A stretch of 64,000 bases of DNA from Actinokineospora inagensis DSM 44258 (GTDB lineage: Bacteria > Actinomycetota > Actinomycetes > Mycobacteriales > Pseudonocardiaceae), in contig NZ_AXWW01000007.1 in the NCBI RefSeq assembly GCF_000482865.1, positions 1-64,000 on the forward strand, read 5' to 3'. The notes below the pieces were generated by a model. The model was not told where the DNA came from. It saw only the letters and a list, made by a program, of their open reading frames with translations, and did no database searches. This document shows positions 1 to 64,000 of this stretch, one piece after another; the first letter of the stretch is position 1, and each line of letters opens with the position of its first letter. A program made the position numbers and the translations under genes.

Positions 1-112
1 TCGGCGGGTCCCGAGGCGCGCGGTGCTGGTTGGTGGGCTTCGTCGATTTGTGTCCGGTTTCGAGGGGTGCGGTGCCGGTTGATCGTGGTGCTTCACCGCA
101 CGACGGTTTCCG
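1..112 (+). repeat. Degenerate ~49-bp repeat array, cut by window edge
   Basis: At least two G-rich units carrying the words CGAGGCGCG and TTCGTCGAT are visible. They match the arrays found beside the three hairpin elements at 19.1, 43.9 and 51.6 kb. In those copies the array begins a few bases after the hairpin, and this window starts exactly at the array's first conserved word (TCGGCGGGT). A fourth hairpin is therefore expected just before base 1. No coding function is inferred. Confidence 0.7.
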
Positions 113-143
113 GGGGTGGCGATGGTTTGTTGTGGTGGTCGGC

Positions 144-1289
144 TCAGTTCAGTTCTTGGGTGCGGATGACGTCCCAGGCGAGGACTTCGACTTCGGTGGC
201 GGTGGGTGGGAGGAGGGCAAGGTCGTAGCCTGCGCCTTGCCAGTCGGTGTTGGGGGAGTCGCGGTAGCGGAGGTTGCCGCTGGGGGCTTCTACGAGCCAG
301 CCGAGGTTGTCGGGTAGGGCTACGTGCAGGCTGAGGGGCTGGGTGATGTCGACTGGGTTGCCCACCAGCCAGCGGGTGATGCGGGCTGAGTTGTCCCGTA
401 TGGCCACGTAGTAGCGGCTGCCGTCGGTTTGGTTGGTGAGGATTTCGATGGCGACGGCGCTGCCGCCGTTTGGAAGGCCTGCGATGGATTGGGCGCCGAC
501 TTGGACGCTTCCCGCCACGGGGTCGACCAGGCAGGCCGCCACCAGGTCGGGGTAGAGGTTGGTGCTGATCGGCGGTGAGTTGCTCGTGTCGTCGCGGGGG
601 CGGTTGACGTGGCCGGGTTTTGATTGCAGGGTGCGGATTTCCGGTTCTGTTTCGCGGAGCACCGGTCTGGCGTAGTGGGTGGGAATGTGTTGGGCGTAGG
701 TCGCCCTGCTCGGGTCGCCGGTGATGACGCGGAGGTCGTCGGGGATCGGTGGGTTGTCCAGGCGGGTGAACCAGGCGTCGTCGAGGTCGGTCATCGGTGT
801 CCACTGGCGGGTGCTCTTGCCGTCGTCGCCGACCGTCCACTCCGGGGAGACGCTGAGGTCGGTGCCGACGGCGATGATGTAGCGGCTGTCGGTGCTGAAC
901 AGGAAGGCGTACCCGTTGCCCTGGTCCGGGACGAACCAGTCGGTCAGGGTGTCGGAGACGACCAGTCCGACGGCGGTTCGGCCACCGGTCAGGGCTTGTG
1001 TCGCGATGGCGACTTTCCCGCGTTCGGTTTGACCTGCCCAGTACACGTGCGGGTGGTCGCCGCCCAGCATCTCGGGTGCGAGCCCCAGCAGCCCGGCGCT
1101 GAGCGCTTTCGCGGCGATCTGGAGGAAGTCCTGGTCGCCTGCCAGGTCTCCCTTGGCGGGTGCTTGTGGTGTCGTGGTTGTCTTCGAGGTGGATGGCGGT
1201 TCGTGGTCCGGCCACAGCACGGTGATCCCGGCGAGCAGTGCCACCGTGATCACGCCGCAGACCAGCAACCTTCCCCGGGTGATCCGCAT
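144..1289 (-). CDS. Membrane-anchored protein, paralog of the adjacent putative anti-sigma protein
   Basis: A 381-residue protein with a short basic N-terminus, one membrane segment at about residues 8-26, a Thr/Pro-rich linker (30-45) and a long domain that should lie outside the cytoplasm. The outer domain is clearly paralogous to the next gene upstream in the operon: both have PHVYWAG (about residues 80-86 here), a VSPxW segment, a D(D/G)AWxTR segment and a GDPxxxTY segment. It follows that gene by 24 bp and is probably co-transcribed with it and the sigma factor. I do not recognise an enzymatic family. A role in sensing or binding for the sigma-factor system is inference from context only. 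ATG start. Confidence 0.7.
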   Translation of the reverse strand: MRITRGRLLVCGVITVALLAGITVLWPDHEPPSTSKTTTTPQAPAKGDLAGDQDFLQIAAKALSAGLLGLAPEMLGGDHPHVYWAGQTERGKVAIATQALTGGRTAVGLVVSDTLTDWFVPDQGNGYAFLFSTDSRYIIAVGTDLSVSPEWTVGDDGKSTRQWTPMTDLDDAWFTRLDNPPIPDDLRVITGDPSRATYAQHIPTHYARPVLRETEPEIRTLQSKPGHVNRPRDDTSNSPPISTNLYPDLVAACLVDPVAGSVQVGAQSIAGLPNGGSAVAIEILTNQTDGSRYYVAIRDNSARITRWLVGNPVDITQPLSLHVALPDNLGWLVEAPSGNLRYRDSPNTDWQGAGYDLALLPPTATEVEVLAWDVIRTQELN

Positions 1290-1313
1290 GGTTCCCCAGT
1301 CCTTTGTAGAGTG

Positions 1314-2612
1314 TCAGGTGATGTTCTCCACCACCGGTTCCCGGTTGTCGGTGGTGAGTTCGGCCTGGGTGGCCGCGGCGGGGACCCAGGCGACCTCGTC
1401 GCCCGCGTCCTGCCACGGTTGGTCCGGGTCGGTTCGGTACCGGAGGTGGGTGTTCCTGGCGGCCAGCAGCCACCCGGCGTCCTCGGGGAGGCGGGCTCGC
1501 ACCAGCAGGTGGCTGCCCGGGGTGACCGGGTTGCCGTACGTCCACGTGTTGTTCCCGCCGTCACCGCGGACGGCCAGGTACACGTTGTGGTCGGGGCTGT
1601 CACCGGAGATCTCGACGGCGGTGACCTTCAGGCCGGTTGGCAGGTCGGCGTCGACCACGCACTCGACGCGGAACGATCGGGCGAGTGGGTCGAGGAAGCC
1701 CGCGTCGGTCAGTTGCGACCGGATGTCGCCCTCCAGTTGGGCTTGGTCGGTGCCGGGAAAGGTGAGGGCGACCGGCGGCGTGGGGTCGGGTTCCGGGGTC
1801 ACGGGGGCCTGCACCGGGTCCGCGGGCCACTTGGCGGCGCGTACGACCCGGAGTTCCTGGTACGTGCTGTTCGGGTCGCCCGCCACGACGCGCAGGCCCG
1901 CTGTCGGGTCTGGCACCCTGGTCCACCACGCGCCGTCGCCGTCGACCATCGGGTCCCAGTAGCGGCGGCCCCGGTTGTCGTCCGCGACGATCCAGTTCGG
2001 GGACACCATGGGTGCGGTTGGGCTTTGGGACAGGGCAAGGGCGGTCTTGTCGCCGGGGCCGTAGAGGAACATGAGCCCGGTGACGAGGTCCGCGGCGGTG
2101 AACCGCGTGGCGACCACCAGCTTCGGTTGGCTGCCGGTGAGCACGCCCACAACCCCCTCGCCCCGCCAGCCCGCCTCGCCCGCTTGGTGGACCGGCTGCA
2201 TGACGACAGCGATTTTCCCGGCGTCAGTGGCGCCCGCCCAGTACACGTGGGGTTGCCCGAGCCGGGAGCTCGCCGGGACCGGCAGTTGGTTGCTGAACGC
2301 CGCTGTGGCCGCCTCGGTGAACGTCTCGTCGCTCGCGAGTTGACCGCGCGCGGGCGTCACGTACACGGGGTCGGTGACCATGGCGACGCCCTGGTTGTCC
2401 TGGCCGTCCTGGGCGGACACGCGCAGCACCGTCACGGTGAGCGTGCCGGTCGCGGCGACCACCGCGGTCAGCGCGACGGTGATCGCGATCCGCCGCCGCA
2501 GCCTGCGTCGCCACGCCCCGCGCAGCACCGCCGGGACGAACGCCGGATCGGGCCGGATCTCGGCGGTGGCCGCCCGCATCGCGCGGGCCAGCTCGGTGGT
2601 GTCCATGGTCAT
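1314..2612 (-). CDS. Putative membrane anti-sigma-like protein
   Basis: A 432-residue protein with an N-terminal cytoplasmic region of about 40 residues, a cluster of arginines (34-41), one membrane helix at about 42-61 and a large external domain. This is the topology expected of a membrane anti-sigma factor. Its start codon overlaps the stop of the sigma-factor gene (ATGA), so the two are translationally coupled. The external domain is paralogous to the downstream gene (shared PHVYWAG and VSPxW...DD motifs). I see no ZAS (HxxxCxxC) motif, so anti-sigma activity is inferred from topology and coupling, not from a diagnostic motif. The reading frame stays open farther upstream, but only the start at 2612 gives the coupled overlap. 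Confidence 0.7.
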
Positions 2613-3118
2613 CCTCGGGTCAGGTCGGGTTCGACGAGCAGTTCGCGCAGCCGCGCCACGCCCCGGGCGGTCTGGCTCTTGACCGTCCCCGGCGACACCC
2701 CCAGTGCCGCCGCGGTGTCGGCCTCGGACAGGTCGTCGAAGAACCGCAGGACCAGTACCGCGCGCACCCGCGCGGGCAGCAGTCCCAGGGCCTTGGCGAT
2801 CCGGTCCCGGTCGAGCACGGTCCCCTCGTGGCCGCCGACGCCGGGGTCGTCGGCCAGTTCCAGGGGCGCCTCGGTCACGCGGCGCGACCGCGCCCGCCAC
2901 CGGTTCGCCGACGCGTTCGCCATCGCGGCCCGCACGTAGGGTTCAAGGTCCCCGCGCACCCGGCCGCGGCGGGCGTACACCCGCTCCAGCACGTCTTGCA
3001 GCAGGTCCTCCGCCGCGCCCCGGTCACCCGCGCAGAGCAGGTACGCGGTGCGCAGCAGTGCCGTGGACCGCCGCGCGACGAACTGGGCGAACTCGTCGTC
3101 CGGTCTGATCGCGGCCAC
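2609..3118 (-). CDS. SigE-family ECF RNA polymerase sigma factor
   Basis: A sigma factor of about 169 residues, the usual size for the actinobacterial SigE-like subfamily. Region 2 is recognisable ([14 protein letters not shown] and the following [10 protein letters not shown]), as is region 4 with its HTH ([19 protein letters not shown], then [16 protein letters not shown]). It should direct RNA polymerase to a small regulon, and the coupled membrane protein downstream is the likely regulator. The GTG at 3118 is chosen because region 2 begins shortly after it. No good ribosome site precedes it, so the start is uncertain. It is divergent from atpC with about 105 bp between the starts. Its position, next to atpC where atpD is normally found, is unusual. 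Confidence 0.88.
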
Positions 3119-3223
3119 CTCCTCGTGTCGCCGTGCTCCACCTGCTTCGACACCGGCCTGCCTGGGGAGGTTGTCAGGTCTGCGACTAGACTGGTGGCAA
3201 CCGCTCGCTGTGAGGAGATACGC

Positions 3224-3589
3224 GTGGCTGAGATGTCGGTCCAACTGGTCGCCGTGGAACGACGCCTGTGGTCGGGCACCGGCACCTTCGTCGTCGCGCA
3301 GACCACCGAGGGCGAGATCGGGATCCTGCCCGGTCACGAACCGGTCCTCGGCCAGCTCGTCCCCGGCGGCGTGGTCAAGATCGTGACCACCGACGGCGAG
3401 ACCATCACCGCCGCCGTGCACGGTGGTTTCCTCTCGGTGACCGCCACCTCGGTCAGCATCCTCGCCGAGTCCGCCGAGCTCTCCCACGAGATCGACGTCG
3501 ACAGCGCCCGCGCCGCCCTCTCCGGCGGCGACCGGGAAGAACGCGACCGGGCCGCCGCCAGCCTGCGGGCCGCCGGACACACGGCCTGA
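3224..3589 (+). CDS. atpC: F1Fo ATP synthase epsilon subunit
   Basis: A 121-residue epsilon subunit with the N-terminal beta-sandwich signature ([16 protein letters not shown]) and a short C-terminal helical region ([26 protein letters not shown]). It forms part of the central stalk of the ATP synthase and modulates hydrolysis. The GTG start has GAGGAG about 7 nt upstream. It is followed after 29 bp by the DUF2550 gene, the normal actinobacterial neighbour. atpD and the other atp genes do not precede it. A divergent sigma-factor operon lies there instead, so atpC here must have its own promoter or the operon was split by insertion. Confidence 0.95.
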
Positions 3590-3618
3590 TGACGGCCTGA
3601 CGGGCAGGGGGGACGGCC

Positions 3619-4053
3619 GTGGACATCAGCCTGGTGGTTGTCACGGCCCTGGCCGTTGTCCTGGTTGTCCTGCTCGCCCTCGTCGGCCGCCGCGTGCGGT
3701 TGCTGCGCGCGGGCGGCATCCACGTCGCCCTCCGCACCCGCGTCGACGAGTCCGGCAAGGGCTGGCACTGGGGCGTCGGCCGCTACCAGGGCGACGACTT
3801 CGCCTGGTTCCGCGTCATCAGCCTGCGCGCGGGCCCCGACCAGGTCCTGCACCGCGACGGCCTGGAAATCGCCTCCCGCCGCGAACCGGAGCACGCGGAG
3901 GCGCCCAACCTGCCGCACGGGTCGCGGGTGCTGAAGTTCGTCCTCCCCGGCGTCCCACCGCTGGAGGTCGCGATGGCCCCCGACGCGCTGACCGGTTTCC
4001 TGTCGTGGATGGAAAGCGCCCCGCCGGGCCAACGCCTCCCCTGGGCTTCCTAG
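3619..4053 (+). CDS. DUF2550 membrane protein
   Basis: A 144-residue protein with one N-terminal membrane helix (about residues 4-22, VVVTALAVVLVVLLALVG) and a soluble domain. It belongs to the DUF2550 family, which in actinobacteria sits directly downstream of atpC; its function is unknown. The GTG start lies 29 bp after atpC and the two are probably co-transcribed. The 3' end overlaps the convergent gene by 4 bp. Confidence 0.88.
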   Translation: MDISLVVVTALAVVLVVLLALVGRRVRLLRAGGIHVALRTRVDESGKGWHWGVGRYQGDDFAWFRVISLRAGPDQVLHRDGLEIASRREPEHAEAPNLPHGSRVLKFVLPGVPPLEVAMAPDALTGFLSWMESAPPGQRLPWAS

Positions 4054-4433
4054 CTGAGGGCCTGCATCCGCAGCCAGTGCAGCACCCACTCGCCGGTCCG
4101 CTCACCGCCGATCCCCGCGGTGTCCTGTTCCGCCAACGGCGCCGCGACCAGGGCGATCGTCCCGTCCCACAACTTGCCGAACAGCAAGGCCCTCGCCTGG
4201 GTCGGGTCCTCCCGGAGGCACAGTGACGACTGCGCCAGGGTTTCCCACCACGCCAACAACCGCGCGCAAGCCACCGGCCGTGGCCCGGACACGTAGATCT
4301 CCGCGCGCCCACGCCCGCGTCCAGTGGTGAACAGGTCAACGCTCGCCACGTGCAGCGCCGGGTGCCGCTCAGTGTGCTCCCGCACCGAGTCGCCGAGCCT
4401 GGCCAGTTCGCCCCACAAGGTCGCGGTTGTCAT
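4050..4433 (-). CDS. Conserved hypothetical protein divergent from XRE-TPR regulator
   Basis: A 127-residue soluble protein without signal or membrane segments. Recognisable features are an N-terminal helix (LWGELARLGDSVREHTERH), a central strand-rich part (FTTGRGRGRAEIYVSGP) and a Trp-rich C-terminus (GEWVLHWLRMQALS). It is transcribed divergently from the XRE-TPR regulator at 4631, a common arrangement for a regulator and the gene it controls in actinomycetes. I do not recognise a family and propose no function. Confidence 0.65.
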   Translation of the reverse strand: MTTATLWGELARLGDSVREHTERHPALHVASVDLFTTGRGRGRAEIYVSGPRPVACARLLAWWETLAQSSLCLREDPTQARALLFGKLWDGTIALVAAPLAEQDTAGIGGERTGEWVLHWLRMQALS

Positions 4434-4630
4434 GCCGGTGTTTCCTCCACCCGGATCGGTCGCTTGAGCGTGCCGCCCCGGACCCCGCCCAGGCGAGACC
4501 GAGGACTGGTTTCATCCCGCCCAACGTGACGCGGGTGTCACCACGCTGCGAATTGTCGGCGATATGCCCGGGATATATTTCGCGCATCTCGGGGATGACT
4601 GCACCCCCAGGCCGTTGTTACCGTGGGTAC

Positions 4631-5935
4631 ATGAGCGGTGACCCGCGCGCCCGACCGGACCCGGCGATCTGGGACCTGCCCACGATGCGCGCCGCACTCC
4701 GCCGCCGCGACATCACCACGGTCTACCGCCTGCTCAAACGGCACGGTGTCGCCCAGCGCCGGATCGCCGCCCTGAGCGGCCAAGCCCAACCCGAGGTGTC
4801 CCTCATCGCCCGTGGCCGCCAGGTCATGGCCTACGACGTCCTCGAACGCATCGCCGACGGGCTCGGCATACCGCGCGGATACCTGGGCCTGGCCTACAGC
4901 GACCATGTGGTGGACGGGGTGGTGACGACCGTGCCGGATCGTCGGGAGTTCATGGGCCTACTGGCCAAAGTCGCCATGGGCGCGGCCGTGACCGGGGCAG
5001 ATCTGGTGCTCCTCAGCAATCCCGCCACGGCAACGCCGGTTCCCGCGCGGGTGGGAGCGACCGAGGTTGGCCAACTGCGTGACCTGACCAGTGTGCTGTG
5101 GGCACAGGAACGCAGGCTCGGCGGTGGTGCGGTCCGCGAGGCGGTGATCGCCCAGTTGGGCTGGGCTCGCGGGTTGCTCCAGGCTGCCCACACCGACCAC
5201 GTCGGGGTCGAACTCCGGGTGATCTTGGCGGATCTGTTCGCGCTCGCCGGTCGGGCGTCGCACGACGTCGGGTTCTCGGGTGCGGCACTGCGTTACCTGG
5301 GACAGTCGGTGGTCGCCGCGCAGGAAGCCGAGGACTCAGCCAGGGCCGCGTTGGCGCTGGGTCAGATCGGCCGGTTGTACAGCCGATTGGGCAACGCGGA
5401 CGCTGCCCGGGACTCGATCAACCTGGGCATGCTGGCTGCGGAACGGGTCCGCTCCGGTTCGCTCTCGGCGCTGCTTCTGTGCAGCCAGGCCCGCGCGCAC
5501 GCCGAGTCGCGTGAACCCGGCCGGGCGATCGACTACCTGTCTCGCGCCGAGGACGCCATCGCGGGCGACAACTCGCCTGCCGAGCCAAGCGGTTTCAACC
5601 CGACACTCCTTGCCAGCGAACGTGGCCGGGTGCTGACGGTTCTCACCGTGCACGATCGCAAGTACGCCACCGAGGCCATCGAGACCTTGTTAGCCTCGAA
5701 CGAACGCTTGGACCCGGCCCGAACCAAGCGTCTGGCGTTTGGGCTTACCGAGCTGGCGACCTGTCACTTACGCGGTGGTGACAGGGAAACGGGTGTTCGG
5801 TTGGGGCACCAGGTAATCGACTTGGCCGCCGGGATCAGGTCTGAGCGGCTGACGGAACATCTGGGCATGCTCCGGTCTGCCGCGAGCGCGCACGCTGGTG
5901 ATGCGCGGGAGTTGGCGGAACGGATTCCTGTGTAG
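4631..5935 (+). CDS. XRE-family regulator with TPR-like C-terminal domain (full-length copy 1)
   Basis: A 434-residue protein. Residues about 30-85 form an XRE-type helix-turn-helix (RIAALSGQAQPEVSLIARG), followed by a linker with a twin-arginine-like word PDRREFMGLL (about 102-111) and an Ala-rich stretch. The rest is a TPR-like helical repeat domain of about 300 residues ending ERIPV. Such proteins are probably signal-responsive DNA-binding regulators; the TPR part would bind a peptide or partner protein. The ATG at 4631 is preceded by TACCGT with a 6-nt gap, so the mRNA may be leaderless. It heads a tandem of three related copies; only this one has the HTH. Confidence 0.85.
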   Translation: MSGDPRARPDPAIWDLPTMRAALRRRDITTVYRLLKRHGVAQRRIAALSGQAQPEVSLIARGRQVMAYDVLERIADGLGIPRGYLGLAYSDHVVDGVVTTVPDRREFMGLLAKVAMGAAVTGADLVLLSNPATATPVPARVGATEVGQLRDLTSVLWAQERRLGGGAVREAVIAQLGWARGLLQAAHTDHVGVELRVILADLFALAGRASHDVGFSGAALRYLGQSVVAAQEAEDSARAALALGQIGRLYSRLGNADAARDSINLGMLAAERVRSGSLSALLLCSQARAHAESREPGRAIDYLSRAEDAIAGDNSPAEPSGFNPTLLASERGRVLTVLTVHDRKYATEAIETLLASNERLDPARTKRLAFGLTELATCHLRGGDRETGVRLGHQVIDLAAGIRSERLTEHLGMLRSAASAHAGDARELAERIPV

Positions 5936-5961
5936 CGGGTCGGGCAAGTGGCCATGACGAG

Positions 5962-6963
5962 GTGATAGCGGTGCCGGATCGTCGAGAGTTCATCGGTCTG
6001 CTGGCTGGGTTGGCCGCGCTGACCGGGGCAGACTTTGCGTTGCTCAGCAGTCCCGCCATGGCGACGCCGGTTCCCGCGCGGGTTGGTGCGACCGATGTGG
6101 CGCAGTTGCGGGAACTGGTTCGGGTGCTGTGGGCACAGGAGCGCAAGCTCGGTGGTGGTGCGGTTCGCGAGGCGGTGATCGCCCAGTTGGGTTGGGTGCG
6201 CGGGTTGCTCCAGGCTGGCCACTCCGACGAGGTGGGTCGGGACCTGCGGCGGGTGTTGTCGGATCTTCTGGGGTTGGCCGGGTGGTCGTCCCACGACATC
6301 GGGTTGCCGGGTGACGCCCTGCGGTACCTCGCGCAGGCTGCGGTCGCCGCGAAGGAAGCCGATGATCCGGCTCGCACGGCGTTGGTGTTGGGCAGCATCG
6401 GCCGCGTGCAGGTCCACCAAGGTCACTACGACGCTGCCCAGGACGTGCTGGGGTTGGGCATGGTCGTCGCCAGGCGGGTGGGCTCGGGGGAGTTGGCCGC
6501 CCACTTGTTGTGCAACCAGGCGCGGGCGCACGCCGAGTCGAACAACCCCGCTCGTGCCGTGGAATGCCTTTCCCGGGCCGGTGACGCGCTCGCCCAGTCG
6601 GGGCCGCCTGCTCCGGACAGGTTCGACGAGCGCCTGTTGGCCAGTGAACGCGGCCGGGTGCTGACCATCCTCACGTTGCACGACCGCGCACACGCGGCCG
6701 TCGCCATCGAGACCCTGTCAGCCTCAAATGAGGCCTTGGACCCAGCCCGAACCAAGCGCCTGGCGTTCGGGCTGACCGATCTTGCGACCTGTCACCTACG
6801 CGGTGGTGACAGGGAGACCGGTGTTCGGCTGGGTCATCAGGTGGTCGACTTGGCCGCCGGGATCAGGTCCGAGCGGTTGAACGAACACTTGGGCATGCTC
6901 CGGTCTGCCGCGAGCGCGCCCCCGGGTGATGCGCGGGACTTGGTGGACCGGATTCCTGTGTAG
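5962..6963 (+). CDS. HTH-less tandem paralog of the XRE-TPR regulator (copy 2)
   Basis: A 333-residue protein collinear with residues about 100-434 of the preceding gene and very similar to it (shared GGGAVREAVIAQLGW and TKRLAFGLTDLATCHLRG). The HTH is absent. Translation would begin (GTG at 5962) just before PDRREFIGLLAG, which with the following hydrophobic run and the AMA word looks like a Tat signal peptide. It could be an exported or cytoplasmic TPR protein, a dominant partner of copy 1, or simply a duplication remnant. The 26-bp gap from copy 1 suggests it arose by unequal tandem duplication. Confidence 0.7.
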   Translation: MIAVPDRREFIGLLAGLAALTGADFALLSSPAMATPVPARVGATDVAQLRELVRVLWAQERKLGGGAVREAVIAQLGWVRGLLQAGHSDEVGRDLRRVLSDLLGLAGWSSHDIGLPGDALRYLAQAAVAAKEADDPARTALVLGSIGRVQVHQGHYDAAQDVLGLGMVVARRVGSGELAAHLLCNQARAHAESNNPARAVECLSRAGDALAQSGPPAPDRFDERLLASERGRVLTILTLHDRAHAAVAIETLSASNEALDPARTKRLAFGLTDLATCHLRGGDRETGVRLGHQVVDLAAGIRSERLNEHLGMLRSAASAPPGDARDLVDRIPV

Positions 6964-6971
6964 CGAGGTGG

Positions 6972-7885
6972 TGACAGCGGTGCCGGATCGTCGGGAGTTC
7001 ATCGGTCTGTTGGCCGGCGCGTTCCAGCCCCCGCGCGCCGGCACGTTCGAGTCATCCCGCACTCTCTGCGACTGGAGAGTTATCCACACTCCCCTCGGCT
7101 ACCCACAGCCCACGACGCTGCCCCCTGTCGATCTCCCCCAACCGGTAGACTGGCACCGGGGACGCCCCCCGGGAAGGGTGGGGCTGGGCTGCGGGCGGCG
7201 GCCTGATTTTAGGCTCGTGGTGGAGGAATTGACGCTGGGCCAGTCCGATTTCGATCCAGCGGCACGCCGGACTGTCGGTTGGGGTGGCAGCCCTAACCGG
7301 GCTGACTTGGCGTTGTTCAGCGGTCCTGCTGGGGCGACTTCGGTGCCCGTGCGGGTCGGGGCGACCGAGGTGGGGTGACTGCGAGACTTGACCGGGGGTC
7401 TTGTGGGCGCGGGAGCACAAGCTTGGTGGCGGGGCTGTGCGCGAGGCCGTGATCGGCCAACTGGGGTGGGCTCGTGGGCTGCTCCAGGCTTCGCACACCG
7501 ACCAGGTCGAGCAGCTTCGTGTCGGGTGGACGGCCTTCCCCCGGACGGTTTCGATGAGCACCTGTTGGCCAGTGAGCGCGGCCGGGTGTTGACCATCCTC
7601 ACGTTGAACGATCGCACACACGCGGCCGCCGCCATCGAGACCCTGTTGGCCTCGAACGAAACCCTGGACCGAGCCCGAACCAAGCGTCTGGCGTTTGGGC
7701 TCACGGAGCTTGCGACCTGTCACTTACGCGGCGGCGACAGGGAAACGGGGGTTCGGCTGGGGAACCAGGTAATTGACTTGGCCGCCGGGATCAGGTCCGA
7801 GCGGCTGAACGAGCACCTGGGCATGCTCCGGTCTGCCGCGAGTGCACACCCCGGTGACGCCCGCGAGTTGGCGGAACGGATCTAG
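6972..7885 (+). pseudogene. Degraded third copy of the XRE-TPR paralog
   Basis: It begins like copy 2 (PDRREFIGLLAG, about 6980-7015). About 290 bp of foreign sequence then interrupts it, including the DnaA-box repeat at 7080-7200. Homology resumes around 7300 (GATSVPVRVGATEVG), meets a stop at 7377-7379, shifts frame and lacks most of the central TPR region. The C-terminal part (LLASERGRVLTILTLNDR to DARELAERI) is intact from about 7553 to 7885. Multiple frame breaks, an internal deletion and an insertion show that it is not a working gene. The 3' end overlaps the convergent cobO-type gene by 4 bp. Confidence 0.85.
7080..7200 (+). repeat. DnaA-box-pair repeat, copy 1
   Basis: About 120 bp matching 15970-16090 closely. 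It begins with TTATCCACA (7080-7088, a perfect DnaA-box consensus); a second imperfect box (TACCCACAG) follows about 20 bp later. The invariant word CGGTAGACTGG comes next, then a GC-rich potential hairpin (GGGGACGCCCCCCGGG). It lies inside the broken third regulator copy and so was inserted there. The related elements at 31786 and 36618 share the layout but little else. Confidence 0.75.
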
Positions 7886-8454
7886 CGGTCGCCGCCCGGC
7901 TTCCACAGGATGTCCCCGTCCGGGTTCGCCACCCGGGACAGCACGAACAGCAGGTCCGACAACCGGTTCAGGTACTTCGCCGCCAAGATGTTCGTAGTGT
8001 CGGGTTCGGCTTCCAAGAGTGCCCACGCGCCCCGTTCGGCCCGTCGGGTCACCGTGCGCGCTGTGTGTAGTAGCGCGGCCCCGGGTGTACCTCCAGGCAG
8101 GATGAACGACGTCAGCTTCCCCACCCGTTCGTTGTAAGAGTCGATCCAGCCCTCAAGGCGGGTCACGTACTCCTCCGTGATGCGCAACGGCGGGTATGGG
8201 GGATCCGGCACTACCGGGGTGCACAGGTCCGCGCCCACGTCGAAGAGGTCGTTTTGCACCGTCCGCAGCGTGTCCACCAACTCGTCGGACAAGCCGCCCA
8301 GGGCTATGGCGACGCCGATGGTCGAGTTGGCCTCGTCGACGTCGGCGTAGGCGGTGAGGCGGGGGGAGGTCTTGGGGACGCGGCTGCCGTCGCCGAGGGC
8401 GGTGGTGCCGGTGTCGCCGACCTTCGTGTAGACGCGGTTGATGCGTACGGACAT
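7882..8454 (-). CDS. Cob(I)alamin adenosyltransferase, PduO type
   Basis: A 190-residue protein with the PduO/EutT-type ATP:corrinoid adenosyltransferase signature: [19 protein letters not shown] near the N-terminus (ATP loop), [12 protein letters not shown], and a C-terminal helix with RRAERGAW and [13 protein letters not shown]. It transfers the 5'-deoxyadenosyl group of ATP to cob(I)alamin to make adenosylcobalamin, the cofactor needed by the B12 mutase at 12181. The ATG at 8454 has TACCCT 6 nt upstream on its strand, fitting a leaderless transcript. The position beside murA matches the mycobacterial order. Confidence 0.93.
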
Positions 8455-8526
8455 GGGGTCAGGGTAGCGAGGGGGAAAGGCGCCCCGGGGGTTCGGCAAC
8501 CGGACAGCGGGGGCATCATTGCCCCC

Positions 8527-9798
8527 GTGACAGAGCATTTCCAGGTCCGTGGCGGCGCCCGGTTGGTCGGCGAGGTCGAGGTGGTCGGCGCCAAGAACAG
8601 CGTGCTCAAGCTGATGGCGGCGGCGTTGTTGGCGGAGGGCACGACGACGCTGACGAACTGCCCGGAGATCCTGGACGTGCCGTTGATGGGCGACGTCCTG
8701 CGCAGCCTGGGGTGCGCGGTCGACATCGACGGTGGTCTGGTCCGGATCACCACCCCGGCCGAGTTGAACCACCGCGCCGACTCGGCGTCGATGGGGAAGC
8801 TGCGGGCGTCGGTGTGTGTGTTGGGTCCGCTGGTCGGCCGGTTGCGGCGGGCCGTGGTGGCGTTGCCGGGTGGTGACGCGATCGGGTCGCGGCCGCTGGA
8901 CATGCACCAGAGCGGGCTGCGGCAGTTGGGGGCGAGCAGCGAGATCGAGCACGGGTGCGTGGTCGCGCACGCCGAGGCGCTGCGCGGGGCGCAGATCTGG
9001 CTGGACTTCCCGAGCGTCGGCGCGACCGAGAACATCCTGATGGCGGCGGTGCTGGCCGAGGGCACCACGGTGATCGACAACGCCGCGCGCGAGCCGGAGA
9101 TCGTCGACCTGTGCCTGATGCTGCAGCAGATGGGCGCCAAGATCGAGGGCGCGGGCACGTCGACGCTCACCGTGCACGGCGTGACCTCGCTCGCCCCCAC
9201 CGAGCACCGCGTGGTCGGCGACCGGATCGTGGGCGCGACGTGGGCGTTCGCCGCCGTGATGACCCGGGGCGACATCACCGTCAAGGGGGTCAACCCGCAC
9301 CACCTCGACCTGGTGCTGGAGAAGCTGCGGATGGCGGGCGCCGAGGTCACGGCCTTCGCCGACGGGTTCCGCGTGGTCCAGCACGGCAGGCCGGGGTCGG
9401 TCGACTTCATGACCCTGCCGTACCCGGGGTTCGCGACCGACCTGCAGCCGTTCGCGGTGGCGTTGACGGCGGTCGCCGACGGCACGTCGATGATCACCGA
9501 GAACCTGTTCGAGGCCCGGTTCCGGTTCGTCGAGGAGATGATCCGGCTGGGCGCGGACGCCCGCACCGACGGTCACCACGCGGTCGTGCGGGGGGTGCCG
9601 AAGCTGTCCAGCGCCCCCGTGTGGGCGTCGGACATCCGGGCCGGGGTCGGCCTGGTGCTGGCGGGCCTGTGCGCGGACGGCGTCACCGAGGTGTGGGACG
9701 TCTTCCACATCGACCGCGGCTATCCCCGTTTCGTCGAGAACATGCAGCGCCTGGGCGCCGATGTGCGCCGAGTGGACGCCGACCCCGAGCGCGCCTGA
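8527..9798 (+). CDS. murA: UDP-N-acetylglucosamine 1-carboxyvinyltransferase
   Basis: A 423-residue MurA (EPSP-synthase fold) catalysing the first committed step of peptidoglycan synthesis, transfer of enolpyruvate from PEP to UDP-GlcNAc in the cytoplasm. Signatures: [20 protein letters not shown] near the N-terminus and the active-site loop [12 protein letters not shown] at about residues 116-127. In most bacteria the loop reads PGGCAIG; here Cys is Asp, the change known in mycobacterial MurA that confers intrinsic fosfomycin insensitivity. The GTG at 8527 is the first start consistent with the family N-terminus (TEHFQVRGG). A weak -10 (CATCAT) lies 7 nt upstream. It is divergent from the adenosyltransferase gene. 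Confidence 0.97.
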
Positions 9799-9932
9799 TC
9801 CAACCGTCCCGCCTGAACGGTCCACGCCGTTCCCCAGGTCCCACCGGGTGACGCCGCGCGAACTGCCGGTGGCGGTCCGGTGTGGCGAGTACAACTCAGG
9901 CCACCTGTGCGATCAAACGGGAAGAGGTCCAG

Positions 9933-11747
9933 ATGCGTGCTCGACTTCGGGTTCGGCGCGGTGCGGGGCGCGGTGCGGCGGTGGTCTCGATGCTGGCCGT
10001 CACGGCCGGTGTCGTGGTCGCGCCGTCCGCGTCCGCCGCCGCGTTGCCGCCCAAGGTGCCCGTGGCCAAGGGGACCGGCGGCGCGGTCGTGTCCGACACG
10101 GTGCAGTCCACCCTGGCCGGTCTTGACGTGCTGCGCCGCGGTGGGACGGCGGCGGACGCGGCGGTGGCGGTGGCCGCGGTGCTCGGCGTGACCGACCCCA
10201 ACGTGGCGGGTCTCGGCGGTGGCGGCTACCTCGTGTACTACGACGCCCGGTCCGGCCGGGTGTCCACCATCGACGGCCGGGAGACGGCGCCGTCCACGGC
10301 CGACGAGAAGCTGTTCATCGACCCGGCGACCGGCCAGCCGTACGCCTTCTTCGACGCCGTGACCAGCGGCCTGTCCGTCGGCACGCCCGGCAACCTCGCC
10401 CTGTGGCAGCGGGCCCTGCAGCGGTGGGGTCACTACGACCTCGACGACCTGCTGCAGCCCGCGATCAAGGTCGCCGAGGACGGTTTCCCGGTGACGACGC
10501 AGTTGAACAAGGAGATCGACCAGAACAAGGACCGGTTCAAGCAGTTCAGCTCCACCGCCGCCCTCTACCTGCCCGGCGGCGCCCCGCCCGCGGTCGGCTC
10601 GACGTTGCGCAACCCGGACCTGGCGAAGACGTACCGCGAGATCGCCCGGCACGGCACGGACGCCTTCTACAGCGGTTCGATCGGTCGTGACCTGACCAAG
10701 GCCGTGCAGAACCCGCCGCTGGCCGCCAACGCGACCGTCAAGCCCCCCAAGGGCAAACTGGCTCTTGGCGACCTGCGCGCCTACCGCGCTCTTGACCACG
10801 ACCCCACCCACATCGAGTACCGCGGCGCGGACGTGTACGGCATCGCCCCGTCGTCGTCGGGTGGCACCACGGTCGGTGAGGCCCTCAACATCCTTGAGCG
10901 GACAGACCTGAGCAAGCTCGACCGGACGCAGGCCCTGCACTACTACCTTGAGGCCAGCAAGCTCGCTTACGCCGACCGCGGCCGTTACGTGGGCGACCCC
11001 AAGTTCGTCGACGTGCCCACGAAGCAGTTGCTGTCGGACTCGTTCGCCGCTGTTCGCGCATGCCGCATCGACCCGATCCGCGCGGCCGTTGCCCCTGTCG
11101 CGCCCGGTAACCCCCTCAACCCCGGTAGCTGCACGCCCCCTCCGCCCGCGGTTGCGCCAGTCGCCGACCACGAGGTCCACACCAACCACTTCGTCGTCGC
11201 CGACAAGTGGGGCAGCGTCGTCTCTTACACGAACACGTTGGAGCAGATCGGCGGCAGCGCGATCGTCGTCCCCGGTCGCGGGTTCCTGCTCAACAACGAG
11301 CTGACGGACTTCAACTTCACCCCGACCCAGGGCACCGCCCCCGACCCCAACCTGGCCGCGGGCGGCAAGCGCCCCCGGTCGAGCATGTCGCCCACCATCG
11401 TGCTCAAGCACGGTAAGCCGTGGTTCGCCGTCGGCTCCCCGGGCGGCTCGACGATCATCACCACGGTCCTGCAGATCATCGTCAACCGGATCGACTTCGG
11501 CCTGTCCTTGCCCGACGCCGTCGCCGCGCCGCGCGCCAGCCAGCGCAACACGCCCACGGTGACCGCCGAGCCCGCGTTCATCGCCGGGAACCCCGGCCTG
11601 GCCACGTACGGCCACACCTTCACCGCCCAGGCCGAGATCGGCGCCGCCGCCGCACTGGAGTTCGTCGACCACGGCCAGGTCCTGGCCGCGGGCGAACCGA
11701 CTCGGCGAACCGGCACCTCAGCCGGGGTCGTCCGCCCCTCCCGGTAA
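9933..11747 (+). CDS. ggt: Secreted gamma-glutamyltransferase
   Basis: A 604-residue gamma-glutamyltranspeptidase precursor with an N-terminal signal peptide (about residues 1-36, ending SASAA). Large-subunit motifs include GLGGGGYLVYYDARSG and the GRETAP word. The autoprocessing site precedes HTNHFVVADKWGSVVSYT (about residues 418-435), where Thr aligns with the catalytic N-terminal Thr of the small subunit. LNNELTDFNF and SSMSPTIV are typical of the small subunit. It hydrolyses or transfers gamma-glutamyl groups of glutathione-like compounds outside the membrane. ATG 9933 is preferred because GAAGAGG precedes it; a start at 9882 is possible. It ends at a strong bidirectional terminator. Confidence 0.93.
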   Translation: MRARLRVRRGAGRGAAVVSMLAVTAGVVVAPSASAAALPPKVPVAKGTGGAVVSDTVQSTLAGLDVLRRGGTAADAAVAVAAVLGVTDPNVAGLGGGGYLVYYDARSGRVSTIDGRETAPSTADEKLFIDPATGQPYAFFDAVTSGLSVGTPGNLALWQRALQRWGHYDLDDLLQPAIKVAEDGFPVTTQLNKEIDQNKDRFKQFSSTAALYLPGGAPPAVGSTLRNPDLAKTYREIARHGTDAFYSGSIGRDLTKAVQNPPLAANATVKPPKGKLALGDLRAYRALDHDPTHIEYRGADVYGIAPSSSGGTTVGEALNILERTDLSKLDRTQALHYYLEASKLAYADRGRYVGDPKFVDVPTKQLLSDSFAAVRACRIDPIRAAVAPVAPGNPLNPGSCTPPPPAVAPVADHEVHTNHFVVADKWGSVVSYTNTLEQIGGSAIVVPGRGFLLNNELTDFNFTPTQGTAPDPNLAAGGKRPRSSMSPTIVLKHGKPWFAVGSPGGSTIITTVLQIIVNRIDFGLSLPDAVAAPRASQRNTPTVTAEPAFIAGNPGLATYGHTFTAQAEIGAAAALEFVDHGQVLAAGEPTRRTGTSAGVVRPSR

Positions 11748-11753
11748 CCACCT

Positions 11754-11801
11754 CACCCGAACGGGCCGCTCCTGGTGTTTCGGGGGCGGCCCGTTCGGGT
11801 G
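11754..11801. terminator. Bidirectional hairpin terminator
   Basis: A perfect 16-bp stem (CACCCGAACGGGCCGC at 11754-11769 pairing with 11786-11801) with a 16-nt loop, lying between the convergent ggt and 11803-12096 genes. No long U tract follows, as is usual for actinobacterial terminators. Confidence 0.85.
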
Positions 11802-11802
11802 T

Positions 11803-12096
11803 TCAGTCGTCCAACAGGGCGGCGATGGCCGCGCGCTCGTCGGCCGGGAAGACCAGCACCCGCAGCCCCTCGCCGTCCTCGGCCGGGACGGTGGTGGCCC
11901 GCACGCCCACTGTGCGCAGGCGTTCCTCGACGACCTGGGCGGCGGTGCGGCTGGGGACCTTGGCGATCTCGCGGAGCAGGCCGTAGTCGCGCCCGCGCTC
12001 GTCGCCGGTGAACGCCCAGCGCAGGACCAGTCCGAGCGCCCCGACCACCAGGAGCGCGACCAGCAGGAGGTACGGCGCGGGCAGGTTCACCCGCAC
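11803..12096 (-). CDS. Small membrane-anchored hypothetical protein
   Basis: A 97-residue protein with one N-terminal membrane helix (about residues 8-27, YLLLVALLVVGALGLVLRWA) and a basic/acidic soluble tail resembling a small alpha-beta domain (VVEERLRTVGVRATTVP). GTG start at 12096. It is divergent from the B12 mutase gene. No family recognised. Confidence 0.7.
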   Translation of the reverse strand: MRVNLPAPYLLLVALLVVGALGLVLRWAFTGDERGRDYGLLREIAKVPSRTAAQVVEERLRTVGVRATTVPAEDGEGLRVLVFPADERAAIAALLDD

Positions 12097-12180
12097 ATCA
12101 TCCGCCTGTGAGCAATTCCACGGGCGGCAAACTTGTTACCGCCCAGTACCCTCGGGAGACCAGGTGAACGGAGGTTAACG

Positions 12181-14196
12181 GTGCCGTACCCGACAGACCG
12201 CGAGCGTGACCGCCCGTGGGTCATGCGGACCTACGCGGGTCACTCCTCCGCCGCCAAGTCCAACGAGCTGTACCGCCGCAACCTCGCCAAGGGCCAGACC
12301 GGGCTGTCAGTGGCCTTCGACCTGCCCACCCAGACCGGCTACGACCCCGACCACGAACTCGCCCGCGGCGAGGTCGGCAAGGTCGGCGTCCCGGTCAGCC
12401 ACCTCGGCGACATGCGGACCCTGTTCGACGGCATCCCGCTCGACACGGCGAACACCTCGATGACCATCAACGCGACCGCCATGTGGCTGCTCGCGCTCTA
12501 CATCACCGTCGCTGAGGAGCAGGGTGACCCCGACGGCGCTGAGCAGGGGGGCGTCGGCGCGCTCGCGGGCACGACGCAGAACGACATCATCAAGGAATAC
12601 CTGTCCCGCGGCACCTACGTCTTCCCACCCGGCCCGAGCCTGCGCCTGATCACCGACATGGTCGCGTACACCGTCGCCACCGCGCCGCGCTGGAACCCGA
12701 TCAACATCTGCAGCTACCACTTGCAGGAGGTCGGCGCGACGCCGGTTCAGGAAGTCGCGTACTCGATGTGCACGGCCATCGCCGTGCTCGACGCGGTTCG
12801 CGACTCCGGGCAGTTGCCGGAGGAGGAGTTCGGCAACGTCGTCGCGCGCATCTCTTTCTTCGTCAACGCCGGAGTCCGGTTCGTCGAAGAGATGTGCAAG
12901 ATGCGCGCGTTCACCGACCTGTGGGACGAGATCTGCCGCGACCGCTACGGCATCACCGACCCCAAGCAACGCCGCTTCCGCTACGGCGTGCAGGTCAACT
13001 CGTTGGGGCTCACGGAGGCGCAGCCGGAGAACAACGTCCAGCGCATCGTCTTGGAGATGCTCGCGGTGTCGTTGTCGCGCAAGGCAAGGGCGCGCGCGAT
13101 ACAGCTACCGGCGTGGAACGAGGCGTTGGGGCTACCGCGCCCGTGGGACCAACAGTGGGCGCTGCGCATGCAGCAGGTCCTCGCCTACGAGACGGATCTG
13201 TTGGAGTACGAGGACATCTTCGACGGCTCCCCGGTCATCCAGGCCAAGGTGGACGAGATCCTGACCGGCGCGCGCGCCGAGATCGACCGCGTGCAGGCGA
13301 TGGGTGGCGCCGTTGCCGCTGTCGAGTCCGGTTATATGAAGACCCAGATGGTTGCTTCCCTCGCCGAGCGTCGTCGTCGGATAGAAGCGGGGCAAGAGGT
13401 GATCGTGGGCGTCAACAAGTTCGACACCACGGAGCCGAGCCCGCTGCAATCCGAAGGCGCCAAAGCCATCGAGACCGTTGACCCTGTCGCCGAGCGCGAG
13501 GCCGTTGACGCTATCCGCCAGTGGCGCGCCAACCGTGACGACAAGGCCGTGCAGGACTCGTTGGAAGAACTGCGTTCGGCCGCCAAGACCGACGCCAACC
13601 TCATGGCGCCGACCCTGAACTGCGCCAAGGTCGGCGTGACCACCGGCGAGTGGGCCGCCGTCCTCCGCGAGGTGTTCGGCGAATACCGCGCCCCGACCGG
13701 GGTTTCCGGCGCGTCGGCGGCGGGTGAGGCGGGCGAGCACCTGGCCGAGGTCCGCGACCAGGTCAAGGCCACCGGCGACGAACTGGGCGAGCGGCTGCGG
13801 ATGCTGGTCGGCAAACCCGGTCTCGACGGGCACTCCAACGGCGCCGAGCAGATCGCCGTGCGCGCCCGCGACACCGGGTTCGAGGTCGTCTACCAGGGCA
13901 TCCGGTTGACCGCCGACCAGATCGTGTCCGCAGCCGTCCAGGAAGGAGTGCACGTCGTCGGGCTGTCCATCCTGTCCGGCTCCCACCTGGCGGCCGTGCC
14001 CGCCGTCGTCGAGGGCCTACGAGCGGCGGGCGCGGGCGACATCCCGGTCGTCGTGGGCGGCATCATCCCGCCCGACGACGCCGAGACCCTCCGGGCCGGC
14101 GGGGTGGCGCGCGTCTTCACGCCCAAGGACTACGAGATGACCCAGATCATGTCCGAGATCGTCCGCGTCGTGCGTGAAGCCCACGGCTTGTCTTAG
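12181..14196 (+). CDS. meaA: Ethylmalonyl-CoA mutase-like adenosylcobalamin mutase (MeaA)
   Basis: A 671-residue single-chain B12 mutase. The catalytic TIM-barrel part (about 1-510) carries PWVMRTYAGHSSAAKSNELY, GLSVAFDLPTQTGYDPDH and TTQNDIIKEYLSRGTY. The C-terminal B12 domain (about 535-665) has the cobalt-ligand motif LDGHSNGAEQ, SILSGSH and VVVGGIIP. The length and the N-terminal motif match MeaA/ethylmalonyl-CoA mutase of streptomycetes rather than the larger methylmalonyl-CoA mutase. Known role: (2R)-ethylmalonyl-CoA to methylsuccinyl-CoA in acetyl-CoA assimilation. GTG 12181 has GGAGG 8 nt upstream. The adenosyltransferase at 7882 could supply its cofactor. crotonyl-CoA carboxylase/reductase, its pathway partner, is not in the window. 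Confidence 0.9.
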   Translation: MPYPTDRERDRPWVMRTYAGHSSAAKSNELYRRNLAKGQTGLSVAFDLPTQTGYDPDHELARGEVGKVGVPVSHLGDMRTLFDGIPLDTANTSMTINATAMWLLALYITVAEEQGDPDGAEQGGVGALAGTTQNDIIKEYLSRGTYVFPPGPSLRLITDMVAYTVATAPRWNPINICSYHLQEVGATPVQEVAYSMCTAIAVLDAVRDSGQLPEEEFGNVVARISFFVNAGVRFVEEMCKMRAFTDLWDEICRDRYGITDPKQRRFRYGVQVNSLGLTEAQPENNVQRIVLEMLAVSLSRKARARAIQLPAWNEALGLPRPWDQQWALRMQQVLAYETDLLEYEDIFDGSPVIQAKVDEILTGARAEIDRVQAMGGAVAAVESGYMKTQMVASLAERRRRIEAGQEVIVGVNKFDTTEPSPLQSEGAKAIETVDPVAEREAVDAIRQWRANRDDKAVQDSLEELRSAAKTDANLMAPTLNCAKVGVTTGEWAAVLREVFGEYRAPTGVSGASAAGEAGEHLAEVRDQVKATGDELGERLRMLVGKPGLDGHSNGAEQIAVRARDTGFEVVYQGIRLTADQIVSAAVQEGVHVVGLSILSGSHLAAVPAVVEGLRAAGAGDIPVVVGGIIPPDDAETLRAGGVARVFTPKDYEMTQIMSEIVRVVREAHGLS

Positions 14197-14750
14197 TCCA
14201 GCAGCCCCAAGACGTCCTTGGTGCTCGCGACCGTGGCGAACCGGCCGCCGTGCAGGTTGGTCGCGGTCGCCCGGTACAGCTCGTCCGCGGTCAGCACACT
14301 GCCGTCTGGGCCCGCCTGGTCGAAGGTGAAGGTCGCGTCCAGCGCCACGTGCACGTCGTAGCCGAGGTTGCCGCCGACCCGCGCCGTCGTCTCCACGCAC
14401 AGGTTGGTCTGGATGCCCGCGATCGCGATCCGGTTGATGCCGCGACCGGTGAGCCAGGCGTTCAGGTCGATGTGGCCGTGGAAGGCCGAGTTGACGTTCT
14501 TGGTGAACATCAGGTCCGGCCGCGCCCCGTCGAGTTCCGGCTTGAACTGGATCCCGGGCGTGCCCACGGTCAGCGGCGTGTCCTCGAACAGCGAGTCGTG
14601 CCGCACCAGCACGACGGGCTGACCGGCGGCGGTCCACGCGTCCAGCAGGGTCTTGATGTTGGCCTCGGCGCCCGGGTTGTTGCGCGGCCCGAGGCGGGGG
14701 TCGTCGAACCCGCGCTGGACGTCGATCAGGATGAGTGCGGTGGTCGTCAT
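14193..14750 (-). CDS. Isochorismatase-like cysteine hydrolase
   Basis: A 185-residue alpha/beta hydrolase of the isochorismatase/nicotinamidase superfamily. The triad can be placed: Asp in ALILIDVQRGF, Lys in MFTKNVNSAFHG and the nucleophilic Cys in GIQTNLCVETTAR, with the cis-peptide region just before it. The substrate is not predictable (isochorismate, nicotinamide, N-carbamoyl compounds and similar). It is divergent from the DJ-1/AraC regulator at 14849, which probably controls it. The 3' end overlaps meaA by 4 bp. A GTG at 14756 is an alternative start. Confidence 0.88.
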   Translation of the reverse strand: MTTTALILIDVQRGFDDPRLGPRNNPGAEANIKTLLDAWTAAGQPVVLVRHDSLFEDTPLTVGTPGIQFKPELDGARPDLMFTKNVNSAFHGHIDLNAWLTGRGINRIAIAGIQTNLCVETTARVGGNLGYDVHVALDATFTFDQAGPDGSVLTADELYRATATNLHGGRFATVASTKDVLGLLD

Positions 14751-14848
14751 GGCCACAACCGTGCCCGGTCCGACGCGTTCGGACGAGGTGCAGAAAAGGC
14801 GCGATGCGATACTTTCCTGCCGGGTTCCGGGCGGGCATACTCGTGGTC

Positions 14849-15796
14849 GTGCGCACGATCGGCGTCCTCCTGCTCCCCGGCACCCGGGTCTTCGACTTCG
14901 CCGTGGTCAACGAGGTCTGGAACCTCGACCGGACCCCGCACGACCTGGGCCCCTTCGAGTTCCGCCTGTGCGCCCCGGCCACCCGCTTGTTGCCCCTGCG
15001 CCCCGCCGGGTCCGTCACCCCCACCCACGGCCTCGCCGCCCTCGCCGACTGCGACCTCGTCATCGCCCTCGGCCGCGTCGACCCGCGCGCCCCCGTCCCC
15101 ACCCCGGCCCGCGTCGCCCTGCGCGCCGCCCACGCCGCGGGCGCCACCGTCGCCGCCCTCTGCTCCGGCGCCTTCACCCTCGCCGCCGCGGGCCTCCTCG
15201 ACGGCCGCCGCGCCACCACCCACTGGGCCCTCCTCGACGACCTGGCCACCCTGTACCCGTCCGTCCAGGTCGACCGCGACGTGCTGTTCGCCGAGGACAA
15301 CGACATCCTGACCTCCGCGGGCGTCGTCGGCGGCCTGGACCTCTGCCTGCACCTCGTCCGCCGCGACCTCGGCCCGCGCGCCGCCACCACCCTCGCCCGC
15401 CGCCTCGTCATGCCCCCCGTGCGCGAAGGCGGCCAAGCCCAGTACGTCGAAACCCCGCTCCCCACCCGCCCCGACCGCGGCGACATAGCGTCCACAGTGG
15501 ACTGGGCACTCACCGCGCTGGCCAACCCCATCGGCGTCCCCGACCTGGCGGGCCGCACCCGGATGAGCCCCCGCGCCTTCCACCGCGCGTTCGTCGCCAC
15601 CATGGGCGACACCCCCGGCCGCTGGCTCCTCCTCCAACGCCTCCGCCGCGCCCAACTCCTCCTGGAAACCACCAACCTCTCCATCGACCGCGTCGCCGCT
15701 CACAGCGGCCTCGGCACCCCCACCAACCTCCGCCGCCGCATGCGCTCCGAGTTCGGCACCACCCCCTCCACCTACCGCCGCACCTTCGCAGGCTAA
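14849..15796 (+). CDS. GlxA/FtrA-like AraC-family regulator with DJ-1/PfpI domain
   Basis: A 315-residue regulator. Residues about 1-170 form a DJ-1/PfpI (class I glutamine amidotransferase-like) domain with the nucleophile-elbow word ALCSGAFTLAAAGLLDGRRATTHW. Residues about 215-315 form an AraC HTH pair (TRMSPRAFHRAFVATMGDTP and IDRVAAHSGLGTPTNLRRRM). It is the typical divergent partner of isochorismatase-like hydrolases. CATACT lies 7 nt before the GTG at 14849, supporting that start and a leaderless mRNA; ATG 14804 is possible. Local codon use is extremely C-rich. Confidence 0.92.
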   Translation: MRTIGVLLLPGTRVFDFAVVNEVWNLDRTPHDLGPFEFRLCAPATRLLPLRPAGSVTPTHGLAALADCDLVIALGRVDPRAPVPTPARVALRAAHAAGATVAALCSGAFTLAAAGLLDGRRATTHWALLDDLATLYPSVQVDRDVLFAEDNDILTSAGVVGGLDLCLHLVRRDLGPRAATTLARRLVMPPVREGGQAQYVETPLPTRPDRGDIASTVDWALTALANPIGVPDLAGRTRMSPRAFHRAFVATMGDTPGRWLLLQRLRRAQLLLETTNLSIDRVAAHSGLGTPTNLRRRMRSEFGTTPSTYRRTFAG

Positions 15797-15969
15797 CCCT
15801 CGCGGACCAGCCGCCTGGCCTACCGTCCCGCGACCTCAGCCAACCGACTCACCACCGTGCTTCAGCACCCGTCAGCCGTCGCCGACTCCCGATGGGGCGG
15901 CCCCCACACCGGCAGGTCGGCCCCCACGCCGGCAAGTCGGCCCGCCCGCGTGTTTCGCCGGCTCGAGTC

Positions 15970-16090
15970 ATCCACATTCCGCCCGGCTGTCCACAGCCAA
16001 CAACACCACCTCCCGTCGATCTTGCCCCGCCGGTAGACTGGCCTCGGGGACGCCCCCCGGGAAGGGTGGGGGCCGGGCCGCGCGCGGGGT
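15970..16090 (+). repeat. DnaA-box-pair repeat, copy 2
   Basis: Close match to 7080-7200: TCATCCACA, then TGTCCACAG about 20 bp later, then CGGTAGACTGG and the GGGGACGCCCCCCGGG hairpin word. It lies in the 338-bp intergenic region between the AraC-type regulator and the crotonase gene, oriented toward the latter. Upstream of it, 15880-15955 contains two short direct copies of a CCCCCACRCCGGCARGTCGG word. Confidence 0.75.
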
Positions 16091-16134
16091 GTGCCTGCGG
16101 GAAGAGTGTGCGGTGGGCATCTAGGGTCGGTCGT

Positions 16135-16917
16135 ATGGCCGAGTACCAGCACATCCTGGTTGACCGCGGTGTCGACGACGTCGACACCGTGCGGATCACC
16201 ATGAATCGTCCGACCAGGCGGAATGCGTTGTCCGCTGAGCACCTTGCCGAGTTGCTGGCCGCGTTTTGCGTCGCGGGTACCTCCGACGCCAAGGGGATTG
16301 TGCTCGCGGGTGCTGGGCCGGTGTTCTCGGCCGGTCATGACTTCGCTGATGTCGCCGCGCGGGATTTGCTGGGGGTGCGTGGGTTGCTCCGCTTGTGCAC
16401 CGAGCTGATGCGCACCATCCAGACCGTGCCGCAGGTGGTCGTCGCCCGGGTGCACGGCCTGGCGACTGCCGCGGGTTGTCAGCTTGTGGCCACCTGCGAC
16501 TTGGCTGTCGCCGGTCAGTCGGCTGGGTTCGCGTTGCCTGGCGGTAAGGGTGGCTGGTTCTGCCATACCCCGGCCGTCCCGGTCGCGCGGTCGGTGGGCC
16601 GCAAACGTTTGATGGAGCTCGTCCTCACCGGCGACCCGATTGACGCCGATACCGCGCTCGACTGGGGGCTGGTGAACAAGGTCGTGCCCGACGACCAACT
16701 CGATGACGCCGTCAAGGATTTGCTGGCCCGAGCCACCCGGGGTAGCGCCGCGTCGAAATCCCTGGGCAAGCAGACCGTTTACGCCCAATTGGACCGTCCC
16801 GAGGCGGACGCCTACGCGATCGCGCTGGAGGTCATGGCGGCTGCCTCGCAACTGCCGGGCGCCAACGAGGGCATGGCCGCGTTCCTGGAGAAACGCGACC
16901 CGGTGTGGCCGGACTGA
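16135..16917 (+). CDS. Crotonase-superfamily protein (ECHDC3-like)
   Basis: A 260-residue crotonase fold. It has TMNRPTRRNALSAEHLAEL at the N-terminus, the oxyanion-hole strand GPVFSAGHDF, AAGCQLVATCDLAVA, and the C-terminal VNKVVPDDQLDDA. In classical enoyl-CoA hydratases two glutamates act in catalysis. Here the first position is Gln (AAGCQLVA) and the second region reads LPGGKGGWFCHTP without Glu. That pattern resembles the ECHDC3 branch of unknown activity, so hydratase function should not be assumed. ATG 16135 has TAGGGT 7 nt upstream (leaderless). A strong terminator follows. Confidence 0.85.
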   Translation: MAEYQHILVDRGVDDVDTVRITMNRPTRRNALSAEHLAELLAAFCVAGTSDAKGIVLAGAGPVFSAGHDFADVAARDLLGVRGLLRLCTELMRTIQTVPQVVVARVHGLATAAGCQLVATCDLAVAGQSAGFALPGGKGGWFCHTPAVPVARSVGRKRLMELVLTGDPIDADTALDWGLVNKVVPDDQLDDAVKDLLARATRGSAASKSLGKQTVYAQLDRPEADAYAIALEVMAAASQLPGANEGMAAFLEKRDPVWPD

Positions 16918-16918
16918 A

Positions 16919-16955
16919 ACGTGCGCGGCGGGCCCCCTCGTCCCGCCGCGCACGT
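16919..16955. terminator. Bidirectional hairpin terminator
   Basis: Fourteen-base-pair stem (ACGTGCGCGGCGGG at 16919-16932 with 16942-16955), 9-nt loop, between the convergent crotonase and chitinase genes. Confidence 0.85.
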
Positions 16956-16965
16956 CCCAACCGAC

Positions 16966-18489
16966 TTACGGCAGGGTCTTCAGGAACGGCGCCACCGTGT
17001 TGGCGAAGCCGTAACCGGCCGTGGCGTCGTGGTTGATCGACCAGGTCATCGCGCCCCGGATGTCCGGGTACGTGGTCGACGGCTTGAAGGTGCCGCAGTT
17101 GGTGCCACGCGCGAGGCAGTTGAGCGCCGCGTTGACGTTGGACGGCGACTGGTAGCCGCCACCCGCCCCGGCGGGTGACGCCGGGAGGCCGAGGCCGACC
17201 TGGTCGGCGCGCAGACCGCCCTGGAGTTGGATGCAGGCGAGCGCGGTCAGGAAGTTGACCGTGCCCTGCGAGTACACCTGCTGGTCGCAGCCGAGCATCG
17301 TGCCCGAGTTGTAGTACTGCATGTTCCAGATGGTCAGGATGTCCTTGACCGCCAGCGCCAGTTGGAAGTACGCCTGCTGGGTGGACTGGCCGTCGATGGT
17401 CTGCGGCGCGAAGGTGATGATCTTGCCGCCGTTGGCGTAGATCGTCCGCAGCGCCGAGCCCATGTACTGCGCGCTGACGCCGTTCTCCAGGTCGATGTCG
17501 ACGCCGTCGAAGCCGTAGTCGCGGATCAGGGTGGACACACTGCTGCCGAACGCCGCCGCCGAGGAGGAGTCACCGGCGTAGATGGTGCCCTTCTCGCCGC
17601 CGACCGAGATGATGACCTTCTGGCCGCGGGCCTGCACGGTCTTGATGTCGGCCTTGAACTGGTCGACGGTGTAACCGCCCAGTTGGCTGGACAGGCCCGG
17701 GTCGAGGTTGAACTCCACCGCGCCGCGGGTCGCGGGGACCGCGTCGGCGAACGCCACGGCGATGATGTCGTAGGTGGTGGGCACCTGCGCGAGCGTCAAC
17801 GCCTTCGCGCCGTTGTAGAAGTTCTGCCAGTAGCCGGTGAGCACGTGCTTGGGCAGCGACGTGTTCGGGTTGCCCGGCGTGGTGGTCGTGGTCGTCGTCG
17901 TGGTCTTCGACGTCGTGCTGGTGGTGCTGGTCGTCGTGCTGGTGGTGGTCTTGCTCGTGGTCGTGACGGTGGTGGTCGACGACGGCGGCGTCCCCGGCCC
18001 GTCGAGGCTCACGTCGTCGGCGAGGTAAGCGGGTTGGCCGTACCAGCCGTGCAGGTAGATGGTCACCGACTTGGTGTTCGCGCCGGTGGTGAAGCTGGTG
18101 GAGAGCTGGACCCAGGACCCGCCGGTCGGGTTCCAGGTGCTGACGTCCGTCGTGCCGGTCCCCTGGGCGCCCAGGTAGACGTAGGCACCCTTGACCCAGG
18201 CGCTGAGCGTGTACTTCGAGCTGGGGTTCACGGTGACCGACTGCGAGCAGTTCGCGTTGTCGGAGCCCGCCGGGGCCGCGGTCAGCGCGTAGCTGCCGGA
18301 GTGCTTGTCCGCGCTGGTGATGCTGCCGCCGCCGGAACAGGTCCAGCCGGACAACGCGCCCGCCTCAAACCCGGGGTTCGTGACCAGATTGGCCGCGGTA
18401 GCGCTCCCGGCGAAGGCGAGGACAAGTCCAACGGTGACCGACAAGGCGGACAGCAGGGCGACGATCGCACGCTTGGCGTGGGACGTCAT
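16966..18489 (-). CDS. Secreted GH18 chitinase with N-terminal carbohydrate-binding domain
   Basis: A 507-residue secreted enzyme. Signal peptide about 1-32 (ending GSATA). Carbohydrate-binding beta-sandwich about 33-165 (LVTNPGFEAGALSGW to YLADDVSLDG, CBM4/9-like). Thr/Ser-rich linker about 168-215. GH18 barrel about 220-507 with the catalytic motif DGVDIDLENG (DxxDxDxE) after IRDYGF. It hydrolyses chitin outside the cell. ATG 18489 is chosen because GGAGG lies 6 nt upstream; an ATG at 18501 is less likely. A DasR-type operator lies 55 bp upstream, so induction by N-acetylglucosamine derivatives is expected. Confidence 0.95.
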   Translation of the reverse strand: MTSHAKRAIVALLSALSVTVGLVLAFAGSATAANLVTNPGFEAGALSGWTCSGGGSITSADKHSGSYALTAAPAGSDNANCSQSVTVNPSSKYTLSAWVKGAYVYLGAQGTGTTDVSTWNPTGGSWVQLSTSFTTGANTKSVTIYLHGWYGQPAYLADDVSLDGPGTPPSSTTTVTTTSKTTTSTTTSTTSTTSKTTTTTTTTTPGNPNTSLPKHVLTGYWQNFYNGAKALTLAQVPTTYDIIAVAFADAVPATRGAVEFNLDPGLSSQLGGYTVDQFKADIKTVQARGQKVIISVGGEKGTIYAGDSSSAAAFGSSVSTLIRDYGFDGVDIDLENGVSAQYMGSALRTIYANGGKIITFAPQTIDGQSTQQAYFQLALAVKDILTIWNMQYYNSGTMLGCDQQVYSQGTVNFLTALACIQLQGGLRADQVGLGLPASPAGAGGGYQSPSNVNAALNCLARGTNCGTFKPSTTYPDIRGAMTWSINHDATAGYGFANTVAPFLKTLP

Positions 18490-18543
18490 GGCTGCCTCCA
18501 AAGGGGCAAGTGCAGGTGCAGGGTGATCGAGACCACCTCAAAA

Positions 18544-18555
18544 TGGACTAGACCA
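18544..18555 (-). promoter_or_regulatory. Putative DasR-type operator (dre) of the chitinase gene
   Basis: TGGACTAGACCA (on the gene's strand TGGTCTAGTCCA, flanked by T and AT) matches the ACTGGTCTAGACCAGT-type consensus of the GntR-family regulator DasR, known in streptomycetes to repress chitinase and GlcNAc genes. It lies about 55 bp before the chitinase start codon. Confidence 0.75.
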
Positions 18556-18754
18556 ATAGCCCCTGTCAACCCCCGCGTCGTCGAGTGGTCACCCCCCGCT
18601 CCCCCCACGCCGCCACCCCCCGTAACCACCACCCCCAGACGTATGGCGCACGACCACCCCGCGCAACCATCCACAAGAGACTGTCACCCAACCAGACCAC
18701 AGAGGACCAATCATGATCACGCAGCCCCCATTCACGACAGACCCCTCGCCCCCC

Positions 18755-19128
18755 AACACCCCACCCCCCTCACCGACGAAGCACCACCCCCACCCCACCC
18801 CCACGCGCCTCAACCCCCCAGCCCCCATCGACGAAACACCGCGACCACCCAGCACCGCACCCCTCGAAACCCACCCCACATCGACAAAGGCCGCCAGCCC
18901 GCCCCGCGCGCCTCAAAACCCCAGCCCCCCATCGACGAAGCGCCACCCCCACCCCACGCGCCCAAAAGCCAGCCCAGATCGACGAAGCACCACCCCACCC
19001 CACGCGCCTCGAAACCCGCCCCTCATCGACGAGGGTCGCCAGCCCGCCCCGCGCGCCTCAAACCCCTGTCCCTCATCGACGAAGCGCCACCCCCACCCCA
19101 CGCGCCTCGGAACCCGCCGATCCCAACC
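18755..19128 (-). repeat. Array of ~49-bp degenerate repeats beside hairpin element A
   Basis: About seven or eight units of 47-49 bp. On the minus strand each carries GAGGCGCG, a G-rich run, a (C/T)TTCGTCGATG-type word and another G-rich run. Unit boundaries are clearest between 18890 and 19110. With the preceding 18560-18754 (C-rich, nothing recognised) it fills the chitinase-NUDIX intergenic region. Unit length is not a multiple of three and no single frame stays open, so I do not call a protein. Confidence 0.8.
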
Positions 19129-19277
19129 GCCCGCTGGGGTGGAGTTGTTTTGTTTGGGGGAGGCGGGGGCCTAAGCCGGCCGGCGGGTAAGGCCACGCTT
19201 TCCAGTGGCCCCGCCTTTTAGCCTTACCCAGGCCACCGCACAGGGGCCCCAAACAAAACAACTTCACCCCAGCGGGC
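19129..19277 (-). repeat. 148-bp hairpin element, copy A
   Basis: A near-perfect inverted repeat. The outer 31-bp arms (19129-19159 and 19247-19277) differ at one position and read inward GCCCGCTGGGGTG(A/G)AG and on to GTTTGGGG. Inside are further stems, CGGTGGCC with GGCC(A/C)CCG and GGGTAA with TTACCC, around the apical GGCCAC/GTGGCC. It is in the opposite orientation to copies B and C. Bases 19278-19356 form the flanking stem-loop module shared with copy B. Confidence 0.9.
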
Positions 19278-19356
19278 ACCCCGCATTATCTGGCGCATCC
19301 AGCGGCGTCGCCGCCAGGCGACAAGCAGTCCCCCGAGGCGCAGTGCCCCCTCACAC
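19278..19356 (-). repeat. Flanking module of hairpin element A
   Basis: Read on the minus strand this holds GTGTGAGGGGGCACTG, CGCCTCGGGGG, a GTCGCC...GGCGAC stem-loop and GCGCCAGAT. The same order occurs at 43802-43895, and a shortened form at 51541-51589, so the module belongs to the repeat. It abuts the 3' end of the NUDIX gene. Confidence 0.7.
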
Positions 19357-19367
19357 CCCATGCAAGC

Positions 19368-19901
19368 TCAACGATGATGCTCATGCAAAAGAAGCTGCGT
19401 ATAAGCCGCCACCGACTGGGCATCAGTAATCTCCCCCGCACGAACCATCATCTCGAATGCAGCCCGCGGATACCACGCAGCCCGCATGTCCTGTTCCTCA
19501 AGTTCACGCTCGGCCAACCCCTCAGTCAGATCGGTGGCCAGGTAGACATGCCCCCGCTGACTCGACATCCCCGCCGCGACGTCAAGTGTCCCGATCCGAA
19601 CCATGGACCCCGCCCGCAGCCCGGTTTCCTCACGGAGTTCCCGCGCCGCCAACTCCGCCGGGTCGAGTTCCGCGCGGTCCGGGGCGGTGCCCTGCGGGAA
19701 CTCCCAGCGCCGGGCGCCCAACGGATAGCGGTACTGCTCCACGAGCATCAGGCGTTCGCCGTCAAGCGGGATGACGAGGGCGTAGTCCGGTTTGTCGATC
19801 ACTCCGTAGATGCCAGCGCTGCCGTCGGGGCGGCGGATGCGGTCCTCGCGGACGGTCATCCAGGCGTTCGCGTAGACCCGGGTCGATTCGAGGCGTTCCA
19901 C
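19368..19901 (-). CDS. NUDIX hydrolase, ADP-ribose pyrophosphatase-like
   Basis: A 177-residue NUDIX enzyme. The Nudix box is at about residues 70-96 (GTAPDRAELDPAELAARELREETGL), with the REL-REET metal-binding core intact. The N-terminal strands (VYANAWMTVREDRIRRPDG) and the QYRYPLGARRWEFPQG lead-in resemble ADP-ribose/ADP-sugar pyrophosphatases, which hydrolyse nucleoside diphosphate sugars using Mg2+. The exact substrate is unknown. GTG start; divergent from nucS with 44 bp between starts. Confidence 0.88.
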   Translation of the reverse strand: MERLESTRVYANAWMTVREDRIRRPDGSAGIYGVIDKPDYALVIPLDGERLMLVEQYRYPLGARRWEFPQGTAPDRAELDPAELAARELREETGLRAGSMVRIGTLDVAAGMSSQRGHVYLATDLTEGLAERELEEQDMRAAWYPRAAFEMMVRAGEITDAQSVAAYTQLLLHEHHR

Positions 19902-19945
19902 AGGGTGGATCCTGCCCTGTCCGCCGAGAGGGCTAACCTGCCCGG

Positions 19946-20605
19946 GTGCGTCTCGTGATCGCTCGCTGCCAGGTCGACTACGCCGGTCGGCTCACCGCCC
20001 ACCTGCCGATGGCGAACCGCTTGCTGCTGGTGAAGGCCGACGGTTCGCTGTCGGTGCACTCCGACGACCGCGCGTACAAGCCGCTGAACTGGATGACCCC
20101 GCCGTGCTGGCTCACCGAGGAGCCGGGGTTGTGGACGGTGCAGAACAAGGCGGGCGAGAAGCTCGTCATCACGATCGAGGAAATCCTGCACGACGCCAAG
20201 CACGAGCTGGGCGCCGAGCCGGGCCTGGTCAAGGACGGTGTCGAGGCCCACCTGCAGGAACTCCTCGCCGAACACATCACCACCCTGGGTGACGGCTACA
20301 CCCTGGTCCGCCGCGAGTTCCCCACCGCCATCGGCCCGGTCGACATCATGTGCCGCGACTCCGACGGCGCCTCCGTCGCCGTCGAGATCAAACGCCGCGG
20401 CGAGATCGACGGCGTCGAACAGCTCACCCGCTACCTCGACCTCCTCAACCGGGACCCCCTCCTCGCCCCCGTCCGCGGCGTCTTCGCCGCCCAACTGATC
20501 AAACCCCAGGCCCGCACCCTCGCCGAAGACCGCGGCATCCGCTGCGTCACCCTCGACTACAACACCCTCCGCGGCATCGAATCCGACGAGTTCCGCCTCT
20601 TCTGA
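19946..20605 (+). CDS. nucS: Mismatch-specific endonuclease NucS
   Basis: A 219-residue NucS/EndoMS. The N-terminal dimerisation domain has [20 protein letters not shown] and the DNA-binding stretch [12 protein letters not shown]. The C-terminal RecB-like nuclease domain has [12 protein letters not shown] (metal Asp) followed by VAVEIKRRG (ExK) and [11 protein letters not shown]. In actinobacteria lacking MutS/MutL it cleaves both strands at mismatches and supports non-canonical mismatch repair. GTG 19946 lies 6 nt after TAACCT, so the mRNA is probably leaderless. Confidence 0.97.
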
Positions 20606-20611
20606 CCGGCT

Positions 20612-21703
20612 TCAGCCCTGCCGGGTCCCGCGGCCCCACGCCTCGAGGTGGGCGGTGGCGTTGGGGGCGTTCCTGACCAGCGTGCTACGCCACGGCAGTG
20701 CCCCTTCCCGCTGCAACCTGCCGATCACGACGATCGGGTGCACCCCGTGTTCCCTGGCGACCGCCGTCACCCAGGGCGCGCCGACCCGGGCAGGTGGTTT
20801 CGGGAGCGGCCGCTCGAACACCCAGCCGGACGCGAGTTCATCCGCTCGGTCCTCATCGCCCAGCGTGTGGTCGTCCTCGTCGATGAGGGGTGTTCCGTTG
20901 GTGGCGACATCGCCGCGAACGACGTGCGCGATCTCGTGCAACAGGGTGAACAGCACCTTGTCGAGCCGCTGGCCTCGACCTGACAGTGCGATGACCGGTC
21001 CGGCCTTGTCCGCGTAGGACGCACCGGAGATCTTGCTGGACGGGAACGCCGCCACGTACACCAGGCGCACACCGACTGCCCCGAACCGTTCCGGCAGGTC
21101 TTCGAAACCGGTCGGCTCGCGAACCAGTCGACTCACCTGCTTGGCGAGCGCCTCAAGCCCTCTGCGTGAGTAAGCCTGGGCGGGAGCCTCGGGGGCGGCT
21201 CTGCGTACGCAAGCGAACCAGCCGTTCTGAGTTGGTGTCAGCGGTTCGCCGTTGTTGGCGCGTCGTGCTGCCAGTTGCCATTCGGGCGGGTCGTCGAGGC
21301 TTTCGATGCCCAGGAGGCGCATGAGCTGCTCGGCTTGGTCACCGGTGGACGTGGCGGTGATGATCCCGCGCTTGCGCAACACGGCCATGGGAGCGAGCTC
21401 GTTGAGTTTCGCGCGGGTCCTGACCTCGTCGAGTCCTGCCTGGACGCTCGGATCTTGCCGCTGCTGCCGGAGGAAATAGGAATCCTGCAGGTTCAGCCAG
21501 AACTCGGCGCTGGTCCCGAGGGCCGCGCCGATCTGGGCCGCCGACTCCCGGGTGATCTCCTTCTTGCCCTGGACGATTTCGGAGACGAACTGGGTCGGAC
21601 GGCCGAGGATGTCGGCGAACTCAACCTGCGTCCAGCCCCGGGCCGCCAGTTCGTCGGCGAGGTGCTCCCCGGCGGGAAACACCTCGGCGAGTGTGGTGTC
21701 CAT
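20612..21703 (-). CDS. HigA-like antitoxin fused to an ImmA/IrrE metallopeptidase-like domain
   Basis: A 363-residue protein. The N-terminal HTH (about 15-75: WTQVEFADILGRPTQFVSEI, then KKEITRESAAQIGAALGTS) is of the HigA/VapI type. The C-terminal part contains LLHEIAHVVRGD (HExxH zinc motif) and a downstream EDRADELASGWVF, the ImmA/IrrE (M78) pattern. Classical HigA antitoxins are about 100 residues, so this one is greatly extended. It lies 10 bp after the toxin gene and should neutralise it and repress the operon. The peptidase domain could make antitoxin activity signal- or proteolysis-dependent (inference). Confidence 0.88.
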   Translation of the reverse strand: MDTTLAEVFPAGEHLADELAARGWTQVEFADILGRPTQFVSEIVQGKKEITRESAAQIGAALGTSAEFWLNLQDSYFLRQQRQDPSVQAGLDEVRTRAKLNELAPMAVLRKRGIITATSTGDQAEQLMRLLGIESLDDPPEWQLAARRANNGEPLTPTQNGWFACVRRAAPEAPAQAYSRRGLEALAKQVSRLVREPTGFEDLPERFGAVGVRLVYVAAFPSSKISGASYADKAGPVIALSGRGQRLDKVLFTLLHEIAHVVRGDVATNGTPLIDEDDHTLGDEDRADELASGWVFERPLPKPPARVGAPWVTAVAREHGVHPIVVIGRLQREGALPWRSTLVRNAPNATAHLEAWGRGTRQG

Positions 21704-21713
21704 CAGCGCCCCC

Positions 21714-22010
21714 CTAGTGGTAGTCGACGACTTCGATGATGACCGCGATGCGGCCGCCCTCCGTCTTGAAGGTCACGATCAGCCGGAACTGGTCGTTCAG
21801 ACGCATCGAGTGCTGCCCGGCCCGGTCCCCGAGCAACTGCTCCAGCCGCAGGCCGCGGAGTGCGTACAGGTCACGCTCGTCCTTCGCGGCGAGGATGCGT
21901 TGGATCGTCTTCCGGTATGCCCTGACGACATCGCGCCCCCACCTCTTCGGTGCGTAAGTAGCGTCCTCGGCCAGTCGACGCAGCTTCTCGTCGCTGTACT
22001 GGACTCGCAA
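21714..22010 (-). CDS. HigB-like toxin (RelE superfamily)
   Basis: A 98-residue basic protein of the plasmid-maintenance killer/HigB type. YSDEKLRRLAEDATYAPKRWG and VRAYRKTIQRILAAKD lead into LRLEQLLGDRAGQHSMRLNDQFRL and the C-terminal strand IEVVDYH, the RelE-fold RNase core of ribosome-dependent mRNA interferases. It starts with TTG at 22010 behind GGTGAGGG, an unusual start that would lower toxin output. The toxin-first order with the antitoxin 10 bp later is typical of higBA. Confidence 0.88.
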   Translation of the reverse strand: MRVQYSDEKLRRLAEDATYAPKRWGRDVVRAYRKTIQRILAAKDERDLYALRGLRLEQLLGDRAGQHSMRLNDQFRLIVTFKTEGGRIAVIIEVVDYH

Positions 22011-22091
22011 CTAACCCTCACCCCATCACCCCTGGACTGAAGTTCCAGCTAGTGATCGAGGGTATCTCCGGTCATCGACTTGCCAGGCACT

Positions 22092-22120
22092 AGTGTACAC
22101 AGATTCACCCATAAGGTGAA
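22092..22120 (-). promoter_or_regulatory. higBA promoter with overlapping inverted repeat
   Basis: On the minus strand TTCACC (22115-22120) and TACACT (22092-22097) are spaced 17 bp, a credible -35/-10 pair. The -35 is one arm of a perfect inverted repeat TTCACC-N5-GGTGAA (22104-22120), a likely operator for the HTH antitoxin. A palindromic GTGTACAC (22093-22100) covers the -10. Confidence 0.55.
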
Positions 22121-22238
22121 GTCTCAACGCAAATCTTGGTGGTGGCCTTGTTTGGTGGTAGGAGTACGGCCGGTTGCGCTGGTCCAAGGCCGGTAAACCC
22201 ACTGGATCGATCTGGAAGCGACCGCATAGTCTCCCGTC

Positions 22239-23447
22239 GTGCTCCTCTCTACCGCCGTGCCGCCCCGCTTGTGGACGGCGAATTTCCGCCTGTACTTCGT
22301 CGCTCGCATCGTGTCGATGGTGGGGGACTCGATGGTGCCGGTGGCGACGTCGGTGGCGGTGTTGGGGCTTGGGTACGGCGTGAGCGGGGTGGGGTTCGCG
22401 CTGGGGGCGTGGATGGGCGCGTTCGCGTTGTTCGTGGTGTTCGGTGGGGTGTTCGCGGATCGGTTTCATCCGTTGCCGCAGATGGTGGGGGCGGACGCGG
22501 TTCGGTGCGGGTTGCAGGCGGGGTTCGCGGTTTACCTGTGGCTGGGGCATCCGGGGTTGTCGTTCATCATCGGGATCGGCGTGTTGGGCGGGGTCGCGAC
22601 GGCGATGTTCCAGCCGGGGTTGACGAGCCTGGTGCCGCAGGTGGCGGCTGACCCGCAGCACGCGAACGGGGTACTGCGGGTCAGCGAGGGCACGGCGACG
22701 ATGTTGGGGCCCGCGTTGGCCGGGTTCCTGGTCGCCACGACGTCGGCTGGGTGGGTGTTCGCGGTCGACGCGGGCACGTTCGCGATCAGCGGCGTCTGCC
22801 TCCTCGCGTTGCGCGTCCCGCGACTGACCACCGGCGCCACCGAGTCGACGTGGCGGAACCTGCGGTCGGGGTGGGAGGAGTTCCGCTCCCGGTCGTGGTT
22901 GTGGGGCGTCATCCTGATCTGGTGGGTGCTCGGCGTGTTCGTGTGGGGGCCGATCACGCCGCTCGGCGCCGCGTCCATCATCGGCGCGCACGGCAAGGCG
23001 GTGTTCGGCTACGCGGAGGCCGCGTTCGGCGCGGGTTCCATCCTCGGCGGCCTGATCGCGATCCGCTTCCGCCCGACCAGACCCCTGTTCGGCGGCGGTG
23101 TCGCCATGTTCCTGTTCCCGTTGATGCCCCTCGCCGCCGCCCTGGTCCCCGCCGTCCCCCTCCTGCTCCTCGGCTACGCGATCAGCGGCATCGGCTGGGC
23201 GTTCTGGGGCGTCCAGTGGTCGACGACGGTGCAAACCCAGATCCCGGCGGACCGGCTGAACCGGGTCGCGGCCTACGAGGTCGCCGGGTCGATCCTGGCC
23301 GTCCCCTTTGGACAGGCGGTGGCAGGCCCGGCGAGCGCGGTGTTCGGCATCCACCCGCTCCTGCTGGTCGCCTCCATCACCGCCGCCGGTTGCGCGGCCG
23401 CACTCCTGATCAGCCCACCAATCCGCCGGTTGACCCGGGCGCGGTGA
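22239..23447 (+). CDS. MFS transporter
   Basis: A 402-residue membrane protein with about 12 hydrophobic segments and no signal sequence. The N-terminus (LWTANFRLYFVARIVSMVGD) and the ADRFHPLPQM loop after the second or third helix are typical of the MFS_3/enterobactin-exporter-like group. A drug or siderophore efflux role is possible, but the substrate cannot be read from the sequence. GTG 22239 lies 8 nt after CATAGT, so it may be leaderless. The convergent phosphotransferase gene ends 4 bp after it. Confidence 0.88.
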   Translation: MLLSTAVPPRLWTANFRLYFVARIVSMVGDSMVPVATSVAVLGLGYGVSGVGFALGAWMGAFALFVVFGGVFADRFHPLPQMVGADAVRCGLQAGFAVYLWLGHPGLSFIIGIGVLGGVATAMFQPGLTSLVPQVAADPQHANGVLRVSEGTATMLGPALAGFLVATTSAGWVFAVDAGTFAISGVCLLALRVPRLTTGATESTWRNLRSGWEEFRSRSWLWGVILIWWVLGVFVWGPITPLGAASIIGAHGKAVFGYAEAAFGAGSILGGLIAIRFRPTRPLFGGGVAMFLFPLMPLAAALVPAVPLLLLGYAISGIGWAFWGVQWSTTVQTQIPADRLNRVAAYEVAGSILAVPFGQAVAGPASAVFGIHPLLLVASITAAGCAAALLISPPIRRLTRAR

Positions 23448-23451
23448 GCCG

Positions 23452-24336
23452 TCACGGGTGGATGGAGTTCAACCGGCGGGTGAGGTGTTCGCGGGCGAGT
23501 TGGGCTCGGCGGGGTGAGCCGTGGCCGCCGGTGAGGGCGATGTGGGTCCAGAGCCCGGCGAGGTAAGCGGTGAAGGCGGTGAGGGTGGCGTCGTTGACGC
23601 CGGTGAGGGTGGCCCGGTCGCGGGCCCAGGCTTCGGCGCTGGTCGGGGTGTGTCCGGCTTCGATGAGGCGCAGGGTGAGGAAGGCGGTGTCGACCCAGGG
23701 CGCGGCGGCGGCGGGGAATCCCCAGTCGATGATGTGGAGGGTTCCGTCGTGGCCGATGCGGATCTGGTCGCCGTGCAGGTCGGTGTGGGTGAGGCGGTCG
23801 CCGTCGACGAGTTCGGGGACGTGCTGGGTGAGTCGGGTGAGGGCGACGAGGTCGAGGTCGGCCACGAGTCCGGGGTCGAGATCGGCGACGCGGGTCCACC
23901 AGTCGGTGGGCGCCCACCGGTCACGCAGGGGCCTGATGGGCGGGGTGGCGGGCAAGGTGGCGAGGTGTTCGAGGGCGTCGGCGATCAGGGGTAGGTCGGG
24001 GGAGTCGGGGGCGAGGCTCGCGGGGCGGCCGGGCAGATGGGTGAACCCGACGATCAACCAGTGTTCCCCGTCGGGCACGTCGAGGTCGGTGTGGAAAAGC
24101 ACGGGGGGTGCGAGGTCCGCGGCGGCGTGGTTGCCTGCGATCTCGTTGCGCAGCCACCGCATCCGGCGGCTGACCCCGGCGACGGCCTTGACGAAGACCC
24201 GGGTGCCGTCGGCCAGGCGCAGGACGGCGGCGAGGTCGGCGGTGCTGCCGGTGATGGCGTCCTCGGCGCCGAGCACCGGCCCCAGGCAGCCGACGACGGC
24301 GTCGCGGACGGGGGTCGGTAGCTGGTCCCACCTCAT
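23452..24336 (-). CDS. APH-like phosphotransferase
   Basis: A 294-residue protein of the aminoglycoside phosphotransferase/choline kinase fold. It has an N-lobe Lys in TRVFVKAVAG, the catalytic loop LTHTDLHGDQIRIG (HxD, with Gln in place of the usual Asn) and IDWGFPAAAAPWVD in place of the DFG-like motif. It probably phosphorylates a small hydroxylated molecule; a resistance function is possible but unproven. Codon use matches its neighbours. Confidence 0.82.
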   Translation of the reverse strand: MRWDQLPTPVRDAVVGCLGPVLGAEDAITGSTADLAAVLRLADGTRVFVKAVAGVSRRMRWLRNEIAGNHAAADLAPPVLFHTDLDVPDGEHWLIVGFTHLPGRPASLAPDSPDLPLIADALEHLATLPATPPIRPLRDRWAPTDWWTRVADLDPGLVADLDLVALTRLTQHVPELVDGDRLTHTDLHGDQIRIGHDGTLHIIDWGFPAAAAPWVDTAFLTLRLIEAGHTPTSAEAWARDRATLTGVNDATLTAFTAYLAGLWTHIALTGGHGSPRRAQLAREHLTRRLNSIHP

Positions 24337-24367
24337 CCGTGGTCCCTCGCCTTCGAATGTTTGGCCG

Positions 24368-24841
24368 TCACGGGTCTTTCGTGCGGGTGTCGGTGTTCTC
24401 GTTGCCGTCAGCGCCGGAGTTGCTGCAGTGTCCGTCTTCGTGGCACTGTCCGCAGTCCCCCCGCGATGACCACACCTGCTTGTCGATGAGGTAGCCCGCC
24501 GCGGCGATTGCCTCGATGCTACGGCTTACCGCCCCGGATCTTGCCGGGGGCGTGTCGTCGGGGACGTGGTGGAGGAACTGTCCGCCCAGCCGTTGGCACA
24601 GCTCGGTGTAGAGGTGGGTGTCCAGGATGAGTTGGTGCCAGCCAAGATCCACCAGCGCGCTGGGTACCAGTCCGGCCCCTGGCTGCCGCGCGGCGGCGGC
24701 CAGGAACGCGAGCGCTTGGTCGACAATCCGCTCGGCCAGTTCGGCGACCTGCGGGTCCGCGGCGGCCACCCGCGCGGATACCCGCTGGAACATCTCGGGA
24801 TCCACCAGATCACGACCACGAGACGAGACGGCGGCGATCAT
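24368..24841 (-). CDS. GRDP-like protein with Cys-rich tail
   Basis: A 157-residue protein. The body (about 1-105) has the pattern of the glycine-rich-domain-protein-like family seen in streptomycetes: AERIVDQALAFLAAA, VDLGWHQLILDTHLYTELCQRL, then GQFLHHVPDD. The tail switches to a short segment with three cysteines and a histidine (CGQCHEDGHC) followed by a polar, acidic terminus. The function is unknown. The Cys tail could bind metal or be a modified peptide segment. It lies 31 bp upstream of the APH-like gene on the same strand, possibly one operon. Confidence 0.65.
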   Translation of the reverse strand: MIAAVSSRGRDLVDPEMFQRVSARVAAADPQVAELAERIVDQALAFLAAAARQPGAGLVPSALVDLGWHQLILDTHLYTELCQRLGGQFLHHVPDDTPPARSGAVSRSIEAIAAAGYLIDKQVWSSRGDCGQCHEDGHCSNSGADGNENTDTRTKDP

Positions 24842-25168
24842 GTCTGCCTCCTCAGAGGAGATGACATCGGCCTCTTGATCCCTACGCCACGCGCCGGTTC
24901 GACGCTATCCACCAACCCGGGAGGGATTCGAGATCCGGTGCGGCGCGGTTCCTGATCTGGGTCGGCATCGACCATGACCCGTGTCGACGGAACCAGGATC
25001 GGTGGTGTTGACCACCGGGGTCACCGCTGGATCCGTGGGCCATCCACCGTACGACGAATGGCCCAAGGCGTACCCCCGTTCCGCGCGGAATCCCGCCGGG
25101 GTGCGGTTCGTCGTGCGGTGGGGGGCGAAGGGGGCCATGCTGTGCCGGTGATCATTGCGAGGTGAACG
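24842..25168. other. Intergenic region with two inverted repeats upstream of the symporter
   Basis: This 327-bp gap between divergent genes holds two inverted repeats: GGTGGT-N4-ACCACC (25001-25016) and GGGCCAT-N14-ATGGCCC (25037-25064). Either could be an operator for the symporter gene or simply structure. No ORF or RNA gene is supported. Confidence 0.4.
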
Positions 25169-26869
25169 GTGGTGGCTGGTATGCACCTTCTCGCGGATGC
25201 CGACCTGCGGCTCGACGCGGCTCCGATCGATTACGTCCTGCTGGCTCTGTACTTCGTCGTCGTGCTCGGGATCGGGGCGATGGCGCGGCGGTCCGTGTCG
25301 AGCAGTTTGGACTTCTTCCTGTCCGGGCGGTCGTTGCCGGCGTGGGTGACCGGGTTGGCTTTCATCTCGGCGAACCTGGGCGCGGTGGAGATCTTCGGGA
25401 TGACCGCCAACGGGGCCCAGTACGGGTTGCCGACGATGCACTACTACTGGATCGGCGCGATCCCGGCCATGGTGTTCCTCGGCCTGGTGATGATGCCGTT
25501 CTACTACGGCTCGAAGGTGCGCAGCGTCCCCGAGTTCCTGTTGCGCCGGTTCGGCCGGTTCGCGCACCTGGTGAACGGGGTCAGTTTCGCGTTGGCCCAG
25601 GTGTTGATCGCCGGGGTGAACCTGTTCGCGCTCGCCACTGTGGTGAACCTGTTGCTCGGCTGGCCGTTGTGGTTGAGCGTGGTGGTCGCGGCGGTGATCG
25701 TGTTGGCGTACACGTCGTTGGGTGGGTTGTCGGCGGCGGTCTACAACGAGGTGATGCAGTTCTTCGTGATCGTGGCGATGTTGCTGCCGCTCACCTTCGT
25801 CGGTCTGCACAAGGTCGGCGGGTGGCAGGGGCTGGTCGACAAGATCACCGCCGCCAACCCGGCCACCGCTGACGTGCAGCTCTCGTCGTGGCCGGGGACC
25901 AACCTGACCGGCATCACCAACTCGACGTTGAGCGTGCTGGGCATCGTGTTCGGGCTCGGGTTCGTGCTGTCCTTCGGCTATTGGACGACGAACTTCGCCG
26001 AGGTGCAGCGGGCGTTGTCGGCCAAGAGCATGTCGGCGGCGCGGCGGACCCCGTTGATCGGCGCCTACCCGAAGACGTTCATCGCGTTGATCATCATCAT
26101 CCCCGGCATGATCGCGGCGGTGGTGGTGCCGGAGCTGGCCCAGTTCAAGGCGGGGCACGACACCGGGGTCACCTACAACAACGCGATCCTGCTGCTGATC
26201 CGCGACCTGCTGCCCAACGGCATGCTCGGCATCGCGATCACCGGTCTGCTGGCGGCGTTCATGGCGGGCATGGCGGCCAACGTCAGCTCGTTCAACACCG
26301 TGTTCACCTACGACATCTGGCAGGCCTACGTCCGCAAGGACAAGCCGGACGAGTACTACCTCAGGGTCGGCAGGCTCGTCACGATCGTCGGGTGTGTGCT
26401 GGCGATCGGGACCGCGTTCATCGCCAGCAGCTTCAACAACATCATGGACTACCTGCAGACCCTGTTCGGCTTCTTCAACGCGCCGCTGTTCGCCACGTTC
26501 ATCCTGGGCATGTTCTGGAAGCGGATGTCGGCGCTGGCCGGTGGTCTCGGCCTGATCGCCGGTACCGCCACCGCGGTCACCGTCGACATGTTGAACCGGG
26601 CAGGCGTGCTGCACCTGGCCGGTCAGGGCGCGAGTTTCGTCGCGGCGAGCGCCGCGTTCGTGGTCGACATCGTGCTCAGCGTGCTGGTTTCGCTGGCGAC
26701 CCGGCCGAAACCGGAGGAGGAGCTGGTCGGTCTGGTGTGGTCGTTGACCCCGCGGGACCGGTTGCGGCACGACGAGACCGGCGAGAACGCGGGCTGGATC
26801 CGCAAGCCCGGGGTGCTTGCTATCGGCGTGCTGGCCGTGACGCTGGTCCTGAACATCGTGTTCTGGTGA
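25169..26869 (+). CDS. Sodium:solute symporter (SSS family)
   Basis: A 566-residue membrane protein with about 13 transmembrane helices. The N-terminal signature (YVLLALYFVVVLGIGAMARR, then SSSLDFFLSGRSLPAWVTGL) and the helix-5 region AYTSLGGLSAAVYNEVMQFF place it with the glucose/galactose-like Na+ symporters. The YNNAILLLIRDLLPNGMLG loop is typical. The transported solute is likely a sugar or related polyol, not certain. The GTG start has AGGTG a few bases upstream. The small membrane gene follows after 10 bp, apparently a two-gene operon. Confidence 0.92.
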   Translation: MVAGMHLLADADLRLDAAPIDYVLLALYFVVVLGIGAMARRSVSSSLDFFLSGRSLPAWVTGLAFISANLGAVEIFGMTANGAQYGLPTMHYYWIGAIPAMVFLGLVMMPFYYGSKVRSVPEFLLRRFGRFAHLVNGVSFALAQVLIAGVNLFALATVVNLLLGWPLWLSVVVAAVIVLAYTSLGGLSAAVYNEVMQFFVIVAMLLPLTFVGLHKVGGWQGLVDKITAANPATADVQLSSWPGTNLTGITNSTLSVLGIVFGLGFVLSFGYWTTNFAEVQRALSAKSMSAARRTPLIGAYPKTFIALIIIIPGMIAAVVVPELAQFKAGHDTGVTYNNAILLLIRDLLPNGMLGIAITGLLAAFMAGMAANVSSFNTVFTYDIWQAYVRKDKPDEYYLRVGRLVTIVGCVLAIGTAFIASSFNNIMDYLQTLFGFFNAPLFATFILGMFWKRMSALAGGLGLIAGTATAVTVDMLNRAGVLHLAGQGASFVAASAAFVVDIVLSVLVSLATRPKPEEELVGLVWSLTPRDRLRHDETGENAGWIRKPGVLAIGVLAVTLVLNIVFW

Positions 26870-26879
26870 GGAGTGGGTG

Positions 26880-27143
26880 ATGGCCGAACCGAGGAAGCGC
26901 GCCGGGTTGTTCGACCTGCGCGGCGTGCTGGCGCTGCTGTTCGCCGTCTACGGGGTCGTGCTGACCGTCATGGGCATCGGGTTCACCACCGACGCCGACC
27001 TGGCGAAGGCCGACGGGGTGAACGTGAACCTGTGGATGGGCATCGGCATGCTGGTGTTCGCCGCGGCGTTCGGGCTCTGGGTGCGCCTGCGACCGCTCAG
27101 CGTTCCCGATACCGCCGATACCGCCGACAAGACCGACGCGTGA
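26880..27143 (+). CDS. Small two-helix membrane protein downstream of symporter
   Basis: An 87-residue protein with two hydrophobic helices (VLALLFAVYGVVLTVMGIGF and LWMGIGMLVFAAAFGLWVRL). GAGGAGTGGGTG precedes the ATG. It is 10 bp behind the symporter gene, so it is probably co-expressed and may be an accessory subunit (inference). The GTG at 26877 is an alternative start. Confidence 0.75.
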   Translation: MAEPRKRAGLFDLRGVLALLFAVYGVVLTVMGIGFTTDADLAKADGVNVNLWMGIGMLVFAAAFGLWVRLRPLSVPDTADTADKTDA

Positions 27144-27225
27144 CGCCGCGGGGTTTCGCGCGGGCGGGAGTGGCGTAGCTCACCTGGCGTGAGCGCGACC
27201 GCATGGCATCATCGAGCCACGAAGT

Positions 27226-27237
27226 TACCGATCGGTA
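27226..27237. promoter_or_regulatory. Perfect 12-bp palindrome upstream of the dehydrogenase gene
   Basis: TACCGATCGGTA, 20 bp before the GTG at 27258. Such short perfect palindromes are typical of TetR-family operators controlling fatty-acid or acyl-CoA genes in actinobacteria. The cognate regulator is not in the window. Confidence 0.5.
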
Positions 27238-27257
27238 GCATGCCGTGGAGGTGGCCA

Positions 27258-29036
27258 GTGGCGCGGGAGTTCGCGGTCGTCGGGGTGGTCGGACTGGGCA
27301 CGATGGGCGCCGGGATCGCCGAGGTACTGGCCCGCGGCGGTGTGCGCGTGATCGCCGTCGAGGTGGACCCGGTAGGCGTCGAACGCGGCCGCGCGCACAT
27401 CGAGCACTCGACCTCGCGCGCCGTCGCCAAGGGCAAACTGGCCGGGGACGCCCGCGCCGCGCTGCTGGACAAGATCGCGTACAGCACCTCGCTGGCGGAT
27501 CTCGGCGACGCCGACCTGGTGATCGAGGCCATCCCGGAATCGTTGGACCGCAAGGCATCCGTGTTCGCCGAGTTGGACCGGATCATGCGGCAGGACGCGG
27601 TGCTGGCGTCGAACACCTCGTCGCTGTCGGTGACCAGGATCAGTGTCCACACCGGACGGCCGGGCAAGGTCGTCGGGCTGCACTTCTTCAACCCGGCGCC
27701 GGTGTTGCGGCTGGTCGAGGTCGTGCGCACGGTCGTCACCGAGCCGGACGTGGTCGCCGACGTGGTCGAGTTCGCCCGTCGACTGGGCAAGGAACCGGTG
27801 GTGATCGGCGACCGCGCCGGATTCATCGCCAACGCCCTGCTTTTCGGCTACCTCAACCACGCCGTCGCCATGTACGAATCCCGCTACGCCACCCGCGAAG
27901 ACCTCGACGCCGCCATGCGTCTCGGCTGCGGATACCCGATGGGACCGCTGGCGTTGCTGGACCTCATCGGCCTGGACACCGCGTACGAAATCCTGGAATC
28001 GATGTACGCGCAATCCCGAAACCGCCTGCACGCGCCGTCGCCGATCCTCAAACAGATGGTCACCGCCGGATTTTTGGGCCGCAAGACCGGCCGTGGCTTC
28101 TATACATATGATGGTCTGGAATCGCCGAATGTCGTGGACGATTCACCGGCGCCGTCGTCGGATGAGGTCACTGCTCGGGTCGTCCGGCGGGTTGGTGTGG
28201 TCGGCACGGGCACGATGGCCACCGGCATCGTAGAAGTGTTCGCGCGCAAGGGTTTTGACGTTGTGTTGCGGGCTCGGTCGGTGGACAAGGCGTCGGCCGC
28301 GGTGGCGAAGGTGCGCAAATCGCTGGACCGCCAAGTCGCCAAGGGCCGTTTGTCTTCGGCGGAGCGGGACACCGTTCTGGAACGTGTCTCACCGGCCGTC
28401 GAGTTCTCAGAACTGGCCGACTGCGATGTGGTGATCGAGGCGGTCGCCGAGGAATTGCCGGTCAAGCAGGCAGTTTTCGGCGCCTTGGACGCTTGCGTGC
28501 GGCCCGGCGCTATCCTGGCCACCACAACGTCATCCCTCCCGGTCATCGAATGCGCGGCGGCCACATCCCGACCACAGGACGTCATCGGCCTGCACTTCTT
28601 CAACCCCGCCCCGGTCATGAAACTGGTCGAGGTCGTCTCCACGATCTCCACCGCCGCCGACGTCATCGCCACCGCACACACCCTTTGCGCGCAAATCGCC
28701 AAACACCCCGTCCACTGCACCGACCGGGCCGGTTTCATCGTCAACGCCCTGCTATTCCCGTACCTCAACGACGCCGTCACAATGCTCGAAGCCCACTACG
28801 CCACCGCCGACGACATCGACACCGCCATGAAAGTCGGCTGCGGCCTCCCCATGGGCCCCTTCGAACTCCTCGACGTCGTCGGCCTGGACGTCTCCCTCGC
28901 CATCGAACGCACCCTGTTCAACTCCTTCCACGAGTCCGGCTACGCCCCCGCCCCCCTCCTCGAACACCTCGTCACCGCAGGCCGCCTAGGCCGAAAAACC
29001 GGCAAGGGCTTCCGCGACTACAGCCGCCCCGCATAA
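27258..29036 (+). CDS. Duplicated 3-hydroxyacyl-CoA dehydrogenase
   Basis: A 592-residue protein made of two complete 3-hydroxyacyl-CoA dehydrogenase units. Unit 1 (about 1-290) has the NAD-binding GLGTMGAGIAEVLARGG, SNTSSLSVTRI and GLHFFNPAPVLRLVEVV. Unit 2 (about 305-592) has GTGTMATGIVEVFARKG, TTTSSLPVIE, GLHFFNPAPVMKLVEVV and GRKTGKGFRDY. Both keep the catalytic Ser/His/Asn motifs, so both may be active. It should oxidise 3-hydroxyacyl-CoA (often 3-hydroxybutyryl-CoA) with NAD(P)+. GTG 27258 has GGAGG 6 nt upstream. Its last bases and the fmdB promoter are repeated at 30333-30378. Confidence 0.92.
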   Translation: MAREFAVVGVVGLGTMGAGIAEVLARGGVRVIAVEVDPVGVERGRAHIEHSTSRAVAKGKLAGDARAALLDKIAYSTSLADLGDADLVIEAIPESLDRKASVFAELDRIMRQDAVLASNTSSLSVTRISVHTGRPGKVVGLHFFNPAPVLRLVEVVRTVVTEPDVVADVVEFARRLGKEPVVIGDRAGFIANALLFGYLNHAVAMYESRYATREDLDAAMRLGCGYPMGPLALLDLIGLDTAYEILESMYAQSRNRLHAPSPILKQMVTAGFLGRKTGRGFYTYDGLESPNVVDDSPAPSSDEVTARVVRRVGVVGTGTMATGIVEVFARKGFDVVLRARSVDKASAAVAKVRKSLDRQVAKGRLSSAERDTVLERVSPAVEFSELADCDVVIEAVAEELPVKQAVFGALDACVRPGAILATTTSSLPVIECAAATSRPQDVIGLHFFNPAPVMKLVEVVSTISTAADVIATAHTLCAQIAKHPVHCTDRAGFIVNALLFPYLNDAVTMLEAHYATADDIDTAMKVGCGLPMGPFELLDVVGLDVSLAIERTLFNSFHESGYAPAPLLEHLVTAGRLGRKTGKGFRDYSRPA

Positions 29037-29050
29037 TTGCCCTGTGCCAA
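29005..29050 (+). repeat. 46-bp direct repeat, left copy
   Basis: Identical to 30333-30378. It covers the last codons of the dehydrogenase (word TTCCGCGACTACAGCC), its stop, a CATAAT -10 and the first codons of a second fmdB start (TGTGCCAA). Similarity continues imperfectly for another 15 bp into degraded fmdB-like sequence (AGTTCCGCTGC). Together with the right copy it brackets the vapBC45-like module. Confidence 0.9.
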
Positions 29051-29079
29051 GCAGTTCCGCTGCTCGGCGCGTCATCGTG

Positions 29080-29116
29080 GCGTGCCCAGGTCATGGCAGC
29101 CATACTTGGGGCACGC
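29080..29116. promoter_or_regulatory. Nested inverted repeats at the vapBC45-like promoter
   Basis: Outer arms GCGTGCCC (29080-29087) and GGGCACGC (29109-29116) enclose an inner ATGGC-A-GCCAT (29093-29103) and a CATACT -10-like hexamer (29101-29106). The arrangement suggests autorepression of the toxin-antitoxin operon by its products. Confidence 0.5.
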
Positions 29117-29152
29117 GACGAGACATTGAGAGTGGAGAGTGGGTGAGACCAG

Positions 29153-29815
29153 GTGGATGTGCGGTTCGCAAGACCGATCGCCACGCTTGCCGACGCCGGC
29201 AGGCTTCTGGGTATCCCCAGGCAGACATTCCACCGCTGGGCGCGGGGGTACCCGCTGGGTGGCCCGCTGCTTCATGTCGCCCACACCGGCGGACAGCGCA
29301 CGGCGACCGTGCCATTCATCGCGCTCGCCGAGGCATGGGTTCTGGCAGGGCTCAGGGCCGCGGGGGTGCAGCCCCAGCGGATCCGCCCAGCCCTCACTCG
29401 CCTCCAGATCGAATTCGGCGAGGAGTACGTGCTGGTATCGAAGTCGCTCGCCACGGAGGGCATCGATGTCCTGTGGGACTTCGCCAGGACAGAAGAGGGC
29501 GCGGGGCTGATTGAAGGAAACACCGGCCAAGCGGTGATCAGGGAAATAGTCCAGGACTACCTCCAATATGTGGGGTTCGAGGCGGATGAATACCCCTCAT
29601 CTCTGCAACTGAAGCCATTTGAGCCGTCCAAAGTGGTTGTCGACCCATTCCGCGCGGGTGGCCAGCCGATGTTCCCGGCCTCGGGGACGCTCGTCGCCAA
29701 CGTCGCAGGCATGCTGAGGGCGGGTGAAGATCCTGGAGTCGTCGCCGAAGAACACGGAGTCGGAGTCGACGATGTACGGGCCGCCGCCCGCGTCCTCCTG
29801 GGCCGCGCCGCCTGA
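29153..29815 (+). CDS. VapB45-like antitoxin (DUF433)
   Basis: A 220-residue protein with an N-terminal HTH-like segment (LADAGRLLGIPRQTFHRWARG) and a C-terminal DUF433 domain (RAGGQPMFPASGTLVANVAGMLRAGEDPGVVAEEHGV). The size and domain order match the mycobacterial VapB45 antitoxin. It should bind DNA and neutralise the PIN-like toxin encoded by the overlapping next gene. GTG 29153. The operon sits between 46-bp direct repeats and is probably a recent insertion. Confidence 0.85.
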   Translation: MDVRFARPIATLADAGRLLGIPRQTFHRWARGYPLGGPLLHVAHTGGQRTATVPFIALAEAWVLAGLRAAGVQPQRIRPALTRLQIEFGEEYVLVSKSLATEGIDVLWDFARTEEGAGLIEGNTGQAVIREIVQDYLQYVGFEADEYPSSLQLKPFEPSKVVVDPFRAGGQPMFPASGTLVANVAGMLRAGEDPGVVAEEHGVGVDDVRAAARVLLGRAA

Positions 29816-30221
29816 GTTCTACTTCGACGAGAACGCGGTCACGCGGAGCGTGCTCAAGTTCCTGATCGATCTCGGCTATCGGTGCCACACCCCGGCGGAG
29901 TTGTTCGGCACACGGGACTCGGCGCTCGGTGTCCGCGATGAGGTCTGGCTTACCCGAGTTCGCGAGCACGACTGGGTAGTCCTCAGCCGGGACGCCAAGA
30001 TCATGGAGCGCCCCGCCGAGCTGGCTGCTTATCGCGCCGCGAACGTGCACATGTTCTATTTGCCCGGAGAGGCGACGCGTGCTCAACTCCTGGAGTTGAT
30101 CTCGGCAAACCTGCGGGACATCATCACCTATGCAAGCGCCAAAAAGCCGAATGTTTGGCAAATCAAGCGTACGGGTGTCTCGCTGTTCTCACCGAAGAGA
30201 GCACCGCGAAAACGCTCGTGA
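29772..30221 (+). CDS. VapC45-like PIN-domain toxin
   Basis: A 149-residue PIN-like protein (DUF5615 type). It has an acidic cluster in PEFYFDENAV, conserved ELFGTRDSALGVRDEVWL and WVVLSRDAKIMERPAE, giving three acidic positions for the metal site of an RNase. It overlaps the end of the DUF433 gene by 44 bp in another frame, so the pair is tightly coupled, as in VapBC45. ATG 29772 is the first start giving the family N-terminus. Confidence 0.83.
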   Translation: MYGPPPASSWAAPPEFYFDENAVTRSVLKFLIDLGYRCHTPAELFGTRDSALGVRDEVWLTRVREHDWVVLSRDAKIMERPAELAAYRAANVHMFYLPGEATRAQLLELISANLRDIITYASAKKPNVWQIKRTGVSLFSPKRAPRKRS

Positions 30222-30332
30222 ACCGACGGCTGGGAGGATCTTCCGCTGCTCGGTCTGGCCTCGGGGTGCGGCCCTCGACCTGTCCGGCCAGGGTGTCAGG
30301 CGTGGCGGGGGTTGCGGGTCGAGAAGCAGGTG

Positions 30333-30378
30333 AGGGCTTCCGCGACTACAGCCGCCCCGCATAATTGCCCTGTGCCAA
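30333..30378 (+). repeat. 46-bp direct repeat, right copy
   Basis: Identical to 29005-29050. This copy supplies the true fmdB promoter (CATAAT at 30360-30365) and start codon. The remnant of the dehydrogenase 3' end just before it shows that fmdB once followed the dehydrogenase gene directly. Confidence 0.9.
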
Positions 30379-30578
30379 CCTACGAGTTCCGCTGCCGCGC
30401 CTGCGGTACCACCTTCGACGTCAACCGTCCGATGAGTGCCGCCGCTGATCCGGCTCAGTGTCCGTCCGGTCATGACGACACGGTCAAGTTGCTCACCATG
30501 GCCGGGTTGGCGGGGCGCGCGGGCGCTCCGACGCCGCCGGCTGGTGGTGGGTGCTGTGGCGGCGGGTGTTGCGGCTAG
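30372..30578 (+). CDS. FmdB-family zinc-ribbon protein
   Basis: A 68-residue protein beginning PTYEFRCRACGTTFDVNRPM, with a second half-ribbon (CPSGH) and a Gly/Cys-rich tail ending CCGGGCCG. FmdB-type regulators are small zinc-ribbon proteins; their role is poorly defined. GTG 30372 lies 6 nt after CATAAT, indicating a leaderless mRNA. It overlaps map (convergent) by 4 bp. Confidence 0.88.
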   Translation: MPTYEFRCRACGTTFDVNRPMSAAADPAQCPSGHDDTVKLLTMAGLAGRAGAPTPPAGGGCCGGGCCG

Positions 30579-31339
30579 GGCGCGGTCAGGATCTGGGGGC
30601 CGTCTTCGGTGATGGCGATGGTGTGTTCGGCGTGCGCGGCGCGGGTGCCGTCGACGGTGCGGAGGGTCCAGCCGTCGGGGTCGGTGCGGTAGTCGTCGCC
30701 GCCGATGTGGAGCATGGGTTCGATCGCGATGGCCATGCCCGCGCGCAGCCGCAGGCCCCGGCCGGGGGTGCCCTCGTTCATGACCGACGGTGACTCGTGC
30801 ATGGCGCGGCCGATGCCGTGGCCGCCGAAGTCCGGGGGGACGCCGTAGCCGCCTGCGCGGGCGACGGTGCCGATGGCGTGGCCGATGTCGCCGAGGCGGT
30901 TGCCGATGACGGCGGCCTCGATCCCGGCGGCCAGGGCGCGCTCGGTGGCGGCGATGAGGTCGACATCGGCGGGGTCGGCGGTCCCGACGATGAACGACTG
31001 GGCGGAGTCGCCGTGCCAGCCGTTGATGTGGGCGCCGAAGTCGATGCTGACCAGGTCGCCGTCGCGCAGGGGGGTGTTGTCGGGGATGCCGTGCACGATC
31101 GCGTCGTTGACGGACACGCACAGCACCGCCGGGTACGGGGTCGGCGCGAACCCCGGCCGGTACCCCAGGAACGACGACCCGGCGTTGTGCTCGGCCAGCA
31201 CCTCCCGCGCGACCTCGTCCAACTCCACCGGCGTCACCCCCACCGCCGCGGCCGCCCGCGCCCGCGTCAACGCCTCCGCCACCACGCGCCCCGCCACCCG
31301 CATCGCCGCGAACTCCCGCGGCGTCTTCAACTCGATCAT
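30575..31339 (-). CDS. map: Type I methionine aminopeptidase
   Basis: A 254-residue metallopeptidase that removes N-terminal Met from nascent proteins. The five metal ligands are visible: D in SIDFGAH, D in GWHGDSAQSF, H in GGHGIGRAMHE, E in AIAIEPML and E in AEHTIAITEDG. The VCVSVNDAIVHGIP motif is typical. Genomes of this group often carry several map genes; this one, next to a small XRE regulator and outside the secY-adk locus, is probably an additional copy. ATG 31339 is preceded by an AT-richer divergent promoter region. Confidence 0.93.
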   Translation of the reverse strand: MIELKTPREFAAMRVAGRVVAEALTRARAAAAVGVTPVELDEVAREVLAEHNAGSSFLGYRPGFAPTPYPAVLCVSVNDAIVHGIPDNTPLRDGDLVSIDFGAHINGWHGDSAQSFIVGTADPADVDLIAATERALAAGIEAAVIGNRLGDIGHAIGTVARAGGYGVPPDFGGHGIGRAMHESPSVMNEGTPGRGLRLRAGMAIAIEPMLHIGGDDYRTDPDGWTLRTVDGTRAAHAEHTIAITEDGPQILTAP

Positions 31340-31349
31340 ACCGATAACT

Positions 31350-31359
31350 ATACCGGTAT
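31350..31359. promoter_or_regulatory. Palindrome in the map/XRE divergent promoter
   Basis: ATACCGGTAT within an unusually AT-rich stretch (31338-31370) between divergent genes. It is a plausible operator for the small XRE protein encoded next to it. Confidence 0.45.
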
Positions 31360-31385
31360 TTCTATCCCGCGCTACCATGGACCCC

Positions 31386-31652
31386 ATGGTCCGACCCCCC
31401 TTGAGCGACGCCGACCGCCTCCGCGGCGAACACCTCGGTGCCCTCCTGCGCACCGCCCGCGGCGACCGCAGCATGGTCGACATCGCCGCCGCCGCGGGCA
31501 TCTCGGTCGAAACCCTCCGCAAAATCGAACGCGGCCGCGTCCCCACCCCGGCCTTCTTCACCGTCGCCGCCATCGCGGGCGCCGTCGGCATGCCCCTCGA
31601 AGACCTGGTTGTCCACACCGCCCCGGTCGAGCCCGGCAAACTCACCGCCTAG
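31386..31652 (+). CDS. Small XRE-family regulator
   Basis: An 88-residue protein that is essentially a single HTH domain: LGALLRTARGDRSMVDIAAA, then AGISVETLRKIERGRVPTPAFFTVAAIAGAVG. It is divergent from map and probably regulates it and itself through the palindrome in between. ATG 31377 (three codons upstream) is an alternative start. Confidence 0.85.
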   Translation: MVRPPLSDADRLRGEHLGALLRTARGDRSMVDIAAAAGISVETLRKIERGRVPTPAFFTVAAIAGAVGMPLEDLVVHTAPVEPGKLTA

Positions 31653-31785
31653 CCGGACGAAAGCGGCGCAGTTGAGCCTGGTACATCGCGTAATGCCTTG
31701 AGGTGGACATAGCAATCCAGGGAAAGGCCACTCCCGAGACGCTGAACAATCCGCCTTGCGAATTGCCCACCCGGCGGCTACGGCC
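31653..31785. other. Intergenic sequence left of the 31.8 kb repeat
   Basis: The gap from the XRE gene to the adenosine kinase is 385 bp. Apart from the repeat at 31786-31899, I see no ORF, terminator hairpin or RNA gene in 31653-31785 or 31900-32037. Confidence 0.5.
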
Positions 31786-31899
31786 GGAGCCCACCCACCC
31801 GGGGGCCGGGGGCCCATTCCTGAAGGTAGCGCGGATGGCGACCTGTCAAGAGACGGCCGGGTTCGCCTGTGGACAGCCAGCGGAGTTGTGGACAACTCA
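31786..31899 (-). repeat. DnaA-box-pair repeat, copy 3
   Basis: About 114 bp matching 36618-36730 in reverse orientation. On the minus strand: TTGTCCACA (31887-31895), a second CTGTCCACA about 20 bp on, a conserved TTGACAGGTCGC, a TANNTT word, AGGAATGGGCCCCCGG and a GGGTGGGTGGGCTCC end. The two copies are much more alike in these blocks than between them. Confidence 0.8.
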
Positions 31900-32037
31900 G
31901 TAGTGACCCATCCCGACGTTCGCGGGCTGTCGGGCGACGAGATCAGTGGACTGTCGCGCGACCGGTCAGCGTGATCAACGAGGTGGCCGAGATGGCGAAG
32001 GGCCGCCGCGAGCCGCGACGGCCCCGCTGCACGAGAT

Positions 32038-33123
<1,086 letters not shown>

Positions 33124-33189
33124 TCACCTTCGAACACTACCGCCTGGTACCGCTGGGAACCGCCGCCGTCCGCGCCTACCGTACGCCCA

Positions 33190-33369
33190 ATGAGCGCACC
33201 GAAGCCCGACCTGCCCGACGACATGGGCGAGCTGATCGCCGACTGCGCCGCCATCCCACCGGCGCTGACCAGGCCGAAGCCCGCCCTGCCGATCCCGCGC
33301 ACGCCCACCCGATGGACCGTGGACGACGCCTGCCACGCCCAGGTCGCCGATCTCGACGAGTACGTCTGA
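33190..33369 (+). CDS. Small hypothetical protein
   Basis: A 59-residue Pro-rich protein (LPDDMGELIADCAAIPPALT, then RWTVDDACHAQVADLDEYV). ATG 33190 lies 7 nt after TACCGT, which supports a real leaderless gene, and a clear terminator follows. No family recognised. Confidence 0.6.
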   Translation: MSAPKPDLPDDMGELIADCAAIPPALTRPKPALPIPRTPTRWTVDDACHAQVADLDEYV

Positions 33370-33381
33370 GCGCACGCCCAA

Positions 33382-33410
33382 AAGGGGCCTTGACCAGGTC
33401 AAAGCCCCTT
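33382..33410. terminator. Bidirectional hairpin terminator
   Basis: A 14-bp stem with one mismatch (AAGGGGCCTTGACC, 1-nt loop, GGTCAAAGCCCCTT) flanked by A and T runs, between the convergent small gene and the Fe-S carrier gene. Confidence 0.85.
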
Positions 33411-33423
33411 CGGCGTGATCAAC

Positions 33424-33786
33424 TCAGTGGAACGAGTCGCCGCAGGCGCAACTGCCGCCCGCGTTCGGGTTGTCGATGGTGAAACCCTGCTTCTCGATCG
33501 TGTCGACGAAGTCGATGGTGGCGCCCTGGACGTAGGGGGCGCTCATCCGGTCGACGGCGACCTTGAGGCCGTTGAAGTCGCGGAACAGGTCGCCGTCGAG
33601 GGTGCGCTCGTCGAAGAAGAGTTGGTAGCGCAGGCCCGCGCAGCCGCCGGGCTGGACGGCGATGCGCAGGTGCATGTCGTCGCGGCCCTCCTGCTCAAGC
33701 AGGGCCTTGGCCTTGGCCGCTGCTGTCTCGGACAGCTCCACACCGTGCGTCGCCGCGTCGGTGCCGGTCTCCTGAGCGGTCGTCAT
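33424..33786 (-). CDS. A-type iron-sulfur carrier (HesB/IscA/ErpA family)
   Basis: A 120-residue protein with the three conserved cysteines of A-type carriers: one in VQPGGCAGLRYQLFFD and two in the C-terminal GGSCACGDSFH. It accepts Fe-S clusters and passes them to target apoproteins. The gene lies between adenosine kinase and glycerate kinase, as in mycobacteria. ATG 33786 begins MTTAQETG; a longer frame upstream is not supported. Confidence 0.92.
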   Translation of the reverse strand: MTTAQETGTDAATHGVELSETAAAKAKALLEQEGRDDMHLRIAVQPGGCAGLRYQLFFDERTLDGDLFRDFNGLKVAVDRMSAPYVQGATIDFVDTIEKQGFTIDNPNAGGSCACGDSFH

Positions 33787-33906
33787 CGTTCTCCCTCGCA
33801 AAGGTCCTACTCGGGCACTCACCCGTGCACAACACGGCGTGCTCGGGCTTTGTTCCGTACCCCGTCAATGGTGGCACACCGCGCGGGGAACCCGGCACGG
33901 TTGCGC

Positions 33907-34932
33907 TCAGCGCCACTGCCGGGCGACGTGTTCGGCGAGGTCGGCGAGGGTACCGGCGGGATCGGCCAGCGCCGATTCCACCGATCCGGTGTGCTCGGCC
34001 ACCGAATGGGCCTCGGCGACACCGACCGACCCGGCCTGTCTGCGCCCCACCGACACCTGACCGGCCAGCACCACACACGGCACTTCCCGCTCGGCCGCCG
34101 CACCCGCCACCGCTGTCACGAGCTTCCCGCGCAGTGACTGCCAGTCGAAGCTGCCCTCCCCGGTAACAACCAGGTCGGCGTGGTTGATGGCGTCGTCCAC
34201 CCTGGTCGCCGCCCGCACTACCTGCGTACCGGCGACGACGGCAGCGCCCATCGCCATCAACGCGAATCCCAGTCCGCCCGCCGCCCCGGCGCCTGGTTCG
34301 TCGCGCAGATCTTGGCCGCACCGGGTCGTCAGCTCGTTCGCCCAAGCGAGGAGTCGAGCTTCCAACCGGGCCACGGCCGCGGCGTCCGCGCCCTTCTGCG
34401 GTCCGAATGTCGCCGCCGCGCCGTGTGGGCCGAGCAGCGGGTTCTCCACGTCGATGGCGGCGTACAGGTCTGGCAGCGGCCCGCTCAGGACCTCCAGCAG
34501 CCCGCGTCCGCCGTCCGTGGTCGCCGACCCGCCCAGACCGATGACGACCCTGGACACCCCGGCGTCCCGTGCCGCCAGCACCAACTCACCGACGCCGCGG
34601 GTTGTCGCCGTCTCGCACACCTCGGGCCGCCGCTCCGCCGGGACCAGGTGCAGCCCGATGGCCTCGGCGGACTCCAGGTAGGCGACGCCGTCGTGCACCA
34701 GCCACCGGGCCGACACGGGTTCACCCAGCGGCCCGGTGACCACCGTCGACCGCGGTTCGGCGCCCAACGCGGCCAGCAGGACCTCGACGAACCCGGTGCC
34801 GCCGTCGGCCAACGGGCACAACGTCAACCGGTGACCGGGAGCGCCGCGCGCCCAACCCGTGGCGATGGCGGACGCGGCCTGCGCGGCGGTCAGCGTGCCG
34901 CCGAAGCTGTCCGGGGCGATAACAACTCGCAC
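33907..34932 (-). CDS. Glycerate kinase
   Basis: A 341-residue GlxK-type glycerate kinase. MRVVIAPDSFGGTLTAAQAA at the N-terminus, CPLADGGTGFVEVL, GLGGSATTDGGRGLLEVL and EPGAGAAGGLGFAL are family signatures. It phosphorylates D-glycerate. GTG 34932 has TACGCT 6 nt upstream on its strand (leaderless). It is divergent from the DUF3043 gene, whose -10 lies in the same short intergenic region. Confidence 0.94.
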   Translation of the reverse strand: MRVVIAPDSFGGTLTAAQAASAIATGWARGAPGHRLTLCPLADGGTGFVEVLLAALGAEPRSTVVTGPLGEPVSARWLVHDGVAYLESAEAIGLHLVPAERRPEVCETATTRGVGELVLAARDAGVSRVVIGLGGSATTDGGRGLLEVLSGPLPDLYAAIDVENPLLGPHGAAATFGPQKGADAAAVARLEARLLAWANELTTRCGQDLRDEPGAGAAGGLGFALMAMGAAVVAGTQVVRAATRVDDAINHADLVVTGEGSFDWQSLRGKLVTAVAGAAAEREVPCVVLAGQVSVGRRQAGSVGVAEAHSVAEHTGSVESALADPAGTLADLAEHVARQWR

Positions 34933-34975
34933 GGGCGCAGCGTAACCACCACGGGCCTTGTCCTACCCTTGTCGT

Positions 34976-35626
34976 GTGAGGTTCCTGCGCCGCAACGCCG
35001 CCGACAGCCCCGACGCCGACCAGGTGGAGGCGGCCGCCGTCACCGTGGGCGACGCCGGCCCCAAGGGACACACCCCCGGCAAGGGCAAGCCGACCCCCAA
35101 GCGCCGCGAGGCCGAGGGCCGCAAACGCGGTCCGGTCGCCCCACCGCCGAAGACCACGCGTGAGGCCATGCGCCGCGCCCGCGGTTCCAAGGAGGAGCGC
35201 AAAGAGGGCGCCGCACAGCGCAAGGAACAGCGGATCGAGCAGCGCCGCCGGATGGCCGAGGGCGACGACCGCTATCTGATGCCGCGCGACCGTGGTCCGG
35301 TCAAGGCGTACGTGCGGGACCTCGTCGACGCCAAGCGCAACCTGCTCGGTCTGTTCATGCCGCTGGCCATCCTGGTGTTCGTGTCGCTGCTGGTGCCGTC
35401 GCTGCAGGTGCAGCAGTACGCGACGCTGATCTGCCTGGTGATGCTGGTCGCGATGATCGTCGAGGCCGTGCTCAACGCCCGTCGGGTGCTCAAGAAGGTG
35501 CGGGCGAAGTTCCCCAAGGAGCCCGCGAGCGGTCTGTCGATCGGCTGGTACTCGTTCGTCCGGGCCACGCAACTGCGCAAGCTGCGCATCCCGAAGCCGC
35601 GCGTGTCGCCGGGTGCTTCCGTCTAG
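34976..35626 (+). CDS. DUF3043 membrane protein
   Basis: A 216-residue protein. The N-terminal 100 residues are highly basic and polar (GKGKPTPKRREAEGRKRGP). Two membrane helices follow at about residues 122-163 (LLGLFMPLAILVFVSLLVP and LICLVMLVAMIVEAVL). It belongs to the DUF3043 family of actinobacteria; its function is unknown. GTG 34976 has TACCCT 6 nt upstream. It ends shortly before the aldo/keto reductase gene. Confidence 0.9.
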   Translation: MRFLRRNAADSPDADQVEAAAVTVGDAGPKGHTPGKGKPTPKRREAEGRKRGPVAPPPKTTREAMRRARGSKEERKEGAAQRKEQRIEQRRRMAEGDDRYLMPRDRGPVKAYVRDLVDAKRNLLGLFMPLAILVFVSLLVPSLQVQQYATLICLVMLVAMIVEAVLNARRVLKKVRAKFPKEPASGLSIGWYSFVRATQLRKLRIPKPRVSPGASV

Positions 35627-35636
35627 TTTGGGAGGT

Positions 35637-36620
35637 ATGGAGTTTCGTCGCCTTGGCCGCAGTGGTCTCAACATCAGTGAGATCTCGTACGGCAACTGGC
35701 TCACCCACGGTTCCCAGGTCGAGGAGGACGCCGCGCACGCCTGCGTGCGGGCCGCCCTCGACGCCGGCATCACGACCTTCGACACCGCCGACGTCTACGC
35801 CGAAACCAAGGCGGAGTCCGTCCTCGGCCGCGCGCTCAAGGGCGAACGGCGCGAGGGCGTGGAGATCTTCACCAAGGTCTACGGGGTCACCGGCCCCGGG
35901 CCGAACGACCGGGGACTGAGCCGCAAGCACATCATCGAGGCTGCGCACGGGTCGCTGCGCAGGCTCGGGACCGACTACGTGGACCTGTACCAGGCGCACC
36001 GGTTCGACCGGACGGTGCCGCTGGAGGAAACCATGTCGGCCTTCGCCGATCTGGTGCGGCAGGGGAAGGTGCTCTACATCGGCGTGTCGGAGTGGAGGTC
36101 CGACCAGATCACCCGGGGCGCCGCGCTGGCGCGGGAGCTGAACGTGCCGCTGGTGTCGAACCAGCCGCAGTACTCGATGCTGTGGCGGGTGATCGAGGAC
36201 CAGGTGGTGCCCGCGTCGGAACGCGAGGGGCTGTCCCAGATCGTGTGGTCGCCGCTGGGGCAGGGCGTGCTGACCGGCAAGTACGCGCCCGGTTCGCAAC
36301 CCCCGGCAGGCTCCCGGGCAACGGACGACCTGGGCGCGAAGATGATCGCCCACCTGCTGCGGGACGAGGTGCTGGTCGCGGTGCAGAAGCTACGGCCGCT
36401 GGCTGACGAGGCCGGGCTCTCGATGGCGCAGTTGGCGATCGCGTGGGTGCTGAACAACCCGAACGTGGCGTCGGCGATCATCGGGGCTTCGCGGCCGGAA
36501 CAGGTCACGGAGAACGCTGCGGCGGCCGGGCGGAAGCTGGACGCCGACCTGGTGACGGCGATCGACAAGGTGCTTGAGGGTGTGGTGGAGCGCGACCCCC
36601 GGCTGACCGTCACGCCGTGA
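35637..36620 (+). CDS. Aldo/keto reductase
   Basis: A 327-residue TIM-barrel oxidoreductase. MEFRRLGRSGLNISEISYGN, ITTFDTADVYAETKAESVLG (catalytic Asp/Tyr), TDYVDLYQAHRFD and the NADPH-binding IIGASRPEQVTEN are present. The length and motifs fit the Kv-beta/YghZ-like group. It reduces aldehydes or ketones with NADPH; the substrate is unknown. GGGAGG precedes the ATG. Its stop codon is the first triplet of the following repeat. Confidence 0.93.
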   Translation: MEFRRLGRSGLNISEISYGNWLTHGSQVEEDAAHACVRAALDAGITTFDTADVYAETKAESVLGRALKGERREGVEIFTKVYGVTGPGPNDRGLSRKHIIEAAHGSLRRLGTDYVDLYQAHRFDRTVPLEETMSAFADLVRQGKVLYIGVSEWRSDQITRGAALARELNVPLVSNQPQYSMLWRVIEDQVVPASEREGLSQIVWSPLGQGVLTGKYAPGSQPPAGSRATDDLGAKMIAHLLRDEVLVAVQKLRPLADEAGLSMAQLAIAWVLNNPNVASAIIGASRPEQVTENAAAAGRKLDADLVTAIDKVLEGVVERDPRLTVTP

Positions 36621-36730
36621 GTTGTCCACATCCGGGCCTGTTGTCCACAGGAGGTTCGCGCTGGCCTTGACAGGTCGCGGTTCGCGATAGGTTCAGGAAT
36701 GGGCCCCCGGCCCCCGGGTGGGTGGGCTCC
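36618..36730 (+). repeat. DnaA-box-pair repeat, copy 4
   Basis: It starts at the stop codon of the aldo/keto reductase gene. Two perfect TTGTCCACA 9-mers lie at 36622-36630 and 36641-36649. TTGACAGGTCGC, a TAGGTT word, AGGAATGGGCCCCCGG and GGGTGGGTGGGCTCC follow. It is the inverse-oriented partner of 31786-31899. The remaining 36731-36858 is G-rich with nothing recognisable. Confidence 0.82.
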
Positions 36731-36858
36731 TGCGTGGACCACGGTGCGGTCGGTGTCAAGGGGTGGGGTTTCACCTGGTTGTGTGGGGGTTGGCTGGGTG
36801 GGCGTTTGCGGGGCAGGGGCCGTCTCGGGGGACCGGGGCGGCCCCTGGCTGTCGCGGT

Positions 36859-37134
36859 TCAGCTTTCGTCCGGGGCGACCCAGACGAGGTGGGCCTGGAC
36901 CTGGTCTTTGTGGGCGAACAGGTTGAGGGCGGACTCGGGGGAGCGCAGGCTCATCCGCAGCGGCTGGTGGGTGGCGACGAGCTCGGTGTGCTCGGCGAAG
37001 GCCATGCCCCAGGCGGCGATGCGGGCGTCGGCCCGCTCGCCGAACTCCTCGACGACGGCGAAGAGGCGGGGTGCCTCGTCGGTGACGGTGCCGGTGATGA
37101 GGGCGGTGAACTCGTCGCGGGTGGGGGTGGTCAT
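36859..37134 (-). CDS. Small hypothetical protein divergent from XRE regulator
   Basis: A 91-residue soluble protein (FTALITGTVTDEAPRLFAVV, then AWGMAFAEHTELVATHQP and ending VAPDES). GGAGG lies 9 nt upstream of the ATG. It is transcribed divergently from the XRE-DUF5753 gene across an AT-rich promoter region (37190-37265). Small genes in this place often accompany XRE/DUF397 loci. Function unknown. Confidence 0.7.
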   Translation of the reverse strand: MTTPTRDEFTALITGTVTDEAPRLFAVVEEFGERADARIAAWGMAFAEHTELVATHQPLRMSLRSPESALNLFAHKDQVQAHLVWVAPDES

Positions 37135-37323
37135 CGGGGATACCTCCGAGGGGTGGCGAGCGCGGGGCGCTACGGTGATGAGACTCAACATTCAAGATTT
37201 GACTGGGGAAGCGACTGTCCAGTGCGGTTGAGCTTATTGTGTAACTCCATTTTGTATAGTCACCTATTCGTGTGAACCGGTGCGGGTCACCCACGGTGAT
37301 CGACTGTGAGAGGATCCGGGGCC

Positions 37324-38217
37324 ATGACGAGCCCATCGCGGTCGATCAGCATGCAGCGACGGCTGCTCGGCGCGGAGCTGCTGCGACTGCGCGAACAAGC
37401 CGGGCTGACCCAGGACGAAGCGGCCGAACACCTGGGCAAAGCCGGGAACAAGATCAGCCGCGTCGAGTCCGGGAAGATCGGCATCGACAAGACCGACCTG
37501 GACGTGCTGCTGGCCCTGTACCGAGCGAGCGAGAAAGACCAACTCTGGTGCCGCGAACTCTCCCGCGCAGCCAAGCCAAAGCGCGGCAGGCCGACCGGTG
37601 AGACCACGTTCTACCTGGGGCCGCGTTGGTTCCGCGCGTTCCGAGACTTGGAGTCCGACGCCAGCGAGATCATGGAGGTCCGGTCGGAGATCATCACCGG
37701 CGTCTTGCAGACCGACGACTACATCCGAGCCATGTTCGACGCGCAGGGCATCGACCCGGACGACTCCGTTGTTGGCGACACATTGCGTGTCCGTGTCGAC
37801 CGGCGCATCCTGCTGACCAGGGAGAACGCAGCCAAGTTCGCCTTCGTGCTCAGTGAGTCAGCGTTGCGACGCCAGATCGGTGGCCCTGCGGTGATGGCTG
37901 AGCAACTGCGTCACTTGGCCCAGGTAGCCATGCTCCCCAATGTGACTCTGCAGGTCATCCCGTTCGCCAGCCGCTCCTACGCGCCCCTGAGCACCAACTT
38001 CAAGATCTTCCGGTTCGGACACGAGATGGCGAACGACATCGTCTACCTGGAGATGTACTCCGATGCTGCCTACCTCGACAAGCCGCCGGAGACAGTTCGA
38101 CGCTTCGCGGAATTGTTCGCGAGATTGCAGGGGGTAGCCCTCGGCCCGGTGGAATCGCGACACTTGGTGGAGACCGTGGCGAACGAGTACGCCGCGGTGG
38201 CAACTACAGGGAGTTGA
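37324..38217 (+). CDS. XRE regulator with DUF5753 ligand domain
   Basis: A 297-residue regulator of the large streptomycete-type XRE/DUF5753 family. HTH at about 12-65 (LRLREQAGLTQDEAAEHLGK, then KISRVESGKIGID). The C-terminal domain (about 105-285) includes ITGVLQTDDYIRAMF and VVYLEM-like NDIVYLEMYSDAAYLD. Such regulators are normally paired with DUF397 proteins, five of which follow directly (first ATG 6 bp after this stop). The pairs act like toxin-antitoxin or anti-sigma-like modules affecting development; the mechanism is not established. Confidence 0.92.
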   Translation: MTSPSRSISMQRRLLGAELLRLREQAGLTQDEAAEHLGKAGNKISRVESGKIGIDKTDLDVLLALYRASEKDQLWCRELSRAAKPKRGRPTGETTFYLGPRWFRAFRDLESDASEIMEVRSEIITGVLQTDDYIRAMFDAQGIDPDDSVVGDTLRVRVDRRILLTRENAAKFAFVLSESALRRQIGGPAVMAEQLRHLAQVAMLPNVTLQVIPFASRSYAPLSTNFKIFRFGHEMANDIVYLEMYSDAAYLDKPPETVRRFAELFARLQGVALGPVESRHLVETVANEYAAVATTGS

Positions 38218-38222
38218 CAGCC

Positions 38223-38426
38223 ATGACAGCACCCAGGGCGGGTGGCTGGGCCACAGTTTCGTTCCGCAAGTCCAGCCGCAGCGACACGAACGGTGGCGAC
38301 TGTGTGGAGGTGGGGTTCCGTTCTGGGCAGGTCGCCGTTCGGGACTCGAAGTGTCCCGGCGGTGGGCTGGTCGTGTTGCCCGCCGGCGCGTGGGTGGCGA
38401 TGTTGGCTTCCTTGTCGGAAAGGTGA
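38223..38426 (+). CDS. DUF397 protein 1
   Basis: A 67-residue DUF397 protein with the full motif string FRKSSRSDTNGGDCVEVGF, VAVRDSKCPGGGLVVLP and AMLASL. It follows the XRE gene by 5 bp and overlaps or abuts the next DUF397 start. DUF397 proteins are small partners of the adjacent XRE regulator. Confidence 0.9.
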   Translation: MTAPRAGGWATVSFRKSSRSDTNGGDCVEVGFRSGQVAVRDSKCPGGGLVVLPAGAWVAMLASLSER

Positions 38427-38431
38427 CCGCC

Positions 38432-38755
38432 GTGACTGACTGGGATGAGGTCCCGTTCCACAGGTCGAGCCACAGCGACGTGAACGGTGGCCAGTGCGTT
38501 GAGGTGGGCTTCCATCCCGGCGTGTTCCACAAGTCCAGCCGCAGCAGCACCAACGGCGGCAACTGTGTGGAGGTGGCGTTCCGCAAGTCCAGCCGCAGCG
38601 ACACCACCGGCGGCGAGTGCGTTGAGGTGGCGTTCCGCCCAGGCTTGGTCGCGGTCCGGGACTCGAAGTGCCCGGATGGTGGGCTGATCGAACTGTCCGC
38701 AAGCGCGTGGGCTGAGGCGTTGGCCTCTTTGCCGAGAGGTGGTTGTCGTGACTGA
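38432..38755 (+). CDS. DUF397 protein 2 with expanded repeats
   Basis: A 107-residue protein in which the N-terminal half-motif is present three times in a row (FHRSSHSDVNGGQCVEVGF, FHKSSRSSTNGGNCVEVAF, FRKSSRSDTTGGECVEVAF) before one copy of VAVRDSKCPDGG. This is an in-frame internal expansion, most simply by unequal recombination between neighbouring genes. GTG 38432 follows GGAAAGG; GTG 38423 overlaps the previous stop and is an alternative. Confidence 0.85.
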   Translation: MTDWDEVPFHRSSHSDVNGGQCVEVGFHPGVFHKSSRSSTNGGNCVEVAFRKSSRSDTTGGECVEVAFRPGLVAVRDSKCPDGGLIELSASAWAEALASLPRGGCRD

Positions 38756-38936
38756 CTGGGCCGCGATCTCGTTCCGCAAGTCCAGCCGCAGCGATGTAAA
38801 CAGTGGCAACTGTGTGGAGGTGGGCTTCCGTCCCGGTCTGGTCGCGGTTCGCGATTCGAAGTGCCCGAGCGGTGGGCTGGTCGTGTTGCCCGCCGGCACG
38901 TGGGTAGCGACGTTGGCTTCGTTGTCAGGAAGGTGA
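38748..38936 (+). CDS. DUF397 protein 3
   Basis: A 62-residue standard DUF397 protein (ISFRKSSRSDVNSGNCVEVGF, then VAVRDSKCPSGGLVVLP). Its start overlaps the end of the preceding gene by 8 bp; GAGAGGTGG precedes the GTG. Confidence 0.88.
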   Translation: MTDWAAISFRKSSRSDVNSGNCVEVGFRPGLVAVRDSKCPSGGLVVLPAGTWVATLASLSGR

Positions 38937-38949
38937 TCGTTGTGACTGA

Positions 38950-39198
38950 TTGGCCTCTGTCCCGTTTCTCAAGTCCAGCCGCAGCAGCACCAACGGTGGT
39001 GACTGCGTTGAGGTGGGGTTTCGAGCTGGCGCGTTCCGCAAGTCGAGCCGCAGCGATGTCAACGGCGGTGACTGCGTAGAGGTGGCCTTCCACCCTGGTC
39101 TGGTCGCTGTCCGGGACTCGAAGTGCCCAGGCGGTGGGCTGGTCGTGTTGGCCGCTGGCGGGTGGGCGGCGATGTTGGCTTCCCTGTCGGAAAGGTGA
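38950..39198 (+). CDS. DUF397 protein 4, 5' frameshift, two half-motifs
   Basis: An 82-residue frame from a TTG at 38950 encodes FLKSSRSSTNGGDCVEVGF, a second FRKSSRSDVNGGDCVEVAF and one VAVRDSKCPGG. The expected start (GTG at 38942, read VTDW as in its sisters) is in another frame: one base is missing near 38953 compared with the parallel stretch at 39204. Either the TTG is used or the gene is disabled at its 5' end. Confidence 0.7.
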   Translation: MASVPFLKSSRSSTNGGDCVEVGFRAGAFRKSSRSDVNGGDCVEVAFHPGLVAVRDSKCPGGGLVVLAAGGWAAMLASLSER

Positions 39199-39203
39199 CT
39201 GTC

Positions 39204-39383
39204 GTGACTGACTGGTCCAGTGTCGCGTTTCGCAAGTCGAGCCGCAGCAGTACGAACGGTGGCGAGTGCGTCGAGGTGGCGTTCCGCCCCGGCCTGGTCG
39301 CTGTTCGCGACTCGAAGTGCCCCGATCGTGGGCTGGTCGAACTGCCTGCGAGTGCGTGGACCGCGTTCTTGAAGTCGGTCTAG
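39204..39383 (+). CDS. DUF397 protein 5
   Basis: A 59-residue standard DUF397 protein (VAFRKSSRSSTNGGECVEVAF, then VAVRDSKCPDRGLVELP). GGAAAGG precedes the GTG. It is the last of the array and is followed by a strong hairpin. Confidence 0.88.
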   Translation: MTDWSSVAFRKSSRSSTNGGECVEVAFRPGLVAVRDSKCPDRGLVELPASAWTAFLKSV

Positions 39384-39388
39384 CGAAA

Positions 39389-39417
39389 GGCCGCCCGTCC
39401 ACTCAGGACGGGCGGCC
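39389..39417 (+). terminator. Hairpin terminator after the DUF397 array
   Basis: Perfect 12-bp stem GGCCGCCCGTCC with 5-nt loop ACTCA and GGACGGGCGGCC, directly after the last DUF397 stop. It separates the array from the next gene on the same strand. Confidence 0.85.
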
Positions 39418-39442
39418 ACACCTGCCTCGGAAAGGCGAAGCG

Positions 39443-39871
39443 GTGACCGACGCTCGGACGCCGATGACTCATTCGGGGTTTATCGCGCGTGATGAGCTCA
39501 CCGGCGATGTTGATGTTGTCGGTGAGGTGGTGGGGCTCAACGCGGCTGGGGTGGCGGTTGGGTGGATGTGGGAAATGGGCGAGACCAGGCCGGGCCCTGA
39601 CGCCGAGGAGGAGGGGCCGACGTTGGCGTTTGGGGTGTACAACGCCGTGGGGTTCCTGCAGTGGCACGATGGTCGGGATGTGTTCGTTCCAACTGTGGGG
39701 ACCAATGCCGACTGGGTGGAGTACCACAGTGCGGGGCTGCACCCGGCCAACATCCGGCCCGGAGCGGAAGTTCCGGTCGAACTGGTGCTCGGCGCAGTGG
39801 TCGAGTACCTGGACGCGGGCGGGCGGCCGACGTGTGTGGAGTGGGAACTGAGCGTCTTGCCGAGACGCTGA
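39443..39871 (+). CDS. Imm1-like immunity protein
   Basis: A 142-residue acidic protein. The C-terminal pattern PGAEVPVELVLGAVVEYLDA, then GGRPTCVEWE, resembles the Imm1 family of polymorphic-toxin immunity proteins. The N-terminal half (ELTGDVDVVGEVVGLNAAGV) is less diagnostic. No toxin gene lies next to it, so it would be an orphan immunity gene. GTG 39443 follows GGAAAGGCGAAG. I am moderately sure of the family. Confidence 0.6.
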   Translation: MTDARTPMTHSGFIARDELTGDVDVVGEVVGLNAAGVAVGWMWEMGETRPGPDAEEEGPTLAFGVYNAVGFLQWHDGRDVFVPTVGTNADWVEYHSAGLHPANIRPGAEVPVELVLGAVVEYLDAGGRPTCVEWELSVLPRR

Positions 39872-39881
39872 ATCGTCGAAC

Positions 39882-39918
39882 TGCGGGGGCCGCCACCCGG
39901 CCGGGCGGCGGCCCCGCA
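39882..39918. terminator. Bidirectional hairpin terminator
   Basis: Stem of about 13 bp (TGCGGGGGCCGCC at 39882-39894 with GGCGGCGGCCCCGCA at 39904-39918) between the convergent Imm1-like and asnB genes. Confidence 0.8.
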
Positions 39919-39920
39919 CC

Positions 39921-41849
39921 TCACAGCTTGACCGGGTAGTGCGGCTCGGGAATCACCGGCGTGATGCGGCGTTCGATGAAGATGCCGTGCCAGAGCATGA
40001 AGACGATCAGGGCCCAGATTCGCCGACTGTGGTCCAGCAGTCCCGAACGGTGTTCCTCCAGCAGCTTCAGCACGGCGTTCTTGTCGATCAGCGCGTCTGT
40101 CTGCGAGGCCATGACGATGTCGCGGGCCCAGTCGTGCATCTCGTCCTTGAGCCACAGCCGGATTGGCACCGGGAAGCCGAGCTTCCTGCGGTTCAGCACG
40201 TGCGCGGGGACGACCCGGCGAAGCGCCTGGCGGAGGGCGTACTTCGTGGTCTCCTTGGTGATCTTCTGCTCCAGCGGCACCTCGGCCGCCACCCGGAAGA
40301 CCTCGGGATCCAGGAACGGCACCCGCAGCTCCAGCGAGTTCGCCATGGTCATCTTGTCGGCCTTGACCAGGATGTCGCCGCGCAGCCAGGTGAACAGGTC
40401 GACGTGTTGCATGCGGGTCACCGGGTCCCAGGACACCGAGTCCCGGTAGTGCGGGGCGGTGATGTCGCGGTGGCCGACACCCGGGTCGAACGTGCGCAGG
40501 ACCGGGCGCAACTGGTCGTCGCGGAAGATGCGGGCGTTGCCGTAGTAGCGCTCCTCCAGCGACAGCGACGCGCGGCGCAGCAGGTCCTTGCCGCGGGTGC
40601 CCTCGGGGATCTTCGTCGACACGCGGCCCATCAGCTTGCGCAGCGAACCCGGCACCCGCTCGAACGGCGCCAGCGACAGCGGCTCGCGGTAGATCGTGTA
40701 GCCGCCGAACAGCTCGTCGGCGCCCTCACCGGAGAGCACCACCTTCACGTGCTTGCGGGCCTCGCGGGCGATGAACCACAGCGGCACCAGCGCCGGGTCG
40801 GCCACCGGGTCGTCCAGGTACCAGACGATCAGCGGCAGGGCGTCCATCATCTCCTGCGCGGACACCGTCCGGACCACGTGCTTGACGCCGATCGCGGCGG
40901 CCGACTCGGCGGCCACGTCCACCTCGGAATAGCCCTGGCGCTCGAAACCGGTGGTGAAGGTGATCAGGTCCGGGTTGTGCTCGCGGGCCAGCGCGGCGAT
41001 CGCGGTCGAGTCGATGCCACCCGACAGGAACGAGCCCACCGTCACGTCCGCGCGCATGTGCACCCGGACCGAGTCGCTCAGCACACCGGCGATCCGCTGG
41101 TACAGCGTCTCCGCGTCGGCGGGCCCCCGGATCGCCGTCGGCGAGAACCGCGGCTGCCAGTACCGCTTGACCACCGGCTCCTCACCGGGCACCAGGGTGA
41201 AGCAGGTGCCCGACTCGATCCGCCGGATCGCCGTGTGCAGCGTCGCGGGCTCCGGCACGTACTGCAGCGTCAGGTAGTGCTGCAGCGACCGCCGGTCCAG
41301 CTCCTGCCGGATGCCCAGCAGCGGCGCCAACTCCAGGATCGACTTCTTCTCGCTGGCGAACGCCACCCCACCGGGGCCCGCCGCGTAGAACAACGGTTTG
41401 ATGCCGAACGGGTCCCGCGCGCCGAACAGTGCCTGCCGGTGCGAGTCCCAGATCAGGAACGCGAACATGCCACGCAGACGGGTGACCGCGGCCTCGCCCC
41501 AATAGTGGTACGCGGCCACGATCGTCTCGCCGTCACCGTCGGTGGTGAACCGGGCGCCGTGCCGCTCGGTCAGCTCCGCCCGCAACTCCAGGTAGTTGTA
41601 GATCTCGCCGTTGAACAGCAGGGTGTAGCGCTGCGGGGACTCCGGCGGCCCCCACGGCAGCGGCTGGTGGGAGTGCTCGATGTCGATCATGGACAGCCGG
41701 TTGAAGCCGAAGACGACCTCACCGCCGGTCCAGGTGCCGCTCTCGTCCGGGCCGCGGTGGCGCTGACAGCGCATCGCCGCGCCGACGGCCGACCGCGCGG
41801 CGACGGCGTCCATCTCGGAAGGGCAGACCAGGCCAATCAGACCGCACAC
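39921..41849 (-). CDS. asnB: Asparagine synthase (glutamine-hydrolysing)
   Basis: A 642-residue AsnB. GTG 41849 gives Met-Cys-Gly-Leu-Ile-Gly, placing the nucleophilic Cys at position 2 after Met removal. The N-terminal glutaminase has RHRGPDESGTW and LLFNGEIYNYLELR. The C-terminal synthetase has the PP-loop SFLSGGIDSTAIAALA and KVVLSGEGADELFGGY. It makes asparagine from aspartate using glutamine and ATP. The location beside ctaC matches mycobacteria, where the enzyme is linked to cell-wall amidation. It is divergent from ctaC across 300 bp. Confidence 0.95.
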   Translation of the reverse strand: MCGLIGLVCPSEMDAVAARSAVGAAMRCQRHRGPDESGTWTGGEVVFGFNRLSMIDIEHSHQPLPWGPPESPQRYTLLFNGEIYNYLELRAELTERHGARFTTDGDGETIVAAYHYWGEAAVTRLRGMFAFLIWDSHRQALFGARDPFGIKPLFYAAGPGGVAFASEKKSILELAPLLGIRQELDRRSLQHYLTLQYVPEPATLHTAIRRIESGTCFTLVPGEEPVVKRYWQPRFSPTAIRGPADAETLYQRIAGVLSDSVRVHMRADVTVGSFLSGGIDSTAIAALAREHNPDLITFTTGFERQGYSEVDVAAESAAAIGVKHVVRTVSAQEMMDALPLIVWYLDDPVADPALVPLWFIAREARKHVKVVLSGEGADELFGGYTIYREPLSLAPFERVPGSLRKLMGRVSTKIPEGTRGKDLLRRASLSLEERYYGNARIFRDDQLRPVLRTFDPGVGHRDITAPHYRDSVSWDPVTRMQHVDLFTWLRGDILVKADKMTMANSLELRVPFLDPEVFRVAAEVPLEQKITKETTKYALRQALRRVVPAHVLNRRKLGFPVPIRLWLKDEMHDWARDIVMASQTDALIDKNAVLKLLEEHRSGLLDHSRRIWALIVFMLWHGIFIERRITPVIPEPHYPVKL

Positions 41850-42149
41850 GCTGCTGCGCACCTCTCGTGTCGTGCCAGGGACCGGAAGACGCAAGTATGC
41901 CGGGCTCGGTTGCCTGAGCCCGGCAGGGACCGCCGGTCGAGCCTCACTCGGACGGGTCCAGCGCGGCCCATGGTGCCCCCCAGTGTGACCGACGTCCGAT
42001 CACCCCTCAGGCGGTGTGGCCCAGGTCGCTGGGCTAGGCTCCGCAGTGCTCCCCACGAGCGCCGAACCGGCGTGTCCAACGGCTGGTCGGGGCTGGTGGC
42101 GAGCGGATCGACAGTGCCTGGAGGCACCATGTTGAGGAGGAGTCGAGCA
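41850..42149. promoter_or_regulatory. Divergent asnB/ctaC promoter region
   Basis: This 300-bp gap between divergent genes should contain both promoters. A TAGGCT -10-like hexamer (42035-42040) faces ctaC, without a clear -35. Nothing else is recognised. Confidence 0.4.
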
Positions 42150-43106
42150 GTGGGCACACCCAAGGCCGCCGGGAAGCGTTCGCCGGTCGCCCGGCTGGGC
42201 AAGGTCGCCGGTCTGGTCTCGCTGATCGCCCTTGGCGCCACCGGCTGCTCCACCGACGAGGTGCTGCGGTTCGGCTGGCCGGAGGGCATCACCCCCCAGG
42301 CGAACCGGATGCGGGAGTTCTGGACCTGGTCCGTGGTCGCGGCACTCATCATCGGTGTGATCACCTGGGCGCTGATCCTGTGGCCGGTGGTCGCGCACCG
42401 CAAGCGCGGCGAGACGCTGCCCAAGCAGTTCCAGTACAACCACTTCCTGGAGTGGATCTACACCGGAATCCCGGTCGTGATCGTGGTCGTGCTGTTCTAC
42501 TTCACCGCCACCACCCAGAACTACGTGCAGGCCGAGACCGACAACCCGGACGTCACCGTCGACGTGCTCGCCTTCCAGTGGAACTGGGAGTTCGACTACG
42601 TCGGCTACCGCAACGGCGGCGCCGAGCAGAAGCCCGCCGCCCCCGGCGACACGACCGTGCGCACCATCGGCAGCTCCGCCGAGATCCCGCTGCTGGTCCT
42701 GCCGACCGGGCGCACCATCGAGTACAAACTGCACTCGCGCGACGTCATCCACTCGTTCTTCGTGCCCGAGTTCCTGTTCAAGCGCGACGTCTTCCCCCGG
42801 CCGGAGAAGAACGACCAGGACTCCACGTTCCAGAACCGGATCGACAAGCAGGGCTCGTTCGTCGGCCGCTGCGCCGAACTGTGCGGCACCTACCACTCGG
42901 CGATGAACTTCGAGGTCCGCGCGATCAGCCCCGACCTGTTCGACCAGTACCTCAAGCTGCGCACCCAGACCAACCCGGACACCGGCAAGGGCTACACCGC
43001 GGCCGAGGCGCTGACCAAGATGAACTGCGGCGACCTGTGCTCGCCCACGGCGGTCACCACCAAGCCGTTCAACACCGACCGCACGGCTCGCACGGCCACC
43101 AAGTGA
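42150..43106 (+). CDS. ctaC: Cytochrome c oxidase subunit II
   Basis: A 318-residue lipoprotein-type subunit II. Signal with lipobox LIALGATGC (about residues 25-33), two membrane helices (WSVVAALIIGVITWALILWP and GIPVVIVVVLFYFTA), then the CuA domain with QWNWEFDY, HSRDVIHSFFVPEF and the copper ligands in RCAELCGTYHSAM. It accepts electrons from cytochrome c / the bc1 complex and passes them to subunit I, which is not in the window. GTG 42150 follows GAGGAG; an in-frame ATG at 42129 is an alternative. It is followed by ctaF. Confidence 0.95.
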   Translation: MGTPKAAGKRSPVARLGKVAGLVSLIALGATGCSTDEVLRFGWPEGITPQANRMREFWTWSVVAALIIGVITWALILWPVVAHRKRGETLPKQFQYNHFLEWIYTGIPVVIVVVLFYFTATTQNYVQAETDNPDVTVDVLAFQWNWEFDYVGYRNGGAEQKPAAPGDTTVRTIGSSAEIPLLVLPTGRTIEYKLHSRDVIHSFFVPEFLFKRDVFPRPEKNDQDSTFQNRIDKQGSFVGRCAELCGTYHSAMNFEVRAISPDLFDQYLKLRTQTNPDTGKGYTAAEALTKMNCGDLCSPTAVTTKPFNTDRTARTATK

Positions 43107-43137
43107 ATGCTCAGGCCCAGGTGAGGATGAGGACAGC

Positions 43138-43539
43138 ATGAAGGTTGAAGCGAGGCTCTTCGACATCACGACGGGCTTCTTCTTCCTGGCCGCGATCGTG
43201 TACGGGGTGTGGGCGGGAGAACCGGTCGGGACAGTCGGGCTGATCCTCACCGGTGGGTTGTCGCTGATCGTCGGGTCGTACTTCCACTTCGTGTCGCGGC
43301 GGTTGGAGCAGCGGCCGGAGGACAACCCGGACGCTGAGGTCAGTGACGGGGCCGGTGAGTTGGGGTTCTTCAGCCCTGGGTCTTACTGGCCGGTGGGGTT
43401 GGCTGCTTCGGCGGCCATGGCGGGGTTCGCCATGGCGTTTTGGCAGATCTGGCTGTTGGTGATCGCGGTGGTGTGTGTGTTGTTCACGGTGGGCGGGTTG
43501 GTGTTCGAGTACCACACGCGGCCGAATGCGACTGATTGA
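43138..43539 (+). CDS. ctaF: Cytochrome c oxidase subunit IV
   Basis: A 133-residue actinobacterial subunit IV with four hydrophobic helices (for example TTGFFFLAAIVYGVWAGEP, GLILTGGLSLIVGSYFHF and WLLVIAVVCVLFTVGGLVF). The loop with RRLEQRPEDNPDAEVSDGAG is characteristic. It stabilises the aa3 oxidase in the bc1-aa3 supercomplex. It lies 31 bp after ctaC, and a terminator follows. Confidence 0.95.
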   Translation: MKVEARLFDITTGFFFLAAIVYGVWAGEPVGTVGLILTGGLSLIVGSYFHFVSRRLEQRPEDNPDAEVSDGAGELGFFSPGSYWPVGLAASAAMAGFAMAFWQIWLLVIAVVCVLFTVGGLVFEYHTRPNATD

Positions 43540-43553
43540 GGATTGGTGAAGGG

Positions 43554-43585
43554 GCCCGTGCACCTGGTGGGTGTGCGGGCTTTTT
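43554..43585 (+). terminator. Rho-independent-type terminator after ctaF
   Basis: GCCCGTGCACC, loop TGGT, GGGTGTGCGGGC and a T5 run, 15 bp after the ctaF stop. One of the few hairpins in the window followed by a U tract. Confidence 0.85.
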
Positions 43586-43661
43586 CGGTTTTCTGGGCTG
43601 GTGGGGTGATCTTGGTTCGCGGGTCTTGATGGGGGTCTTGGTTGGATGATCTTGGTTTGGT

Positions 43662-43801
43662 GATCTTGTCGGGGAGTTCGTCTAGGCTGTGTATTCAGGG
43701 GCTCAAGTTCGGGTTGATCATGGTTGCCGGTCGGCTGGGCGGTCTTGTCGGTGGGCTTGGGTAGGCTGTGTATTTGGGGGCTTTGTGCTCGGTTGATCTT
43801 G
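43662..43801 (+). repeat. Two-unit ~79-bp direct repeat
   Basis: The words CTTGTCGG, TAGGCTGTGTATT and GGTTGATC recur in order 79 bp apart (TAGGCTGTGTATT at 43683 and 43762). Shorter GATCTTGG words continue to the left (43606-43660). No ORF is supported. It fills the space between the ctaF terminator and hairpin element B. Confidence 0.65.
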
Positions 43802-43895
43802 GTGTGAGGGGGCACTGGGCCTCGGCTTCGCCTCGGGGGTCGGCCTGGTCGCCTGCCGGCGACGCCGGCCTCGGGCGCCAGATGAAAGCGGGGGT
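43802..43895 (+). repeat. Flanking module of hairpin element B
   Basis: GTGTGAGGGGGCACTG, CGCCTCGGGGG, a GTCGCC...GGCGAC stem-loop and GCGCCAGAT in the same order as the reverse complement of 19278-19356. Confidence 0.7.
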
Positions 43896-44043
43896 GCCCG
43901 TTGTGGTGAAGTTGTTTTGTTTGGGGCCCCTAGCGGTGGCCTGGGTAAGGCTAAAAGGCGGGGCCACTGGAAAGCGTGGCCTTACCCGCCAGCCAGCTTA
44001 GGCCACCGCTCCCCCCAAACAAAACAACTTCACCACAACGGGC
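43896..44043 (+). repeat. 148-bp hairpin element, copy B
   Basis: Perfect 31-bp outer arms (43896-43926 and 44013-44043) reading inward GCCCGTTGTGGTGAAG. Two positions differ from copies A and C, and both differences are matched in the opposite arm. The inner stem AGCGGTGGCCT with AGGCCACCGCT also shows a paired A-T for G-C exchange relative to copy C. The apical part is the same as in the other copies. Confidence 0.92.
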
Positions 44044-44240
44044 GGTTGGTGTCGGCGGGTTTCGAGGCGCGCGGTGCCAGTGTGGGGTTTCGCTGATATG
44101 GGGGAGTGTTTTTTTGGGCGCGGTGCGCGTGTGGGGCTTTGTCGATATGGGGCGGGTTTTGAAGCGCGCGGTGTCGGTTGGCGGCCCTCGTCGATGAGGG
44201 GCGGGTTTCGAGGCGCGTGGGGTGGGGTGGGGTGGTGGCC
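44044..44240 (+). repeat. ~49-bp repeat array beside hairpin B
   Basis: Three to four degenerate units (TTTCGAGGCGCG..., CTCGTCGATGAGGGG...) run from the hairpin to within about 20 bp of the trpD stop. Same unit as at 18755-19128 and 51738-51863. Confidence 0.78.
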
Positions 44241-44256
44241 TTTGTTGATGTGTTTC

Positions 44257-45294
44257 CTAGGCCAGTTCTTGGGAGCGTTGGATCCAGCGGTCTAGGAGGG
44301 TGGCGGTGGCGCCGGTGTCGATGGCTTCGGCTGCTTGTGTTAGGCCTGCCTCGAAGTCGGCGTAGAGGTCTTCGGTGAGGCCTCGGTGGGTGGCGATGGC
44401 GCCGGCGGCGTTGAGGATGACGGCGTCGCGGACGGGGCCTTTTTTGCCTGCGAGGAGGTCTCGCACCACTTGGGCGTTGTAGGGGGCGTCGCCGCCGCGG
44501 AGGTCTTCTGGGTGGGATTGGGGGATGCCGAGGTGGGTGGGGTCCAGGGTTAGTTCGCGGACGTTGCCGTCGGATACCGCCCATACCGAAGTTGTGGTGG
44601 TGGTGGTGATTTCGTCGAGGTTGTCGTTGCCGCGGACTACCAGGACCGAGGCGCCGCGGGAGGCGAAGACCTCGGCCATGACGGGGGCCAGGCGGAGGTT
44701 CGCGCAGCCGACCAGACCGGCCTTGGGTTGGGCTGGGTTCGTCAACGGGCCCAGCACATTGAACGCCGTGGGGATGCCGAGTTGGCTGCGGACGGGGCCC
44801 GCGTGGCGGAGGGCGGGGTGGAAGGCGGCGGCGAAGCAGAAGGCGATGCCGATGTCCGCGAAACAGGTGGCGACGGCTTCCGGGGACAGTTCGATGGCGA
44901 CGCCGAGTTCTTCCAAGACATCCGCGGTGCCGCATTTCGACGAGGCGGCGCGGTTGCCGTGTTTCACCACGGGGGCGCCTGCGGCGGCGGTGACCAGGGA
45001 CGTCATCGTGGAGATGTTGACCGTGTGGGCCTGGTCGCCGCCGGTGCCGACCACGTCCACGGCGGGGTGGTCGATGTGGACTCGGCGGGCGTTGGCCATC
45101 ATGCCGTTGGCGAGGCCCGCGATTTCGGCGGGGGTTTCGCCCTTGCAGCGCAGGGCGACCACGAAAGCGGCGATCTGGGCGTGGGTCGCGGCACCGGCCA
45201 TGATCTCGTTCATGGCCCACGCGGTGTCCGCCGCGTCCAGGTCGGTCCCGGAGACCAGTAAGTTCAGGACGGCCTTCCAGGAACGCTCGGCCAT
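44257..45294 (-). CDS. trpD: Anthranilate phosphoribosyltransferase
   Basis: A 345-residue TrpD. The PRPP-binding [18 protein letters not shown], the [21 protein letters not shown] loop and [14 protein letters not shown] are all present, with [14 protein letters not shown] near the C-terminus. It attaches phosphoribose to anthranilate in tryptophan synthesis. It is alone here, as in mycobacteria, between the oxidase genes. The next gene upstream starts 5 bp away, so the two may be co-transcribed. Confidence 0.96.
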
Positions 45295-45298
45295 GGGG

Positions 45299-45709
45299 TC
45301 AGCCCCGGACCAGCGGGAGTCGCTTGGTGCGCAGGACGTCGGCGACGGTCTCGGCGGCGGTGAGCGGGTCGAGGGGGTGGACCAGCACGGCGTCGGCCTG
45401 GGACCAGGTGGCCAGCCAGCGGTCGTCCTTGCGGCGCACCGCGATCACGATCGGCGGGCACTCGGTGATCTCGTTCTTCAACTGCCTGCACAGGCCGATG
45501 CCACCGGTCGGCTGGGCCTCGCCGTCCAGGATGGCCAGGTCGACGCCGCCCGCGTCCATCTCCATCAGCACCTCGGCGATGGTGCCGACCTCGGTGAAGG
45601 CGACCCGGCCGATGTCCGCGGCCGGCCTGCGGCCGACCGCTGTGATGATCGTCTCGCGCACCTCGGGCCGGTGGCTGAAGACCAGGATCCTCAGGGCTGC
45701 AGTGCTCAT
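45299..45709 (-). CDS. Atypical receiver-domain protein
   Basis: A 136-residue protein with a CheY-like layout: [16 protein letters not shown] at the N-terminus, the presumed phospho-acceptor in [20 protein letters not shown], and [10 protein letters not shown]. The usual invariant Lys near the end is His ([13 protein letters not shown]) and the first acidic pair is missing, so normal phosphorylation is doubtful. No output domain. Encoded just upstream of trpD. The role is unknown. Confidence 0.72.
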
Positions 45710-45762
45710 GCGGCGGCGTCCTTCACTCAAGCGACGGGTGCACTGATGTTATCGGTCTCACG

Positions 45763-46170
45763 TCACCTGGTCTGCAGCACGTCCCACCCGAGCGCGTCGC
45801 CGCCGAGGCGGGCGGCCAAACCGGCCATACGGGACCGTTCCCGCGAGCACTCCAGGGCGGTCGGCACCTGCGCGCGCAGGGCATGCACCCTGGTCAGGCC
45901 ACTGTCGTCGACGCCGATCTCGCGCAGGACGTAGCCGTCTTGAGCGATCAACCCGGCCGCCTCGTCGAGCCGGTCCGCGGGTAGCACCAGGTGGTGGCGC
46001 AACACGGCCGGTTCACCCGGCCGGAGCTCACCCGACCGCGTGAGCGCGACCGAGGCCGCCTCCGCGTCGTCGAAGCTGCCCGCGACCACCGCCAAGTCCG
46101 GTGTGTCCGGGCTCAGTTCCGGCCGTTCCCCGCTGGTGAACAGCGTACGAACCCGATCGAGAAAGCCCAC
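45763..46170 (-). CDS. Conserved hypothetical protein
   Basis: A 135-residue soluble protein starting [17 protein letters not shown], with a repeated strand-helix pattern ([19 protein letters not shown] and [20 protein letters not shown]). It lies between the receiver-like gene and ctaE, divergent from ctaE. No function is proposed. Confidence 0.7.
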
Positions 46171-46262
46171 GTCCCCGCCCTTCCCCGCCCGCCACCGGTG
46201 TGACGCGGTCTACTCGCGACCCGACCGGGCGAGCCGGGTACCCGCAAGACATAATGCGACCC

Positions 46263-46883
46263 GTGACTGCAGCAGCGCCCTCCATTGGCCAGCGTGTGCA
46301 CTCGCTGAACCGGCCGAACATGGTCAGCGTCGGCACCATCGTGTGGTTGTCCAGCGAGCTGATGTTCTTCGCCGGGCTGTTCGCCATGTTCTTCACCGTC
46401 AAGGCGCAGAACGACACCGGCGTCTGGCCGCCGCCACTGGCCAACGGGGAGCACATCCACCTGAATGTGCCCTACGCGCTGCCGTTCACGATCATCCTGG
46501 TGGCCTCGTCGTTCACCTGCCAGCTCGGCGTCTTCGCCGCTGAGCGCGGCGACGTGTTCGGCCTGCGCCGCTGGTACCTGCTGACGCTGGTCATGGGCGC
46601 GATCTTCGTCGGCGGTCAGGCCTACGAGTACTACAACCTGGTGACCAACGAGGGGGTGACCATCCCGTCCGGGGCGTTCGGGACGGTCTTCTACCTCACC
46701 ACCGGGTTCCACGGTCTGCACGTCATCGGCGGTCTCATCGCCTTCGTGTTCCTGCTCATCCGCACCAAGCTGAGCAAGTTCACCCCGGCGCAGGCGACCT
46801 CGGCCATCGTCGTCTCGTACTACTGGCACTTCGTCGACGTGGTGTGGATCGGCCTGTTCGCGGTCATCTACCTGGTCCCGTAG
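46263..46883 (+). CDS. ctaE: Cytochrome c oxidase subunit III
   Basis: A 206-residue five-helix subunit [23 protein letters not shown] and [18 protein letters not shown] are the actinobacterial N-terminus; [24 protein letters not shown] and [20 protein letters not shown] are conserved. CATAAT (46250-46255) lies 7 nt before the GTG, indicating a leaderless mRNA; ATG 46254 would overlap it. First gene of the ctaE-qcrCAB operon. Confidence 0.96.
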
Positions 46884-46948
46884 CGATGGCCCGGTTCCCT
46901 GACTCGCTGATGTCGCTCACCCGAACCGACAGCAAGGGTTGCCCTTCA

Positions 46949-47746
46949 ATGATCAAGAAACTGCCGCGCCGCGGCAAGCTCCGCAGGCGGGTGGCCGGTC
47001 TGCTCGCCCTCGGGTTCGCGCTGATGTCGGTGGGCCTGCTGTACTCCGCGTTCGCGCCGGAGGCCCCGGTCGCGCACGCCGACGGCGACCCGGCCCTGGT
47101 GCGCAAGGGCGAGCAGATCTACAACAACACGTGCATCAGTTGCCACGGCCAGAACCTGGAAGGGGTGAAGGACCGCGGCCCCAGCCTGATCGGCGTCGGC
47201 GAGGCGGCCACCTACTTCCAGACCGCCACCGGCCGGATGCCCGCGGTCCGCCAGGAAGCCCAGATCGAGCGCAAGCCACCGAAGCTGAGCCCCGAGGAGA
47301 TCGACGCGATCAGCGCGTTCGTCCAGTCGAAGGGCGGCGGGACCACCCTGCCGTCCGAGACCGGCGCGCAACTGCGCGGCGACAACCCGGCCCGCGGCGG
47401 CGAACTGTTCCGGCTCAACTGCGCGTCCTGCCACAACTTCACCGGCCGCGGTGGCGCGCTCTCCTCCGGCAAGTACGCCCCGGCGCTCGACGGGGTCACC
47501 GAGGAGGAGATCTACACCGCGATGCTGACCGGCCCGCAGAACATGCCCAAGTTCTCCGACCGGCAGCTCACCCCGGACGAGAAGAAGGACATCGTCGCCT
47601 ACGTCAAGTCGGTGACCGACGGCAACAACAACCCCGGTGGCGACCCGATCGGCGGGCTCGGGCCGCAGTCCGAGGGGCTGATCGCATTCATCGTGGGGAT
47701 CGCCGCGCTGGTCGGTGTGACCCTCTGGATTGGGGCTAAAGCATGA
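46949..47746 (+). CDS. qcrC: Diheme cytochrome c subunit of the bc1 complex
   Basis: A 265-residue protein with an N-terminal membrane segment (VAGLLALGFALMSVGLLYSAF), two heme-binding CxxCH motifs (CISCH at about residue 64 and CASCH at about 164) and a C-terminal membrane anchor (LIAFIVGIAALVGVTLWIG). The diheme form is the actinobacterial solution in which QcrC replaces a soluble cytochrome c. It overlaps qcrA by 4 bp (ATGA). ATG 46910 is an alternative start. Confidence 0.95.
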   Translation: MIKKLPRRGKLRRRVAGLLALGFALMSVGLLYSAFAPEAPVAHADGDPALVRKGEQIYNNTCISCHGQNLEGVKDRGPSLIGVGEAATYFQTATGRMPAVRQEAQIERKPPKLSPEEIDAISAFVQSKGGGTTLPSETGAQLRGDNPARGGELFRLNCASCHNFTGRGGALSSGKYAPALDGVTEEEIYTAMLTGPQNMPKFSDRQLTPDEKKDIVAYVKSVTDGNNNPGGDPIGGLGPQSEGLIAFIVGIAALVGVTLWIGAKA

Positions 47747-48876
47747 GTTCCACCGATCCCCAGGAGCTCCCCTCGGCGGACGAGCTCGCGGCCATGTCCC
47801 GCGAGGACCTGGTCAAGCTGGGCGCCAAGCTCGACGGTGTCGAGATCATCGAGTACCCGGACCCGTTCCCGGTCAAGGGCACCCGCGCCGAGAAGCGCGC
47901 CGAGCGGCTGGTCGCGCTCTGGTTCCTGCTCGCCGCCGTCGCCGGGCTCGCCTTCGCGGGCGTGTTCCTGTTCTGGCCGTCGGCCTACAAGGCGCCGGGC
48001 ACCAGCGGCTACGACCTGTACTCGCTCTACACCCCGATGCTGGGTGTGACGCTGGGCCTGTCGGTCGCCTCGGTCGGCGTGGGCACGCTGCTCTACACGA
48101 AGAAGTTCATCCCGCACGAGATCGCCGTGCAGCAGCGCCACGACGGCGGGTCCACCGAGGTCGACAAGGCCACCATCATCGCGCACCTCGCCGACGCGGG
48201 CACCCGCAACGGCATCGCCCGCCGCTCGCTGATCAAGCGCACCGCGGGCATCGGCGCCGGGGCGATGGGCCTCGGGGTCGGCGTGTTCGCGCTCGGCGGC
48301 CTGGTCCGCGACCCGTGGGCGCAGACCGACAGCCCCAACTCGCTGTGGCACACCGGCTGGCAGCACAAGGACGGGGAGAAGGTGTTCCTGCGCAAGGACA
48401 CCGGTGACCCGGAAGAGGTCGTGCTGGTCAAGCCGTCCGACATGGACGCGGGCGGCATGGAGACGGTCTTCCCGTTCCGGGAGAGCGAGCGCAAGGACCA
48501 CGAGGCGCTCTCCGCCGCGCTGAAGCGCTCGGACAACCCGGTCATGCTGATCCGGCTGCGCCCCGAGGACGCCGCCAAGGTCATCAAGGCGCAGGGCCAA
48601 GAGGACTTCAACTACGGCGACTACTACGCGTACACGAAGATCTGCAGCCACCTCGGCTGCCCCACTTCGCTCTACGAACAGCGGACCAACCGGATCCTCT
48701 GCCCGTGCCACCAGTCGCAGTTCAACGCGCTGGAGTACGCCAAGCCCATCTTCGGCCCGGCGACCCGGAAGCTGGCCCAGCTTCCCATCGCGGTCGACGA
48801 GGAAACGGGTTACCTTTACGCCAGGAGCGATTTCACCGAGCCGGTAGGGCCGGCATTCTGGGAGCGTAAGTCATGA
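47743..48876 (+). CDS. qcrA: Rieske iron-sulfur subunit of the bc1 complex
   Basis: A 377-residue Rieske protein with the actinobacterial three-helix N-terminus. Two helices are at about 65-110, and a third at about 170-190 is preceded by [10 protein letters not shown], the twin-arginine motif used to translocate the Rieske domain. Cluster ligands are in CSHLGCPTS and CPCHQSQFN. It transfers electrons from quinol to cytochrome c1. It overlaps qcrC and qcrB by 4 bp each. Confidence 0.96.
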
Positions 48877-50504
48877 GCGCCATCACAACTCCCACCAAGC
48901 CCGACAACCCGGTCGCCCGTGCCGCGGGCGGCGCGGCCAAGTGGGCGGATGACCGCTACCACATGGCTGGTGGCCTGCGCCGCCAGCTCAACAAGGTCTT
49001 CCCCACGCACTGGTCGTTCCTGCTCGGCGAGATCGCGCTCTACAGCTTCATCGTCCTGCTGCTCACCGGCACCTACCTGGCGCTGTTCTTCGACCCCTCC
49101 ATGCAGGAGGTCGTCTACAACGGCACCTTCGCCAACCTGCGCGGCCTGGAGATGTCCCGGGCCTACGAGTCGTCGCTGATCCTCAGCTTCGACGTGCGCG
49201 GCGGCCTGTTCGCCCGGCAGATGCACCACTGGGCGGCGCTGCTGTTCATGGCGTCGATCGTCACCCACATGTTCCGGGTGTTCTTCACCGGCGCCTTCCG
49301 GCGGCCGCGTGAGGTCAACTGGGTCATCGGCATCCTGCTGTTCCTGCTCGGCGCCACCGAGGGCTTCGCGGGCTACTCGCTGCCCGACGACCTGCTCTCC
49401 GGCGCGGGCCTGCGCATCATGTCCGGCCTGATCCTGTCCATCCCGGTGCTCGGCACCTGGGTGCACTGGCTGCTGTTCGGCGGCGAGTTCCCCGGTGAGG
49501 ACATCGTGCCCCGGCTGTACACGGTGCACATCCTGCTCATCCCGGGCATCCTGCTGGCGCTGATCGGTGTCCACCTGGCGCTGGTCTGGTACCAGAAGCA
49601 CACCCAGTACCCGGGGGTGCGGCGCAAGGAGACCAACGTCGTCGGCGTGCGCATCATGCCGGTGTTCGCGGTCAAGGGCGGCGCGTTCATGGCCGTCGTC
49701 GTCGGCGTCACCGCGGCCATGGGCGGCCTGTTCCAGATCAACCCGATTTGGAACTTCGGTCCGTTCAACCCGGCGCACATCTCCGCGGGTACCGTGCCCG
49801 ACTGGTACATGGGCTGGACCGACGGCCTCATCCGGTTGTGGCCCGCGTGGGAGGTCTACCTCGGGAACTACACGATCCCGGCGGCCTTCTTCCCGTTCAT
49901 GCTCGGTCTGCCGCTGCTCGGCGGCGTCGCGGCCATGTACCCGTGGATCGAGCGGAAGTTCACCAAGGACTACGCGCACCACAACCTGTTGCAGCGACCG
50001 CGGGACGTCCCGGTCCGCACCAGCCTCGGCGCGATGGCGATCACCTACTTCATGGTGTCGCTGCTCTCGGCCGCGAACGACGTGCTGGCGGACAAGTTCA
50101 ACATCTCGCTGAACGCCACCACCTGGATGGGTCGCATCGGCCTGCTGGTCCTGCCGCCGATCGCGTACTACCTCACCTACCGCATCTGCCTGGGCCTGCA
50201 GCGCTCGGACCGCGAGGTGCTGGAACACGGCGTCGAGACCGGCATCATCAAGCGCCTGCCGCACGGCGAGTTCATCGAGATCCACCAGCCGCTCGGACCG
50301 GTGGACGACCACGGGCACCCGATCCCGCTGGAGTACCAGGGCGCGCCGGTGCCGAAGAAGATGAACAAGCTCGGCTCGGCGGGCGCCCCGGTGCAGGGCT
50401 CGTTCTTCACGCCGGACCCGCCGGAGGAGACCGCCGCGCTGGCTCGTGCGCGTGCGGCCCAGCACGGTGACGGGCATCGGGAACTGGAATCCGGGGACAA
50501 GTAG
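48873..50504 (+). CDS. qcrB: Cytochrome b subunit of the bc1 complex
   Basis: A 543-residue cytochrome b. [20 protein letters not shown] carries heme ligands, [20 protein letters not shown] and [16 protein letters not shown] follow, and the quinol-site region ([20 protein letters not shown]) replaces the classical PEWY region with the actinobacterial variant. The C-terminal soluble extension (about 430-543) is typical of the group. It is the target of QcrB-type inhibitors in mycobacteria. It ends at a strong terminator. Confidence 0.96.
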
Positions 50505-50517
50505 GTTCCGCGTTTGT

Positions 50518-50555
50518 GTGAGGGGCGGCACCCGGTTGGGTGTCGCCCCTCTCAC
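50518..50555 (+). terminator. Hairpin terminator after qcrB
   Basis: GTGAGGGGCGGCACCC, loop GGTT and GGGTGTCGCCCCTCTCAC form a long stem immediately after the operon. Confidence 0.85.
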
Positions 50556-50594
50556 GTCTGCCGGTGCCACCCGTTTCGCGGTAGCCTGCCGGGC

Positions 50595-51533
50595 GTGATC
50601 CAGCGGGTGTTACTCAGTGTGACGGTGTTGGTGGTTGGGGTCGTCGTCACGGGGTGTGCCGATCCGGCGCCCGCGGAGCCTGTGTCGCAGAACGCGATCG
50701 CGCCAGTGGCGACGTTGCCCGCTACGTCTCCGGTGTCCCCGTCGGCGTCTGCGCCGGTTGTCACGTCGACTTCGGTGGCTCCTGAGTGTCCGAAGACCGG
50801 GTTTGACTGTGACTTCCAGCGGCGGTTCGCGGCTGCTGAGGCTTATCTGGCGGCGCGGCCGGGGACTGTGGGCATCGTTGTGCGGGACCGGACGACCGGG
50901 GCTGTGTGGCGCAACGGGCATGCCGATGACATGACCTGGACGGCGTCGACGATCAAGTTGGCGATGGTTGTTGATCTCTTTCGTCGGGACCGGGCTGGGG
51001 TGATCACGTTGTCGGCGCGTGATCGGGATCAGATCGCTGCCATGCTGCACAGTTCGGATGATGATGCCGCTACTGCGCTGTGGGCCAAGTATGGCGGGTC
51101 TGATCATATGACGTTCAATGACGCCTTCCCGGGGTATGGGATGACGTCGTTGCAGCCTCAGCGGGGGTACAGCAAGACTTATCCGTATTGGGGTTTCCAG
51201 AAGTGCACTGCGGCTGACTTGGATCGCCTGATCAATTACGTTCTGGACAAGGTGCCTGCTCAGGATCGGAGCTATATTCTTGGGCAGCTTCGGCAGGTTG
51301 CGGTGAATCAGCAGTGGGGGGTGTGGGGGGCGGGGTCTGCTGCTCGTCCGGGGAACAAGGATGGGTGGTCTGAAGAGGACGGGGGGTGGGTGATGAACTC
51401 GGTGGGGTTTGTGGGGCCTGGTGAGCGGTACACGCTTGCGATCATGAACAACTTGCGAGGGCAGGGGGGGTATGACGAGGGGAAGGCGACTGATACGGAG
51501 GTTGCTCGGATTATCTTTGAGGGGCGGTTTTAG
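50595..51533 (+). CDS. Lipoprotein of the serine beta-lactamase-like fold
   Basis: A 312-residue secreted protein with a lipobox (VVVTGCADP, about 13-21), a Pro/Ser/Thr-rich linker and a class A beta-lactamase-like domain. The SxxK word is in TASTIKLAMV, an SDN-like loop appears as SSDDDAATALWAKYGG, and the KTG position reads NKDGW. The weak second and third motifs suggest a peptidoglycan-related or non-hydrolytic role rather than a real beta-lactamase. GTG 50595 lies 7 nt after TAGCCT. Codon use in the last third is more T- and G-rich than its neighbours. Confidence 0.85.
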   Translation: MIQRVLLSVTVLVVGVVVTGCADPAPAEPVSQNAIAPVATLPATSPVSPSASAPVVTSTSVAPECPKTGFDCDFQRRFAAAEAYLAARPGTVGIVVRDRTTGAVWRNGHADDMTWTASTIKLAMVVDLFRRDRAGVITLSARDRDQIAAMLHSSDDDAATALWAKYGGSDHMTFNDAFPGYGMTSLQPQRGYSKTYPYWGFQKCTAADLDRLINYVLDKVPAQDRSYILGQLRQVAVNQQWGVWGAGSAARPGNKDGWSEEDGGWVMNSVGFVGPGERYTLAIMNNLRGQGGYDEGKATDTEVARIIFEGRF

Positions 51534-51540
51534 GGTGTGC

Positions 51541-51589
51541 TTGTCGCCTTCGGCGACGCCGCTGGATCGCGCCAGATTTTTCGGGCTGT
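51541..51589 (+). repeat. Short flanking module of hairpin element C
   Basis: Only the GTCGCC-TTC-GGCGAC stem-loop and CGCGCCAGAT remain of the module seen at 43802-43895. Confidence 0.6.
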
Positions 51590-51737
51590 GCCCGCTGGGG
51601 TGAAGTTGTTTTGTTTGGGGCCCCTGGCGGTGGCCTGGGTAAGGCTAAAAGGCGGGGCCACTGGAAAGCGTGGCCTTACCCGCCGGCCGGCTTAGGCCAC
51701 CGCCTCCCCCAAACAAAACAACTTCACCCCAGCGGGC
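51590..51737 (+). repeat. 148-bp hairpin element, copy C
   Basis: Perfect 31-bp arms (51590-51620 and 51707-51737) reading inward GCCCGCTGGGGTGAAG. Inner stem GGCGGTGGCCT with AGGCCACCGCC, then GGGTAA/TTACCC and the apical GGCCAC-TGGAAAGC-GTGGCC. It lies between convergent genes. Confidence 0.92.
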
Positions 51738-51863
51738 AGTTGGTGTCGGCGGCTTCCGAGGCGCGTGGGGCGGGTTGGCGGCCTTCGTCGATTTGTGTGG
51801 GGTTTTTGGGTGTGCGGGGCAGGTTGGCGGCCCTCGTCGATGAGGGTGGGGGTGGGGGGTGGG
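51738..51863 (+). repeat. ~49-bp repeat array beside hairpin C
   Basis: Two to three degenerate units (CCGAGGCGCG, TTCGTCGATTTG, CTCGTCGATGAGGG) running directly into the stop codon of the next minus-strand gene. Confidence 0.75.
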
Positions 51864-51864
51864 G

Positions 51865-52143
51865 TTAGTCGTCGCCGATGTTGAAGGCGGCTTCGGTGTC
51901 TTTTTGGGAGAATGAGCGGTAGGCGATGTGGGTGGCGGTGTCGAGGACGCCGGGGATTTTGCTGATGTGGCCGGGGATGAGGCGGGCCAGGTCCTCGTGG
52001 TCGGTGACGCGGAGGATGGCGACCAGGTCGATGTCGCCTGCGCAGGAGTAGACCTCGGCGACGCCGTCGATGTCGGCGATGGATTGGGCGGTTTCGGTGA
52101 TGGCGTCGGTGGCGGCGCTGATCAGCACGATGGCGGTGATCAC
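51865..52143 (-). CDS. Stand-alone Lrp/AsnC ligand-binding (RAM) domain protein
   Basis: A 92-residue protein consisting only of the RAM domain of Lrp/AsnC regulators (ITAIVLISAATDAITETAQS, GVAEVYSCAGDIDLVAIL and GVLDTATHIAYRSFSQKD). It has no HTH, so it cannot bind DNA by itself. Such proteins bind amino acids and form octamers. GTG 52143 has GGAGGG upstream. Confidence 0.9.
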   Translation of the reverse strand: MITAIVLISAATDAITETAQSIADIDGVAEVYSCAGDIDLVAILRVTDHEDLARLIPGHISKIPGVLDTATHIAYRSFSQKDTEAAFNIGDD

Positions 52144-52208
52144 TGGGTCCCTCCGGTGTGGAAGATGTAGGGGTCAGGGTAGGGCAGCGTGGTGGTTACG
52201 CTGGGGCG

Positions 52209-52616
52209 GTGCAGACGCCGGATGAGTGGTTGGCTGAGTTCGAGGCGAAGGTCGCCGACCTGCAGCAGCGGGCGACGGAGTTCAAGCAGGCGGTGGAGGA
52301 CTCGGCGACCACGGTGTGCTCGGCGGATGGGACTGTCGCGGTGTCGGTGGCCTCGAATGGGGCGTTGACCGGGCTGGTCATCCAGGACTCGGCGATGGGG
52401 AAAGCCGGGGCGGAGTTGGCTGACGAGATTTTGGCGTTGGTGCGGCACGCGCGTCAGACCGCCGCGAATGAGGTGGCGCGGGCGTTTGTGCCGTTGGGGG
52501 GCGACGCAGGCGTTGTGCAGCGCATCGAGGTGGCGTCGGATGAAGATGCCCCCAGGATTCCCAACGACGATGAGGACTTCTCGGCGCACCGGGTCTACCG
52601 GGACGAGTCCTGGTAG
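52209..52616 (+). CDS. YbaB/EbfC-like DNA-binding protein
   Basis: A 135-residue protein with the EbfC/YbaB pattern: an N-terminal amphipathic helix (WLAEFEAKVADLQQRATEFK), a short beta-sheet (AVSVASNGALTGLVI) and a second helix (GAELADEILALVRHARQTAA). The GTG at 52209 lies 6 nt after TACGCT. It may bind DNA non-specifically or act with secretion-related genes, as actinobacterial members often do. Overlaps the convergent nuclease gene by 22 bp. Confidence 0.78.
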   Translation: MQTPDEWLAEFEAKVADLQQRATEFKQAVEDSATTVCSADGTVAVSVASNGALTGLVIQDSAMGKAGAELADEILALVRHARQTAANEVARAFVPLGGDAGVVQRIEVASDEDAPRIPNDDEDFSAHRVYRDESW

Positions 52617-54316
52617 TCGGTGAGGGCCTTGTCCGCCCGGTCCAGCCACGGCCACCACTTCGCGGCCGACTGCGCCGGTTCGGCCCACGGGTGTGAACAC
52701 TGCACCATCCGGGTTCCCGGCTTGTCCAACCAGCGCAGCACCACGCCGACCTCCTCGGCGGCCGCCCCGCGTAACGGACCCTCGTCCGGCAACACCGTCT
52801 CCGCCGACGCCACCAGCGCCGCCACCACCGGCATCGGCGGCACCCCGCGACCGGCCACCCCTGCCGACGCCAACCGGCCGTACCGCACCACCGCGAACTC
52901 CCAGCCGCCCGACCCGTCCGGCCGGGCGGCCACCAGCTCGGCGATCTCGGCGAGGGTGCTCAGCCGTTGGCAGCGGCCGAGGGCTCGGAGCAGTACTCGC
53001 ATGCGGTCGCGGAACGCGCCTGCCTGCTCGTAACGCTGTTCGGCGGCCAACTCCGCCAGGCGCTGGTGCAACCGGTCGACCGGGGACAGGTCCCGTCCGG
53101 CCACCAGCGATTCCACGGACACCACGGCGGGCGCGTACTCGGCTGGGCTCTGCCGACCGACGCACGGCGCCCCGCACCGGCCCAACTCGGCCAGGGCGCA
53201 GGGCGTCGAGCCGCCGGTCGGGGAGATCCGGATCGTGCAGGGGCGGATGCCGGTGGCCTCCTGCAGGGCCGCCATCGCCTCCTCCGCCTGTCCACGCACC
53301 CGGAACGGCCCCAGGGCGCCCGCGCGTGGCTTGCGCACCAGGGACAGCCGGGGGAACGGTTCGTCGGTCAGGGCAAGCCACCAGGCGTTGCGGGGGTTCT
53401 TCGACCGGCGGTTGTACGCGGGTTTGTGCGCCGAGAGCAGCCGCAGCTCGCGGACCTGGGCTTCCAGGGCGTGCGCGCAACTGATCGTGTCGACCCGGAC
53501 GGCGAGGGCGACCATCTCGCGCAGCCTGCGCCGGGTCTCGCTCGCGGTGAAGTACTGCCGGACCCGGCGCCGCAGGTCGCTGGCGGTGCCGACGTAGAGC
53601 ACCTCCTCGGACGGGCCGCGGAACAGGTACACGCCCGGCTCGTGGGGGACGTGCTCGGCGAGGGTCCGCTTCCGGCGCTGCGCGGCCGTCACCTCGGGGA
53701 TGTAGTCGAGCAGCTCCTCCAGCGACTGCACCCCCAGCGACCCGACCCGCTCCAGCAGGCCGTGCAGCACGTCGACGGTGGCGCGGGCGTCCGCCAGGGC
53801 CCGGTGGACCGGTTTGGTGGTCGCGTGGAACAGCTCGGCCAAGGCGGACAGCCTGCAGCTCGGCGCCTCCTCCCGGGTGAGCACCCGCCTGCCCAGCCGC
53901 ACCGTGCACACGACGGCCGGTTTCGGCCACGGGTAACCCATCCGGGTGCAGGCGGCCTTCACGAAACCCACGTCGAACCCGGCGTTGTGCGCGACCAGGA
54001 CGGACCCGGCGGCGAACTCCAGGAACGCGGGCAGCACCTGCTCCAGCCGCGGCGCGGTGTACACCATCGCGTTGGTGATGCCGGTGAGCTGCACGATCTC
54101 CGGCGGGATGCCCCGACCGGGGTCGACCAGGGTGGCGAACTCGCCGATCACCTCGCCGCCGCGCACCTTGACCGCGCCGAACTCGGTGATCGCGTCGGCG
54201 TCGGCGCTGCCGCCGGTGGTCTCCAGGTCGAACACCACGAAGGTGGTCTCGCGCAGCGGGGTGCCCAACTCGTCGAACGCGAGTTGGGCTCTGGGTTGGT
54301 TCACCGGCGGGCTCAT
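52595..54316 (-). CDS. DEDDh exonuclease fused to UvrC-like GIY-YIG domain
   Basis: A 573-residue two-domain nuclease. Residues about 20-190 form a DnaQ-like DEDDh exonuclease (FVVFDLETTGGSADADAITE, LVAHNAGFDVGFV and HRALADARATVDVL). About 215-300 is a GIY-YIG domain as in UvrC (HEPGVYLFRGPSEEVLYVGT), followed by a UvrC-like helical and UvrB-contact-like region. The same fusion (the mycobacterial Cho-like protein) lies beside trpD in mycobacteria. Probably involved in DNA repair. ATG 54316 chosen; the frame is open upstream but without the domain. Confidence 0.92.
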   Translation of the reverse strand: MSPPVNQPRAQLAFDELGTPLRETTFVVFDLETTGGSADADAITEFGAVKVRGGEVIGEFATLVDPGRGIPPEIVQLTGITNAMVYTAPRLEQVLPAFLEFAAGSVLVAHNAGFDVGFVKAACTRMGYPWPKPAVVCTVRLGRRVLTREEAPSCRLSALAELFHATTKPVHRALADARATVDVLHGLLERVGSLGVQSLEELLDYIPEVTAAQRRKRTLAEHVPHEPGVYLFRGPSEEVLYVGTASDLRRRVRQYFTASETRRRLREMVALAVRVDTISCAHALEAQVRELRLLSAHKPAYNRRSKNPRNAWWLALTDEPFPRLSLVRKPRAGALGPFRVRGQAEEAMAALQEATGIRPCTIRISPTGGSTPCALAELGRCGAPCVGRQSPAEYAPAVVSVESLVAGRDLSPVDRLHQRLAELAAEQRYEQAGAFRDRMRVLLRALGRCQRLSTLAEIAELVAARPDGSGGWEFAVVRYGRLASAGVAGRGVPPMPVVAALVASAETVLPDEGPLRGAAAEEVGVVLRWLDKPGTRMVQCSHPWAEPAQSAAKWWPWLDRADKALTDYQDSSR

Positions 54317-54414
54317 CACGGCCGAAGCTAGATCAGCCCACCGACAGTCCCGGTCCCGTCCCACCGCGTGACTTCCCCTGCTGCGCGTCGCGGGCACCCG
54401 ACTAGCCTTAGGGG

Positions 54415-55767
54415 ATGGCGCTGTCGTCCCTGCCCGATCCACCCGACGGGCCCGAGTCGTCTACTTCGGACGGTTCGGTCCCGGTCGTCGAGTGGTCCGG
54501 CCTGCCCGAGCCGGTCCGCGGCAGGCTCGCGGAGCTGGGCGCGGTGGCGGTGGGGGCGCTGCCCAAGGTCGACGTACCGCAGCAGTTGCGCGCGGTCGCC
54601 CGGTTCGCCCCGGCCAAACGGGCCAGGTTGGGTGGGGCGGCGATCCTCGCTGGTCTGCGCGATGTGCCGGGTTTCCGGACCGCCGTCGTCGAGTGGTGCC
54701 GCGAGCACAAGCCCGCCGCGTTGGACCTGGGCGGTGACGACCCGGTGGCGGTGGCGGCCGCGGCGGTGCTGCTCGGCGAGGAAAGCGCGGTGCACTACCT
54801 GGAGCTGGTGTCGCGGCGCGCGTCCGACTCGTCATTGCGGGCCGAGCGGGACACGGCGGTGACCCGGCTGCGCAAGGTGGAGGTCGAGCTGGCCAAGGCG
54901 CAGGCCGAGCTGGCCGAGTCGGCCGGGCTGGCCGACCGGGTCCGCGCGGAGAGCGAGGCCGAGCTGGAGCGGCTGCGCAAGCGATTGCGCGAACAGGGGG
55001 CGCGGCTGCGCGAGGCCAAGGACGCCGCCGCCGCGGCCGAGGCGGCGGCGAACCTGGTGCAGACCAAGGTCAAGGCCGACCTGGCGGCGCTGACCGACCA
55101 GCGCGACCGGGAACGCGACCGGGCCGAGAACGAGCGGGCCCGCGCGGCCAGGGCCGAGGCCGACGCGGACATCGCCCGGCAGTCCGCCAGGGAGGCCAGG
55201 CAGGCCGACGAGGTCCGGCTGGCCCTGCTGGTCGACACCCTGGACGGCGCGGTCACCGGGCTGCGCCGGGAACTGGCCCTCGGTGGCGGCGGCCCGCGCC
55301 CGGCCGACCTGGTGCGCGGCGCGACGGCCGCCCAGGGCGTGGTCGGCCGGGTCGAGGACCCGGCCGCGCTGGAGCGGCTGCTGGCGCTGCCCGCCGTGCA
55401 CGTGGTGGTCGACGGCTACAACGTCACCAAGACCGGTTATCCCGAGCTGTCCCTCGCCGACCAGCGGGAACGGCTGATCCGCCAGTTGGCGTCGCTGGCC
55501 GCCCGCACCTCCGCCGAGGTCACCCTGGTCTTCGACGGGGCCGGGGTGGTCGCGGTGCCGGTGGCGGCGCCGCGCGGGGTCCGGGTGCTGTTCAGCGACC
55601 CGGGGGTGCTCGCCGACGACGTGATCAAGGCGCTGGTCACCGCCGAACCGGAGGGCAGGCCGGTGGTCGTGGTCACCTCCGACCGGGCGGTCGCCGACGC
55701 CGTGCGCCGCCGGGGCGCGCATCCCGTGCCGTCCGCGGTCCTGTTGGCCAGACTGGGGCGGGTGTAG
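54415..55767 (+). CDS. NYN (YacP-like) RNase-domain protein with coiled coil
   Basis: A 450-residue protein. The N-terminal helical domain (about 25-140) is followed by a long charged coiled coil (about 140-280, heptads rich in Ala, Glu and Arg). A C-terminal NYN/YacP domain (about 320-450) has HVVVDGYNVTKTGYPEL, VTLVFDGAGVV, FSDPGVLADDVIKALV and VVVTSDRAVADAVRRRGA, giving the acidic metal site. Probably a ribonuclease. TAGCCT lies 6 nt before the ATG (leaderless). Confidence 0.88.
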   Translation: MALSSLPDPPDGPESSTSDGSVPVVEWSGLPEPVRGRLAELGAVAVGALPKVDVPQQLRAVARFAPAKRARLGGAAILAGLRDVPGFRTAVVEWCREHKPAALDLGGDDPVAVAAAAVLLGEESAVHYLELVSRRASDSSLRAERDTAVTRLRKVEVELAKAQAELAESAGLADRVRAESEAELERLRKRLREQGARLREAKDAAAAAEAAANLVQTKVKADLAALTDQRDRERDRAENERARAARAEADADIARQSAREARQADEVRLALLVDTLDGAVTGLRRELALGGGGPRPADLVRGATAAQGVVGRVEDPAALERLLALPAVHVVVDGYNVTKTGYPELSLADQRERLIRQLASLAARTSAEVTLVFDGAGVVAVPVAAPRGVRVLFSDPGVLADDVIKALVTAEPEGRPVVVVTSDRAVADAVRRRGAHPVPSAVLLARLGRV

Positions 55768-55815
55768 CGGTCGGCTGTCCGGGTCGGCCGCGGGGGTTGG
55801 CAGAGCGGAGGTCGC

Positions 55816-57597
55816 ATGCGGTCCCGGCTGGTGCTCGTAGCCGCGCTGGCGCTGGTCAGCGGCCTGCTTGGCAGGCAGGCCGCCGCACAGACCGATCCGA
55901 CACAGGCGAGTACGACGCAGGCCGCTCCGCCGCAGATCGAGTCCGGGGTGGCTCCCGGTACACCGCCGCAGGACACCCGACCGGGTGCCGCGTTCGCCGA
56001 TCCCCAGGTCGCCGAGTTGCAGCACACCGCGGCCGACGTCCAGCGCGAGCTGGCGGGCCTGTCCGACCTGGCCAGGACCGCCGAGAAGCAACTGGCCGAC
56101 GCGACCCAGCAGGTCAGCACGGCCACCGCGCGGCGCGAGGCGGCCGACCGGGCGGTCGCCGCCCAGCAGTCCGAGGTCGACGCCTACACCGCGGCGCTCT
56201 ACTCGTCGGTGGGCAAGCCGGGGGAGATGCACGTCCTGCTGACCGCGGGCACCCCCGAGGACTTCCTCGACGGCAGCTCCATGATCGGGCGGCTGCGGAC
56301 CGACCTGGACACCCGGTTGGGCGCGGCGACCGACCGGCGGCGCGCCGCCGCCGAGGCCGAACAGGACGCGCTGGGCGCCCAGCGGGTGGCGTCCGACCGC
56401 AGCGCCGAGGTGGACCGGCGCGACGCGGACGCGACCAACCGGGCCGCCGCCGTGTCGTCGGAACTACGCGGGCAGATAGCGAACACGGACGCTGCCGTGG
56501 TTGCGCTGCAGAAGGCCCAACAGGAACGCAACACGGCGACCGCCGCGAACTGGAAGACCTACACGGACAAGCTCGCGTCCGCCGAGATCGCGATCCCCAC
56601 CGCGACGCAGTTGCGTGACCCGAACAACCTCCCGACTGGACTCCTGCCGCTCCTCGGCTCTGACGGTTCACGACAGCCCGGTGCGGCGCAGGTGGTCGTC
56701 AACGGCGACAGGGTGCTCGTGCTCCCCAAAGAGACTTTGGCCGCGGTCACGTTGGCGGTGGGGGCTCTCGGCAAGCCCTATGTGCCCGCAGTGGACGGTG
56801 AGGGTCCGGTCGCGTACTCGTGCGATGGGCTTGTCCGCGCCGCTTATGCCTCCGGTGGCATAACCCTGCCCGCTGGTGTGGGGCAGCAGTTCGGGGTTCT
56901 TACCCCCGTCGCCGAGCCCCGCCCGGGAGATGTCGTGTTCCTCGGCCCCGCTCGGCTCGGGGCGCAGGGTGTGGGAATCGTGCTGGACGAGAAGACCATG
57001 CTGACTGCTGACGCCAGGCTCGCGGGTGTGGCTGTGGAGGACCTACCGGCGACGGACACGGTCCTCGGCTTCGGCAGGGCCGCCCTCGCGCTCCGGGACC
57101 CGCAGCCCGCGCCCCAGGCGACGGATAAGGGCGTGCCGTGGCGGTGCAACGGGGTTCAGCTCCCCGCACGTTCGGCCGGGGAGGCTGCGGGCGCGTGGGG
57201 CGGGTTCCCCAACGGTCTTATCCCGCTCACGGCTCTATGTCCCATCGGGGTCGGCAGCCACGTCCTCCGGTGCGACGCGGCCCAGAACTACCAAGCCCTG
57301 TCCGCTGCCTTTGCGGGCGTGTTCGGACGGCCACTGTGCATCACGGACTCGTACCGCACCTTCGCCGCCCAGGTGCAGTTGTACTCGGTCAAACCGGCCC
57401 TGGCGGCCGTCCCGGGCACCAGCAACCACGGCTGGGGACTCGCCGTCGACCTCTGCGGCGGCGTCCAGACGGCGGGCTCGCCGGAATACCTCTGGATGAT
57501 CGCGAACGCCGGTGTGTTCGGCTGGTCGAATCCGCTCTGGGCCCGCCCCGGCGCCGGTCGCGAAGAACCGTGGCACTGGGAGTTCGTGGCGGCCTGA
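55816..57597 (+). CDS. Secreted cell-wall protein: coiled coil, degenerate NlpC/P60, M15 carboxypeptidase
   Basis: A 593-residue exported protein. Signal peptide about 1-24 (ending AAAQ). RipA-like coiled coil about 55-250. An NlpC/P60-like domain (about 315-420) keeps the Cys (YSCDGLVRAAYASGG), but where the sister protein at 58572 has IHHVAMYIGGG this one has AQGVGIVLDEK, so the catalytic His is missing. The C-terminal M15/VanY domain (about 440-593) is complete: SYRTFAAQ, SNHGWGLAVDLCGG and EPWHWEF supply the zinc ligands. Likely a D,D-carboxypeptidase targeted by a non-catalytic NlpC module. Confidence 0.88.
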   Translation: MRSRLVLVAALALVSGLLGRQAAAQTDPTQASTTQAAPPQIESGVAPGTPPQDTRPGAAFADPQVAELQHTAADVQRELAGLSDLARTAEKQLADATQQVSTATARREAADRAVAAQQSEVDAYTAALYSSVGKPGEMHVLLTAGTPEDFLDGSSMIGRLRTDLDTRLGAATDRRRAAAEAEQDALGAQRVASDRSAEVDRRDADATNRAAAVSSELRGQIANTDAAVVALQKAQQERNTATAANWKTYTDKLASAEIAIPTATQLRDPNNLPTGLLPLLGSDGSRQPGAAQVVVNGDRVLVLPKETLAAVTLAVGALGKPYVPAVDGEGPVAYSCDGLVRAAYASGGITLPAGVGQQFGVLTPVAEPRPGDVVFLGPARLGAQGVGIVLDEKTMLTADARLAGVAVEDLPATDTVLGFGRAALALRDPQPAPQATDKGVPWRCNGVQLPARSAGEAAGAWGGFPNGLIPLTALCPIGVGSHVLRCDAAQNYQALSAAFAGVFGRPLCITDSYRTFAAQVQLYSVKPALAAVPGTSNHGWGLAVDLCGGVQTAGSPEYLWMIANAGVFGWSNPLWARPGAGREEPWHWEFVAA

Positions 57598-57817
57598 CCG
57601 CCCGCCCGTGATCAACCCGTGATCATCCGGCCGCGGTTGCCGCCGATGGCTTGATCACCACGTTCGGGGTAACCTTTCGAACAGGTGAGCGAAATTGTCG
57701 GTGCCCTCTCCTAATCTCAGGCCACAACCGCAAGCCGGGTCGATCCACCGGGTCGGCCGACACAGAGGACCTGGGGGCGCCGCCCCCGGGGCAGTGCCAG
57801 CTTGGAAGGGGACGGCC
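57598..57817 (+). promoter_or_regulatory. Upstream region of the small Cys protein gene
   Basis: A 220-bp gap with a GGTAACCTTTCGAACAGG word (57668-57685), a TAATCT -10-like hexamer (57712-57717) and a GGGGGCG/GCCCCC hairpin (57773-57788) just before the ribosome site. Confidence 0.35.
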
Positions 57818-58003
57818 ATGATCATCGACTGCGATAGCTGCGAGGTCCGCGGCAAGGCCTGCCACGACTGCGTGGTCACCGTGCTCCTCGGCGCCCCGCC
57901 CACCGTGGAGCTCGACCCCTCCGAGCAGCTCGCCATCGACGCCCTCGCCAGCGCCGGGATGATCCCCCACCTGCGGTTGGTGCCGATCGAGAAGTCCGCC
58001 TGA
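57818..58003 (+). CDS. Small cysteine-rich protein
   Basis: A 61-residue protein with a CxxC-x6-CxxC arrangement near the N-terminus (DCDSCEVRGKACHDCVVTVL), suggesting a metal site. The rest is a short helical tail. GGAAGGGG precedes the ATG. A conserved-looking orphan between two cell-wall genes; function unknown. Confidence 0.75.
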   Translation: MIIDCDSCEVRGKACHDCVVTVLLGAPPTVELDPSEQLAIDALASAGMIPHLRLVPIEKSA

Positions 58004-58329
58004 GCCGCGCCGCGGTCCGGGGTGGACCGTGCCGGTCCGGCCTGGGTTCCGGTCCGGCACCGGTCTGGACTCTGGTCTGAACCATGGTCGGCGAACCGGG
58101 CAAAACGGACCGCGATCCGATCGACACGCCCGGGGTAAGTCAACCGGGCGGTGAGTGGTCGCTTCGGTCGATGAGCGGTTCACCCGGCGGGGGACATGCA
58201 GGTGATCAGGGCTGTTGTCGTCATCACAGACGGCAGTCATCGCTGCTCCGTTGGAGTTTTCCAGCGACCGGCAAGTCTTTTTCCGCCCGGTCGGTGGACG
58301 GGTGGGCTCACTTTTCGTAACCTGTCCGA
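58004..58329 (+). other. Intergenic region upstream of the structured leader
   Basis: No gene is supported. A TTTTCGTAACCTGTCC word at 58312-58327 resembles sequences upstream of other cell-wall hydrolase genes and may be part of the promoter; a similar GGTAACC lies at 57668. Confidence 0.35.
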
Positions 58330-58571
58330 GATCTCGCGGCCCGCAGCCACCCACCCCGAGGTGGCTACGCGAGATCGCCGCCGAAATCGGCCCCCTCCCC
58401 GGGCTGAACCGGATTCCCCCACGGTGGGGTTGTCCTCGATCGGGCGTGCCCGTGCTGCTGGCGCGCGCCCGTGCCAGGTCGGCAGGTACCGCGGCACGTG
58501 CGCCGCGACCTGCCCGGCCGCCTCCGAGGCCGCCCCGTCGGCGGTGCGACCGACGAAGGAGTACGCGCGAC
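58330..58571 (+). promoter_or_regulatory. Highly structured 5' leader of the NlpC/P60 gene
   Basis: Two strong nested hairpins. The first is GATCTCGCG (58330-58338) pairing with CGCGAGATC (58368-58376) around AGCCACC/GGTGGCT. The second is GGCAGGT and CGCGGC (from 58481) pairing with GCCGCG and ACCTGCC (to 58514). The leader ends with AAGGAG before GTG 58572. It could be a riboswitch or an attenuator-like element. NlpC/P60 genes in actinobacteria often have c-di-AMP riboswitches, but I could not match that core. Confidence 0.5.
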
Positions 58572-59627
58572 GTGTCGTCGCATCGACTCAAACGTGCCAA
58601 ACGCGGTGCCCTGACGGTCACGGCCGTCATCGCCGTGGTCGCCTTCTCGCCGTCCCCCGCCTTCGCCCAGCCCCCGGCCCCGCCGACCACCGCCTCCGAA
58701 GCGATGCAGCGGTACCAGGACCTGAGCCAGCAGGCCGAGAAGGCCAACGAGGATCTGCTCAAGGCCCAGACCGATCTCGACGCCAAGAACGCCGAGTACC
58801 AGAAGGCCACCAACGACGTCGCGCTCGCGGCGAACAACGAGAAGCAGGCGCAGGCGCTCGAGGAGCAGTTCCGGGACAAGGTGGACCTGCTCACCAACGC
58901 CTCCTTCCAGGGCGCCCGGTTCAACAAGCTCTCCGCCCTGCTGACCGGTTCGTCCGCACAGGACTTCCTGGAGCGCGCCTCCGCGCTCAACGTCCTCGCC
59001 GCGAACAACCAGCAGGCGCTGGACAAGTACTCCAGCGCGGTGAACACCGCCGCCGACGCGCGCAAGCTCGCCGAGGACGGCCAGCGCCGCGCCGCCGAGG
59101 CCAAGGCCGCCGCGGAGAAGCTGACCGCGGACGTCACCAAGACGTACAACGACCTGCAGGCGCAGATCAAGGACGTCACCGAGGCGAAGAACCGGCTCAG
59201 CGCCAAGGAGAAGACGGCCCTGCAGGGCACCCCGGACGACGGCGTCTACCTCGCCCCGCCCGGCGCCGCCGGTACCGCCATGGACACCGCCCTCGCCCAG
59301 CGCGGGAAGATGTACGTCTGGGGCGCCGACGGCCCGAGCACCTTCGACTGCTCCGGCCTGACCATGTACGCCTACGCGGCGGCCGGGGTCAGCCTCCCGC
59401 ACTCCAGCCGCGCCCAGTACGGCTACGGCAAGTCGGTGTCCCGCGACTCCCTGCAGCCGGGCGACCTGATCTTCTACGGCAGCAGCGTGGCCTCGATCCA
59501 CCACGTCGCGATGTACATCGGCGGCGGGCGCATCGTGCACGCGTCCACCTCGGGGGTGCCGGTGAAGACCGACACCATCGACGGCGGCGGCAAGGACTAC
59601 ATCGGCGCTCGCCGGATCGTCGGCTGA
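58572..59627 (+). CDS. NlpC/P60 peptidoglycan endopeptidase
   Basis: A 351-residue secreted hydrolase. Signal peptide about 1-33 (SPSPAFAQ). Coiled coil about 45-220, as in RipA-type enzymes. NlpC/P60 domain about 235-351 with Cys in STFDCSGLTMYAYAAAG, His in SIHHVAMYIGGG and a third polar residue in IVHAST. It cleaves peptide stems of peptidoglycan. GTG 58572 has AAGGAG 11 nt upstream. It corresponds in position to the mycobacterial NlpC/P60 gene near pimB. Confidence 0.94.
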   Translation: MSSHRLKRAKRGALTVTAVIAVVAFSPSPAFAQPPAPPTTASEAMQRYQDLSQQAEKANEDLLKAQTDLDAKNAEYQKATNDVALAANNEKQAQALEEQFRDKVDLLTNASFQGARFNKLSALLTGSSAQDFLERASALNVLAANNQQALDKYSSAVNTAADARKLAEDGQRRAAEAKAAAEKLTADVTKTYNDLQAQIKDVTEAKNRLSAKEKTALQGTPDDGVYLAPPGAAGTAMDTALAQRGKMYVWGADGPSTFDCSGLTMYAYAAAGVSLPHSSRAQYGYGKSVSRDSLQPGDLIFYGSSVASIHHVAMYIGGGRIVHASTSGVPVKTDTIDGGGKDYIGARRIVG

Positions 59628-59730
59628 TCCCGGCGCGCTGACCGGCGGATACGCCGGGACCCGGGGCGGTGCGCGCCCCGGGTCCCACCGCCGGTCGCCG
59701 CGCGGCCCGCCCGGCCCTAGGATTTCTCCG

Positions 59731-61089
59731 GTGACCACCAGGGCGAGGGTGCGGGCGTGGCTGAGCGCTGCCGTCACCGCGCTCGCGCTGGCCGGGATCG
59801 TCGTCGGCACCCTGCCCGCGCCGCAGGCACCACCGCAGGCCCAGGTCGGCCAGGCCAGACCGATGGGCGCGGTGCCGCCGCCGACCGAGTCCGAGCGGAC
59901 CATGGCGGCCGAGCGCACCGCCGCCGTCGACGACCTGCTCCGCCGCCGAGCGGACGCCCTGCTCAACCGGGACCTGGCCGGGTTCACCGCCACCCTCGAC
60001 CCGAACGCCGACCAGGCCTTCCTGGACGCGCAGCGGGCCCTGTTCGACAACATCGCGGGCATCCCGCTGGACACCTGGTCGTACCTGGTCAACCCGGACG
60101 ACACCCTCGACCTCACCACGCTGGCCGCCCCCGCCGCCGACCCGACGGCCACCGAGCTGTGGGCCCCGGGGGTCGAGCTGCGCTACGCCCTGCACGGCAT
60201 CGACCAGACCCCCACCACCCGCCCGATGGGCTACCTGTTCGCCAAGCGCGCGGGCGGCTGGTACCTGCGGTCGGACACCGCGCTGGCCGATCTGGGCAGG
60301 CGCAGTTGGCAGGGGCCGTGGGACTTCGGCCCGTGCGTGGTCACCGCCACGGCGAACGGCCTGGTCATCGCGCACCGGGGCAGCCAACCGATGATCGACC
60401 GGCTGGCCCATGAGCTGGACCCGTCGGTCGCCGCCGTCAGCGCGGTGTGGGGCGACGCCTGGCCCAAGCGGGTCGCGCTGATCCTGCCGGACAGCCCGGT
60501 GGAGATGCGCGCCCTGGTCGGGCCGGACTTCCCGGTCGAGTCCGTGGTCGCGGTCGCCATCGCCGACCGGGTCGACACGGCCAAGCACACCGCCACCGGC
60601 CAGCGGGTCGTGCTCAGCCCGACCGGGGCCAGGGCGCTGTCGGCCGCCTCGCTGCGAGTCGTGCTGCGGCACGAGATCACCCACGTCGCCGCCCGGTCGG
60701 TCACCGTGGACGGCTCGCCGATGTGGCTGCTGGAGGGCTTCGCCGACTACGTCGGCTACCGGGAGGCCGGCGTCACCCTCGCCCAAGGCGCCCCCGACCT
60801 GGCCCGACGCGTTCGCGACACCGGGCCGCCGACCGCCCTGCCCGACGACGGCGACTTCCGCGCCCGCGACCGCAGCCTCGACCTCGCCTACCAGCAGTCC
60901 TGGTCCATCGCCCGCTTCGTCGCCGACCGCTACGGCGAACCCCGCCTCGTCCAGCTCTACCGCGCCCTGGCGGGCGCGGGCCCGATCTCCGCCAGCGACA
61001 CCGACGACCTGCTCCGCAAGGTCATCGGCCTGGACCGGGCGGGCCTGCTCAAGCAGTGGCAGTCGTACCTGCGCGCGACCCTGCGCTGA
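59731..61089 (+). CDS. Membrane-anchored gluzincin-type metallopeptidase
   Basis: A 452-residue protein with an N-terminal membrane anchor or signal (about 8-27, WLSAAVTALALAGIVVGTLP) and an external domain. The zinc motif is at about 310-340: VVLRHEITHVAARS (HExxH) followed by LLEGFADYVGY, which supplies the third ligand Glu. The substrate is unknown. GTG 59731 has TAGGAT 7 nt upstream. It directly precedes pimB. Confidence 0.85.
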   Translation: MTTRARVRAWLSAAVTALALAGIVVGTLPAPQAPPQAQVGQARPMGAVPPPTESERTMAAERTAAVDDLLRRRADALLNRDLAGFTATLDPNADQAFLDAQRALFDNIAGIPLDTWSYLVNPDDTLDLTTLAAPAADPTATELWAPGVELRYALHGIDQTPTTRPMGYLFAKRAGGWYLRSDTALADLGRRSWQGPWDFGPCVVTATANGLVIAHRGSQPMIDRLAHELDPSVAAVSAVWGDAWPKRVALILPDSPVEMRALVGPDFPVESVVAVAIADRVDTAKHTATGQRVVLSPTGARALSAASLRVVLRHEITHVAARSVTVDGSPMWLLEGFADYVGYREAGVTLAQGAPDLARRVRDTGPPTALPDDGDFRARDRSLDLAYQQSWSIARFVADRYGEPRLVQLYRALAGAGPISASDTDDLLRKVIGLDRAGLLKQWQSYLRATLR

Positions 61090-61108
61090 CCGGGACTACG
61101 GTTGTCCG

Positions 61109-62260
61109 GTGCGCAAGACCCTCCTGGTCACCAATGACTTCCCCCCGCGACCGGGGGGCATCCAGACCTACCTGCACAACTTCGCCCGCTGGCTGCCCGG
61201 CCAGGAGTTGGTCGTCTACGCCCCCGCCTGGTCCGGCGCCGAGACCTTCGACGCCGCCCAGCCCTTCCCGGTCGTGCGCCACCCCACGTCGCTGATGCTC
61301 CCGACGCCCGGCGTCGCCCGCCGTGCCAAGGAGATCTTGCGCGCCGAGGGGTGTGACTCCGTGTGGTTCGGCGCGGCCGCCCCGCTCGGTCTGCTCGCCC
61401 CGGTCTTGCGCAAAGCCGGCGCCCGCCGCGTGGTGGCCAGCACCCACGGCCACGAGGTCGGTTGGTCGATGTTGCCCGGCGCGCGGCAGTCGTTGCGCCG
61501 CATCGGTTCCACGACCGACGTGGTGACGTACGTGAGCCGGTACACCAGGTCCCGCTTCTCGGCGGCCTTCGGCGCCCAGGCGGCGCTGGAGCTGCTGCCG
61601 TCCGGTGTGGACACTGACGTCTACCGGCCGGATCCGGCCGCACGGGCGGAAATCCGGGCCCGACACGGCTTGGGCGACCGACCGGTTGTCGTGTGCGTCT
61701 CGCGGCTTGTGCCGCGCAAGGGGCAGGACGTGCTGATCCAGGCGCTGCCCGCCATCCGGTCCCGTATCCCCGACGCGGCGTTGTTGTTGGTCGGCGGTGG
61801 GCCGTACCGTTCGCACCTGGAGGGGTTGGCCGCCCAACTGGGTGTCTCCGAACACGTGATCTTCACCGGATCGGTGCCGTGGGAAGAACTCCCCGCCCAC
61901 TACGCGGCGGGTGACGTCTTCGCCATGCCCTGCCGCACCCACGGCAAGGGCCTGGACGTGGAAGCCCTCGGCATCGTCTTCCTCGAAGCCGCCGCCACCG
62001 GCCTCCCGGTCATCGTCGGCAACTCCGGCGGTGCCCCGGAAACGGTGCTGGACGGCGAAACCGGCCACGTGGTCAACGGTCGGGACGCCTCGGTGATCGC
62101 CGACCGCATCGCGGACCTCCTAGCCGACCCCGCCCGCGCCGCCGCGATGGGCGCCGCGGGCAGGCGGTGGATGGAACGCGCCTGGACCTGGTCCACCCGT
62201 GCAGGCCGTCTCGGCGAACTCCTGGACGGGGAAACGGTTTACCGCTTCAGCGCACATTGA
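61109..62260 (+). CDS. pimB: Phosphatidylinositol monomannoside mannosyltransferase
   Basis: A 383-residue GT-B, GT4-family glycosyltransferase. The N-terminal TLLVTNDFPPRPGGIQTYLH and GHEVGWSMLPGARQSLRRIG, and the C-terminal donor site CVSRLVPRKGQDVLIQALP, FTGSVPWEELPAHYAAGDVF and GLDVEALGIVFLEAAATGLP (EX7E), match PimB. It adds the second mannose to phosphatidylinositol monomannoside at the cytoplasmic face. TACGGT lies 6 nt before the GTG. Overlaps the convergent NTPase gene by 14 bp. Confidence 0.93.
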   Translation: MRKTLLVTNDFPPRPGGIQTYLHNFARWLPGQELVVYAPAWSGAETFDAAQPFPVVRHPTSLMLPTPGVARRAKEILRAEGCDSVWFGAAAPLGLLAPVLRKAGARRVVASTHGHEVGWSMLPGARQSLRRIGSTTDVVTYVSRYTRSRFSAAFGAQAALELLPSGVDTDVYRPDPAARAEIRARHGLGDRPVVVCVSRLVPRKGQDVLIQALPAIRSRIPDAALLLVGGGPYRSHLEGLAAQLGVSEHVIFTGSVPWEELPAHYAAGDVFAMPCRTHGKGLDVEALGIVFLEAAATGLPVIVGNSGGAPETVLDGETGHVVNGRDASVIADRIADLLADPARAAAMGAAGRRWMERAWTWSTRAGRLGELLDGETVYRFSAH

Positions 62261-64000
62261 TCGCTTCCAGCAACGCCGTCCAGGTGTCGGCGGAGAACGA
62301 CGCCAGGTACTCCGCCACATCGCTCTGATCTTCCAATCGCTGCGCGGTGTCGAGCAGCGCGGGCCACGGGTCCACCATCCGCTTCCATCCGGCCAGTTCG
62401 GTGAGCAGCCCGGCGTGCGCCGTCTCGGCGACCCGCAAGGCGTGCGGCGACAAGGTTGTATCGGTGCGCAACCGCACCATCCACTTGGCGTACCGCAGCA
62501 CGTGGTCGTATGACCATTTGGGACTGTGCACGGCGAACACCGTGTAGGCGTGGTTCGCCAGTGCCGAGGTGACTTTGACCGGGACCGAGTCCGGCACCCG
62601 GGCATCGGTGAAGTCCAGTCTGCTCGTGCCGCACCCGGTGGACAGCAAGCCCAGCCAGCTCGCGGCGAAGTCCGGCCAGTCGTTGTCCAGCGGGGCGTGG
62701 TTGGTGAAGTCCAAGAGGGCGCGGCCGAACCGCTGTCGCTGTTCCAGCGCGAGCTCACCGCGCAACCGCGCGAGATCGATGTACCGGTCGCGGACCGGTC
62801 GGGACACGAAGACCGGGCCACGGTCCTGGCCCAGGGTGATGGTGGTCAGCACGGCGGAGAAGTCTTTCGGGTCCAAACCGGACTCCCACGCGCTGACCAT
62901 CGCCCGCCACGCCCCGAGTGACCTGCTCGGCCACAGGTCGAACAGCCGCAGCGGGCCGAACAGCATCCGCAACAGCAGCAGGTTGACCGAATAGGCCGCC
63001 AGGGCGCGGATGGTGTCCGGCGGTGTCGGCTGGTAGCCGTACCGGCTGGTCGCCTGTCGTTGCCGGTGGCCGCTGATGAGCAGGTCGAGCGTCTTGCGCG
63101 CGGCGGTCAACTCGGGGCCGGACCAGGTGGCCATCCGCATGTCCAGGAAGCGGATGAGCGAGTCCTGGCCGCCGAGGTAGCGGTGGGAGAGCAGGCTGAA
63201 CAGCAGGTCGTCCTCGGGGTCGTGCTCGTGGCGCCGCAGGAAAGCGCCCTCGGCGACGTCCCGCAACACCTCGGTCACCCTGGCCGCCACCAGGTATTCG
63301 GCGAAGGTGGCGTGCAGGAACTCGTAGCTGCGGTGCACCGACCCGGCCACGGCCTCGTTCGCGTACACGAAGAAGAACTCGCCCAGCAGGCGCTCGCCCC
63401 GGGTCGTGGGTTCGCGCAAGGCGGTCAGGTCCGTGGTGAGGTCGTCCTCGGTGATCCATTGCCTGCCGCGGTTGAACATCCCCAGCGCGGCGATGGAGAG
63501 CCGGACGAGTTGGCTGCGCACGGAGTCGTCATGCCGCTTGCGCGCGACCTCGCGGCGGGCGTAGGAGTCCAGCAGGCGTTCGTACAGGATGGCCTGGGAC
63601 AGGTCGGTTGTGGCGTTGGCCGGGTCGGCCAGGTAGAGGCACAACATGAGCAGCAGCAGCGGTTCGCGCGCCAGGTCCCACTGTTCGAGGACCGTGTCCG
63701 GGTCCACCGGGCGCAGGGAACCGTTGACCTCGTTCCAGATCCGGATCCACTCGGTGATCTGGTGCCGGTCGAACGGCAGCAGCTCGACGACCGGACACCC
63801 GTCGGGCGTGCGAACCCGGTTGATCACCAGGGTGCGCGAGGTGACCACCACCGCCACCGGCCGCCCCAGGGCCGCCTCGGTTTCCTGGAACCGAACGACG
63901 TCGTGCAGGTAGTTCCGCCGGTCGGTGGCGGTCGCCTGCAGCAGCTCGTCCAAGCCGTCGAGGAGGACGACGCGGATGGTGTCGTCGCACTGGTCGGACA
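62247..64000 (-). CDS. NACHT-family NTPase, 3' part only (runs off the window)
   Basis: About 583 codons are visible; the N-terminus and Walker A lie beyond base 64000. The first visible part reads RVVLLDGLDELLQ, a NACHT-type Walker B with the double acidic pattern, then VVVTSRTLV (sensor 1). The NACHT-associated helical and winged-helix parts follow, with the typical YEFLHATFAEYLVAARV. The C-terminal about 350 residues are alpha-helical without obvious repeats. Bacterial NACHT proteins include phage-defence NLR-like systems, but the effector domain, which would decide, is outside the window. Confidence 0.85.
   Translation of the reverse strand, partial: SDQCDDTIRVVLLDGLDELLQATATDRRNYLHDVVRFQETEAALGRPVAVVVTSRTLVINRVRTPDGCPVVELLPFDRHQITEWIRIWNEVNGSLRPVDPDTVLEQWDLAREPLLLLMLCLYLADPANATTDLSQAILYERLLDSYARREVARKRHDDSVRSQLVRLSIAALGMFNRGRQWITEDDLTTDLTALREPTTRGERLLGEFFFVYANEAVAGSVHRSYEFLHATFAEYLVAARVTEVLRDVAEGAFLRRHEHDPEDDLLFSLLSHRYLGGQDSLIRFLDMRMATWSGPELTAARKTLDLLISGHRQRQATSRYGYQPTPPDTIRALAAYSVNLLLLRMLFGPLRLFDLWPSRSLGAWRAMVSAWESGLDPKDFSAVLTTITLGQDRGPVFVSRPVRDRYIDLARLRGELALEQRQRFGRALLDFTNHAPLDNDWPDFAASWLGLLSTGCGTSRLDFTDARVPDSVPVKVTSALANHAYTVFAVHSPKWSYDHVLRYAKWMVRLRTDTTLSPHALRVAETAHAGLLTELAGWKRMVDPWPALLDTAQRLEDQSDVAEYLASFSADTWTALLEAINVR

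Follow-up and report, generated by a model that had tools for sequence, protein, structure and literature searches.

Why does a stretch of 64,000 nucleotides (the window, meaning the whole DNA analysed here) carry the same 148-bp hairpin three times between its genes, with changes in one arm matched in the other? The original prediction considered a MITE-like mobile element, a terminator-like structure or a protein-binding hairpin, folded either as RNA or as DNA cruciform. We find that the hairpin belongs to a multicopy family with an intact fold, covariation, a strand bias of its imperfect pairs, presence or absence at matching sites and a bias in gene context. The reading we favour, at about an even chance, is a non-autonomous mobile element spread via one folded single strand and akin to ERIC, YPAL and REPIN repeats.

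Hairpin copies in the window and their architecture

All three copies named by the original prediction are present. They are listed here together with the features around them.

19129..19277, + strand: hairpin copy A, inverted with respect to copies B and C
43896..44043, - strand: hairpin copy B; imperfect pairs of the family are G.U on the strand given, with AGGGGCCCC in the 3' arm
51590..51737, - strand: hairpin copy C, orientation as copy B
43551..43585, + strand: terminator-like hairpin of the ordinary type, with a T-run, following the cytochrome oxidase gene and outside the element
43666..43688, + strand: promoter-like motif TTGTCGG-N10-TAGGCT in the first upstream module of B
43745..43767, + strand: the same promoter-like motif, 79 bases on, in B's second upstream module
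43820..43863, + strand: linker seen in many copies, containing two short inverted repeats (CCTCGGCTTCGCCTCGGGG; GTCGCCTGCCGGCGAC)
44044..44252, no strand: degenerate repeats following B, whose register is shared by copy C and others (repeat families D6 and D7)
51543..51557, + strand: linker stem-loop GTCGCCTTCGGCGAC upstream of copy C
19307..19322, - strand: linker stem-loop of copy A
18790..19115, no strand: 49-bp units in tandem (6.6 copies, 73% matches), lying downstream of copy A

Including 10 flanking bases per side, copy B forms an end-to-end fold of -117 kcal/mol, compared with -69.5 +/- 4.6 kcal/mol for 200 shuffles (z -10.3). The two changes described for the outer arm (GCCCGTTGTGG in B versus GCCCGCTGGGG in A and C) are both compensated in the opposite arm. 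The inner replacement of G-C by A-T in copy B relative to copy C is real as well. Copy A has an additional unmatched change at position 14 of the outer arm, which forms a G.U pair on the proposed folded strand. It is absent from the original description and common to 36 of the 79 copies in the window's genome. The intergenic location also stands: B and C are situated between convergent genes and A between two genes that are both on the - strand. Copy B is flanked by genes for cytochrome c oxidase subunit IV and a trpD-like protein, copy C by a gene with weak beta-lactamase-fold similarity (left) and an AsnC-domain gene.

The core consists of a ~145-base rod of three stacked stems. The outer stem (~20-31 bp) is closed by GGGG/CCCC, whereby an AGGGG bulge adjoins the CCCC. 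The middle stem covaries freely, and the loops of the apical GC stem are partly conserved. The + orientation is the one with GGGGCCCCT in the left arm. In many copies of the window's genome the hairpin is preceded by 0-3 modules ~79 bp apart (TTGTCGG..TAGGCTGTGTATTCGGGGGCT..GGTTGATCTTG) and a linker with small inverted repeats, and followed by degenerate ~49 bp units. Copies in this genome are alike over the region represented by 43667-44252 of the window.

Using a strict pattern, the module is found in 29 of the 70 own-genome copies having 500 bases upstream. In the relative G003, whose blocks represent an unbiased sample, 6 of 7 modules are located <600 bp from a hairpin and all 6 point at it in one orientation (reversed control 0), while most hairpins there have no recognisable module. 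For hairpin-selected loci, 20 of 26 modules in the own genome are near a hairpin, 20 of them in that same orientation, and the respective numbers for G005 (A. diospyrosa) are 54 of 55 and 50. Both modules of the window are near a hairpin. The module spacing presumably resembles that of the RecA-NDp promoter bound by PafBC. Passages in the literature on Actinobacteria indicate that a motif of this type exists there. In three inserts of G005 (L094, L101, L224) TTGTCCACA-like strings are repeated beside the promoter-like modules; we take them to resemble actinobacterial DnaA boxes.

Copy number, distribution and covariation

The count of three holds for the window and understates the genome. A 20-base arm pattern (<=3 mismatches) has 141 matches per strand of the window's genome, with 0 in the reversed control. 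Since each hairpin contributes one arm per strand, this corresponds to ~141 hairpins; the central motif alone has 110 matches. G003 contains 55 full hairpins within the 1.6 Mb examined of 7.68 Mb. Overall, genomes of Actinokineospora and of certain related soil bacteria carry between a few and a few hundred hairpins.

BLAST and exact patterns gave family matches in 6 or 7 of 16 genus genomes and in none of 281 other genomes of the taxonomic family. The restriction to 7 of 16 species turned out to be wrong and reflects a sensitivity limit, as a first covariance model, derived from 59 copies in 7 species, has matches in all 16 genus genomes at E 1e-3. Match counts of such a model do not equal copy numbers, since either strand of the palindrome can score. 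The single match in G006 is a 69-base deleted relic. A second model was used to search 249 genomes of the taxonomic family at E 1e-5 and matched 48 of them, comprising 15 of 16 genus genomes (none in G006) and 33 genomes of 10 other genera. Together with Actinokineospora this makes at least 11 genera within a single actinomycete family. Fifteen loci were inspected from 7 of the 10 other genera: their arms are wholly different, and GGGGCCCC at the stem base as well as parts of the inner loops recur. Among the 22 matches listed for a third model (394 genomes of the class, few members of the taxonomic family among the matches listed, E 1e-5, strict filters) none is outside the genus, the window's genome and G013 being the only ones represented. 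This class-wide result is weak evidence of absence.

The whole length of the window has no match in Rfam at gathering score. For 43600-44300 two microRNA precursor families only were obtained, below gathering (E 1.1e-5 and 0.033). With the window's hairpin as query no match was found in plasmid and phage collections at E 0.01, a search which diverged relatives would escape. Searches of a library of open-access papers turned up no description of the hairpin family.

That paired changes maintain the fold is supported by a genus-wide covariation test with 35 copies of 15 genomes, in which alignment and structure derive from the same copies and the shuffles ignore kinship. Double changes are present at 31 of 37 base pairs, paired cells amount to 96.4% versus 72.8% in shuffles, and none of 500 shuffles reaches any of five covariation measures. 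The covariation score is 0.683 compared with 0.08-0.12 for slid structures. Arms such as GTGAAGCTGGGTGATCC, GCCTGTTTGGGTGGTTC and GCTCGATGGGGTGGACC are fully paired despite unlike sequence. The folded shape is kept across the family while most letters have changed.

Paired changes might arise without any selection on the folded strand if the hairpin acts as a DNA-level palindrome, either by cruciform formation or by replicative arm-to-arm conversion. In many copies the arms are indeed near-perfect, with 80 of 160 rows lacking an arm mismatch (window's genome, hairpin counted per strand), and both strands fold equally well in this genome. However, preservation extends to the non-palindromic middle stem and internal loops, and conversion is blind to the strand in contrast to the wobble counts given below. 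We regard this explanation as unlikely.

Strand bias of imperfect pairs

The main wobble count covers the outermost 30 pairs in 231 copies of seven genomes. On the + strand the imperfect pairs include 329 A.C or C.A (that is G.U on the - strand) versus 11 G.T or T.G, besides other mismatches; counted as species-position events the ratio is 40:10. Eight further genomes (19 copies) give 18:1 (p 8e-5), and the 15 loci of 7 other genera 10:1. The - strand folds better in 41/41 copies of G003, 55/58 of G005, 14/14 of G008, 11/11 of G014 and 8/8 of G002, so that the G.U strand is the better folding one in 129 of 132 copies of five species.

No fold preference is seen in the window's genome (39/79 copies) or in G011 (10/20). 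The 25 rare variant types at paired sites of the window's genome comprise 6 G.U, 3 standard and 16 pair-breaking ones. Their wobbles are distributed 6 to 5 on the two strands, i.e. without bias, and 36 of the 42 wobbles in this genome occur at a single site. Taken alone, the window's genome shows the strand bias only weakly.

The bias makes selection on a single folded strand (RNA or ssDNA) more likely than a cruciform, which predicts none, and than arm conversion, which being strand-blind does not lead to 329:11, 18:1 or 10:1. The original choice between RNA and a cruciform is refined in this way. The objection that gene conversion alone explains the pairs is weakened by the bias. A mutational bias on one strand (C deamination) may be an alternative cause of the wobbles. 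Deamination alone does not yield the pattern at outer pair 14 (GC 17, GU 12, AU 5), since both the G-C and the A-U partner of the wobble exist. The orientations of the G003 hairpins relative to the replication direction look mixed.

Given its direction, the promoter-like module would drive transcription of the strand opposite the G.U one. A retro-copying route would account for a module oriented in one direction and a fold under selection on the opposite strand: a damage-type promoter module would give rise to + strand RNA, reverse transcription to a folded - strand ssDNA, and the latter would be inserted behind genes. The inserted - strand would then be the one with G.T imperfect pairs, and the repeat would copy itself via its own transcript, a new kind of bacterial element. 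We consider this specific route a long shot.

Gene context, empty sites and mode of spread

Gene context was analysed in 1.6 Mb of G003 using a simple codon-based gene caller. Hairpins occupy 23 of the 221 convergent regions and 11 of the 806 tandem ones; the 219 divergent regions and the called genes contain none (convergent versus rest p 9e-11; tandem versus divergent p 0.13). In seven genomes, 179 classified copies split into 108 convergent, 35 and 28 tandem and 8 divergent ones; 52 of 231 copies were unclassified due to short flanks (39), a missing flanking gene call (12) or gene-call overlap (1).

Bidirectional terminators between convergent genes would fit this enrichment, and T-run-less hairpins are discussed as terminators in Actinobacteria in parts of the literature. 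However, no T-run follows copies A-C, and the copies in the 23 convergent regions of G003 are 29-257 bases away from the nearer stop codon. Canonical terminators are equally frequent in such regions with a copy (5/23) and without (34/198). At site B, moreover, the ordinary terminator at 43551..43585 precedes the element and is present in relatives both with and without it. Based on the distances and the equal frequencies, the originally suggested terminator-like structure is not supported, and we rate bidirectional terminators as highly improbable.

At site B, 6 of 14 aligned genomes have a short gap (63-235 bp) without copy, and two further genomes (429 and 851 bp) have no copy either. Five long regions were seen in part, and G005 possesses its own copy there in opposite orientation. 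Site C is devoid of a copy in 13 of 13 aligned genomes, 10 of which have -2 to 33 bp and the other 3 another gene. Inserts at five sites of G005 measure 576, 810, 1082, 1206 and 518 bp versus 40, 0, 18, 20 and 10 bp in G003. Among the 32 rows of this comparison 9 (7 places) have a G003 copy as well, its orientation being the same in 5 and opposite in 4; part of the insertion sites is therefore shared or hot. The inserts are 500-1900 bp in length and contain variable repeats, with no clean unit. By eye, no target-site duplication was seen at 11 filled/empty pairs, the ends of which are blurred by repeats.

Similarity among copies is 0.84-0.93 within species and 0.62-0.70 between own and other species, with flanking genes being ~80-87% identical between species. 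This implies recent spread or homogenisation per lineage. Adjacent copies that run in one direction (16 pairs) mostly resemble each other more closely (means 0.94 and 0.91) than randomly chosen pairs do (0.875), which points to local duplication; the mean of four +- neighbour pairs is 0.79. Arrays of 3-5 hairpins, mostly direct and ~90-130 bp apart, occur in G003 at 3102317-3103540, 3224957-3225880 and 3393400-3394370. Oppositely oriented pairs are present in the own genome at L016, L024, L028, L134 and L263, and both L028 copies share 70 downstream bases.

A structured noncoding RNA or mRNA 3' element with host function, duplicated and kept by RNA selection, is a possible though clearly less probable explanation than the mobile element; it has also been put forward for ERIC, and for YPAL in Yersinia. 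Strand-specific G.U tolerance and covariation are expected from RNA selection. The location behind genes agrees with it, and similar effects of ERIC on neighbouring mRNAs are reported in passages of PMC2229807 and PMC2267715. In contrast to a cis-acting RNA, however, the orientation relative to co-directional neighbour genes is near even (35 opposite, 28 same). The drop in copy number to about one relic in G006 and the absence of copies at matching sites speak against this explanation as well.

A mobilising partner was sought in the 1.6 Mb of G003 and in own loci >3.6 kb, and neither an autonomous copy nor a transposase with these arms was found in them. Besides the full hairpins, G003 has 2 unpaired arms 39 bases apart, which represent a shortened hairpin. 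The 7 unpaired arms of the own loci comprise 5 beside assembly gaps and 2 truncated copies near contig ends. The latter (L252 near 3678, L264 near 3735) retain a single outer arm and end close to CTAG or CTTAG; they are located <= ~320 bases from the contig end, and an assembly error is possible. MITE-like mobility as originally suggested is supported in part by the copies missing at matching sites, while no target-site duplication was seen and no transposase with the arms was found.

Beyond being hairpin repeats in high copy, REPINs go along with a RAYT transposase and a constant GTAG tag. A RAYT/REPIN link was rejected, as PF01797 (Y1 transposase) occurs in 2 of 16 genus genomes (G001, G012), the window's genome not being one of them, and in 5 of 14 control genomes. 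In contrast to REPINs with RAYT, the hairpin family lacks a Y1 transposase in 14 of the 16 genus genomes, has a longer three-stem core and carries no constant GTAG tag. A GTAG/GTGG-type tag is absent from the hairpin foot, where the preceding bases vary by eye (ggggt, tagt, aagt, tggt, ctgt). Likewise rejected was a REP13E12-like/DUF222-HNH link, suggested by the promoter-like module, with DUF222 in 2 of 16 genus genomes (G011, G012). The clustered flanking proteins of the copies are ordinary genes, and no transposase family is recurrent across all species. An IS3-like transposase neighbours seven copies, of which six belong to G003 and one to G008. By eye, IS110-like transposase frames are seen in L434 (1-570) near a family hairpin and at the orthologous site B of G002.

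Like ERIC and YPAL, the hairpin family is an intergenic multicopy stem-loop with filled and empty sites. The comparison with both is by description only, and the sequence is probably unrelated to ERIC. In passages of PMC2229807 and PMC2267715, ERIC (IRU) of enterobacteria is a 127 bp near-palindromic intergenic repeat forming one long stem-loop. It is similar to the hairpin family in being noncoding, present in many copies and without known transposase (same passages). In contrast, short terminal repeats, TA ends and target duplications are given for ERIC in PMC2229807 and were not seen in the hairpin family, whereas cross-genus covariation and strand bias are documented for the hairpin family, unlike for ERIC as described. 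YPAL (RU-2, Yersinia, 168 bp) resembles the family according to the same text by being palindromic, not A+T-rich and without TA ends and by having empty and filled sites (PMC2229807). It differs by target duplications of 3-26 bp, none being seen in our case, and the passages on YPAL describe it without tandem modules like ours (PMC2229807). Correia/NEMIS of Neisseria is, in the parts of PMC2229807 concerned, a similar hairpin-forming intergenic repeat of ~107-155 bp with long terminal repeats; the hairpin family differs by unrelated sequence and in that no TA ends or duplications were seen. REPINs share high-copy hairpin repeats that are uniform within and different between lineages (PMC3116915).

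For the mobile element favoured here, a candidate enzyme, probably supplied in trans, would recognise one particular folded strand (RNA or ssDNA) and so let the copies spread. Inserted copies would persist chiefly behind genes, in particular between convergent ones, and differential survival, not targeting, may cause the context bias. This reading draws on the ~141 copies, per-lineage homogeneity, empty sites, covariation, strand bias and context bias. Against it stand the lack of a visible duplication, of a mobilising gene and of an autonomous copy, furthermore the shared sites, the unclean inserts, the strand parity in the window's genome and the direction of the promoter-like module. A spreading noncoding element with selection on one folded strand fits most of the data; the selection may be for mobility or for a host function.

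The hairpin family adds very strong covariation, up to a few hundred copies per genome and an occurrence in at least 11 genera to what is described for such repeats. The wobble strand bias is a simple test to distinguish a single strand from a DNA palindrome for any palindromic repeat. Close relatives with filled and empty sites make the movement of ERIC- and YPAL-like repeats testable.

Core motifs are located <300 bases from many contig ends of the own genome (e.g. C1, C2, C29, C34, C37, C49, C61, C63, C67); the hairpin repeat probably breaks short-read assemblies of the genus. A separate repeat of the window at 38259-39383 consists of ~8 related 60-bp copies and represents a gene array. It has a reading frame with FRKSSRS, which we take to resemble DUF397.
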